Assembly (NCBI GenBank): GCA_021323335.1
Contig: JAJTCN010000022.1
Coordinates: 1 to 33,673, forward strand
DNA from: Ramlibacter sp.
Lineage (GTDB): Bacteria; Pseudomonadota; Gammaproteobacteria; Burkholderiales; Burkholderiaceae_C
DNA: 33,673 nt
Reading direction: 5' to 3'
Shown here: positions 1 to 33,673 of the stretch, piece after piece
How the letters are laid out: each line of letters begins with the position of its first letter
How positions within the stretch are numbered: position 1 is the first letter of the stretch
Made by a program: the position numbers and the translations under genes
Notes under the pieces: generated by a model
What the model saw: only the letters and a program-made list of their open reading frames with translations
What the model was told of the DNA's origin: nothing
Databases searched by the model: none

Positions 1-434
1 AGCGGGTCCTCGATGTCCCGGATGGCGCCCGCCCCGCCTTGTCCGCCGGCGACGCCACGGTAGGCCTGGGGCAGCAGCCCCGAGCGCGCCGGCTCCAGGC
101 GGCCTTGCAGGAAATCCGCATAGGCCCGCTCCGCCTCCGGCGCATCGGCGCGCAGCGGCTCGAAGCCGGCGCAGGGGGCGAAGTCCAGGCTGGCGAGCTG
201 CACCGCGCAGCGCGTGAGCTCCGCCCGCGCCACCAGGCCGGGCTGCGCGGTGCTGGCCACCTCGCGGCGCAGGCGCGCAAATTCATCGACGGCCGCGCGG
301 TCGCGCCCGGACAGGTAGGCACGCTGGTAGCGGTCCTGCGCGCCATCGGCATTCACCAGCCAATCCGGCTGGCGCGGCGCGTTGCCGCAGCCCGCCAACG
401 CAGCGCCGACCACGAGCCACAGGAGGACCTTCAA
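1..434 (-). CDS. Putative lipoprotein of the MCE operon, 3'-truncated by window edge
   Basis: Reading leftward, the frame opens with TTG at 434, whose bases overlap the TGA stop of the MCE gene (TTGA), a typical translational-coupling junction. The product begins LKVLLWLVVGAALAGCGNAP, a short signal peptide with a lipobox (LAGC, Cys about residue 16), so it is probably an outer-membrane lipoprotein. The visible 144 residues are mostly helical-looking and Ala/Arg rich, with two further Cys around the motif TRCAVQLASLDFAPC. I do not recognise the family. Its place after permease and MCE genes suggests the role of the auxiliary lipoprotein found with many MCE transporters, but the sequence does not obviously match those. 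The C-terminus lies outside the window. Confidence 0.7.
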   Translation of the reverse strand, partial: MKVLLWLVVGAALAGCGNAPRQPDWLVNADGAQDRYQRAYLSGRDRAAVDEFARLRREVASTAQPGLVARAELTRCAVQLASLDFAPCAGFEPLRADAPEAERAYADFLQGRLEPARSGLLPQAYRGVAGGQGGAGAIRDIEDP

Positions 435-1474
435 GGCAGCTCCACCTTGCGCTCTTTCGCCAGGGGCCACTTGCGGTTCAGGTCGTTGAGCATGTCCTCG
501 ATCTTGCGCAGGTTGGCCTCGACCTCGCCGCGCAGGCTGCCCAGGTCCTCGGTCGCGGTCCGCACGTTGCCGGCCACGCCCTGCGCCTCGGTCAGCACCG
601 CATCCATCTTCTGCAGGCTGCCGCGGGCCTCGGTGAGCAGCGTGCGCATTTCCCGCAGGCTGGCCTGCGCTTCATCGGTGAGGCCGCCGCGGTCGAACAG
701 GCGCTGGTCCGCCCGGTCGACCAGGGTGGTGCTGCGGTCGGCCAGTGCCTGGATCCGCGCCATCGCGGCGTTGGCGCGGTCCACCGCCGCCACCAGCTTG
801 CGCGCGTCTTCCTCGTTGCCGAAGATGGCGGTCAAGGCGCCGCCGCGACGGCTCTGGAGCTTCTCGGTGAAGACCTGCAGGTTGGCCATCGACCGGTTGA
901 ATTCCGAGCTCTCCGCCGTGATCTGGTTCAGGTTGTCCAGCACGTCCTTGGCGGCGCCGATCACGCGGGCGATTTCCTCGTTGAAGTCGCCGCGCAGCAC
1001 CGGCCGCCGCGCCCCCGGCGGCAGCGGCGGATCGCTGAGCACGCCGCTGTAGGCGCGCAGCTGCGAGGGCCCCAGGATCGGCTTGACCAGCGTGAACACG
1101 CTGGAGGTGCGCAGCCACTGCGCATCGTCCCGGCTCACGTCGATCTCGATCACCACGTTGCCCATGTCGCCGAGCGACACGCGCCGGACGGTGCCGATGG
1201 GGAAGCCCGAGAAGGTGAGGTCCATGCCCGCGACGACGCCTTCGGCGTTGTCCGTCACCAGCACCAGCGGCTGCTTGGGGTCGAAGTAGCCGCGGGCGCG
1301 CACCAGGAACAGCGCCGCCGCGAGGATCAGCGCCAGGGTGAAGGCCAGCAGCAGCGTCGCCTTCAGTGTCAGGTTCTTCACCGGCACGTTCCGGCCGGCC
1401 GGCTCCGACTTCTGCGCCGGCGTCTCGGCCGGCGGGGGCGGGGGCGGCGGCGGGCGCCTGGGTTCGTCGGCCAT
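431..1474 (-). CDS. MCE (MlaD-like) family lipid-transport protein
   Basis: This is a 347-residue membrane-anchored MCE protein, the periplasmic substrate-binding part of an MCE/Mla-type lipid transporter. The N-terminus has a proline run (residues 6-15) and a single membrane helix at about 38-60. The MCE domain follows at about 65-150 and contains the characteristic NAEGVVAGMDLTFSGFPIGTV stretch, read here as AEGVVAGMDL then FPIGTV. The remaining 190 residues are a helical, coiled-coil-like region with heptad-like repeats (DRANAAMARIQALADRS). The ATG at 1474 lies two bases after the permease stop (TGA-GC-ATG), and the stop overlaps the start of the next gene, so the three genes form an operon. 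A much longer open frame extends upstream but only antisense to gor and over the permease; it is not coding. Confidence 0.88.
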   Translation of the reverse strand: MADEPRRPPPPPPPPAETPAQKSEPAGRNVPVKNLTLKATLLLAFTLALILAAALFLVRARGYFDPKQPLVLVTDNAEGVVAGMDLTFSGFPIGTVRRVSLGDMGNVVIEIDVSRDDAQWLRTSSVFTLVKPILGPSQLRAYSGVLSDPPLPPGARRPVLRGDFNEEIARVIGAAKDVLDNLNQITAESSEFNRSMANLQVFTEKLQSRRGGALTAIFGNEEDARKLVAAVDRANAAMARIQALADRSTTLVDRADQRLFDRGGLTDEAQASLREMRTLLTEARGSLQKMDAVLTEAQGVAGNVRTATEDLGSLRGEVEANLRKIEDMLNDLNRKWPLAKERKVELP

Positions 1475-1476
1475 GC

Positions 1477-2277
1477 TCAAAGGTAGTTGCCCACCAGCGC
1501 CAGCGCCTCGAGCACCAGCAGCACGCCGAACATCCGCACCAGGCCCTGCAGCGCGGCGCTCTCGCGCGAGCCGTCGCCCTCGATGTTGTTCAGGCCCGAG
1601 GCCATCGGGATCACGGCCACCGCCAGCGCGAAGAACACGACCTTCAGCACGAAGATGAAGGTGAACAGCGGATCGAATACCCGCCCCGCCATGTGGAAGT
1701 AGCCATCCAGCGCGGCCGCGTTGAGCCCGTAGACGGCAGGATAGGCCAGCACGCCGGCCACGACGCAGCTCAGGGCGGTGAGCGTGATGCTGCAGAAGAT
1801 GCCGGCGATCAGCCGCGGCAGCACCTCGACGCTGATCGGGTCCAGCCGGGCGCGGTGGAGGTCGCCGAAGTGCCCGGCACCGCGCATCTCCACCAGCGCC
1901 GCGCCGCTGGGGATCGTGCAGCGCAGGGCGACGAACAGCGCCGCGGTCAGCGGGATCAGCTCCACCACCAGCACCCGGATGACCATCTCCAGCGCATATT
2001 CGGACAGGCCGTAGCGCGCCGACGTGACCACCACGATGCGGGTGATGATCAGCGTGAACAGCGCGCTGAGCGCCGTGAACCAGCCGAGGATGGGCACCGT
2101 GTCGAGGTACACGTGGCGGGCCAGGTTGTGCCGGGTCTCGGGCCCGTAGCTGCGCGCCGACAGCGCGCGCACCACCATCACCGAACCGAAGAACGTGATG
2201 CGCGCCCAGGCGGCGGCCCAGCGCACCGGCGCCAGGCTGGTCCGGCCCACCCTGCGGTACCACGTGGTCACATGCAT
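1477..2277 (-). CDS. MlaE-family ABC transporter permease
   Basis: This 266-residue multi-spanning membrane protein has the MlaE/YrbE fold, the permease that partners MCE proteins in lipid movement between inner and outer membranes. Visible features are five or so hydrophobic segments, the N-terminal amphipathic stretch before the first helix, the conserved ELIPLTAALFVALRC segment (family: E-x-P-x-L-xx-L-x-x-A-xx-G) and the GA-x-L-V-EMR element (residues about 128-133), which in family members contacts the ATPase. I chose the ATG at 2277 (MHVTTWYRR). The frame stays open to 2346, but those residues are low-complexity and overlap the probable gor promoter. No ATP-binding subunit gene lies between this gene and the MCE gene or upstream, where gor is divergent. 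Confidence 0.87.
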   Translation of the reverse strand: MHVTTWYRRVGRTSLAPVRWAAAWARITFFGSVMVVRALSARSYGPETRHNLARHVYLDTVPILGWFTALSALFTLIITRIVVVTSARYGLSEYALEMVIRVLVVELIPLTAALFVALRCTIPSGAALVEMRGAGHFGDLHRARLDPISVEVLPRLIAGIFCSITLTALSCVVAGVLAYPAVYGLNAAALDGYFHMAGRVFDPLFTFIFVLKVVFFALAVAVIPMASGLNNIEGDGSRESAALQGLVRMFGVLLVLEALALVGNYL

Positions 2278-2366
2278 GCGCGAATGGTACTTGCCCGCCG
2301 CGGGACGAGGTCGTCGGGCAGCGCCTACAGTGGAGCCCTGCGGCACCGCCGCGAAGGAGCAGGTGG

Positions 2367-3734
2367 ATGAGCGGATTCGATTGCGATCTCTTCGTGGTGG
2401 GCGGAGGCAGCGGCGGCGTGCGCGCGGCCCGCATGGCCGCGCAACGCGGCGCCCGCGTGGTGCTGGCCGAAGCGGCGGCGCTGGGCGGCACCTGCGTCAA
2501 CGTGGGCTGCATCCCGAAGAAGCTCTATAGCTACGCGGCGCATTTCGCCGACGACTTCCGGGATGCGGCGGGATACGGCTGGGACGTCGGCAGCCCGCGC
2601 TTCGACTGGCGCAAACTCAAGGCGAACCGGGCGCGCGAGATCGCGCGCCTGAACACGGTGTATGCCGGCCTGCTCGACGGCGCCGGCGTGCAGGTGGTGC
2701 GCGGCTGGGCCACGCTGGCCGACGCCCACACGGTGCAGGTGCAGACCGCCCACGGCGTGAAGCACTGGCGCGCCGCCCACATCCTGCTGGCCACCGGGGG
2801 CACGCCGACGGTGCCGGAGTTCCCGGGCCGCGACTGCGTGTTCACCTCCGACAACATGTTCGACCTGGAGCCTTTTCCACGGCGGCTGGCCGTGGTGGGC
2901 GGCGGCTACATCGCCTGCGAGTTCGCATCGATCTTTCGCGGGCTGGGCGCCGAGGTGACGCAGATCTACCGCGGCGAGCAGGTGCTGCGCGGCTTCGACC
3001 ACGACATCCAGGCCTTCTTCGCGCAGGAGACGCGCAAGCACGGCGTCGACCTGCGCGTGCGCACCGAAGTGAGCGCGATCGACCGGCGCGCCCACGGCCT
3101 GCACCTCACGCTGGGCGACGGCGGCACGCTGGTGGCGGATGCGGTCCTGTACGCGACCGGCCGCGTGCCGAATGCCAGCGGGCTGGGGCTGGACGCCGTC
3201 GGCGTCCGGCAGGGCAAGGACGGCGCGATCGAAGTCGACGAACGGTTCCGCACCTCCGTGCCGTCGATCCTGGCCGTCGGGGACGTGACCGCGCGGATCC
3301 AGCTCACGCCGGTGGCGCTGGCCGAAGCCATGGTGGTGGTCGACCAGTTGTTCGGCACCAGGCAGCGCAGCATGGCCTACGAACTGGTGCCGACGGCGGT
3401 GTTCACGCACCCCAACATCGGCACGGTCGGATTGAGCGAGGCCCAGGCGCGCCTGCGGGACGGCGCCGTGCACGTCTTCCGGTCGGAGTTCAAGGCCTTG
3501 AAGCACACCCTCAGCGGAAGCAGTGAGCGCACGCTCATGAAGCTGGTGGTGGACGCGGCCAGCGACCGCGTGGTCGGCCTCCACATGGTGGGGCCGGAGG
3601 CCGGCGAGATCGTCCAGGGCTTCGCGGTCGCATTGAAGGCCGGCGCCACCAAGGCGGTGTTCGACGCGACCATCGGCATCCACCCGACCGCCGCGGAGGA
3701 GTTCGTGACGATGCGAGAGCCGGTCGCGCCGTGA
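2367..3734 (+). CDS. gor: Glutathione-disulfide reductase
   Basis: This is a cytoplasmic FAD-dependent NADPH:glutathione-disulfide oxidoreductase of 455 residues, the normal family length. The FAD-binding GGGSGG is at residues 12-17. The redox-active disulfide is in GGTCVNVGCIPKK (Cys43, Cys48). A second dinucleotide fold, VGGGYIACEFA (about 175-185), is followed by an Arg (IYRGEQVLRGFD), consistent with NADPH use. The catalytic C-terminal GIHPTAAEE gives His439 and Glu444. The ATG is preceded by AAGGAGCAGG at a good spacing. The gene is divergent from the MCE operon, with 89 bases between them. It probably maintains reduced glutathione for thiol and peroxide defence. The alternatives lipoamide dehydrogenase and mercuric reductase are unlikely given the CVNVGC motif and the plant-type GR-like NADP domain. 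Confidence 0.95.
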   Translation: MSGFDCDLFVVGGGSGGVRAARMAAQRGARVVLAEAAALGGTCVNVGCIPKKLYSYAAHFADDFRDAAGYGWDVGSPRFDWRKLKANRAREIARLNTVYAGLLDGAGVQVVRGWATLADAHTVQVQTAHGVKHWRAAHILLATGGTPTVPEFPGRDCVFTSDNMFDLEPFPRRLAVVGGGYIACEFASIFRGLGAEVTQIYRGEQVLRGFDHDIQAFFAQETRKHGVDLRVRTEVSAIDRRAHGLHLTLGDGGTLVADAVLYATGRVPNASGLGLDAVGVRQGKDGAIEVDERFRTSVPSILAVGDVTARIQLTPVALAEAMVVVDQLFGTRQRSMAYELVPTAVFTHPNIGTVGLSEAQARLRDGAVHVFRSEFKALKHTLSGSSERTLMKLVVDAASDRVVGLHMVGPEAGEIVQGFAVALKAGATKAVFDATIGIHPTAAEEFVTMREPVAP

Positions 3735-3841
3735 AAACGGCCGCGTGACAAGTTCACGCCGGCCAGCCAAGCCCGGGTCGGGATCGCGGGCTTTACACGG
3801 TATTTGTTCACCGAACGGCTGGCTCAGGCGTTCAATACCGC

Positions 3842-5734
3842 ATGGACGCGCAGCATGTGACACCCATCGGCGGCAAGGGCTCTCGCCGGTGGACTTTTGC
3901 CCTGGCAGCCCTGGCCCTGGCTTGCGGCGGCGCCGCATCGGCGCAGGTGGTCTCCGTGCCCGCCGCGCACCTGAACCACGCCGAGGGCTCGGTCGCCTAT
4001 GCGCCGCAGGGCGACACCGAATGGCAGGACGTGCAGCCCCGCCGGGTGCTCAAGCGGGGTGACCGCCTCTGGACCGACCGCGGCTCGCGCGCCGAACTGC
4101 AGGCCGCCGGCCACGCGCTGCGGATGGACAGCCAGACGCAGTTGATCCTGGAGAACGTGGTCGAGAACGCCACCCAGTTGAGCCTGACGCAGGGCAGCGT
4201 GGTCTTTTCCGTCACCCGCATGCAGCCGGGCGACAGCTTCGAGATCGGCACGCCCAACCTCGCCTTCCGCGCCCGCGCCGTCGGCGACTACCGCATCGAC
4301 GTCGACAGCAAGCGGGGGGTGACGCGCGTGGCCGTGCTCTCCGGCGCCGGCGTCGTATACGGGGAAAAGGGCGAGGCCATGGAGGTGCGCAACGGCCAGC
4401 GCGCCACCTTCCGCGCGCGCAATCTCGAGCGCGGCCCGCAGGCGGCCTTTGCCGCCACGGACGATTTCGACCGCTGGGCCGGCGCCCGCCGCCGCGGCGA
4501 GCCGACCGTGAGCATGCCCAGCGTGGCACACGCCGCGCCGGCCGCACCGCCGGCGACGACGCTGGTGAACCAGGGCCGCGACATCATCATTTCCGGGCCG
4601 GCCTCTTCGTTGCCCGGCTCCAGGCTCTCCGCGAAAGCACCCGCCGCCGCCACGGCTCCCGTCGCGCCCGTCGCGCCCGTCACCCCCGGCCCGCTGGCCA
4701 GGGCCAAGATGCCGCCGGCGCAGCTGGCTGCCCCGGCGCCCGCGGCGCCGGCACCGCAGCCGCAGGTCGCCCGGGCGCAGCCGATCCCGAACGTGCAGAT
4801 GGGGCCGTCCGGCACGGCGGCGGCGCCGCTGCGCGTGACGGCGCCGGGCACGGCCGCCCAGGCGGCACAGGCGGATGCGGCGCGCGCCGCGGCCCACGCG
4901 CGGGCCAAGGCGGAGGCGCAGGCCGAAGCGCAGGCGCAGGCGGAAGCGCAAGCCCGGGCCCGGGCGCAGGCCGAAGCCGCTGCGCGCGCCCAGGCCGCGT
5001 CGGAAAAGCAGGCGAAGGCCGCCCAGGCCCGCGCCGCGCGCGAGCAGCAACAGGAACAGAAGCGGCTTGCCATGAAACGCGCCGAGGAAGAACAGGAGCG
5101 CCTGGAACAGCGTGCCGCCGCGCGCGCCGAGCAGCAGCGGCGCGCGACCGCTGTGGAAGCCAGGCGTTCGGAGGAGCGCCGCCGCGCCGTCGCCGACAAG
5201 AAGGCGGACGAGGAACGCCGCCTCGCGCTGGCCCGGCGCGAGGCCGAGCAGAAGCAGGAACAAAAGCGCGCGGCCGCCGCCAGGCGCGACGACGAGCGAC
5301 GCGCCGCCGCCGCCGCCGTGCGCAAGGCGGCGGACGACAAGCGTCTGGCCCAGATGCGCAAGGCCGAAGAAGCCAGGCGGATCGCGCAGGCCCGCAAGGA
5401 CGAGGAGAGGCGCGCTGCGCAGGCCCGCAAGGCGGAAGAGGCCCGCCTGGCCGACGCCCGCCGGCAGCAACTGGCGCGCCTGCAGGAGCAGGCGGGTCGC
5501 GAGGAACAGTCGGTTCAGGCGCGCCGGGTGCAGCAGGCGCGGGAAGCGGAGGAAAAGCGCCAGCGCGAACTGCAATCGCGGCTGGAGCAGGCCCGGGAAG
5601 AGGAGTTGCGGCAGCAGCGGGCGCAGGCCGCGGAGCAGGCGCGCCGGGATCGCGAGGAAGTCTGGCTGCGACAGCAGCAGGTGAATCCGCCGCGGCCGCA
5701 GCCGCTGGGCATCCCGATCCGCCGCGTCAGCTGA
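3842..5734 (+). CDS. Secreted FecR-domain protein with long Ala/Arg/Glu coiled coil
   Basis: The product is 630 residues. A signal peptide ends near residue 35 (ALACGGAASA-Q). A FecR-like beta domain spans about 45-190 (HAEGSVAYAP, GDRLWTDRGSRAEL, LTQGSVVFSV, GVTRVAVLSGAGVVY, VRNGQRATF). A Pro/Ala linker covers 225-345. A roughly 270-residue highly charged coiled coil of Ala, Arg, Glu, Gln and Lys runs from about 345 to 615, and a short Pro-rich tail ends in RRVS. It resembles the periplasmic FecR/DUF6600-type proteins common in Burkholderiales rather than the membrane FecR anti-sigma factor: there is no N-terminal cytoplasmic domain and no sigma gene nearby. The function is unknown; the architecture suggests a periplasmic or envelope spacer. 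The coding bias is strongly GC3, like its neighbours. Confidence 0.82.
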   Translation: MDAQHVTPIGGKGSRRWTFALAALALACGGAASAQVVSVPAAHLNHAEGSVAYAPQGDTEWQDVQPRRVLKRGDRLWTDRGSRAELQAAGHALRMDSQTQLILENVVENATQLSLTQGSVVFSVTRMQPGDSFEIGTPNLAFRARAVGDYRIDVDSKRGVTRVAVLSGAGVVYGEKGEAMEVRNGQRATFRARNLERGPQAAFAATDDFDRWAGARRRGEPTVSMPSVAHAAPAAPPATTLVNQGRDIIISGPASSLPGSRLSAKAPAAATAPVAPVAPVTPGPLARAKMPPAQLAAPAPAAPAPQPQVARAQPIPNVQMGPSGTAAAPLRVTAPGTAAQAAQADAARAAAHARAKAEAQAEAQAQAEAQARARAQAEAAARAQAASEKQAKAAQARAAREQQQEQKRLAMKRAEEEQERLEQRAAARAEQQRRATAVEARRSEERRRAVADKKADEERRLALARREAEQKQEQKRAAAARRDDERRAAAAAVRKAADDKRLAQMRKAEEARRIAQARKDEERRAAQARKAEEARLADARRQQLARLQEQAGREEQSVQARRVQQAREAEEKRQRELQSRLEQAREEELRQQRAQAAEQARRDREEVWLRQQQVNPPRPQPLGIPIRRVS

Positions 5735-5760
5735 CGCGGGGCGGGCCGGCTTGCGTCAGG

Positions 5761-6021
5761 TCAATTGACGCGACGGGTGTAGGTGCGGGTGACCGGGGAC
5801 TGCTTGTCCTCTTCCGGCGGCAGGTAGATGGTGGTGCGGTCGATCTTGGCGTCGAAGGCGGCGATCTCGGCGCTGGCGCAGCGGATGACGGCGCGGTCGA
5901 GGGGGTGGCACTGGCGTTGACTGAGTTTGCCCAGTTCTTCGGAGCGGTCGATATGGGCGCGCACTTCGGCCGGGTCGACCATCAGGGCGAAAGGATTGGC
6001 TGCCACCGCTTGCGTCGTCAT
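5761..6021 (-). CDS. Small conserved hypothetical protein
   Basis: This is an 86-residue soluble protein beginning MTTQAVAANPFALMVDP, with the motif CHPLDRAVI in the middle and a basic tail (TRTYTRRVN). The ATG at 6021 has a strong ribosome-binding site, AAGGAG, nine bases upstream, which decides the start; the frame continues upstream to 6105 but without such a signal. I believe similar short proteins starting MTTQ..NPFALM are widespread in Comamonadaceae, but no function is known to me. It has no signal peptide or membrane segment, and it contains two Cys. It is convergent with the FecR-domain gene (26 bases between stops) and divergent from the AMP nucleosidase gene. Confidence 0.8.
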   Translation of the reverse strand: MTTQAVAANPFALMVDPAEVRAHIDRSEELGKLSQRQCHPLDRAVIRCASAEIAAFDAKIDRTTIYLPPEEDKQSPVTRTYTRRVN

Positions 6022-6094
6022 GTTCTTGGACTCCTTGATTGCTCTTGTGAGCCTTCGTTTTCGATGCCCTGAACTTTCGTCGGCACAGGCAAGT

Positions 6095-6119
6095 TGTAAC
6101 GTCATCTGCCGCCGTTACA
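6095..6119. promoter_or_regulatory. Palindrome TGTAACG-N11-CGTTACA, candidate operator
   Basis: A perfect inverted repeat with 7-bp arms (TGTAACG at 6095-6101, CGTTACA at 6113-6119) lies between the divergent small hypothetical gene and the AMP nucleosidase gene. The symmetry and position suit a dimeric regulator. It is about 75 bases from both starts. No regulator gene for it is apparent in the window. Confidence 0.45.
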
Positions 6120-6180
6120 CCATGTAGGACAGCTTCGCCCCCCCGGCCGGGATGAAAGGGGGCTTGCGCCAGGGCGGTTG

Positions 6181-6186
6181 CACAAT
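6181..6186 (+). promoter_or_regulatory. Probable -10 box abutting the amn start
   Basis: TTGCACAATAGG directly precedes the ATG. CACAAT at 6181-6186 fits a sigma-70 -10 hexamer, with a TG just upstream. It would place the transcription start at about 6192-6194, that is at the start codon (6193). No Shine-Dalgarno sequence is visible, so the mRNA would be leaderless. The -35 is poor. Confidence 0.4.
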
Positions 6187-6192
6187 AGGCGG

Positions 6193-7686
6193 ATGCCCTT
6201 CATGCCGCCCTTCATCGCGCCCACGTTCCACACCGATGCGCAAAGCGCGCTGGCGCAGGTTCAGACGATCTATGCGCAGCAGATCCAGCACCTTCGCGAA
6301 GCGATGCAGCGCTTCGTGGCCGGCGAGTCGCTGCCCGGGCGGGTGCGGGGCTGCTACCCCTTCGTGCGCATCCACACCGACAGCGTGATCCCGCAGGCGC
6401 AGCTGGAAAACTCCGGATTGAGCTACGGCTTCGTGGCGAGCACGGGCCGCTACGAGACCACGCTCACCCGGCCCGACCTGTATGCAAGCTACTACCTGGA
6501 GCAGTTCCGGCTGCTGCTGGAAAACCATGGCGTGCCGCTGGAGGTGGGAACCAGCAGCGAGCCGATGCCGATCCACTTTTCCTTCGCGGAACACGACCAC
6601 ATCGAGGGCAACCTGCCGCAGGCGCGCCGCGCGATGATGCGCGACATGTTCGACCTGCCGGACCTCGGCACCATGGACGACGGCATCGCCAACGGCACGC
6701 TGCGCTTCGACCACGGGCAGGCGCACCCGCTGTCGCTGTTCACCGCCTCGCGCGTCGACTACTCGCTGCACCGGATGCGGCACTACACGGGCAGCACGCC
6801 CGACTGGTTCCAGAACTTCGTGCTGTTCACCAACTACCAGTTCTACATCGACGAATTCGTGAAGCTGGGACACGAGGAGATGAACCGCCCGGACAGCGAG
6901 TACATCGCCTTCGTCGAACCCGGCAACGTCGTGACGCGCCGCGTCGGCCTGCCCCCCGAGGCCGTGGACGCCTGGGGCGCGCCGCCGCCGCGGCTGCCGC
7001 AGATGCCCGCCTATCACCTGATCCGGCCCGGCCACGAGGGCATCACGATGGTGAACATCGGCGTCGGCCCGTCCAACGCGAAGAACATCACCGATCACGT
7101 GGCGGTGCTGCGCCCGCATGCATGGATGATGCTGGGCCACTGCGCGGGCCTGCGCAACAGCCAGCAGCTCGGCGACTACGTGCTGGCCCACGGCTACGTG
7201 CGCGAGGACCACGTGCTCGACGAGGAACTTCCGCTGTGGGTGCCGATCCCCGCGCTGGCCGAGATCCAGCTCGCGCTGGAGCAGGCGGTGGCGGACGTCA
7301 CGCAGTGCAAGGGGGCGGACCTCAAGCGCATCATGCGCACCGGCACCGTCGCCAGCACCGACAACCGCAACTGGGAGCTGCTGCCCGGCAACGAGCCGCA
7401 GCGCCGCTTCTCGCAAAGCCGGGCCGTGGCCCTGGACATGGAAAGCGCGACGATCGCGGCCAACGGCTTCCGCTTCCGCGTGCCCTACGGCACGCTGCTG
7501 TGCGTCAGCGACAAGCCGCTGCACGGCGAGATCAAGCTGCCGGGGATGGCCAACACCTTCTACCGCGAACGGGTGGACCAGCACCTGCGCATCGGCATGC
7601 GCGCGATCGAGATCCTGCGCTCGCAGGGGCCGCAGCGGCTGCACAGCCGCAAGCTGCGCAGCTTCGACGAGGTGGCGTTCCAGTAG
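6193..7686 (+). CDS. amn: AMP nucleosidase
   Basis: This cytoplasmic enzyme hydrolyses AMP to adenine and ribose 5-phosphate, adjusting the adenylate pool in purine salvage. The product is 497 residues, close to the roughly 484 of E. coli Amn. The N-terminal AMN-type domain includes the conserved SGLSYGFVASTGRYETT-like stretch and DNRNW. The C-terminal phosphorylase-like domain contains MVNIGVGPSNAKN, HAWMMLGHCAGLR, the ALDMESATIAANG metal/ribose loop and VSDKPLHGEIKLPG. I chose the ATG at 6193 because it sits just after a -10-like CACAATAGG; an ATG 15 bases upstream is in frame but falls before that box. It is convergent with the next gene. Confidence 0.93.
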   Translation: MPFMPPFIAPTFHTDAQSALAQVQTIYAQQIQHLREAMQRFVAGESLPGRVRGCYPFVRIHTDSVIPQAQLENSGLSYGFVASTGRYETTLTRPDLYASYYLEQFRLLLENHGVPLEVGTSSEPMPIHFSFAEHDHIEGNLPQARRAMMRDMFDLPDLGTMDDGIANGTLRFDHGQAHPLSLFTASRVDYSLHRMRHYTGSTPDWFQNFVLFTNYQFYIDEFVKLGHEEMNRPDSEYIAFVEPGNVVTRRVGLPPEAVDAWGAPPPRLPQMPAYHLIRPGHEGITMVNIGVGPSNAKNITDHVAVLRPHAWMMLGHCAGLRNSQQLGDYVLAHGYVREDHVLDEELPLWVPIPALAEIQLALEQAVADVTQCKGADLKRIMRTGTVASTDNRNWELLPGNEPQRRFSQSRAVALDMESATIAANGFRFRVPYGTLLCVSDKPLHGEIKLPGMANTFYRERVDQHLRIGMRAIEILRSQGPQRLHSRKLRSFDEVAFQ

Positions 7687-7698
7687 GAGCGGGGCCGC

Positions 7699-8043
7699 TC
7701 AGACCTTCGAGATGGGCGTCGGCGCCGTTTCCGAGCGCGTGACCGGGCGCGAGCGCATGCGCTTGAACGGCGTGGCGCGACCCAGCACCAGCAGCACGAC
7801 GATGCCCGAGAGCATGCCGATCGCCACCGCATAGCCGGCAGCCACGAAGTACTCCGCCACTTCGTTGCTGAACACGTAGAGGCTGGTCAATGCGGCCACC
7901 AGCATGGTGAGAGCGGCCATGAAGAACGCCAGCACGTCACCCAGCACCACTTTCGTGCCGCAGTGCGAACAGGTGGAGATGTCGTGGAAGAACAGGGTGC
8001 GGACCTTCAGCCGGTGGCTGCATTTGGGACAGCGGTAGTTCAT
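7699..8043 (-). CDS. Small zinc-ribbon, two-helix membrane protein
   Basis: This is a 114-residue protein starting MNYRCPKCSHRLKVRTLFF. The N-terminal CPKC (residues 5-8) and CSHC (about 25-28) make a rubredoxin-like zinc ribbon. Two hydrophobic segments follow (GDVLAFFMAALTMLVAALTSLYVF and VAAGYAVAIGMLSGIVVLLVLG, each written here only to show extent), then a basic cytoplasmic tail (RMRSRPVTRSE). The ATG at 8043 is preceded by GGAG at suitable spacing; the frame runs further upstream but without plausible protein. The function is unknown. The order zinc ribbon, two helices, tail occurs in many small uncharacterised proteobacterial membrane proteins. It is convergent with amn, with a short GAGCGG/CCGCTC hairpin at 7688-7701. 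Confidence 0.75.
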   Translation of the reverse strand: MNYRCPKCSHRLKVRTLFFHDISTCSHCGTKVVLGDVLAFFMAALTMLVAALTSLYVFSNEVAEYFVAAGYAVAIGMLSGIVVLLVLGRATPFKRMRSRPVTRSETAPTPISKV

Positions 8044-8203
8044 GGCGCGTGCTCCAGGCGAGAACGGGACGCTACACCGCCGGCGCGGCGTCCGCAAGGC
8101 GCGGATTTCCACTGCCGAGCCGCCGGCCATTCCGTCCATCGGGTCGGCTGGGCGGGATCCCGGAAAGCCTCCCGGCCCGGTCGGCTTTTCCGGCGCCTGG
8201 ACC

Positions 8204-8230
8204 TGAATGTGCACACAACACATTCATAAT
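8204..8230 (+). promoter_or_regulatory. Promoter with palindromic operator, copy 1 (DUF6502/DUF5666 unit)
   Basis: A perfect inverted repeat TGAATGTG-N7-CACATTCA spans 8204-8226 with N7 CACACAA. It overlaps a good -10 hexamer, CATAAT, at 8225-8230, 22 bases before the ATG at 8252. The same palindrome core stands in front of the TlpA operon (10510-10530). The position across the core promoter is typical of repressor sites. Confidence 0.6.
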
Positions 8231-8251
8231 CCGTCCAGAGCCCTCCCACCC

Positions 8252-9154
8252 ATGGATTCGTCCCAACCCTTCCAGGCCGAGCAGCAAGCATTGCTCTCGG
8301 CCATCTCCGAGCTGCTGGCGCCGCTGGCGGCCCTGTGCATCGCGCGGGGCGTGACCATCCAGCCGATGGAGGAACTGCTGCGGCAGGCCTTCGTCGTCGC
8401 GGCGCGCCAGGCCTGCGCCGACGCCGGCGCGCAGGGGGACCGGGTGACCAGCCGCATCAGCACCATGACCGGCCTGACCCGCCGCGAAGTCACGCGGCTC
8501 GCCCTGGCCGCGCGGGCCGCGGAGGAGGCCGCGCCGCCCGCGGCACGCTCGCTGGCCACCGAGCTGCTCACCCGCTGGGTGAGCCAGCGTCCCTACATCG
8601 ACGCCAGGGGCCGGCCGCGCAAGCTGTCGCGCCTCGGGCCGGCACCGAGCTTCGAGTCGCTGGCGGCCTCGATCACCCGCGACGTGCATCCGCGCAGCGT
8701 GCTGGCGGAGATGGAGCGACTGGGGCTGGTGACCGTCGACGCGGCGCGGGGCCGCGTGACGCTGCTGGCCGAGTCGTTCGTGCCGCGCACCGACTGGCCG
8801 CGCATGGTCGGCTTCCTCGGCGCCAACGTCGGCGCCCACCTGCGGGCCGCGGCCGCCAACGTGATGGGCACCGGCAGCGAACACTTCGAGCAGGCCCTGA
8901 TGGCCGACGAGCTGTCGGTCGAATCCCTCGCGCACGCGCGCCGTCTGATCGCCGACGAGTGGCGCCATCTCATGACCACCCTCGGGCCGCAGTTGCAGGC
9001 CCTGATGGATGAAGACCAGGCGGCCGGCCGCCCGCAGGACCAGGCGCTGCGCCTGGGCCTTTATTCCTGGATGCAACCCATGGACGCACCGGCGCCGGCC
9101 CCCGCGGCCCCGGTCGCCCCGCCGAAACGCACGAAGAGGAAGCCCCTGCCATGA
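8252..9154 (+). CDS. DUF6502 family protein, possible DNA-binding regulator
   Basis: The product is 300 residues from MDSSQPFQAEQQ. It matches what I know of DUF6502: an N-terminal helical region (LAPLAALCIARGVTIQPMEE, then LLRQAFVVAARQ), the SRISTMTGLTRREVTRL segment (about residues 68-84) that reads like a helix-turn-helix, a central region LLTRWVSQRPYIDARGRP, and a helical C-terminus with an Ala/Pro then Lys/Arg tail (PPKRTKRKPLP). No signal peptide is seen. I chose the ATG at 8252; an in-frame ATG at 8207 lies inside the operator and is upstream of the -10. It overlaps the DUF5666 gene by 4 bases (ATGA), so the two are co-translated. DUF6502 function is not established; the HTH-like segment makes a regulatory role plausible. 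Confidence 0.8.
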   Translation: MDSSQPFQAEQQALLSAISELLAPLAALCIARGVTIQPMEELLRQAFVVAARQACADAGAQGDRVTSRISTMTGLTRREVTRLALAARAAEEAAPPAARSLATELLTRWVSQRPYIDARGRPRKLSRLGPAPSFESLAASITRDVHPRSVLAEMERLGLVTVDAARGRVTLLAESFVPRTDWPRMVGFLGANVGAHLRAAAANVMGTGSEHFEQALMADELSVESLAHARRLIADEWRHLMTTLGPQLQALMDEDQAAGRPQDQALRLGLYSWMQPMDAPAPAPAAPVAPPKRTKRKPLP

Positions 9155-10344
9155 GCCATCGCCTGCCCCCGTTTCCCGTGAACCGCCGCCTGGCGTTGTT
9201 GGCCCTGGCCGGCATGGCGGCGCAGCTGGCCGGCTGTGGCGGGGGCAGCTCCGCCGGCCTGGACAGCGGCGGCACCGGTTCGTTCACCAGCGGCACCGTC
9301 ACCGGCCTCGGCTCCATCATCGTGGGCGGGGTGCGCTATGAAGACCGCGGCGCGCAAGTGGTGCGCAGCGACGGCGGCGCCGTCTCCGCGCTGCGCGTGG
9401 GGATGGTGGTGTCGGTGCAGGGCTCGCCGATCTCGGCGCCCCCGGGCGCCGGTGACCTGCCCACCGCGACGGCCGAACGCATCACCTATGCCAGCGAGTG
9501 GGCCGGCCCGGCGGGAACGGTCGATCCACAGTCGGGAACGTTCACCGTGCTGGGGCAGACGGTGCAGGTGCGCGCCAATACGGTCTTCGACGGCGCTGCC
9601 ATGCAGCTGGACGCGCTGGATGCCTCGATGTTCGTGGAGGTGTACGGCTACCTGGACACCCGCACCGGCCGGCTGTTCGCGACCCGGGTCGAATCCGGCA
9701 CGGCCGCGCCCTCCAGCTACCAGCTCAGTGGAACGGTCGCCGCGTTCGACCCGGACGCGCGCCGCTTCAGGCTCGGCACGGCCGTCATCGATGCGGGCGG
9801 CCTCGCGCTGCCCGCCGGCCTGGCGGACGGCCGCCTGGTGCGCGTGCGCCTGGCCACGCGGCGCACGGACGCGGCGTGGACGGCGACGCGCATCGACCTG
9901 CGCGATGCCGATGCCCAGGCGCTCGCTGATGCGGACGGCGCCGACGTGGAAGTGGAAGGCAAGGTGACCTCCTTCACCTCGGTCCAGCGCTTCAGCGTCA
10001 ACGGCCTGCCGGTCGACGCGCGCGCCGCCCAGGTGGAGGGCAGCTTCACGCTGGGCGCCAGCGTGGAGGTGCACGGCCGCTCCGTCGACGGAGTGATCGT
10101 GGCCAGTCGCGTGGAGGTGGAAGACGAATCCGAGATCGAGCAGCGCGAGTACGAGTTCTACGGCACCGTGAGCGACCTCGACACCGCGGCCCGCCGCTTC
10201 ACGCTGCGCGGCCAGGTGTTCGTCTACACGCAGGCGACCCGGTTCGAAGACGGCGTCACGCTCGCCGACGGCGCCTACGTGAAGGTGAAGGCCGCGCGCA
10301 TCGCCGGCCGCTGGGTGGTCTCCAGGGTCGAATCCGGGCGCTGA
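9151..10344 (+). CDS. DUF5666-domain lipoprotein
   Basis: The product is 397 residues with a lipoprotein signal (LALAGMAAQLAGCGGGSSAG, Cys about residue 29) and a Gly/Ser linker, so it is probably anchored to the outer membrane facing the periplasm or surface. The body consists of successive small beta-barrel (OB-like) DUF5666 repeats. Recurrent motifs are GTVTGLGSIIVGGVRYED, GTVDPQSGTFTVLGQTV, GTVAAFDPDARRFRLG, GKVTSFTSVQRFSVNG and GTVSDLDTAARRFTLRG, each followed by a V-x-V-x-G strand. That gives about five copies, the last near residues 330-390. The ATG overlaps the DUF6502 stop. The role is unknown; the pairing with DUF6502 recurs in Betaproteobacteria to my knowledge. It could bind a ligand or metal, but no clear metal ligands are visible. 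Confidence 0.82.
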   Translation: MSHRLPPFPVNRRLALLALAGMAAQLAGCGGGSSAGLDSGGTGSFTSGTVTGLGSIIVGGVRYEDRGAQVVRSDGGAVSALRVGMVVSVQGSPISAPPGAGDLPTATAERITYASEWAGPAGTVDPQSGTFTVLGQTVQVRANTVFDGAAMQLDALDASMFVEVYGYLDTRTGRLFATRVESGTAAPSSYQLSGTVAAFDPDARRFRLGTAVIDAGGLALPAGLADGRLVRVRLATRRTDAAWTATRIDLRDADAQALADADGADVEVEGKVTSFTSVQRFSVNGLPVDARAAQVEGSFTLGASVEVHGRSVDGVIVASRVEVEDESEIEQREYEFYGTVSDLDTAARRFTLRGQVFVYTQATRFEDGVTLADGAYVKVKAARIAGRWVVSRVESGR

Positions 10345-10402
10345 CGCGCCGCCAGCCGGGTGCGGCAAGCTGCCGCGCCCACGACGTCCTTCTCCCTTTG
10401 CC

Positions 10403-10428
10403 GCTCCGCGACCCGTCCGTCGCGGAGC
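10403..10428 (+). terminator. Strong hairpin between the DUF5666 gene and the TlpA operon
   Basis: A perfect 10-bp stem (GCTCCGCGAC at 10403-10412, GTCGCGGAGC at 10419-10428) with a 6-base loop stands 58 bases after the DUF5666 stop. It lacks a U-tract, so it is not a classical intrinsic terminator. It may mark a transcript 3' end or aid Rho-dependent termination. The rest of 10345-10506 shows no gene. Confidence 0.4.
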
Positions 10429-10506
10429 GTCGCGGCGTTGCCCTTGCACCCATGCCTTCCCGGACAGGGAGCCGGTCGGCCGTAGTACGGATGGCTACAA
10501 ATTTCC

Positions 10507-10535
10507 TTGAAATGTGCAATAAACACATTTAATAT
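10507..10535 (+). promoter_or_regulatory. Promoter with palindromic operator, copy 2 (TlpA operon)
   Basis: A sigma-70-like promoter reads TTGAAA (10507-10512), 17-base spacer, TAATAT (10530-10535). Within it lies the perfect inverted repeat AAATGTG (10510-10516), CAATAAA, CACATTT (10524-10530). The same arms with the same N7 spacing occur at 8205-8225. A protein bound here would block RNA polymerase, so repression is the simplest reading. The TlpA ATG is 55 bases downstream. Confidence 0.65.
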
Positions 10536-10590
10536 CGGCCCGCCATCCACCCCCGCCCGCCCGCAGCGGCGACGAAGAAAGGACCGACCG

Positions 10591-11112
10591 ATGACAACGA
10601 ACCTGACACGACGCCGCTGGCTCGGCACCTGCCTGGCAGCCAGCCTCCCCCTCGCCGCCGGCCTGCAGCCGTCCCTGGCCGCGACCCTCCGCCTGCCGGC
10701 CCCGGACTTCGAACTGCCCGGCCCCGACGGTGGCGGCGTGAAGCTGTCCGCCCTGCGCGGCAAGGTGGTCTACCTGGACTTCTGGGCCTCGTGGTGCGGA
10801 CCCTGCCGCCAGTCGTTCCCCTGGATGAACGACCTGCAGACCCGGCTGGGCCCGCGGGGCCTGCAGGTGCTGGGCGTCAACCTCGATGCGAAGCCCGCGG
10901 AGGCGAGGCGCTTCCTGGCCGAAGTCCCTGCGCGCTTCGCGCTGGCGTTCGACGAGAAGGGCGCCACGCCGCGCCTGTTCGGCGTCAAGGGCATGCCCAC
11001 CAGCGTGCTGATCGACCGCGAAGGCCGCATCGCGGCAGTCCATGCCGGCTTCCAGCCCTCGCAGACGTCCCCGCTGGAAAAGGAGATCGCCCTCCTGCTG
11101 GAGGCGCAGTGA
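10591..11112 (+). CDS. TlpA-like periplasmic thioredoxin, Tat-type signal
   Basis: The product is 173 residues. The N-terminus NLTRRRWLGTCLAASLPLAAG has a twin-arginine-like signal and exports the protein. The mature part is an AhpC/TSA-Redoxin/TlpA thioredoxin fold: APDFELPGPDGG, LRGKVVYLDFWASWCGPCRQSFP with Cys69 and Cys72 in WCGPC, LGVNLD, and the cis-Pro loop GMPTSVLIDREGRI. Enzymes of this type reduce or isomerise particular periplasmic thiols. The ATG follows AAAGGACC at good spacing. It is the first gene of a tight operon and overlaps the DUF4266 gene (TGATG). The DsbD encoded four genes downstream is the likely electron donor, and the two-Cys DUF4266 lipoprotein a likely client; both are inferences from context. 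Confidence 0.9.
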   Translation: MTTNLTRRRWLGTCLAASLPLAAGLQPSLAATLRLPAPDFELPGPDGGGVKLSALRGKVVYLDFWASWCGPCRQSFPWMNDLQTRLGPRGLQVLGVNLDAKPAEARRFLAEVPARFALAFDEKGATPRLFGVKGMPTSVLIDREGRIAAVHAGFQPSQTSPLEKEIALLLEAQ

Positions 11113-11351
11113 TGCAAAGCTCCGGTCACCTTGGCGCGCTGTCCCGATGGGTGGTCCCGGCCTGCGCGCTGCTCGCGGGCTGCTCGGGCCTGGCGCCCGT
11201 GCAGCCCTGGGAAAAGGGCGTGCTCGCGCGGCCGTCGATGACCTTCGACGCCGACCGCCTGGACAGCGCCTACGTCGAGCACACCTACAGCAGCAAGGAA
11301 GGCGCTTCCGGCGGCGCCGGCGTCGGCGGCGGCGGCTGCGGCTGCAACTGA
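11112..11351 (+). CDS. DUF4266 mini-lipoprotein with Gly-rich CGC tail
   Basis: This 79-residue protein starts MQSSGHLGALSRWVVPACAL. The lipobox LLAGC places the lipidated Cys at residue 24. The mature part is about 55 residues: VQPWEKGVLARPSMTFD, a short acidic/aromatic middle (YVEHTYSSKEG), then a glycine-rich end GGAGVGGGGCGCN with Cys76 and Cys78. This layout fits the DUF4266 family. It overlaps both neighbours by one base of a TGATG junction, so its translation is coupled to tlpA and to the DUF3570 gene. The terminal CGC pair could bind metal, form a disulfide or carry a modification; none is shown. The lipid anchor suggests a place at the outer membrane next to the DUF3570 barrel. Confidence 0.85.
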   Translation: MQSSGHLGALSRWVVPACALLAGCSGLAPVQPWEKGVLARPSMTFDADRLDSAYVEHTYSSKEGASGGAGVGGGGCGCN

Positions 11352-12460
11352 TGGCGACGCTGCACCACTCCCTGCTGGCGGCGGCGGCCCTGCTGCCGCT
11401 GGCGCCCACCGTGGCACTGGCCGAGACGGCGCCGCAGCAGGGCACCCTCTCGTACAAGTACCTGGACTACCAGGACCGCCAGCCCGGCGAGGACCGCGTC
11501 GGCATCAAGGCACACGCGCTGGCCCTCACCGTGCCGCTGGGCGAGTCCTGGTCGTTCGACGCCAACGCCGTCACCGATGCGGTGTCGGGCGCATCGCCGC
11601 GTTACCACACGCAGCGCCTCACGCCGCTGGAGGACCGGCGCAATGCACTCGGCGTGGGGCTCACCCGCTACTTCGCGCGCGGCTCCCTGAACGTCGGCGG
11701 CAACTACTCCAAGGAGGCCGACTACCTCTCGCGCAGCTTCTCGACGACGCTGACGTGGTTCACCGACGAGGGCAAGAACACCGCGCTGATCGCCGGCGCG
11801 GGCGTCACCCGCGACGAGATCAACCCCACCAACGGCATCGTGGCGGGCGAGCGCAAGGCGGTGGTCGAGGTGCTGGCCGGCGTGACGCAGGTGCTGACGC
11901 CCTCGGACATCGCGCAGGTGATCGTGCGCCACGCCCGCGGCAGCGGCTACTACAGCGACCCCTACAAGGCCTGGGACGAGCGTCCGCGCGAGCGCAACGC
12001 CAGCACGCTGCTGCTGCGCTGGAACCACCACCTGGAAGCCACCGATGCCAGCGTGCGCACCAGCTACCGCTTCTACACCGACTCCTTCGGCCTGCGGGCG
12101 CACACGCTGGGCCTGGAGTTCGAGCAGCCCCTGGGCGCGGGCTGGACGGTCACGCCGCTACTGCGGCTGTACTCGCAGAACGCCGCCTCGTTCTACGTCC
12201 CCTACAACCCCGGCCCCACGGGCCAGACCTTTCCGGACCCCGGGGCGCGCTACTACACGCAGGACCAGCGCCTGTCCGCATTCGGCGCCGTCACCGCCGG
12301 ATTGAAGCTGGCCTGGCAAGTCAACCCCGCCTGGTCGATCGACGCGAAGTTCGAGGCCTACCGCCAGCGCGGCGACTGGGCCCTGCAGGGCCGCGGCGAC
12401 CCGGGCCTGGCGCCCTTCGACGCCCGCAGCGTGCAGCTGGGCGTGACGCACCGGTTCTGA
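11351..12460 (+). CDS. DUF3570 outer-membrane beta-barrel protein
   Basis: The product is 369 residues with a signal peptide ending near residue 25 (PTVALAE). It continues as alternating amphipathic beta strands rich in Tyr, Thr and Arg (GTLSYKYLDYQDRQPGEDR, VGIKAHALALTVPL, RRNALGVGLTRYF, GSLNVGGNYSKEADY, TSYRFYTDSFGLRAHTLGLE) and ends VQLGVTHRF. The terminal Phe is the usual signal for barrel insertion. Length and motifs fit DUF3570. The ATG overlaps the DUF4266 stop (TGATG). The pairing of DUF4266 and DUF3570, often with an ApbE-like gene, is to my knowledge a recurrent but functionally undefined arrangement. A role as pore or scaffold for the mini-lipoprotein is inference. Confidence 0.87.
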   Translation: MATLHHSLLAAAALLPLAPTVALAETAPQQGTLSYKYLDYQDRQPGEDRVGIKAHALALTVPLGESWSFDANAVTDAVSGASPRYHTQRLTPLEDRRNALGVGLTRYFARGSLNVGGNYSKEADYLSRSFSTTLTWFTDEGKNTALIAGAGVTRDEINPTNGIVAGERKAVVEVLAGVTQVLTPSDIAQVIVRHARGSGYYSDPYKAWDERPRERNASTLLLRWNHHLEATDASVRTSYRFYTDSFGLRAHTLGLEFEQPLGAGWTVTPLLRLYSQNAASFYVPYNPGPTGQTFPDPGARYYTQDQRLSAFGAVTAGLKLAWQVNPAWSIDAKFEAYRQRGDWALQGRGDPGLAPFDARSVQLGVTHRF

Positions 12461-12471
12461 GGCGCGACACC

Positions 12472-13368
12472 ATGAACGTCCAGAGCCACGACTTCCGGGC
12501 CATGGCCAGCCCCTGCGAAGTGGTCATTGCCGGCGCCGAGCCGGCGCAGGCGCTGCTGGCGGCCTGCGCCGCCGAAGCCGAAGTGCGCCGCATCGAGCTC
12601 AAGTACTCGCGCTTCCGGCCCGACAGCGTCATCGGCCGCATCAATGCCGGCGCCCATGCCGGGCCGGTGACGGTGGACGACGAGACGCTGGCGCTGCTGC
12701 ACTACGCCGGCCGGCTGCACGCGCTCAGCGACGGCTTGTTCGACATCACCACCGGCGCGCTGCAGGGCGCGTGGGACTTCAAGGCGGGCCGCATCCCCGG
12801 CGACGCCGAACTGGCCGCGCTGCTGCCCCACGTCGGTTGGCATCACGTTCGCATCGAGGGCCGCGCGCTGCGGCTGGCCGACCCGCTGGCGCGCGTGGAC
12901 CTGGGCGGCTTCGGCAAGGAGTACGCCGCCGACCGCGCCGCGGCCGTCCTGCAGGCGCAGGGCGTGGCCAGCGGCTATGTGAACCTCGGCGGCGACATCC
13001 GCGTGGTCGGCCCGCGCCCCGACGGCAGCCCCTGGCAGATCGGCATCTGCCACCCCCGTGACCCGGGCAAGTTGCTGGCCAGCATCCCGGTGGCGAGCGG
13101 CGGCCTGGCCACCAGCGGCGACTACGAGCGCTTCTTCGAGAAGGACGGACAACGCTATTGCCACGTGCTGTCGCCGCGCGACGGCCGGCCGGTCACGCGC
13201 TGGCAGTCGGTCTCGGTCCTCGCGCCCGAGGCCATCACCGCCGGCACGGCCTGCACCGTGGCGATGCTCAAGCAGGACGAGGCGCTGGCCTTCCTGCGCG
13301 CCAGCACGCTCGCGTTCCTGGCCGTGGATGCCGACGGCGTCATCCACACCCACCACACCAAGGAGTGA
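12472..13368 (+). CDS. ApbE-like FAD:protein FMN transferase, divergent
   Basis: The product is 298 residues with the ApbE fold. Canonical enzymes move FMN from FAD to a Thr/Ser of exported proteins. Recognisable motifs are FRAMASPCEVVI (usually MGT), YSRFRPDSVIGRIN, FDITTGAL, DLGGFGKEYAAD (143-154), YVNLGGDIRVVG (169-180), ATSGDYERFF (213-222), RYCHVLSPRDGRPV with His231, and AGTACTVAML (257-266). Two features are unusual. There is no signal peptide, although most ApbE proteins are periplasmic. At the C-terminal metal site the family's A-D-A-x-A-T reads A-G-T-A-C-T, so the usual Asp is missing. The gene starts 11 bases after the DUF3570 stop. It may be a specialised subfamily with altered metal use or substrate. 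Confidence 0.85.
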   Translation: MNVQSHDFRAMASPCEVVIAGAEPAQALLAACAAEAEVRRIELKYSRFRPDSVIGRINAGAHAGPVTVDDETLALLHYAGRLHALSDGLFDITTGALQGAWDFKAGRIPGDAELAALLPHVGWHHVRIEGRALRLADPLARVDLGGFGKEYAADRAAAVLQAQGVASGYVNLGGDIRVVGPRPDGSPWQIGICHPRDPGKLLASIPVASGGLATSGDYERFFEKDGQRYCHVLSPRDGRPVTRWQSVSVLAPEAITAGTACTVAMLKQDEALAFLRASTLAFLAVDADGVIHTHHTKE

Positions 13369-13376
13369 GGCCCCCC

Positions 13377-15251
13377 ATGTTCAATCCCTTTCCCAAGGCC
13401 CTGCGCCTGCTGGCGCTCGTGCCGCTGCTGCTGCCCGGCCTGCCGCAGGCGGCCACGCCGACGGCGCCGCAGGACTTCCTGGAGCCCGACCAGGCCTTCG
13501 TGCTGCAGGTGGCGCTGGACGGCCCCGCCGCCCTGGCGGTGAGCTGGCGCATCGCGCCGGGCTACAAGCTGTACCAGCATGCGCTGTCCGTCGAGTCCGC
13601 TTCCGTCTCCGTCGCGGCACTGCAACTGCCGCCCGGCAGGACGGCGTTCGACACCGCCCTGGGCCGCCAGGTCGCCACCTACCGCGATGCCGTGACGGGC
13701 CGCGTGGCCTTGCCGCCCGCCGCCACGCCATTGGAAGTGGACGTGGGCTACCAAGGCTGCGCGGATGGCGGCCTCTGCTATCCACCGCAGTCGCGCCGGT
13801 TCCGGGTGGATCCCGCGGCCGGCACGGTGGCGGCGATCGAGCCGCCCGAGCCGCGCGGCGGCCTGCTGCAGGTGGCGACGACGGCACCCGTGGCCGCCGC
13901 CGGAATGCCGGACGCCGACGCGCCGGTGTCCGCGGAATCGATCCTGCGCGGCGGCAGCCTGCCGCGCATCGCGCTGGCCTTCGTGCTGTTCGGCCTGCTG
14001 CTCTCGCTCACGCCCTGCGTGCTGCCGATGCTGCCGATCCTGTCGACCATCATCCTCGGAGAGAAGGACCCGGGGCGCGGCCGGGGCCTCGTGCTGGCGG
14101 CCTCCTATGCGCTGGGCATGGCCACCGTCTACACCAGCCTCGGGGTGGCCGCCGGACTGGTCGGCGAAGGCCTGGCCGCCTTCCTGCAGCAGCCGTGGGT
14201 GCTGGTGCTGTTCGCCTCGCTGCTGGCGCTGATGGCGCTGTCGATGTTCGACGTGTTCCAGCTGCAGCTGCCCGCCGCCTGGCAAGGCCGCCTGAGCGAG
14301 GCCAGCGGCCGGCTGCGCGGCGGGCGGGTGGCCAGCGTGTTCGCCATGGGCGCGGTCTCGTCGCTGATCGTGGGGCCCTGCGTGGCGGGGCCGATGGCCG
14401 GGGCCCTGCTGTACATCAGCAAGACGCGCGACGTGGCCATCGGCGCGCTGGCGCTGTTCGCCATGGCCTGCGGCATGAGCGTGCCGCTGCTGCTCACCGG
14501 CTGGTCGGCCGGACGCCTGCTGCCGCGGGCCGGCGCATGGATGCAGCACGTCAAGTCTTTCTTCGGCTTCCTGCTGCTGGCGGTGGCGCTGTGGATGATC
14601 AACCCGCTGCTCGGCCCGTCGGTGCGCCTGCTGGCCTGGGGCGCGCTGCTGGTGCTGGCCGCCCTGTTCACGCCGCTGGCGGCGCCGCGCACCGGCCATG
14701 AGGGTTTCGGTGGACGGGCCGCCCGCGCGGCGGGCGTGCTGATGCTGGTGACGGGCCTGGCCGAGATCGCCGGCGGCCTGATGGGCAACGACGATGCCTT
14801 CGCGCCCCTTCGGCAGCCGCCACCGGCGGGCCTGCAGGCCGCCGGGCCGGCGCGCGGGCAGGGCATGGCCTTCGAGCCGGTGCGCAGCACGGGCGATCTC
14901 GATCGCATCCTGCAGGCATCGGACCGTCCGGTCATGCTGGACTTCTACGCCGACTGGTGCGCGTCCTGCCTGGAGATGCAGCGCGGGACCTTCTCCGACC
15001 CGCAGGTGCTGCAGCAGGCGCAGTCGCTGCGCCGGCTGAAGGTGGACGTCACGCGCAACACGCCCGAAGACCGCGAGCTGATGCGCCGGTTCCGCCTGTT
15101 CGGCCCGCCGGGCCTGGTGTTCTTCGACGCCCGCGGGCAGGAACTGCAGGAGCTGCGCGTCATGGGGTCCATGGCAGCGGCGCCATTCGGCGCGCACCTG
15201 CGCAAGGTGATCCAGCAGGCGCAGGCGGGCGCGCCCAATCCCATCCAGTGA
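13377..15251 (+). CDS. dsbD: Thiol:disulfide interchange protein DsbD
   Basis: The product is 624 residues and moves electrons from cytoplasmic thioredoxin across the inner membrane to periplasmic thioredoxin-fold proteins. The signal peptide ends at about residue 25. The N-terminal DsbD-alpha domain has Cys128 and Cys134 in GCADGGLCYPP. The membrane domain of about eight helices (about 197-465) has Cys214 in LTPCVLPMLP and Cys335 in VGPCVAGPM. The C-terminal thioredoxin domain has Cys528 and Cys531 in YADWCASC. All six redox Cys of the family are present. The ATG at 13377 is 8 bases after the ApbE stop, in the same operon as the TlpA protein, which suggests a dedicated reducing system for this locus. 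The chromosome may carry another DsbD. Confidence 0.94.
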   Translation: MFNPFPKALRLLALVPLLLPGLPQAATPTAPQDFLEPDQAFVLQVALDGPAALAVSWRIAPGYKLYQHALSVESASVSVAALQLPPGRTAFDTALGRQVATYRDAVTGRVALPPAATPLEVDVGYQGCADGGLCYPPQSRRFRVDPAAGTVAAIEPPEPRGGLLQVATTAPVAAAGMPDADAPVSAESILRGGSLPRIALAFVLFGLLLSLTPCVLPMLPILSTIILGEKDPGRGRGLVLAASYALGMATVYTSLGVAAGLVGEGLAAFLQQPWVLVLFASLLALMALSMFDVFQLQLPAAWQGRLSEASGRLRGGRVASVFAMGAVSSLIVGPCVAGPMAGALLYISKTRDVAIGALALFAMACGMSVPLLLTGWSAGRLLPRAGAWMQHVKSFFGFLLLAVALWMINPLLGPSVRLLAWGALLVLAALFTPLAAPRTGHEGFGGRAARAAGVLMLVTGLAEIAGGLMGNDDAFAPLRQPPPAGLQAAGPARGQGMAFEPVRSTGDLDRILQASDRPVMLDFYADWCASCLEMQRGTFSDPQVLQQAQSLRRLKVDVTRNTPEDRELMRRFRLFGPPGLVFFDARGQELQELRVMGSMAAAPFGAHLRKVIQQAQAGAPNPIQ

Positions 15252-15276
15252 ACCATCCAACTCCAGAGGAGCCACC

Positions 15277-16068
15277 ATGGCCATGTATTCCCGCATCCTG
15301 ACCGGCACGGCCGGCAACGACATCCGCTCGATCCAGGAGCCGGACAGCTTCAACCAGTGGATCTACACCTTAGACGGCCAGGCCGGCGTCGACCGGCTCG
15401 GGTTCGACCGCTTGCCCCAGTCGGAGTTCACGATCTACAAGGACGCCGCCGGCATCCACGTCGACAGCGTCTCCGCCGCCTCGCACATGGTCTACACGAC
15501 GCTCAAGAACGTGGAGGAGCTGTCCTTCTCCACCGGCTCGACGATCGTGTACCTGAACCAGCTGTTCCCGATCACCGGCACGACGGCCGCCAATACGCTC
15601 GCCGGCTCGGGTTCGCGCGACACGCTGCTGGGGCTGGGTGGCAACGACGCGCTCAGCGGCGGCGCCGGCGACGACATCCTGGCGGGCGGAACCGGCAGGG
15701 ACACCCTGATCGGCGGCGCCGGCAAGGACCTGTTCGACTTCGACGCCATCAGCGAATCCGGGCCGTCGATCACCAAGCGCGACGTGATCCAGGACTTCAA
15801 CCATGCCAGGGACCACGACATGCTCGACCTGCGCACCATCGACGCCCGCCCCTCGCAGGCCGGCCACGTCGCCGCCAGCGGCAACAACGACAAGTTCACC
15901 TTCCTGGGCAGCGCGCCGCGCGCGGCGACCGAGGGCGTGCTCTGGTACGACGCGACGGCCAAGGTGCTATACGGCAGCACGGACGCCGACGCCGCGGCGG
16001 AGTTCTCGATCCGCGTCGATCTCACCGGCATTTCCGTCGCGAACGCGGCGACCTACCTGCTGCTCTGA
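15277..16068 (+). CDS. RTX-repeat calcium-binding secreted protein
   Basis: The product is 263 residues with no Sec signal. The N-terminal 100 residues form a beta-rich part (TLDGQAGVDRLGFDRLP, TIVYLNQLFPITGTT). At about 101-152 are tandem nonapeptide repeats with the GGxGxDxLx pattern (GLGGNDALS, GGAGDDILA, GGTGRDTLI, GGAGKDLFDF), which fold as a calcium-bound parallel beta roll. The last 110 residues resemble the serralysin-type C-terminal domain (DVIQDFNHARDHDMLDL, then a hydrophobic end, TYLLL), the type I secretion signal region. AGAGGAG precedes the ATG. It begins 25 bases after dsbD, so it is probably co-transcribed with it. No type I secretion genes and no protease domain are seen here. 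Its partner and purpose are unknown. Confidence 0.85.
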   Translation: MAMYSRILTGTAGNDIRSIQEPDSFNQWIYTLDGQAGVDRLGFDRLPQSEFTIYKDAAGIHVDSVSAASHMVYTTLKNVEELSFSTGSTIVYLNQLFPITGTTAANTLAGSGSRDTLLGLGGNDALSGGAGDDILAGGTGRDTLIGGAGKDLFDFDAISESGPSITKRDVIQDFNHARDHDMLDLRTIDARPSQAGHVAASGNNDKFTFLGSAPRAATEGVLWYDATAKVLYGSTDADAAAEFSIRVDLTGISVANAATYLLL

Positions 16069-16079
16069 GCCGGTGGGTC

Positions 16080-18152
16080 TCAGTTCTTCTCGAGCCTGCC
16101 GCTTCGGTAGATCACCGCGGTGCGGCCGCTGGCCAGGACCCGCTCGCTGAAAACGCTCCAGAAACGCAAACCGTCGGGCCGCGCGACCAGCTGGGTCTCG
16201 TAGGCCGACTCGTCGTCGTCGAACAGCGCCCCCGCGGCTGCAGAGAGGCGCACGGGCGCGCTGAAGTTGGCCCCGCCATCGGTACTGGCAGCGATGAACA
16301 GCCCCAGGTCCCCGCCGGCGACCACATTCTCCTGGGTCCCCCATGCCAGGTAGAGCACATTGGTGTCCTGGCACTGCGCGGGGTCCGTCGTGGAGGGGTC
16401 GTCCGGTGCGCCCGTGGGGCAGGCTGCGGGACTGCTCTTCGGCGTGCCCAGGATGCGCGGCTCGCGCACGTTGATGCGGCGGTCCGTGATCCGGGTCACG
16501 TTGCGCGGCAATTCCCAGCGCCGCGTCGCCGCATCGAACTTGCGGATGAAGAAGTTGTAGTTGGTTTCCTGGGTCGCCATTCTCGCCAGGCTCTTCGTGT
16601 ACGTATAGCCGATCCAGAGGTCGGGCCCGCGCAGGACACCGCGATGGGCAATGGCATTCTCGGCGGCGTTGGCCTGGGTGTCGTCCCGCAAGCCGTCGTC
16701 CGCCACGGTTGCCACGGAGGCACGACTGCTCATGTTCTCCGCCCGCGCATTGCGCAGCGCGGCGGCTACGGCGGGATCGGACGTGGCGCAGCGCGCATCC
16801 ACGGCGGGCACGAGGTTCGCCGCACCGGTGCCTCCCTTGCCGCGACGCAGGACGATGTCCGCGGTCGCGCCCTGGCCGCCGACCCCCTCGCGCCAGAAGA
16901 TCGCCAGCTGCAGGCCGGCGGTCCCGGCGTCGGTCGCCGACTGGGTGAGGAACCGGACGCGCCGCGCGTTCTTCGCGGGGTCGCTGATGATGCAGCCGGC
17001 GCGACCGGCTCCCGCCGGCGGGTCGCCGCGAGGGAACGTGACGTAGCGGACGTACTTGCCCTCCGCTTCCCCGGCGCCCTTCTTCTCTTCGTAAGCGACG
17101 ATGGCGGTGCCGCCGTCGAGGCCGACGTTGGCACGCGACGCGCCGACCGTGCCCGCTTCGATCTGGTTCGCCGGCACCGCGGCGCCCGCGGCGTCGATCA
17201 CGCGCTGCCCTTCCACCATCGCGAGGAAGCCGGAGCGGTTGTCGGTCAGCCGCACCGGCTGCGCAAGGACGAAGTCGTCTTCGACGGTGGCCGGGTTGTT
17301 CGACAGGTTCACGGTGGCGGACACATACCAGATGTCCGAACCGCCGCTCGTATTCGATCCGGCGGCCCCGTCGCCCGGCCCCTCCGCCTCCCCGAGCAGC
17401 AGGCCCTGCGGGTCTTCCTGCCAGGTGATGGCCACGCGGCCCTGCTTCGTGTCGGGGCTGTAGTTGCCGGCATTGGCATCCTGGATCGCGTCCCGCTCCC
17501 CCGTGCTCAGCTGCACTGCCGGAGCCCAGGTCTGGCCGGCGTCGACGGAGCGGGCCACCCAGACGCAACTGAAGGGGATCACGCGGCCGCCACGTTCCAG
17601 GTACTCGGTGGCGCGCTGGACGGGCGGCTGCACGCCCGCTGTCACAAGATCGCCGTCGGGGCAGTACTTCCCGACCCAGGTGACGACCAGCACGGGACCG
17701 CTCGCCTTGATGTTCGGCTTGTCGATGTCGCCCGCATAGTCGCGCGCCACACCATCGCCACGCCAGTCCGCGCGCATGCTGCTCCTGGCGGAGGACCGCG
17801 ACAGGTTGACGGCCGCCGACCAGTCGCGCGCGCGGTCGCAGGTGCGCACGGCATCGGGCTTGCAGGATTTCGCGTAGATGTCCCGCGCGGGCCGCTCCTT
17901 GGCCGCTTTCACGTCGTACACGCGCCGTGCCGCGTCCGGCGCATCGCCGTAGACGACGATCAGCGTGCCATCCGGCGCGCGCTGGATCTTCGGCTTGTCG
18001 GCGTCTTCGTGGTCGCTCACCTCGACCTGGGCCGCCACGGTGGGAGCCGACGGCTCCGGCACGTCGTTGCCGCCGCCACACCCGGACAGAAGAAAGGGCA
18101 CCAGGGCCAGCAGGGCCGCGATGAAGACGGAACTTCCGGGACGTTCTTTCAC
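16080..18152 (-). CDS. Large lipoprotein, probable 'choice-of-anchor O' family
   Basis: The product is 690 residues. The start is GTG at 18152, supported by AAGGAAG eight bases upstream; the open frame reaches 18260 but without such a signal. The N-terminus VKERPGSSVFIAALLALVPF then LLSGCGGG is a lipoprotein signal. The body has sialidase/BNR-like Asp-box motifs (SVDAGQTWAPAVQL, STDGGANFSAPVRL) and segments I associate with the choice-of-anchor O family: DKPKIQRAPDGTLIVVYGD, ERPARDIYAKSCK, DIDKPNIKASG, VVTWVGKYCP, ITWQEDPQGLLLGEAEGPGD, VAYEEKKG, CIISDPAKNARRVRF. It is probably a beta-propeller on the cell surface or outer membrane. The function is unknown to me. It is divergent from another large lipoprotein gene and convergent with the RTX gene (11 bases between stops). 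Confidence 0.75.
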   Translation of the reverse strand: MKERPGSSVFIAALLALVPFLLSGCGGGNDVPEPSAPTVAAQVEVSDHEDADKPKIQRAPDGTLIVVYGDAPDAARRVYDVKAAKERPARDIYAKSCKPDAVRTCDRARDWSAAVNLSRSSARSSMRADWRGDGVARDYAGDIDKPNIKASGPVLVVTWVGKYCPDGDLVTAGVQPPVQRATEYLERGGRVIPFSCVWVARSVDAGQTWAPAVQLSTGERDAIQDANAGNYSPDTKQGRVAITWQEDPQGLLLGEAEGPGDGAAGSNTSGGSDIWYVSATVNLSNNPATVEDDFVLAQPVRLTDNRSGFLAMVEGQRVIDAAGAAVPANQIEAGTVGASRANVGLDGGTAIVAYEEKKGAGEAEGKYVRYVTFPRGDPPAGAGRAGCIISDPAKNARRVRFLTQSATDAGTAGLQLAIFWREGVGGQGATADIVLRRGKGGTGAANLVPAVDARCATSDPAVAAALRNARAENMSSRASVATVADDGLRDDTQANAAENAIAHRGVLRGPDLWIGYTYTKSLARMATQETNYNFFIRKFDAATRRWELPRNVTRITDRRINVREPRILGTPKSSPAACPTGAPDDPSTTDPAQCQDTNVLYLAWGTQENVVAGGDLGLFIAASTDGGANFSAPVRLSAAAGALFDDDESAYETQLVARPDGLRFWSVFSERVLASGRTAVIYRSGRLEKN

Positions 18153-18230
18153 AAGCGTTCTTCCTTTTTGCCGGTCAAGGGTGGGCCTGGGCATTCTCGA
18201 AGGCGAGCCGCCCGCGTCATTGATCCAGCA

Positions 18231-18278
18231 CAACTTGCAACGGCGTCGCCAGCGGCTCACTTGACTTTGCGCAAGTTG
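18231..18278. promoter_or_regulatory. Inverted repeat CAACTTGC...GCAAGTTG in a divergent promoter region
   Basis: Perfect 8-bp arms at 18231-18238 and 18271-18278, separated by 32 bases, lie between the two divergent large lipoprotein genes (intergenic 18153-18421). TTGACT at 18261 and TTGCCT at 18276 with GATAAA at 18297 are possible but weak promoter elements. The arms could be a paired regulator site or a transcript hairpin. Nothing else is recognisable in the 269-base gap. Confidence 0.4.
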
Positions 18279-18421
18279 CCTCGGGCATGTCGGGCTGATA
18301 AATGGTCAGCTGCAGTGCCGGCAGCAACGAGGTTTCGGACAGCTTCAGCGGTGGTACTTGCTCGGGGCCCTTACCGGCGTCCCGGCCTTTGCAGTCCCAC
18401 TCATCAACAGGAGCAGAAGCA

Positions 18422-21400
18422 ATGAAACGAGACCTCGCCGGACTGACGGCATGGACACCTTCCCGTCGCACCCTCCTTGGTGGCGCAGCCAGCGCAGCAG
18501 CCCTGGCCGTCGTCGGCTGCGGCGGCGGCAGCGACGCGGCGGCGCCCGGATCGGCCGCGGCCCGCGCCAGCGCGGCAGCAGTGCCAGGCTCGCCGCTCAC
18601 CCTGGTCGAGGCCTACCTGACCCAGCAGTTCGCCCAGATCGGCGGCGCCACGACGGCCGTGGCAGCGTATTCAAATGCTGCTGGAGAGTGGGCCCTCTTC
18701 AGCGTCGCCAACCACTTGGCCGTCACCAGAATCGGCAGTACGCAACGGCCCGTACGCGAGTTGCGGGGCCTGCCTGGCGTGATCATGAACATCACGCTGG
18801 TGCCGGGCCAGGCCATCGCGCTGCTGTCCATGGGCAACAAGGGCATCGGCGTCGTGAACTTGGCCGATCCGACCGCCATGCAATACATGGGAACGGTCTC
18901 GGTGAGCTACACGACGCCGGTCATCGACTTCGCGGATGGCGGGGGCAACCCCCTGAGCGAGCCCGCGGCCACGCACGATAACGGCACGATCAACGACATC
19001 CTCGTCCACAACGACGGCATCGCGTTGCAGGCGATCCTGGCGAACGGCGACTTCGGCCTGCAGAAGATCGCGCTCGCCGACCTGCTGGCTGCCGCGGGCG
19101 GCAGCGTGGCGCCCACGGTCGGCACGTGGACGCTCAAGTATGCGGGTGAGAACCCCTGGGGCGGCCCGCGCCGCCTGAAGCTGCACGGGGGCCGGATCTA
19201 CGCGGCGCTGGGGTTCCTCGGCCTCGGCATCTACGATCCCGCCACCCTGGCTCGCACCGGCAAGTACAACCTGTACGCGGACAACACCACCCGCGAGGAC
19301 TGGTTCGGCTACCAGAACGCGAAGGCGGTCGACCTGCTGAGCGGCCAGTACATCGATGCCGACGGCATGCCCACCTGGCAGCAGGCTTCGCTCGAACTCC
19401 TGTCGCACCGTTCGGAGACGACCCTTCCCGCCTATCCGTGGGCCAGCTTCGACCGCTACGGCAAGTACTACTACCAGGCCCGCAGCCTGGACGTCATCAC
19501 CTTCCCCGCTGCACCGGGGGTCCCCAACAAGACCATGGCGTATGTCGCCTATGGCCTCGGCGGCCTGGTGGCCGTGGACGTCACCAACGCCGCGGCGCCG
19601 AGCTACCAGGGCTTCGTTCCGGCCGTCCCCGCCCACGGGCCGGACGAGCCGACAGGTACGCAGTCCCAGAGCATCCTGTCCCACCATGGGTCCGGCATGC
19701 TGGAGGAAGCCGGCGTCGCGGATGTGTTCGTCCTCAGGGACGGACCCGGCGCCACGACGTACAAGGCCTACTTCAGCGAGCACTTCGCCGGCCTCGTTGT
19801 CGCCCAGGGCGCCGAGAACCCGCAGGGCCAATGGAAGGGCGCGGGCGCACCGTACAACAACGACACCAAGCCCCAGGCCTACTGGCCCGACTACGAGTTC
19901 GTCAAATCCTACGACATGACACCGGTGCCCGTGGGCGACGAGTCGCTGCCGCGGTTCCTGGTGCCCTCCGCCGGCGGCGACTACCCCGCGCCGATCCTGC
20001 TCGCCACCGGGGAGATCAACGGCCACGGCGGCGCGCTCTGCACGACGGCCATGCGCAACATGTCCGCAGCGGGCCAGGTCGACATCCTGCAGTCGTCGGG
20101 CGCGGGCGGCATGAGCTTCATCGACATCGTCGACCTGGCGTCGCCGGGCAAGCAGCCCGCGGAACGATTCACCGTGGTCTCGCGCTTTGCCAGCACAACG
20201 GAAGTCGGCGCGGCCCCCGCGGGCAGCCCGACCGAAGTGGCCATCGGCCACACGGAGGGGCTGACCGTCCTCGGGAACCACCTTTTCGTCGGCGACGGCC
20301 CGCACGGCATGAGCGTCTGGCGCATCGCCGACCGGATGGGGAATCCGGTCGACGACTTCCACCTGGTGGCCAACACCCTGATGGACGAATACCCGGTGGA
20401 CAGCTACACGCCCGCGCCGCACGCCGCCGGCGTTTACTTCGGCGACGATCCCAGCAAGGCTTACGTCATGTGCGCCAGCCTCGGCATGCGGCGCGTGGAC
20501 ATATCGGGCGTCGTCAGGGCCAGGCCCGGCACCCCGCTGCTGTTGAACGTGGCGGCAACCGACGTGTACGAGCACAGTGCCGGCGAGACGGGCAGCCAGA
20601 CCAGCGCCGTCGAAATCCACGGCCAGGACCACGCCTACGGCGCTGCCTTCTACGGCAACTACGCCATCGTGGCCGATGGCGGCAACGGCATCACGGTGTA
20701 CGACACCTCGGTGGCCGGCGGCTCCGGCGCGCACGTGGTCGCCAACCTGGGGGGGACGACGAGCGGCAAGCCGCCGCTCGGGCGCGCCACCGCGGTGAAG
20801 CTGTGGACCGACTCGGCCACCGGCAGGATCTATGCCGTGGTGGCCGCGGGACCTTACGGGGTGTCGGTGGTCAACATGACGGGCCTGCTGGTGGACGGCA
20901 CGCTCCCGGGGATGAAACTCATCAAGACCTTCGAGCCGATCAAGCTGGAGGAAGAGGAAGGCGAGATCCACGTCGGCTCCGCGGACGGCAAGAGCGTCGA
21001 CGTGCAGATCGCGCGGGACATCGCCTTCATCAGCTACGACAGCTTCGGCATCGTCGCGTACCACATGGCAGACCTGATCGAGCCGTTGCGGGACGTGCAG
21101 GGCGGAGCCTGCCGAGGGGTGTCGCCGACCAAGCTGTTCGACCGGGAGGGCGGCCTGGACTGTCGCCCGGTGGCCGCGGGCTACTACAAGCTGCAAGCCG
21201 ATCCCGCGCATCCCGAGTTCGCGACGCTGGACGGAGGCGCGCAGTACATGACGCTGCAGTACTTCCCGGCCAACGTGGACATCGATGACGGCACCGGCCG
21301 GATCTACCGGTTGGACAAGCACCGCGTGCTGCTGTACGTGGCGTATGCCCAGGCAGGGGTGATCAAGCTGGACTGGAGCGCCGTCGAGCGGCCGACGCTC

Positions 21401-21502
21401 CTGCAGCGGCAGGACACGGTCGGCAAGGCAGTGGGCGCAGCGATCGGCCATGGCCGCGTCTACGTGGCCGACTACGCGGGGGGCATCGCGGCTTTCCGCT
21501 GA
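18422..21502 (+). CDS. Large Tat-type lipoprotein with LVIVD/YncE-like propeller repeats
   Basis: The product is 1026 residues. The N-terminus TPSRRTLLGGAASAAALAVV then GCGGG combines a twin-arginine motif with a lipobox Cys, so a folded, Tat-exported lipoprotein is likely. The rest reads as repeated short beta units of the LVIVD or YncE-like propeller type: ALLSMGNKGIGVVNLADP, YAALGFLGLGIYDPATL, AYVAYGLGGLVAVDVTNAAA, GNHLFVGDGPHGMSVWRIAD, NYAIVADGGNGITVYDTS, YAVVAAGPYGVSVVNM, LLYVAYAQAGVIKLDWS, and last VYVADYAGGIAAF. These repeat about every 60-120 residues, suggesting two propellers. No heme or catalytic motif was found. The ATG follows AGGAGCAGAAGCA. A rho-independent terminator follows at 21523. 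The function is unknown. It is divergent from the other large lipoprotein gene and may share its control region. Confidence 0.78.
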   Translation: MKRDLAGLTAWTPSRRTLLGGAASAAALAVVGCGGGSDAAAPGSAAARASAAAVPGSPLTLVEAYLTQQFAQIGGATTAVAAYSNAAGEWALFSVANHLAVTRIGSTQRPVRELRGLPGVIMNITLVPGQAIALLSMGNKGIGVVNLADPTAMQYMGTVSVSYTTPVIDFADGGGNPLSEPAATHDNGTINDILVHNDGIALQAILANGDFGLQKIALADLLAAAGGSVAPTVGTWTLKYAGENPWGGPRRLKLHGGRIYAALGFLGLGIYDPATLARTGKYNLYADNTTREDWFGYQNAKAVDLLSGQYIDADGMPTWQQASLELLSHRSETTLPAYPWASFDRYGKYYYQARSLDVITFPAAPGVPNKTMAYVAYGLGGLVAVDVTNAAAPSYQGFVPAVPAHGPDEPTGTQSQSILSHHGSGMLEEAGVADVFVLRDGPGATTYKAYFSEHFAGLVVAQGAENPQGQWKGAGAPYNNDTKPQAYWPDYEFVKSYDMTPVPVGDESLPRFLVPSAGGDYPAPILLATGEINGHGGALCTTAMRNMSAAGQVDILQSSGAGGMSFIDIVDLASPGKQPAERFTVVSRFASTTEVGAAPAGSPTEVAIGHTEGLTVLGNHLFVGDGPHGMSVWRIADRMGNPVDDFHLVANTLMDEYPVDSYTPAPHAAGVYFGDDPSKAYVMCASLGMRRVDISGVVRARPGTPLLLNVAATDVYEHSAGETGSQTSAVEIHGQDHAYGAAFYGNYAIVADGGNGITVYDTSVAGGSGAHVVANLGGTTSGKPPLGRATAVKLWTDSATGRIYAVVAAGPYGVSVVNMTGLLVDGTLPGMKLIKTFEPIKLEEEEGEIHVGSADGKSVDVQIARDIAFISYDSFGIVAYHMADLIEPLRDVQGGACRGVSPTKLFDREGGLDCRPVAAGYYKLQADPAHPEFATLDGGAQYMTLQYFPANVDIDDGTGRIYRLDKHRVLLYVAYAQAGVIKLDWSAVERPTLLQRQDTVGKAVGAAIGHGRVYVADYAGGIAAFR

Positions 21503-21522
21503 CGCGAGGCAGGTGGAACGCA

Positions 21523-21555
21523 AGCCGCCGTGGCGTCCGCCACGGCGGCTTTTTT
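21523..21555 (+). terminator. Rho-independent terminator
   Basis: A perfect 12-bp stem (AGCCGCCGTGGC at 21523-21534, GCCACGGCGGCT at 21539-21550) with loop GTCC is followed by an unbroken T run to 21555. It lies 21 bases after the stop of the large Tat-type lipoprotein gene and ends that transcript. Confidence 0.92.
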
Positions 21556-21575
21556 CCTGGCGGCCGCAACCGGAC

Positions 21576-22439
21576 CTACAGCGCCGCTTCCGTCTCGATC
21601 ACCGTCGCCATGGCCTCGCCCAGGCGCACCGGATTGGTGGCCGCCCAGTCCGGCGTGAACGTCAGCACGTTCCGCGGGAACAGCAGGACCACCGTGGAGC
21701 CGAGCAGGAACCGCCCCATCTCGGCGCCCTTGGCGATCACGACCTGCTTGTCGTCGTAGCGCCATTCGCGCGGCTCGCGGGTGCGCGGCGGATTGACGAC
21801 GCCATGCCAGACGGTGGCCATGCTGCCGACGATGGTGGCGCCGACCAGCACCATCACCATCGGGCCATGCGCGCAGTCGAACTCGCAGACCACCCGTTCG
21901 TTGCGCGCGAACAGGCTGGGCACGTGGCGCGCCGTCAGCGGATTCACCGAGAACAGGTCGCCGGGGATGTAGATCATCCGCTTGAGGCGCCCTTCGCACG
22001 GCATGTGGATGCGGTGGTAGTCCTTGGGCGCCAGGTAGAGCGTCGCGAAGTGGCCGTGGTCGAAGCGGTGCGCCAGCGCCTGGTCGCCGCCGACCAGCGC
22101 CCGTGTCGAATAGCTGTGGCCCTTGGCCTGGAAGATCTGGTCGTGCTCGATCGGGCCGAACTGGCTGATGGCGGCGTCCACCGGGCAGACGAACGGCGCC
22201 ACGGAAATCGGGCGGGCGCCATCGCGCAGCGCCCGGGTGAAGAAGTCGTTGAAGGTTGCGTAGCTCTCGATGCGCGGATCCGCCGCCTCGCTCATGTCGA
22301 CCCGGTACTTGGCCACGAACCTGCGAATGATGGCATGCGTGATGCGCCCCATCCGTGCGCCCGCCACCAGTCCCGCGAATTGGGTGAGCAGCTTCTTGGG
22401 CAGCAGGTACTGCTGCGTGATGGGCAAGGGTGGGAACAA
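21576..22439 (-). CDS. psd: Phosphatidylserine decarboxylase proenzyme
   Basis: The product is 287 residues. It makes phosphatidylethanolamine from phosphatidylserine at the inner membrane; the proenzyme cleaves itself to give a pyruvoyl group. Motifs are the N-terminal QYLLPKKLLTQFAG, the conserved FNDFFTRALRDGARPI, FCPVDAAISQFG, the H-bearing YLAPKDYHRIHMP, and the self-cleavage motif LGST with the scissile Gly247-Ser248. I chose TTG at 22439 because GAGAGGA lies just upstream on the minus strand and no ATG is in reach; another in-frame TTG lies at 22427. The long open frame further upstream is only antisense to the ABC transporter gene. Confidence 0.93.
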   Translation of the reverse strand: MFPPLPITQQYLLPKKLLTQFAGLVAGARMGRITHAIIRRFVAKYRVDMSEAADPRIESYATFNDFFTRALRDGARPISVAPFVCPVDAAISQFGPIEHDQIFQAKGHSYSTRALVGGDQALAHRFDHGHFATLYLAPKDYHRIHMPCEGRLKRMIYIPGDLFSVNPLTARHVPSLFARNERVVCEFDCAHGPMVMVLVGATIVGSMATVWHGVVNPPRTREPREWRYDDKQVVIAKGAEMGRFLLGSTVVLLFPRNVLTFTPDWAATNPVRLGEAMATVIETEAAL

Positions 22440-22512
22440 GCGGGGTCCTCTCGGGCAAAACGAAAATTCTAAGGCGGCGAAGGCTCGGCAGGCAGACCGG
22501 GCCGGCCTGCGA

Positions 22513-22518
22513 CACAAT
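22513..22518 (+). promoter_or_regulatory. Probable -10 box close to the ABC exporter start
   Basis: GACACAATAGCC stands just before the ATG at 22530. CACAAT (22513-22518) would place the transcript start 4-6 bases before the ATG, leaving no room for a Shine-Dalgarno sequence. This is the same arrangement as at amn and the SrkA-like kinase. No good -35 is visible. Confidence 0.35.
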
Positions 22519-22529
22519 AGCCGCCGCCC

Positions 22530-23456
22530 ATGCCCGAGACCCTGTTCGACGCCAGCCACCTCACCAAGCGCTACGGCACAGCCACCGTCGTCGACGATCT
22601 CTCCTTCCATATCGACCCCGGCGAATGCCTCGGCGTCATCGGCCCGAACGGCGCCGGAAAGACCACCACCATCCGCATGTGCCTGGGGCTGACCGAGCCC
22701 GACGAGGGCGATATCCGGGCGCTGGGCCTGTCGATGCCGCGCGACGAGCGGGCGATCAAGGCGCAGCTGGGGGTGGTGAGCCAGTTCGATTCGCTCGACC
22801 CCGATTTCAGCTGCAGCGAGAACCTGCTGGTCTACGGCCGCTACTTCGGCATGGCCGAAACCGCCATCCGCGCCCGGATCCCGTCGCTGCTGGAGTTCGC
22901 CTCGCTGTCGCACAAGGCGCAGGCGCGGCCGGGCGAATTGTCCGGCGGCATGCGCCGGCGCCTGTCGCTGGCCCGCGCGCTGGTGAACGATCCGCGGCTG
23001 CTGCTGCTCGACGAGCCGACCACCGGGCTGGACCCGCAGGCCCGCCACCTGATGTGGGAGCGGCTGCAGGTGCTGCTGCAGCAGGGCAAGGCCATCCTGC
23101 TCACCACCCATTTCATGGACGAGGCCGAGCGCCTGTGCCACCGGCTGCTGGTGCTGGACCACGGCCGCAAGATCGCCGAGGGCCGCCCGCGCGACCTGAT
23201 CGCCGAGCACCTGGAGCCGGACGTGGTGGAGGTGTACGGCAACGGCGCGGTGGAATTGATGGCGAGCCCCCTGCGCGGCCTGGCGGCGCGCACCGAACTC
23301 AGCGGCGAGACGGTGTTCTTCTACACGCAGGATGCGCGGCCGCTGATCGAGGCGCTGGCGCGCGAGCACCCGAAGCTGCGCACCCTGCACCGGCCCGCCA
23401 ACCTGGAGGACCTGTTCCTCAAGCTCACCGGACGCCAGATCCGCGAGGACGGCTGA
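22530..23456 (+). CDS. NodI-like ABC transporter ATP-binding protein
   Basis: The product is 308 residues. Walker [11 protein letters not shown] is at 38-47, the Q-loop is in [13 protein letters not shown], the signature is LSGGMRRRL, Walker B/D-loop is [14 protein letters not shown], and the switch His is in [13 protein letters not shown]. The C-terminal 80 residues form the accessory domain of DrrA/NodI-type exporters. The FDSLDPDFS and [13 protein letters not shown] sequences are typical of the NodI branch. The start is next to a -10-like CACAATAG and has no clear RBS. The NodJ-like permease gene begins two bases after the stop. Together they form an ABC-2 exporter; outside rhizobia the substrate of such pairs is generally unknown, and there are no nod genes here. 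Confidence 0.9.
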
Positions 23457-23458
23457 CG

Positions 23459-24262
23459 ATGTCGACGCACCGCAACCCCTTCCGCGCACCGCGCCTGACC
23501 TGGCGCTGGTGGCCGGTGTTCCGCCGAAACCTGCTGGTGTGGCGCAAGCTCGCCATCCCCAGCCTGATCGGCAACATCGCCGAGCCGCTGATCTGGCTGG
23601 TGGCCTTCGGCTACGGCATGGGCGCGCTGGTCGGGCAGGTGGCCGTCGGCGGCACGTCGGTGCCCTACATCGTCTTCCTGGCGAGCGGCTCGATCTGCAT
23701 GAGCGCCATGAACGCGGCGAGCTTCGAGGCGCTGTACTCCGCCTTCTCGCGCATGCACGTGCAGAAGACCTGGGACGGCATCATGAACGCGCCGGTCAGC
23801 CTGGACGACATCGTGCTGGCGGAGATGCTGTGGGCCGCGTACAAGGCCATCTTTACCGTCACGGCGATCCTGCTGGTGATGCTGGCGCTGGGGATCGTGC
23901 ACAGCCCGAAGGTGCTGGTGGCCTGGCCGGTGCTGCTCGCCGCGGGCGTCACCTTCTCCTGCATCGCCCTGATTTTCAATGCGCTGGCCAAGGGCTACGA
24001 TTTCTTCACCTACTACTTCACGCTGTTCCTCACCCCGATGATGTTCCTGTCCGGCGTGTTCTTCCCGCGCGACCAGCTGCCCCATGCGGTGCGCGTGGTG
24101 TCGGACTGGCTGCCGCTGACCAGCGCGGTGGAGCTGGTGCGGCCGCTGTTCCTGGACCAGTGGCCGGCGGATGCGGCGCGCCACCTGCTGGTGCTGGCCG
24201 GCTATGCCGTGCTCTCGTTCTGGCTGGCCCTGGCGTTCACCCGGCGGCGCTTCGCCGCCTGA
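23459..24262 (+). CDS. NodJ-like ABC-2 type permease
   Basis: The product is 267 residues with six predicted membrane helices. The N-terminus is RRNLLVWRKLAIPSLIGNIAEP, followed by LIWLVAFGYGMGALVG and the conserved ABC-2 features GSICMSAMNAASFEALYSAF and LTPMMFLSGVFFPRDQLP. The last motif is a hallmark of the NodJ/DrrB family. It ends with a basic cytoplasmic tail, TRRRFAA. The ATG begins two bases after the ATPase stop, so the two subunits are co-translated; ATPase and permease would assemble as a dimer of each. The next gene, a flavin split-barrel protein, follows after five bases, so the operon may continue to 26096. Confidence 0.9.
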   Translation: MSTHRNPFRAPRLTWRWWPVFRRNLLVWRKLAIPSLIGNIAEPLIWLVAFGYGMGALVGQVAVGGTSVPYIVFLASGSICMSAMNAASFEALYSAFSRMHVQKTWDGIMNAPVSLDDIVLAEMLWAAYKAIFTVTAILLVMLALGIVHSPKVLVAWPVLLAAGVTFSCIALIFNALAKGYDFFTYYFTLFLTPMMFLSGVFFPRDQLPHAVRVVSDWLPLTSAVELVRPLFLDQWPADAARHLLVLAGYAVLSFWLALAFTRRRFAA

Positions 24263-24267
24263 GCACG

Positions 24268-24753
24268 ATGGCCGCCGCGCTGCCCGCCGACCTGGTCGCC
24301 ATCATGGCGCGCGGCGTGTCCGTCATCGTGGGCTCGCGCGATGCGAAGCTGCGCCCCAGCATCATGCGGGCCGTGGGCAGCCGGGTCGAGGCCAACGGCC
24401 AGGACATCACCGTCTACCTGTCGCGTAGTTCCTCGCGCCAGCTGCTGCAGGACATCGCCGCCACCGGCCAGCTCGCGGTGGTGTTCAGCGAGCCGTCGAC
24501 GCACCGCACGGTGCAGTTGAAGGCGTCGCGCTCGGAGATCCGCCAGGCCGTCGATGCCGATGCGCCGGTGCTGGCCGCGTACCTGAAGTCGATGGAGCAC
24601 GAGATCCAGCAGGTCGGCTTCGCGCCGCCGCTGACGCGCGCGATGCTGGCGCACCGGCTGGACGACGTGGTGGCGGTGCGCTTCACGCCCGAGCAGGCCT
24701 TCGACCAGACGCCCGGCCCGCGCGCCGGCGCGGCGCTGGGGAGCGCGCGGTGA
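24268..24753 (+). CDS. Pyridoxamine-5'-phosphate-oxidase-like split-barrel protein
   Basis: This 161-residue soluble protein has the flavin-binding split-barrel pattern: IMARGVSVIVGSRDAKLRPSI, then GQDITVYLSRSSSRQLLQDI, TGQLAVVFSEPSTHRTVQLKA and the C-terminal PEQAFDQTPGP common in this group. It lacks the substrate motifs of true PdxH, so the cofactor may be FMN or F420-like and the substrate is unknown. The ATG at 24268 lies 5 bases after the permease stop. Its stop overlaps the GTG of the next gene (GTGA), and that gene starts with a related split-barrel domain, suggesting the two act together. Confidence 0.8.
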   Translation: MAAALPADLVAIMARGVSVIVGSRDAKLRPSIMRAVGSRVEANGQDITVYLSRSSSRQLLQDIAATGQLAVVFSEPSTHRTVQLKASRSEIRQAVDADAPVLAAYLKSMEHEIQQVGFAPPLTRAMLAHRLDDVVAVRFTPEQAFDQTPGPRAGAALGSAR

Positions 24754-26096
24754 CGGGCCCGGGCCTGCAGGACATCCGCGCCTGCTTCGAAGGCATGATC
24801 CCGGCGATCGTCGCCACCTGCGGCGCCGACGGCGTGCCGAACGTGGCTTACATCTCGCAGGTGTTCTACGCCGACGAGCGCCACGTGGCGCTGTCGTTCC
24901 AGTTCTTCAACAAGACGCGGCAGAACATCCTGGCCAACCCGTTCGCCACGGCGCTGGTGCTTCACCCGCACACCGCGCAGTTCCACCGCCTGCACATCCG
25001 CTACCTGCGCACGGAAACCGAAGGTCCGCTGTTCGAGGGCATGAAGGCGCAGCTGGCCGGCATCGCCTCGCACAGCGGGATGCAGGGCGTGTTCCGCCTG
25101 CTCGGCTCGGACGTCTACGAGGTGCAGGAAGTCGAGTCGCTGGAGGGCGCGCCGCTGCCGCCCCGGCCCCCGCGCGCCGGCCTGCTGGGCGGCGTGCGGC
25201 GCGCCAGCGAGCGGCTGGGGCGCTGCGGCAGCCTGGACGAGGCGCTCAATGCGGTGCTGGCCAGCCTGAACGACTTCCTCGGCATCCAGCACGCGATGGT
25301 GCTGATGCTGGACCCGGCCGCCGGTCGGCTGTACACGGTGGCGAGCTGCGGCTATGCCACCTCCGGCGTCGGCTCCGAGATCGGCCTCGGGCAGGGCGTG
25401 ATCGGCGTCGCCGCGCGCGAGCGCACCCCGGTGCGCATCGGCCACATGACCAGTGCCGCGCTCTACAGCCAGGCCATGCGCAGCAGCTTCAACGCCAACA
25501 TCCCGGACTTCGAACCGGTGCACGACATCCCGTACCCGGGCCTGGCGCAGCCCCACAGCCAGCTGGCGGTGCCGATCCAGAACGGCGGCCGGATGCTGGG
25601 CGTGCTGTTCGTGGAAAGCACGCAGGAGCTGCAGTTCAGCTGGGAAGACGAGGACGCGCTGGTGGCGATCGCCGGGCACCTGGGCGCGGCCATCGAGCTG
25701 CTGCAGTCCCATGCCGACGCCGCCGAAGCGGCGGCTGCGCCGGTGGCGACGGCCAGGCCCGCACCTGCCGTCCTGCAGCCGCTGGTGGTGAAGCACTTCG
25801 CGGCCAACGACAGCATCTTCCTGGGCGACACCTACCTGATCAAGGGCGTGGCCGGCGCGATCCTGTGGAAGCTGTTGCGCGACCACCGGCAGCTGGGACG
25901 CACGGAGTTCAGCAACCGCGAGCTGCGGCTGGACCCTGCCCTGCGATTGCCGGACATCAGCGACAACCTCGAGGCGCGGCTGCTGCTGTTGCAGCGGCGG
26001 CTGGCGGAGCAGGCGGGGCCGTTGCGGATCGAGAAGACGGGGCGGGGACGGTTCAGGCTCGTCGTCGATCGGCCGGTGGAGTTGGTGGACTCGTGA
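24750..26096 (+). CDS. Split-barrel / GAF / winged-helix-like fusion protein
   Basis: The product is 448 residues from GTG, overlapping the preceding stop by four bases. Residues 5-130 are a flavin split-barrel (CFEGMIPAIVATCGADGVPN, AYISQVFYADERHVALSFQF, NKTRQNILANP). Residues about 155-320 are a GAF domain (LDEALNAVLASLNDFLGIQ, MVLMLDPAAGRLYTVAS, SQLAVPIQNGGRMLGVLFVE, FSWEDEDALVAIAGHLGAAI). Residues about 345-448 resemble an OmpR-type winged helix, with LIKGVAGAILWKLLRDH, LEARLLLLQRRLAE and the end LRIEKTGRGRFRLVV, which recalls the wing motif RGRGYRL. This makes a plausible one-component flavin-redox sensor that binds DNA. The DNA-binding role is inference; the C-terminal domain could instead mediate protein contacts. 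Confidence 0.8.
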   Translation: MTGPGLQDIRACFEGMIPAIVATCGADGVPNVAYISQVFYADERHVALSFQFFNKTRQNILANPFATALVLHPHTAQFHRLHIRYLRTETEGPLFEGMKAQLAGIASHSGMQGVFRLLGSDVYEVQEVESLEGAPLPPRPPRAGLLGGVRRASERLGRCGSLDEALNAVLASLNDFLGIQHAMVLMLDPAAGRLYTVASCGYATSGVGSEIGLGQGVIGVAARERTPVRIGHMTSAALYSQAMRSSFNANIPDFEPVHDIPYPGLAQPHSQLAVPIQNGGRMLGVLFVESTQELQFSWEDEDALVAIAGHLGAAIELLQSHADAAEAAAAPVATARPAPAVLQPLVVKHFAANDSIFLGDTYLIKGVAGAILWKLLRDHRQLGRTEFSNRELRLDPALRLPDISDNLEARLLLLQRRLAEQAGPLRIEKTGRGRFRLVVDRPVELVDS

Positions 26097-26097
26097 C

Positions 26098-26178
26098 GTC
26101 GGGGTGCGCTTCGCGCAACCCGACCTACGTGAGTGCGATCAGAGTTCGTAGGTCGGGTTCGGCGCAGCCGACCCCGAC
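26098..26178. repeat. REP-like palindromic repeat (GTAGGTCGGGTT type)
   Basis: An 81-base imperfect palindrome lies between convergent stops. Outer arms are GTCGGGGT and ACCCCGAC. Inner arms are a perfect 13 bp, AACCCGACCTACG (26117-26129) and CGTAGGTCGGGTT (26147-26159). Sequences of this type, with GTAGGTCGGGTT cores and GCGCAGC loops, are dispersed in many proteobacterial genomes. It may also end transcription from both sides. Confidence 0.75.
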
Positions 26179-26186
26179 ACCCGCGC

Positions 26187-26921
26187 TCAGCCCGCCACCA
26201 ACCCCGGCACCGCCGCGATCCCCAGCGCCCCCGTCAACTTGCTCCACTCCTTCGTCGTGAGGAGCGGCTGCACCAGGTCCAGCACCGCCTGGAACGCGGG
26301 CGCCGGCGCCTTGGCGCGCATGTCGGCCAGCAGGTGGAACCGGTCCTGCGGATTCTGGAACGGCACCAGCCAGCGGGCGATGGCCATCATTTCCTGCGGC
26401 TCGATCGAGGCCACCAGCGCGTCGTGGACCGCAACGAGCTCGGCGTCCGTGTAGCGTGCCCACAGCACGGCGTTGTGCGCGGTCTCTTCCACGTGCATGT
26501 GCTCGAAGTTGCCGGCGATGAACAGCGCCAGCTCGCGGTAGAGGCGGGCAGCGGCCGCGTGGCGGGCTTGGGGCGCGGCCGCGCGCAGCACGACCACCAG
26601 GTCGGACAGCTGCGCGATGTGCTTCACGTGGTCTTCGTGCTCGTGCCCGATGGCGGCACTGGCACCCGGGGCGCGCGCCTCGATGGCGGCGTGGACGAAG
26701 TCGTTCTCGTGCCGCAGGTGGCCGGCGCAGACCGCCAGCAGGTCCAGCACCCGGTCGCTGGCCTGCGCGACCTCGTCCTCGTCGAGCGGGTCCATGCGGC
26801 CGACGGCCAGCAAGGTGTCGGCCATGAAGGCGCGCAGCGCCTTGTGGATGCCGGTGTACATGTCGAAGCGGGGGGCCTCGACGGCGGCGACGGATTCAAG
26901 TTCCTTGGAGGTGATCTGCAT
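26187..26921 (-). CDS. Hemerythrin HHE-domain protein
   Basis: The product is 244 residues, soluble and helical. Potential di-iron ligands are spread as in HHE hemerythrin domains: TGIHKALR (His about 25), CAGHLRHENDFVH, a second set IGHEHEDHVKHI, and NFEHMHVEETAHN. The C-terminal half (WLVPFQNPQDRFHLLADM onward) is an added helical region. Such proteins bind O2, NO or iron, or sense oxidative/nitrosative stress; which of these applies here is not visible. The ATG is preceded by GAAAGAAGACC. The upstream region (26922-27027) contains an 8-bp hairpin, GAACGCGC (26973-26980) and GCGCGTTC (26987-26994). It is convergent with the GAF fusion gene, with the REP element between them. Confidence 0.82.
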   Translation of the reverse strand: MQITSKELESVAAVEAPRFDMYTGIHKALRAFMADTLLAVGRMDPLDEDEVAQASDRVLDLLAVCAGHLRHENDFVHAAIEARAPGASAAIGHEHEDHVKHIAQLSDLVVVLRAAAPQARHAAAARLYRELALFIAGNFEHMHVEETAHNAVLWARYTDAELVAVHDALVASIEPQEMMAIARWLVPFQNPQDRFHLLADMRAKAPAPAFQAVLDLVQPLLTTKEWSKLTGALGIAAVPGLVAG

Positions 26922-27027
26922 GGTCTTCTTTCGCTGTGGATGACGGCAGGGGCGCCGTGGAAAGAAGTCTAGGAACGCGCGCCCCGGCGCGTTCTGAAGA
27001 AACTCTTATGCAAACCTTCAAGAAACC

Positions 27028-28686
27028 TTAAGCAGCGACGGCCTCGGCGGATGCGTGAACTGCTTCACGGGGCGCGTGCGCCGCCGCCTTGACCAGGTCG
27101 GCCGCCTTCTCGCCGATCATGATCACCGGCGCGTTGGTGTTGCCGCTGATGATGGTCGGCATCACCGAGGCGTCCACCACGCGCAGCGCCTCGATGCCGT
27201 GGACGCGCAACTGCGCATCGACCACGGCATCGGGGCCGCTGCCCATGCGGCAGGTGCCCACCGGGTGGTAGATGGTGTCCGCGTGGCCGCGGATGAAGGC
27301 CTCGATGGCTGCTTCATCCTGCGCGCTGGCGGAGGCCGCCAGCTCGCGCCCCCGCAGGCCCGCGAGCGCCGGTTGCCGCAGGATGTGGCGCATGGCCTGG
27401 AAGCCCCGCACCAGCCGGCGCACGTCGTCCGGGTCGGCAAGGAAATTCGGGTCGATCAAGGGCGCGGCCAGCGGGTCGGCGCTGGCCAGCGTCACCGTCC
27501 CCCGGCTCTTCGGCTGCAGCAGGCATACGTGGCAGGAGTAGCCGTGGCCGAACACCGTCTTGCGGCCATGGTCCACCAGCTTGCCGATCACGAAGTGCAG
27601 CTGCAGGTCGGGCGCCGGTTCCTCGGGCGTGCTCCGGATGAAGCCGCCCGCCTCCGCGAAGTTGGTGGTGAGCAGGCCCCGCCGATGCCGTCGCCATTCG
27701 AGGATGCCCCGGAAAGCGTTCACCAGCCCGCGCGGCGACAGGCCGAACAGGTCCGTGAGGTGCGGCGCATCCACCACCTGCACCACGTCGACGTGGTCGT
27801 GCAGGTTGCGGCCGACGCCGGGCAGGTCGTGCACCACCGGAATGCCGTGCCGCTGCAGCTGCGCGGCCGGCCCGATGCCGGAGAGCATCAGCAGCTGCGG
27901 CGACAGCAGCGCGCCGGCGCTGAGGATCACCTCGCGCCGCGCCCGCAACTCGCGGTCCTTTCCGTCCTGCCGCCAGGCGACGCCGACCGCGCGCCGGCCT
28001 TCCAGCAGCACGCGCGTGGCGTGCGCCCCGGTGACGACATGCAGGTTGGGCCGTTGCCGGTTGGGTGCGAGATAGGCCTTGGCGGCGCTGAAGCGCTCGC
28101 CGTCCTTGTGCGTCACCTGGTACAGGCCGACGCCTTCCTGCGAGATGCCGTTGAAGTCGCGGTTCTCCGCGTAGCCGGCCTGCTTGCCGGCCTCCACGAA
28201 GACCGAGCCGAAGCGGTTGGGACTGCGCAGGTCCATGACGTTGAGCGGCCCGCCGGTGGCGTGGAATGCGTCGGCGCCGCGCTCGTTATGCTCGGCCCGC
28301 CGGAAGTAAGGCAGCACCTCGTTCCAGCTCCAGCCCGCGTTGCCCTCGGCCGCCCAGCGGTCGTAGTCGGCGCGCTGGCCGCGCAGGTAGATCATGGCGT
28401 TGACGGAGCTCGAGCCGCCCAGCACCTTGCCGCGGGGCTGGTAGCCGCGGCGGCCGTTCAGCCCGGCCTGGGGCACGGTCTGGAAGCCCCAGTTCGCCTG
28501 GCCGTTCTTCGCCAGCAAGGCCAGGCCCGCCGGGCAGTGGATGAGGACGCTGGTATCGGGCGGCCCGGCCTCCAGCAGCGCGACCTGCACCGACGGGTCT
28601 TCGCTCAGGCGCGCCGCCAGCACGCAGCCGGCGGAGCCGCCGCCGACGATCAGGTAGTCCACCGTGGCGGGAAGGGAAGCGGTCAT
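27028..28686 (-). CDS. GMC-family FAD-dependent oxidoreductase (choline dehydrogenase-like)
   Basis: The product is 552 residues, the usual family length. The FAD-binding DYLIVGGGSAGCVLAARLSE is at the N-terminus. GMC signature 1 is around GKVLGGSSSVNAMIYLRGQ, signature 2 is in GALLSPQLLMLSGIGP, and the catalytic pair is His474 in YHPVGTCRMG and Asn518 in SGNTNAPVIMIGEKAADL. No signal peptide is present, so it is probably cytoplasmic or peripheral at the membrane. It would oxidise an alcohol, with electrons passing from FAD to an acceptor. The substrate cannot be read from sequence: choline, a long-chain alcohol or a polyethylene-glycol-like compound are all possible, and no betaine genes are adjacent. 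The ATG has AGAGGAGAT upstream. Confidence 0.9.
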   Translation of the reverse strand: MTASLPATVDYLIVGGGSAGCVLAARLSEDPSVQVALLEAGPPDTSVLIHCPAGLALLAKNGQANWGFQTVPQAGLNGRRGYQPRGKVLGGSSSVNAMIYLRGQRADYDRWAAEGNAGWSWNEVLPYFRRAEHNERGADAFHATGGPLNVMDLRSPNRFGSVFVEAGKQAGYAENRDFNGISQEGVGLYQVTHKDGERFSAAKAYLAPNRQRPNLHVVTGAHATRVLLEGRRAVGVAWRQDGKDRELRARREVILSAGALLSPQLLMLSGIGPAAQLQRHGIPVVHDLPGVGRNLHDHVDVVQVVDAPHLTDLFGLSPRGLVNAFRGILEWRRHRRGLLTTNFAEAGGFIRSTPEEPAPDLQLHFVIGKLVDHGRKTVFGHGYSCHVCLLQPKSRGTVTLASADPLAAPLIDPNFLADPDDVRRLVRGFQAMRHILRQPALAGLRGRELAASASAQDEAAIEAFIRGHADTIYHPVGTCRMGSGPDAVVDAQLRVHGIEALRVVDASVMPTIISGNTNAPVIMIGEKAADLVKAAAHAPREAVHASAEAVAA

Positions 28687-28747
28687 GCGGGATCTCCTCT
28701 ACCGTGGAGTCTAGGCAATTGTGCGGGCGCCGAAGCCGGGTGGCTGC

Positions 28748-28753
28748 TCTAAT
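28748..28753 (+). promoter_or_regulatory. Probable -10 box at the enoyl-CoA hydratase-like start
   Basis: TCTAAT at 28748-28753 lies 7 bases before the ATG at 28761, so the transcript would begin at or next to that ATG. No Shine-Dalgarno sequence is present. No convincing -35 was found. Confidence 0.3.
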
Positions 28754-28760
28754 GACGCTC

Positions 28761-29570
28761 ATGGAAAACGCCATGCCGCCCGCGGAGGGCACCATCACTA
28801 CCGAGCGCCGCGGCGCCTTGCTCCTGGTCGGCATCAACCGGCCGGCCAAGCGCAATGGCTTCACGCCGCGCATGTTCCGCGAGCTCGGCGAAGCCTACAC
28901 CTTGCTGGACGACGACGCGAGCCTGCGCGTCGGCGTGCTGTTCGCGCACGGGGACCACTTCACCGCGGGTCTCGACCTGCCGACCATCGCGCCGGCGATG
29001 CAGCGCGGCGAGAAGCTGTGGCCGCAGGATGCCGTGGAGCCACTGAACCTGGGCACGCCCGGCTACCGGCGCCGCACCAAGCCGATGGTGGTGGCGGTCC
29101 AGGGCATCACCTTCACCCTGGGCATCGAGCTGATGCTGGCGGCCGACATCGTGGTGGCGGCGGACGACTGCCGCTTCTCGCAGCTGGAAGTCAAGCGCGG
29201 GATCATGGCCACCGGTGGCGCCACGTTGCGGATGGCGGAGCGCGCCGGCCTCGGCAATGCCATGTTGCACCTGCTGACCGGCGACGAGTTCGGCGCCGCC
29301 GAAGCGTTGCGCCTGAACTTCGTGCAGAAGGTGGTGCCCGCGGGCGAGCAGCTGCACGAGGCCATCCGCATCGCGGAGACCATTGCCGCGCAGGCGCCGC
29401 TGGCGGTGGTCGCCACGCGCCTGAACGCGCTGGCTGCCGTGGAGCGCGGGCCGCTGGAGGCGATGGCGGAGTTCGTGCCGGTGCAGCAGCGGCTGTCGCG
29501 CACGGAGGATGCCGCGGAGGGCGTGCGTTCGTTCGTGGAGAAGCGGGCGGCGAGGTTCGCGGGCCGATAG
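28761..29570 (+). CDS. Enoyl-CoA hydratase/isomerase family protein
   Basis: The product is 269 residues with the crotonase fold. LLVGINRPAKRNGFTPRMF is the CoA-binding start, HGDHFTAGLDLPTIAP holds the first oxyanion-hole region, and TKPMVVAVQGITFTLGIELM holds the second. ADIVVAADDCRFSQLEVKRGI and TGDEFGAAEALRLNFVQKVV follow. At the places where crotonases carry catalytic Glu residues, the sequence after FTLGIELMLAADI is less canonical (TFTLG instead of the usual AxGGG), so the reaction may be hydratase, isomerase or hydrolase. I prefer the ATG at 28761 because a TCTAAT -10 sits just upstream; an in-frame ATG at 28752 overlaps that box. It is divergent from the GMC gene. A REP-like repeat follows the stop. 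Confidence 0.87.
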   Translation: MENAMPPAEGTITTERRGALLLVGINRPAKRNGFTPRMFRELGEAYTLLDDDASLRVGVLFAHGDHFTAGLDLPTIAPAMQRGEKLWPQDAVEPLNLGTPGYRRRTKPMVVAVQGITFTLGIELMLAADIVVAADDCRFSQLEVKRGIMATGGATLRMAERAGLGNAMLHLLTGDEFGAAEALRLNFVQKVVPAGEQLHEAIRIAETIAAQAPLAVVATRLNALAAVERGPLEAMAEFVPVQQRLSRTEDAAEGVRSFVEKRAARFAGR

Positions 29571-29571
29571 T

Positions 29572-29655
29572 CGTCATCCCCGCGCAGGCGGGGATCCAGG
29601 ACTCCCGAATTCGGGTACACGAAAGCCCTGGGTTCCCGCCTTCGCGGGAATGACG
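29572..29655. repeat. REP/MITE-like repeat (CGTCATyCCCGC type)
   Basis: An 84-base element has near-perfect inverted ends, CGTCATCCCCGC at the left and GCGGGAATGACG at the right. Internal hairpins are CCCCGCGCAGGCGGGG and TTCCCGCCTTCGCGGGAA, with GAATTC in the middle. Elements with this end sequence are dispersed in many beta- and gammaproteobacteria. It starts one base after the enoyl-CoA hydratase-like stop and ends before the ohrR promoter, so it may act as a terminator. Confidence 0.8.
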
Positions 29656-29667
29656 GCGCGGATTCAT

Positions 29668-29697
29668 ATTGCACGCAATTCAATTTCGGACTACACT
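29668..29697 (+). promoter_or_regulatory. ohrR promoter with overlapping palindrome
   Basis: TTGCAC (29669-29674), a 17-base spacer and TACACT (29692-29697) make a near-ideal sigma-70 promoter. The transcription start would fall at about 29703-29705, and the ohrR ATG is at 29705, so the message is leaderless or nearly so. ATTGC-AC-GCAAT (29668-29679) is a perfect palindrome covering the -35, followed by AATTCAATT. It is AT-rich like known OhrR operators and is a candidate autoregulatory site. Confidence 0.65.
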
Positions 29698-29704
29698 TCT
29701 CGCC

Positions 29705-30154
29705 ATGCCCACCCGCCGCCCCACCGCCGACGAAGCCCTGCTGCTCGACAACCAGCTGTGCTTCGCCCTGTACTCGGCGTCGCTGGCCATGACCAAGCTG
29801 TACAAGCCCCTGCTGGACGAACTCGGCCTGACCTACCCGCAGTACCTGGCGATGCTGGTGCTGTGGGAAGGCGACGGCCTGATGGTCTCCGAACTGGGCC
29901 AGCGCCTTTCCCTCGACTCCGGCACGCTGACGCCGTTACTGAAGCGGCTGGAAAGCGCCGGGCTGGTCAGCCGCATGCGCGACGTCGCCGACGAGCGCCG
30001 GGTGCACGTGCACCTCACGCCCGCCGGCCGCAAGCTGAAGGCGCGCGCGGCCAAGGTGCCCGAGTGCGTGCTCGCCGCCAGCCAGTGCTCCATCCCCGAG
30101 TTGCTCCAGCTCACCGCGCAGGTGCGCCGGCTGCGCGAGCGACTCGTCGCCTGA
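29705..30154 (+). CDS. ohrR: OhrR, organic-hydroperoxide-sensing MarR-family repressor
   Basis: The product is 149 residues. The N-terminus holds LLDNQLCFALYSASLAMTKL with the peroxide-sensing Cys19. Next is KLYKPLLDELGLTYPQYLAML with the Tyr residues that contact the oxidised Cys. The winged helix is LMVSELGQRLSLDSGTLTPL to DERRVHVHLTPAGRKL. The C-terminal PECVLAASQCSIPEL includes two more Cys, so it may be the 2-Cys type. In the family, oxidation of Cys releases the DNA and turns on ohr. The ATG sits about seven bases after a TACACT -10. ohr follows 22 bases downstream on the same strand, giving an ohrR-ohr operon. Confidence 0.93.
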   Translation: MPTRRPTADEALLLDNQLCFALYSASLAMTKLYKPLLDELGLTYPQYLAMLVLWEGDGLMVSELGQRLSLDSGTLTPLLKRLESAGLVSRMRDVADERRVHVHLTPAGRKLKARAAKVPECVLAASQCSIPELLQLTAQVRRLRERLVA

Positions 30155-30176
30155 TCCCCCAACCCACAGGAACGAC

Positions 30177-30593
30177 ATGACCACCTCCCTCGACAAAGTG
30201 CTGTACACCGCCAAGACCCACGCCACCGGCGGGCGCGACGGCCAGGGCCGCTCCGACGACGGCCGCATCGAAGTCAAGCTCTCGCCCCCCGGGCAGGGCA
30301 CCGGCACCAATCCCGAGCAGCTGTTCGGCATCGGCTATTCCGCCTGCTTCCTCGGCGCGATGAAGGCCGTGGCGCCCAAGCTGAAGGCCACCATCCCCGC
30401 CGAGACGTCCATCGCCGCCGAAGTGGACCTGGGCCCCACCTCGCTGGGCTACGGAATCTCGGTGCGGCTGAACATCAGCCTGCCGGGCATGGAGCGCGCC
30501 GCCGCGGAGCAACTGGTGGCCGAAGCCCACAAGGTCTGCCCCTACTCCAACGCAACCCGCAACAACATCGACGTCCAGATCAACGTGGTTTGA
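30177..30593 (+). CDS. ohr: Organic hydroperoxide resistance protein Ohr
   Basis: This 138-residue OsmC/Ohr-family thiol peroxidase detoxifies organic and lipid hydroperoxides, with reducing power from lipoylated proteins in studied members. The peroxidatic Cys57 is in GIGYSACFLGAM, the resolving Cys121 is in HKVCPYSNATRNN, and the catalytic Arg20 is in ATGGRDGQG. Length and motifs are typical of Ohr rather than OsmC. CACAGGAACGAC provides a ribosome-binding site before the ATG. It is cytoplasmic. It is co-transcribed with the OhrR gene just upstream, which should repress it until hydroperoxides appear. Confidence 0.95.
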   Translation: MTTSLDKVLYTAKTHATGGRDGQGRSDDGRIEVKLSPPGQGTGTNPEQLFGIGYSACFLGAMKAVAPKLKATIPAETSIAAEVDLGPTSLGYGISVRLNISLPGMERAAAEQLVAEAHKVCPYSNATRNNIDVQINVV

Positions 30594-30604
30594 TCGCAGG
30601 CGGC

Positions 30605-30610
30605 GACAAT
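30605..30610 (+). promoter_or_regulatory. Probable -10 box at the SrkA-like kinase start
   Basis: GACAAT at 30605-30610 precedes the ATG at 30616 by five bases (GGCGACAATGCCGCATG). A transcript started from it would begin at the ATG. No ribosome-binding site is visible. Confidence 0.3.
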
Positions 30611-30615
30611 GCCGC

Positions 30616-31549
30616 ATGACAGCAGACGCCCGCCATCCGTATGAAACGCTCACGCCCGACGTCGTGCTCGATGCCCTGGCGTCCGTGGGGCTCTACGGTG
30701 ACGGGCGCCTGCTCGGCCTGAGCTCCTACGAGAACCGCGTCTACCAGATCCACCTGGAAGACCCGTTCGAGGGCGCCGCGATCGTGGTCGCCAAGTTCTA
30801 CCGCCCCGCGCGCTGGAGCGAGGCGCAGATCCTGGAAGAGCACGCCTTCGCGGCGGAGCTGCTGCAAGCCGAAGTGCCGGCGGTCGCGCCGCTGGCGCCC
30901 GCGGGCGCCACGCTGCACCGGCACGCCGGCTTCTTCTTCAGCGTGGCGCCGCGGCGCGGCGGCCGGGCCCCCGAGCTCGACGATGGCGAAGTGCTGGAGT
31001 GGATCGGCCGCTATCTGGCGAGGCTGCACATCGTCGGCGCGCGCAAGCCGTTCGAAACCCGCCCGGCGCTGGACGTCGCCAGCTTCGGCGAAGAGCCGCG
31101 CGACTGGCTGCTGGGCCACGACGCCATCCCGCTCGACGTGCAGGGCGACTGGCAACGCGCGTGCGAACTCGCCCTGGCCCAGATCCGCACGGCCTTCGCT
31201 TCAGCGAAGGACGCGGGCGTGCGCAACCTGCGGCTGCATGGCGACTGCCATCCCGGCAACATCCTCTGGACACCCGATGCCGGCCCGCATTTCGTGGACC
31301 TCGACGACGCGCGCACCGGCCCGGCGGTGCAGGACCTGTGGATGCTGGTGTCCGGGGACCGGTGCGCTGATCGAACCGCTGCGCACCTTGCGCCTCATCC
31401 ACTACAGCGCGTGGCTGGCCAGGCGCTGGGACGACCCGGCCTTTCCGCACGCCTTTCCCTGGTTCGGCAGCTCCGACTACTGGCGCGGCCAGGTGCAGAT
31501 GCTGGAGGAGCAGATGGAGGCGATGGAGGAGGCGGCGGTGGTGGTGTAG
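30616..31549 (+). pseudogene. srkA: SrkA/YihE-type stress-response kinase, disrupted by deletion/frameshift
   Basis: The first 249 codons match the YihE/RdoA (SrkA) Ser/Thr kinase family: LTPDVVLDALASVGLYGDGR, LSSYENRVYQIHLED, AKFYRPARWSEAQILEEHAF, LHGDCHPGNILW catalytic loop (residues 207-218) and FVDLDDARTGPAVQDLWMLV. After SGDR (about 31362) homology jumps to the next frame, where the family's C-terminus resumes as ALIEPLRTLRLIHYSAWLAR, RRWDDPAFPHAFPWFG and DYWRGQVQMLEEQ, ending at TAG 31549. About 25-30 residues expected between the two parts (the region containing YEEF in E. coli) are absent, so this looks like a deletion of about 75-90 bases whose length is not a multiple of three. Read without correction, the first frame runs on to 32454 through antisense of the next gene. 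The cause may be a true mutation or an assembly error. Confidence 0.8.
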
Positions 31550-31608
31550 CGCCTTTGCTGGGGTTCGGGCTTCGCCGCTCACCACCAGCCTACGACACCG
31601 CTGCCGGC

Positions 31609-32406
31609 CTATTTGAACGCGTTCTCGATCGAGCCGATGCCGGCGATCTCGATGCGCACCACGTCGCCGCGCACCAGGTACTTCGGCGGCTTGTAGCCGA
31701 TGCCCACGCCGGCCGGCGTGCCGGTGGCGATCAGGTCGCCGGGGTACAGCGTGATGCCGGCCGAGATGCATTCGATCAGCGTCGGGATGTCGAAGATGAA
31801 GTCCTTGGTGTTGGCGTCCTGGCGCAGCTCGCCGTTGTCGAAGGACTTGCCCAGCAGCCACTGCGAATGCTTGCCCTGCCAGTCGCGCGCCGTCACGTCG
31901 TTGATGATGGTGTAGCCCCACACGTGCTTCATGGCGTCGGCGGCCTTGATGCCCTTGCCGCCCTTGCCGATGACCACCGTGAGCTCCGCCTCGTAGTCGA
32001 TGGCGGTCGAGACTTCGGCCGGGAACAGGATGTCATCCGTCGGGCCGGTCACCGATTCCGGCACCTTGGAGAAGATGATCGGCGCGGAGGGGATGTCGCC
32101 GCCGGACTTGGCGCTCGAGTCGAAGCCGCTGCCGGCGAATTCCTTCGCATGCGCGTGGTAGTTCTTGCCGACGCAGAACACGTTGCGGCGCGGCCGCGGG
32201 ATCGGCGCGGTGAGCTTCACCTGGTCGATGCCGATCGCCTTGCCGACGGCGGGCAGCGCGCGGCCCGCGGCCTGCGCCTCGACGATCGGAAGGGCGCCGA
32301 GCGCCAGCTCGGCAGCGGACAGCTGGAAGGGCTCGACCTGGCGGCCATCGGCCGAAACGCGGCCGACACCGGGCTGGCCGTTGAGGATGTACGCAGCAAC
32401 TCTCAT
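31609..32406 (-). CDS. Fumarylacetoacetate hydrolase-family protein, apparently missing an internal segment
   Basis: The product is 265 residues. Motifs of the FAH/FAHD1 fold are VFCVGKNYHAHAKEF, PIIFSKVPESVTGP, AIDYEAELTVVIGK (metal ligands E-x-E), GYTIINDVTARDWQ (Asp ligand), LLGKSFD (Lys) and ISAGITLYPGDLIATGTPAGVGIG. These enzymes cleave or decarboxylate 2-oxo diketo acids, using Mg. Homologues known to me continue after KSFD with a conserved CPMGP-type segment before NGELRQDANT; here KSFD runs straight into NGELRQDANT (junction near 31836). Some 20 residues appear to be lost in frame, which could impair activity. ATG 32406 has GAGAG upstream; codons before it lie in the divergent promoter. 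It is divergent from the Bug receptor gene. Confidence 0.85.
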   Translation of the reverse strand: MRVAAYILNGQPGVGRVSADGRQVEPFQLSAAELALGALPIVEAQAAGRALPAVGKAIGIDQVKLTAPIPRPRRNVFCVGKNYHAHAKEFAGSGFDSSAKSGGDIPSAPIIFSKVPESVTGPTDDILFPAEVSTAIDYEAELTVVIGKGGKGIKAADAMKHVWGYTIINDVTARDWQGKHSQWLLGKSFDNGELRQDANTKDFIFDIPTLIECISAGITLYPGDLIATGTPAGVGIGYKPPKYLVRGDVVRIEIAGIGSIENAFK

Positions 32407-32443
32407 GGGGAAAACTCTCTTTCGCGCCGACCGTGGCGCTCTA

Positions 32444-32453
32444 TAGCATGCTA
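32444..32453. promoter_or_regulatory. Palindrome TAGCATGCTA, candidate operator
   Basis: A perfect 10-bp palindrome within TATAGCATGCTAACA lies in the 74-base gap between the divergent FAH-family and Bug receptor genes, where a shared regulator would bind. It resembles short GntR-type operators. No regulator gene is visible in the window. Confidence 0.45.
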
Positions 32454-32480
32454 ACAAAACAAACCCAAGGAGTGACCTTC

Positions 32481-33401
32481 ATGATGCGCCGCTTTCTCAT
32501 CGCCGCGGGCCTGTGCGCCGCGGCCGGCCTTGCCGCCGCGCAAGGCGCTTACCCCACCAAGCCGATCACCATGATCGTGCCCTTCCCGCCGGGCGGCCTG
32601 GCCGACGTCGTCGGCCGTCCCGTCGCCGAATCGATGGGCAAGGAGCTCGGCCAGCCGGTCGTGATCGAGAACAAGGGCGGCGCCGGCGGCGGCATCGGCA
32701 TGGCCCAGGCAGCCAAGGCCGCGCCGGACGGCTACACCATCCTCATGGCGCTGTCCTCGTACAGCGTGCTGCCGGAGGCGGACACGCTGCTGGGCCGTCC
32801 GCAGATGTACGCCTTCAACGCCCTGCGCCCGATCGCCCGCTTCACGGCCGACCCGACCGTGCTGGCGGTGCGCGCCGACGCGCCCTGGAAGACGGTGAAG
32901 GACTTCGTCGAGGACGCGAAGAAGCGCCCGGGCGCCATCAACTTCGGCTCGTCCGGCAACTACGGCACCATGCACGTGCCGATGGAGATCCTCAACCAGG
33001 TGGCGGGCACGCGCATGACGCACATCCCCTACACCGGCGCCGGCCCCGCCGTCGTCGCGCTGCTCGGCGGCCAGGTGGATGCGCTGTCCACCGGTCCGGC
33101 CACCGTGCTGCAGCACGTCAAGGCGGGCAAGATCCGCGTGCTGGGCCACTGGGGCAACGGCAAGCTCGAGTCGATGCCGGACGTGCCGTCGCTCAAGCAG
33201 GCCGGCTACAACGCCGAGTACGCGCAGTGGTCCGGCCTGTTCGTGCCGGCCGGCACGCCCGAGCCGGTGGTGCAGCGCCTGCGCGCCGCGGCGCGCCACG
33301 CCGCGGTGCTCTACCAGGACACGCCCGACTTCGAGAAGTACGTGCAGAGCGACGTGCAACGCATGTCGGACGTGGTCAAGAAGATCGGCAAGGTCGAATA
33401 G
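32481..33401 (+). CDS. Bug-family tripartite tricarboxylate receptor (substrate-binding protein)
   Basis: The product is 306 residues with a signal peptide ending at GLAAAQG (about residue 22). The mature Bug fold starts YPTKPITMIVPFPPGGLADV, the dicarboxylate-binding loop, followed by NKGGAGGGIGMAQAAKAAPDGYT, NFGSSGNYGTMHVPMEI, HIPYTGAGPAVVALLGGQVDA and the end VVKKIGKVE. AAGGAGTGA supports the ATG at 32481. Near residues 274-277, ARHAAVLYQDTPDFEKY seems shorter than in homologues, which carry roughly 15 more residues between the helix and LYQD; this may be another small in-frame loss. It binds a carboxylate or aromatic acid for a TTT transporter, or acts as a sensor. It is followed after 14 bases by a second Bug gene. 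Confidence 0.9.
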   Translation: MMRRFLIAAGLCAAAGLAAAQGAYPTKPITMIVPFPPGGLADVVGRPVAESMGKELGQPVVIENKGGAGGGIGMAQAAKAAPDGYTILMALSSYSVLPEADTLLGRPQMYAFNALRPIARFTADPTVLAVRADAPWKTVKDFVEDAKKRPGAINFGSSGNYGTMHVPMEILNQVAGTRMTHIPYTGAGPAVVALLGGQVDALSTGPATVLQHVKAGKIRVLGHWGNGKLESMPDVPSLKQAGYNAEYAQWSGLFVPAGTPEPVVQRLRAAARHAAVLYQDTPDFEKYVQSDVQRMSDVVKKIGKVE

Positions 33402-33415
33402 GCATCGGAGGCACC

Positions 33416-33673
33416 ATGAAGCGTCACCTCGTTTCCCTCGTGGCTGCAGCGACGTGCGCAGCGGCACTGCTGCAGGCCGGCCCCGCGGCGGCGCAGGCCT
33501 ATCCGAACCGGCCGGTGAAGATCATCGTGCCGTTCGCGGTAGGTGGCCCGGCCGACGTGTTCGCGCGTTTTCTGGCGCAGCGCCTGCCGGACCAGCTCGG
33601 CCAGACCTTCGTGGTGGAGAACAAGCCGGGCGCCGGCGCCGTGATCGGCACCGACCAGGTCGCGAAATCGCCT
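33416..33673 (+). CDS. Second Bug-family receptor, 3'-truncated by window edge
   Basis: The visible 86 codons start MKRHLVSLVAAATCAAALLQ with a signal peptide ending at PAAAQA, then YPNRPVKIIVPFAVGGPADV, FARFLAQRLPDQLGQTFVVE and NKPGAGAVIGTDQVAKSP, the diagnostic N-terminal part of Bug receptors. CGGAGGCACC precedes the ATG. It lies 14 bases after the first Bug gene and is clearly a different paralogue (PFAVGGPADVF against PFPPGGLADVV), so the operon supplies two receptors. The remainder is outside the window. Confidence 0.9.
   Translation, partial: MKRHLVSLVAAATCAAALLQAGPAAAQAYPNRPVKIIVPFAVGGPADVFARFLAQRLPDQLGQTFVVENKPGAGAVIGTDQVAKSP

Follow-up and report, generated by a model that had tools for sequence, protein, structure and literature searches.

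The window analysed here is a stretch of 33,673 nucleotides from Ramlibacter sp. It carries five genes, all on the forward strand and joined by overlaps or short gaps, as read directly from the sequence. Two of the junctions are TGATG (11110-11114 and 11349-11353), and the remaining gaps are 11 and 8 bases long. The genes and their main features are the following.

10507-10535, forward strand: promoter-like site TTGAAA-17-TAATAT from a consensus scan, by itself not evidence of function
10591-11112, forward strand: TlpA/ResA-like thioredoxin-fold protein (Pfam Redoxin, 2.2e-23; AhpC-TSA)
11112-11351, forward strand: DUF4266 mini-lipoprotein (Pfam PF14086, 1.2e-22)
11325-11348, forward strand: C-terminal GGGGCGCN tail of DUF4266, with the CGC pair at 11337-11345
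11351-12460, forward strand: DUF3570, predicted outer-membrane protein (Pfam PF12094, 8.8e-62)
11576-11596, forward strand: flavinylation motif DAVSGAS, residues 76-82 of DUF3570, fitting D-x-x-[S/T]-G-A-[S/T]
12472-13368, forward strand: ApbE-family FMN transferase without signal peptide (Pfam PF02424, 7.9e-76)
12919-12921, forward strand: codon of ApbE Glu150; the 32 Asp- or Glu-type ApbE rows all have Gly there
13243-13245, forward strand: codon of ApbE Gly258, which replaces the catalytic/metal-site Asp (D280 in E. coli, D285 in V. cholerae)
13377-15251, forward strand: full-length DsbD (Pfam DsbD_TM, PF02683, 4.6e-88; NCBIfam PRK00293 above cut-off)

A sequence-only reading of this DNA had named these families and proposed an operon of five genes. 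Each family name is backed by Pfam, and the gene coordinates and both TGATG junctions were confirmed in the sequence. The only sigma-70-like site found between 10200 and 16300 (6.1 kb; 0.1 expected by shuffling) directly precedes the TlpA-like gene. A single terminator-like site, situated within dsbD, is no more than chance would give (1 found versus 1.8 expected). An RTX protein gene (15277-16068), located 25 bases behind dsbD, was considered as a sixth member and rejected, as no counterpart was found in the 100 other stretches with which the window was compared. Likewise, the flanking DUF6502, DUF5666 and choice-of-anchor O genes were not found in any of these stretches, and the five genes are therefore regarded as a unit.

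Co-occurrence of DUF4266 with DUF3570, ApbE and TlpA, the check suggested by the sequence-only reading, was scored on 101 loci (the window and the 100 other stretches) and reveals a recurrent, co-inherited redox module. DUF3570 follows DUF4266 in 100 loci, the exception (L080) being a contig end, and a TlpA-like gene precedes in 94. An ApbE of the same clade as that of the window is found within the stretch in 78 loci, in 74 of them on the same strand and at most 2.6 kb behind. This recurrence is far beyond chance. The complete five-gene order of the window is seen in 10 of the 101 loci. DsbD is not obligatory in the cluster, as it scores above 100 bits in only 17 stretches; a DsbD_N match is absent altogether in 3 of 21 genomes, and the window's own genome has two, the DsbD of the operon and one at a contig end (G000:C11). 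None of the 101 stretches has an open reading frame with both ApbE and DUF3570 domains; a fusion suspected at one locus (L073) was discarded, the long frame being an alternative reading of the barrel gene. A plasmid protein search with the window's ApbE gave relatives that are all below 60% identity.

The operon belongs to a DsbD-type flavinylation system that has already been described and is thus no novelty in itself. Méheust et al. (2021; PMC8238504) describe ApbE with DUF3570, a thioredoxin-like protein and DUF4266, with or without DsbD. All elements are present in the window: ApbE, a DUF3570 protein with [S/T]GA[S/T], a DUF4266 protein with a CXC end, a thioredoxin-like protein and DsbD. 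The idea that DsbD feeds the thioredoxin-like protein had already been reached from the sequence and agrees with the proposal published there (PMC8238504), which includes a possibly cycling mini-protein with CxC. The same source reports that the Chlorobium luteolum pair was tested in E. coli, where DUF3570 was flavinylated by ApbE (PMC8238504). The genome taken as C. luteolum also has these five genes, in unchanged order and with 46-68% identity to those of the window (55% over 135 residues for the TlpA-like protein and 54% over 297 residues for ApbE). Since flavinylation has been published and this genome carries the same genes, the partner of ApbE is taken to be the DUF3570 barrel. There are differences from the system as characterized in PMC8238504, namely one SGAS site in the window's barrel instead of two conserved motifs, and a thioredoxin-like protein of the Redoxin/AhpC-TSA type instead of PF13899. 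In the window, PF13899 matches the tail of DsbD only and not the separate TlpA-like gene. The latter encodes an exported protein with a Tat-like leader (TRRRWL) and a CGPC active site, which is thioredoxin-like according to Redoxin, AhpC-TSA and Thioredoxin_8 (Pfam); its NCBIfam ResA/TlpA matches fall below cut-off. DsbD has its N-terminal, transmembrane and thioredoxin domains. New with respect to the literature searched, and obtained by computation, are the leaderless ApbE clade, its E/G residue swap, a predicted 16-strand barrel with flavin sites in an outward loop, and the CGCN ending of DUF4266.

DUF3570 has a leader, an even number of strands and a barrel fold, all predicted, which corresponds to an outer-membrane beta-barrel, and is modelled as a porin-like protein of 16 strands. 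FMN is expected on Ser82, in the predicted extracellular loop L2. Among 110 DUF3570 proteins, 90 sites of the DxxSGAS type were found, 89 of which the model places in the outward loop L2 and one at the edge of L1. From these models, the flavin thus appears to be exposed at the outside of a pore-like barrel. The window's DUF3570 contains no cysteine and only 10 of the 110 proteins have one after residue 40; therefore, the flavin would be the redox group of this protein. No flavin-carrying barrel is named among the matches listed, an absence that excludes nothing. The sequence-only reading had assigned DUF3570 the role of a holder at the outer membrane. DUF3570 is an experimentally shown ApbE substrate (PMC8238504) and would therefore be a flavin-carrying redox protein, not just a holder.

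The DUF4266 protein has the lipobox LLAGC, with Cys24 encoded at 11181-11183, and both this cysteine and the C-terminus are conserved. Among 22 Pfam matches above cut-off, window included, 21 end in GGCGCN and one in GGCGCY; the window's protein ends in GGGCGCN and so has the CXC C-terminus. Its AF2 model (mean pLDDT 65.6) is of low confidence and shows only a poorly ordered tail. A CGC motif could bind Cu or Zn, and the C-terminus is near invariant. These points speak for the original proposal that the barrel serves metal capture simply by keeping or presenting the reduced mini-lipoprotein, with ApbE modifying something else, a reading whose one support is the CGC motif and which is highly improbable. 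DUF3570 is a proven ApbE substrate in what is apparently the same five-gene cluster (PMC8238504), and the window's barrel retains DAVSGAS while its DUF4266 has no flavinylation motif. In the sequence-only reading ApbE would modify a partner; this partner is taken to be the barrel and not the mini-lipoprotein.

The window's ApbE matches the family profile, has relatives in the PDB, and shares with the canonical secreted ApbE/Ftp proteins of E. coli, V. cholerae and T. pallidum the Pfam family, Ser215 and His231 of the catalytic set, and Thr262. In contrast to these proteins, it has no signal peptide or lipobox, as judged by a hydropathy rule and not by SignalP, and its Ser-His-Asp set is altered, with Gly258 for Asp and Glu150, next to Lys149, for Gly. 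Both the missing signal peptide and the missing canonical Asp had been overlooked in the sequence-only reading. The residue pair at sites 150 and 258 is E/G in 100 rows of the clade, which has two further, cut rows, versus G/D in 30 and G/E in 2 rows outside it; Gly occupies the Asp site in 93 of 95 linked ApbEs, the other two being cut. The linked ApbEs form a single clade; in a quick tree, 100 rows make up one side of a branch with SH-aLRT 99. The roles of the E. coli D280 and V. cholerae D285 residues are covered by PMC12052999 and PMC4767422, in the passages that concern them. As the Asp is a metal ligand in E. coli ApbE, its loss weighs against the preferred reading unless it is compensated; Glu150 may do this, which would mean that the metal ligand has moved. 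The swap does not simply label an ApbE as cytosolic, because a signal-less ApbE beside FMN_bind in another genome (G042) retains Asp. A cytoplasmic ApbE of Klebsiella pneumoniae is likewise a signal-less FMN transferase but, unlike the window's enzyme, serves a soluble fumarate reductase, according to the portion of PMC12052999 that deals with it.

The pairing of this clade with the barrel is also visible across genomes. The barrel contains [S/T]GA[S/T] in 77 of 78 loci with a clade ApbE in the stretch, versus 12 of 20 loci without. Among the 32 Chlorobiaceae genomes with DUF3570, all but one encode an E/G ApbE (31 of 32), and the exception (G333) has no ApbE match; the 11 genomes without DUF3570 comprise seven with the Asp type only, three with no ApbE and one (G312) with the E/G type. 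The last was dismissed as an E/G ApbE without DUF3570, as a DUF3570 fragment (81 codons, 18.4 bits) adjoins it and the contig ends soon after. In three genomes (G000, G231 and G102), the clade ApbE is the sole ApbE and no FMN_bind protein is found. Against this stands G001 (98% complete), where the module is cut by a contig end and the single ApbE, encoded elsewhere, is of the Asp type.

The location of flavinylation depends on the export of ApbE. No possible start codon in the frame of the window's ApbE yields a hydrophobic leader, and by the hydropathy rule a leader-like segment is present in 0 of 95 linked ApbEs versus 28 of 30 Asp-type ApbEs; in contrast, an unlinked clade row (L190) satisfies the rule, with a value of 2.26, if an alternative start is used. 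The lack of leaders in the linked ApbEs argues against periplasmic flavinylation, in the manner of canonical secreted ApbEs, by an ApbE that is exported by a non-classical route or released; this alternative would leave the electron chain unchanged. Secretion does seem to be the case for most bacterial ApbEs (PMC12052999, in its text on this point), and 14 loci whose sequence continues for more than 2 kb past the barrel have no clade ApbE; 8 of them retain [S/T]GA[S/T]. Moreover, three genomes (G007, G015 and G267) encode a leader-bearing Asp-type ApbE 11-12 kb upstream of a module lacking the clade ApbE, and a fourth (G246) a Glu-type ApbE 6.6 kb upstream of such a module, this one leaderless by the hydropathy rule. 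On balance, periplasmic flavinylation seems unlikely. For another pair in PMC8238504, signal-peptide-truncated constructs were used, and the methods state that the DUF3570 pair was made by a "similar cloning strategy"; in that E. coli experiment, DUF3570 was mostly in the pellet. Truncated-type constructs and a pelleted product make flavinylation of an unfolded cytosolic barrel plausible.

The reading preferred here, with a probability of roughly 0.6, is a DsbD-type flavinylation module in which FMN is attached before export. DsbD would take electrons across the inner membrane and pass them to the TlpA-like protein in the periplasm, from which the flexible C-terminal CGC arm of the mini-lipoprotein would relay them to FMN fixed on Ser82 of the barrel. 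The adjacent clade ApbE, apparently made for this barrel and lacking an export signal, would most likely load FMN onto the unfolded cytosolic precursor, ahead of Sec export and assembly of the barrel. We infer the site of flavinylation, the thiol-to-flavin step, the direction of flow and the acceptor. Erv2/Erv1 flavin sulfhydryl oxidases carry a CGC pair close to the flavin, on a flexible arm at the C-terminus; in the window's module, by contrast, one protein has the arm and another the flavin. Thiol maintenance is the classical role of TlpA and DsbD, which suits a second, rather improbable alternative: periplasmic redox repair or maturation by a chain that reduces thiols, for instance those of the lipoprotein or of other proteins of the envelope, with the flavin barrel oxidising the CGC arm as an electron sink and with flow inward or lateral rather than outward. 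It also fits with a neighbour scan of 145 random open reading frames out of 197 flanking ones (57 loci, G+C at most 56%), in which no constant partner gene that would name an external acceptor appears among the 25 families listed of 116 matched; the commonest are response regulators (9 of 145) and APH (7 of 145). However, a flavin site that faces outward, as predicted, is odd for a periplasmic sink, and DsbD is an exporter of reductant.

In the preferred module, the flavin would end up on the part of the barrel that faces the cell exterior and could reduce an external acceptor, ferric iron being the usual guess, so that electrons possibly cross the outer membrane without haem. MtrCAB-type porin-cytochrome conduits also use an outer-membrane barrel to carry electrons outward. 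Unlike these, the module has thiols and flavin and no haem protein among its five genes: no cytochrome c family matches the five proteins, and the only cytochrome-named match is the DsbD membrane domain (Pfam). The full version, a haem-free outer-membrane conduit with a porin-like FMN barrel loaded in the cytosol and exported together with its cofactor, a dedicated ApbE in which the metal-site carboxylate would have shifted between the two halves of the active site (D258G with G150E), the flavin outside and the CGC arm of the anchored mini-lipoprotein reaching into the barrel to deliver electrons from DsbD/TlpA, is put forward tentatively, as a possibility on the doubtful side.

If the flavin does lie outside the pore and is attached before export, the module would constitute a cytochrome-free electron route across the outer membrane, and a precursor with covalently bound flavin would pass through the machineries for Sec export and barrel assembly. 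As a sequence mark, the E/G swap can serve to find dedicated ApbEs, and it offers a test of metal binding in the ApbE family. Together, the apparently outward flavin and the cytoplasmic-looking, rearranged ApbE make the job of this system testable.

The operon belongs to a known, poorly understood system, of which it is an ordinary example. According to the available text of Méheust et al. (2021; PMC8238504), DsbD clusters contain ApbE, DUF3570, a thioredoxin-like protein and a DUF4266 protein bearing a C-terminal CXC, and 316 more clusters lack DsbD; the same text gives in-gel proof that DUF3570 of Chlorobium luteolum is flavinylated by its cognate ApbE at two SGAS-like sites. That text carries no remark on where the DUF3570-linked ApbE resides, nor on a barrel. 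In the window, the five adjacent genes proposed by the sequence-only reading were borne out, the coordinates being read from the sequence and each family being confirmed by Pfam:

10591-11112, TlpA-like protein
11112-11351, DUF4266 lipoprotein
11351-12460, DUF3570 protein, a predicted barrel
12472-13368, ApbE
13377-15251, DsbD (a second DsbD_N match occurs elsewhere in this genome)

The sole promoter-like site within 10200-16300 lies ahead of the TlpA-like gene, whose leader (10591-10680) bears a twin-arginine-like stretch, TRRRWLG; a similar one is found in another locus, L036. Upstream, at 8207-10344 and on the same strand, a DUF6502 gene is followed by that of a DUF5666 protein with three stretches. 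Beginning 25 bases past dsbD, the gene of a short RTX calcium-binding protein (15277-16068) is perhaps co-transcribed, and convergent with the operon lies a choice-of-anchor O protein (16083-18260, minus strand; NCBIfam NF040591, above cut-off). None of these four flanking types, the RTX protein included, was found in the 100 other stretches read.

PF14086 was found above cut-off in 20 of 299 genomes sampled from the phylum. The window, 20 longer stretches from those genomes and 80 loci obtained by DUF4266 alignment (the best 80 of 347 confirmed) make up 101 loci. DUF4266 was present in all of them and was followed by DUF3570 in 100; a TlpA-like gene stood in front in at least 94, and an ApbE of the clade described below lay within the stretch in at least 78 (in 74 on the same strand, at most 2.6 kb behind). 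DsbD scored above 100 bits in at least 17 loci, and all five genes occurred in the window's order in at least 10. These counts are lower bounds, because many stretches end at contig ends. The recurrent co-occurrence of DUF4266 with DUF3570, TlpA and ApbE, which the sequence-only reading had named as a check, holds.

Since the 80 aligned loci were picked with the pattern [GA]GGGCGCN, they are unusable for judging the DUF4266 tail, which was therefore assessed on 23 Pfam hits including the window. The 22 above cut-off end in GGGCGCN (20), AGGCGCN (1) or GGGCGCY (1); in the sub-threshold hit (L021) the motif is not terminal. The CGC arm is glycine-rich and has no confident structure in the model. 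In L167 (genome G102), the region 6007-9004 holds a DUF4266 gene whose product ends in CGCY and, behind it, a DUF3570 gene that at 912 codons is roughly double the normal size.

The ApbEs linked to this module differ from others in leader and active site. From all loci then available, 134 different ApbE rows were aligned, fragments below 230 residues and repeats having been removed, and a leader was scored as a 12-residue segment of mean hydropathy of at least 2.2 ahead of the domain. Among the 95 rows at most 2.6 kb from DUF3570 or DUF4266, none had such a segment and 93 carried Gly at the catalytic Asp site, the other two being cut by the stretch end. The 39 distant or unlinked rows comprised 30 with Asp, 2 with Glu and 7 with Gly. 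A leader was found in 28 of the Asp rows, one of the others reaching 2.14 and one having a short upstream part; the Glu rows, one protein in two stretches, had none by this rule. Among the seven Gly rows, three have DUF3570 or DUF4266 3.4-6.1 kb away in the same stretch, one has it 2.7 kb away, two (L188, L201) come from genomes having DUF3570, and one (L190, genome G312) has no more than a fragment of DUF3570 next to it and passes the rule, with 2.26, when an alternative start is taken. In a quick tree of 131 rows, a branch with SH-aLRT 99 sets the 100 Gly rows apart from the others. All 42 ApbEs of the 20 genomes were inspected; three outside the alignment (L208, L209, L210) have Asp, as read by eye, L208 being without leader. 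The window's genome (89.7% complete), G231 and G102 each have a single ApbE, of the clade, and no FMN_bind protein was found in them; neither was one found in G246 and G121, but these have more than one ApbE. Contrary to the pattern, the single ApbE of G001 is of the Asp type, its module being cut by a contig end.

The change at the catalytic site is accompanied by a second one. The window ApbE has Glu at position 150, where other ApbEs have Gly, and Gly at 258, where they have Asp. Over the 134 rows the 150/258 pairs were E/G (100), E/gap (2), G/D (30) and G/E (2), with no mixed state. In an alignment to the 3pnd ApbE, which we take to be that of Salmonella, G258 falls at the first Asp of ADGWDT and E150 at the Gly four residues past the ligand Thr. 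In E. coli ApbE, according to the accessible text of PMC4767422, metal site 1 is coordinated by D280, D283, T284 and the carbonyl of T166; that of PMC12052999 gives Ser241, His257 and Asp285 as conserved residues in V. cholerae ApbE. When the first Asp of ADGWDT is equated with E. coli D280, the comparison suggests that a metal-site carboxylate has moved in the clade. A signal-less ApbE adjoining an FMN_bind gene (G042) retains Asp; therefore the swap marks the DUF3570-linked clade, not cytosolic ApbEs generally.

In G323, presumably C. luteolum DSM 273, the genes for TlpA, DUF4266, DUF3570, ApbE and DsbD follow one another on a single strand as in the window, with identities to the window proteins of 54.8% (135 aligned columns), 68.2% (66), 45.8% (397), 53.5% (297) and 47.7% (619), respectively; three other Chlorobiaceae genomes, read around ApbE (L205, L206, L207), have the same order. 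The ApbE of the G323 cluster has KEY and AG at the swap sites, so the swapped form would be active if G323 is indeed the tested C. luteolum. A second ApbE in G323 (L204, also numbered L198) is leader-bearing and of the Asp type. DUF3570 was found in 32 of 43 Chlorobiaceae genomes, 31 of which carry one or more ApbEs of the E/G type and one of which (G333) has no ApbE match; the 11 others have the Asp type only (7), no ApbE match (3) or the E/G type (G312), this typing leaving out a few second copies (e.g., in G319 and G339). In several Chlorobiaceae genomes DUF3570 occurs on two or more contigs, and in some, such as G336 (L217, frames from 872 and 2994), two DUF3570 genes lie near each other in one cluster.

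The presence of ApbE is coupled to the flavinylation motif of the barrel, DAVSGAS in the window. A barrel row was available for 98 loci, 78 of which show an ApbE in the stretch and 20 of which do not. At least one [ST]GA[ST] occurs in 77 of the former (exception L070) and in 12 of the latter, 8 lacking it; among loci where more than 2 kb of sequence follows the barrel, the motif occurs in 68/68 vs 8/14. Most motif-lacking barrels form one sub-group, with SSAS or SNAS replacing SGAS, and thus the motif-lacking loci are not independent events. G007, G015, G267, G246 and G186 (L162 to L166) have another kind of DUF4266-DUF3570 cluster, which lacks the clade ApbE; it includes a large ORF of about 900-1000 aa, in most cases lipoprotein-like, together with further envelope-like ORFs. 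In the first three genomes an Asp-type ApbE with a leader is encoded 11-12 kb upstream of it, and in G246 a Glu-type ApbE 6.6 kb upstream.

In the most likely mechanism, DsbD would pass electrons to the TlpA-like CGPC protein, which would reduce the terminal CGC pair of the lipoprotein. The arm that bears this pair may reach into the barrel and reduce its FMN, from which electrons would go to an acceptor outside. In Erv2, too, a tail close to a flavin carries a CGC pair. Because the ApbE leader is missing, FMN would be loaded onto the barrel chain in the cytosol, which fits an outward flavin site, out of reach for a periplasmic enzyme once the barrel is built. A periplasmic ApbE could, however, act on the unfolded barrel chain. 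In the literature searched, as far as its text was available, no mention was found of a cytosolic-type ApbE, the E/G swap, a flavin loop predicted to face outward from a porin-like barrel, or the exact CGCN end; the CXC end of DUF4266 itself is already in the text of PMC8238504. These four clade-wide features make the function of the system directly testable.
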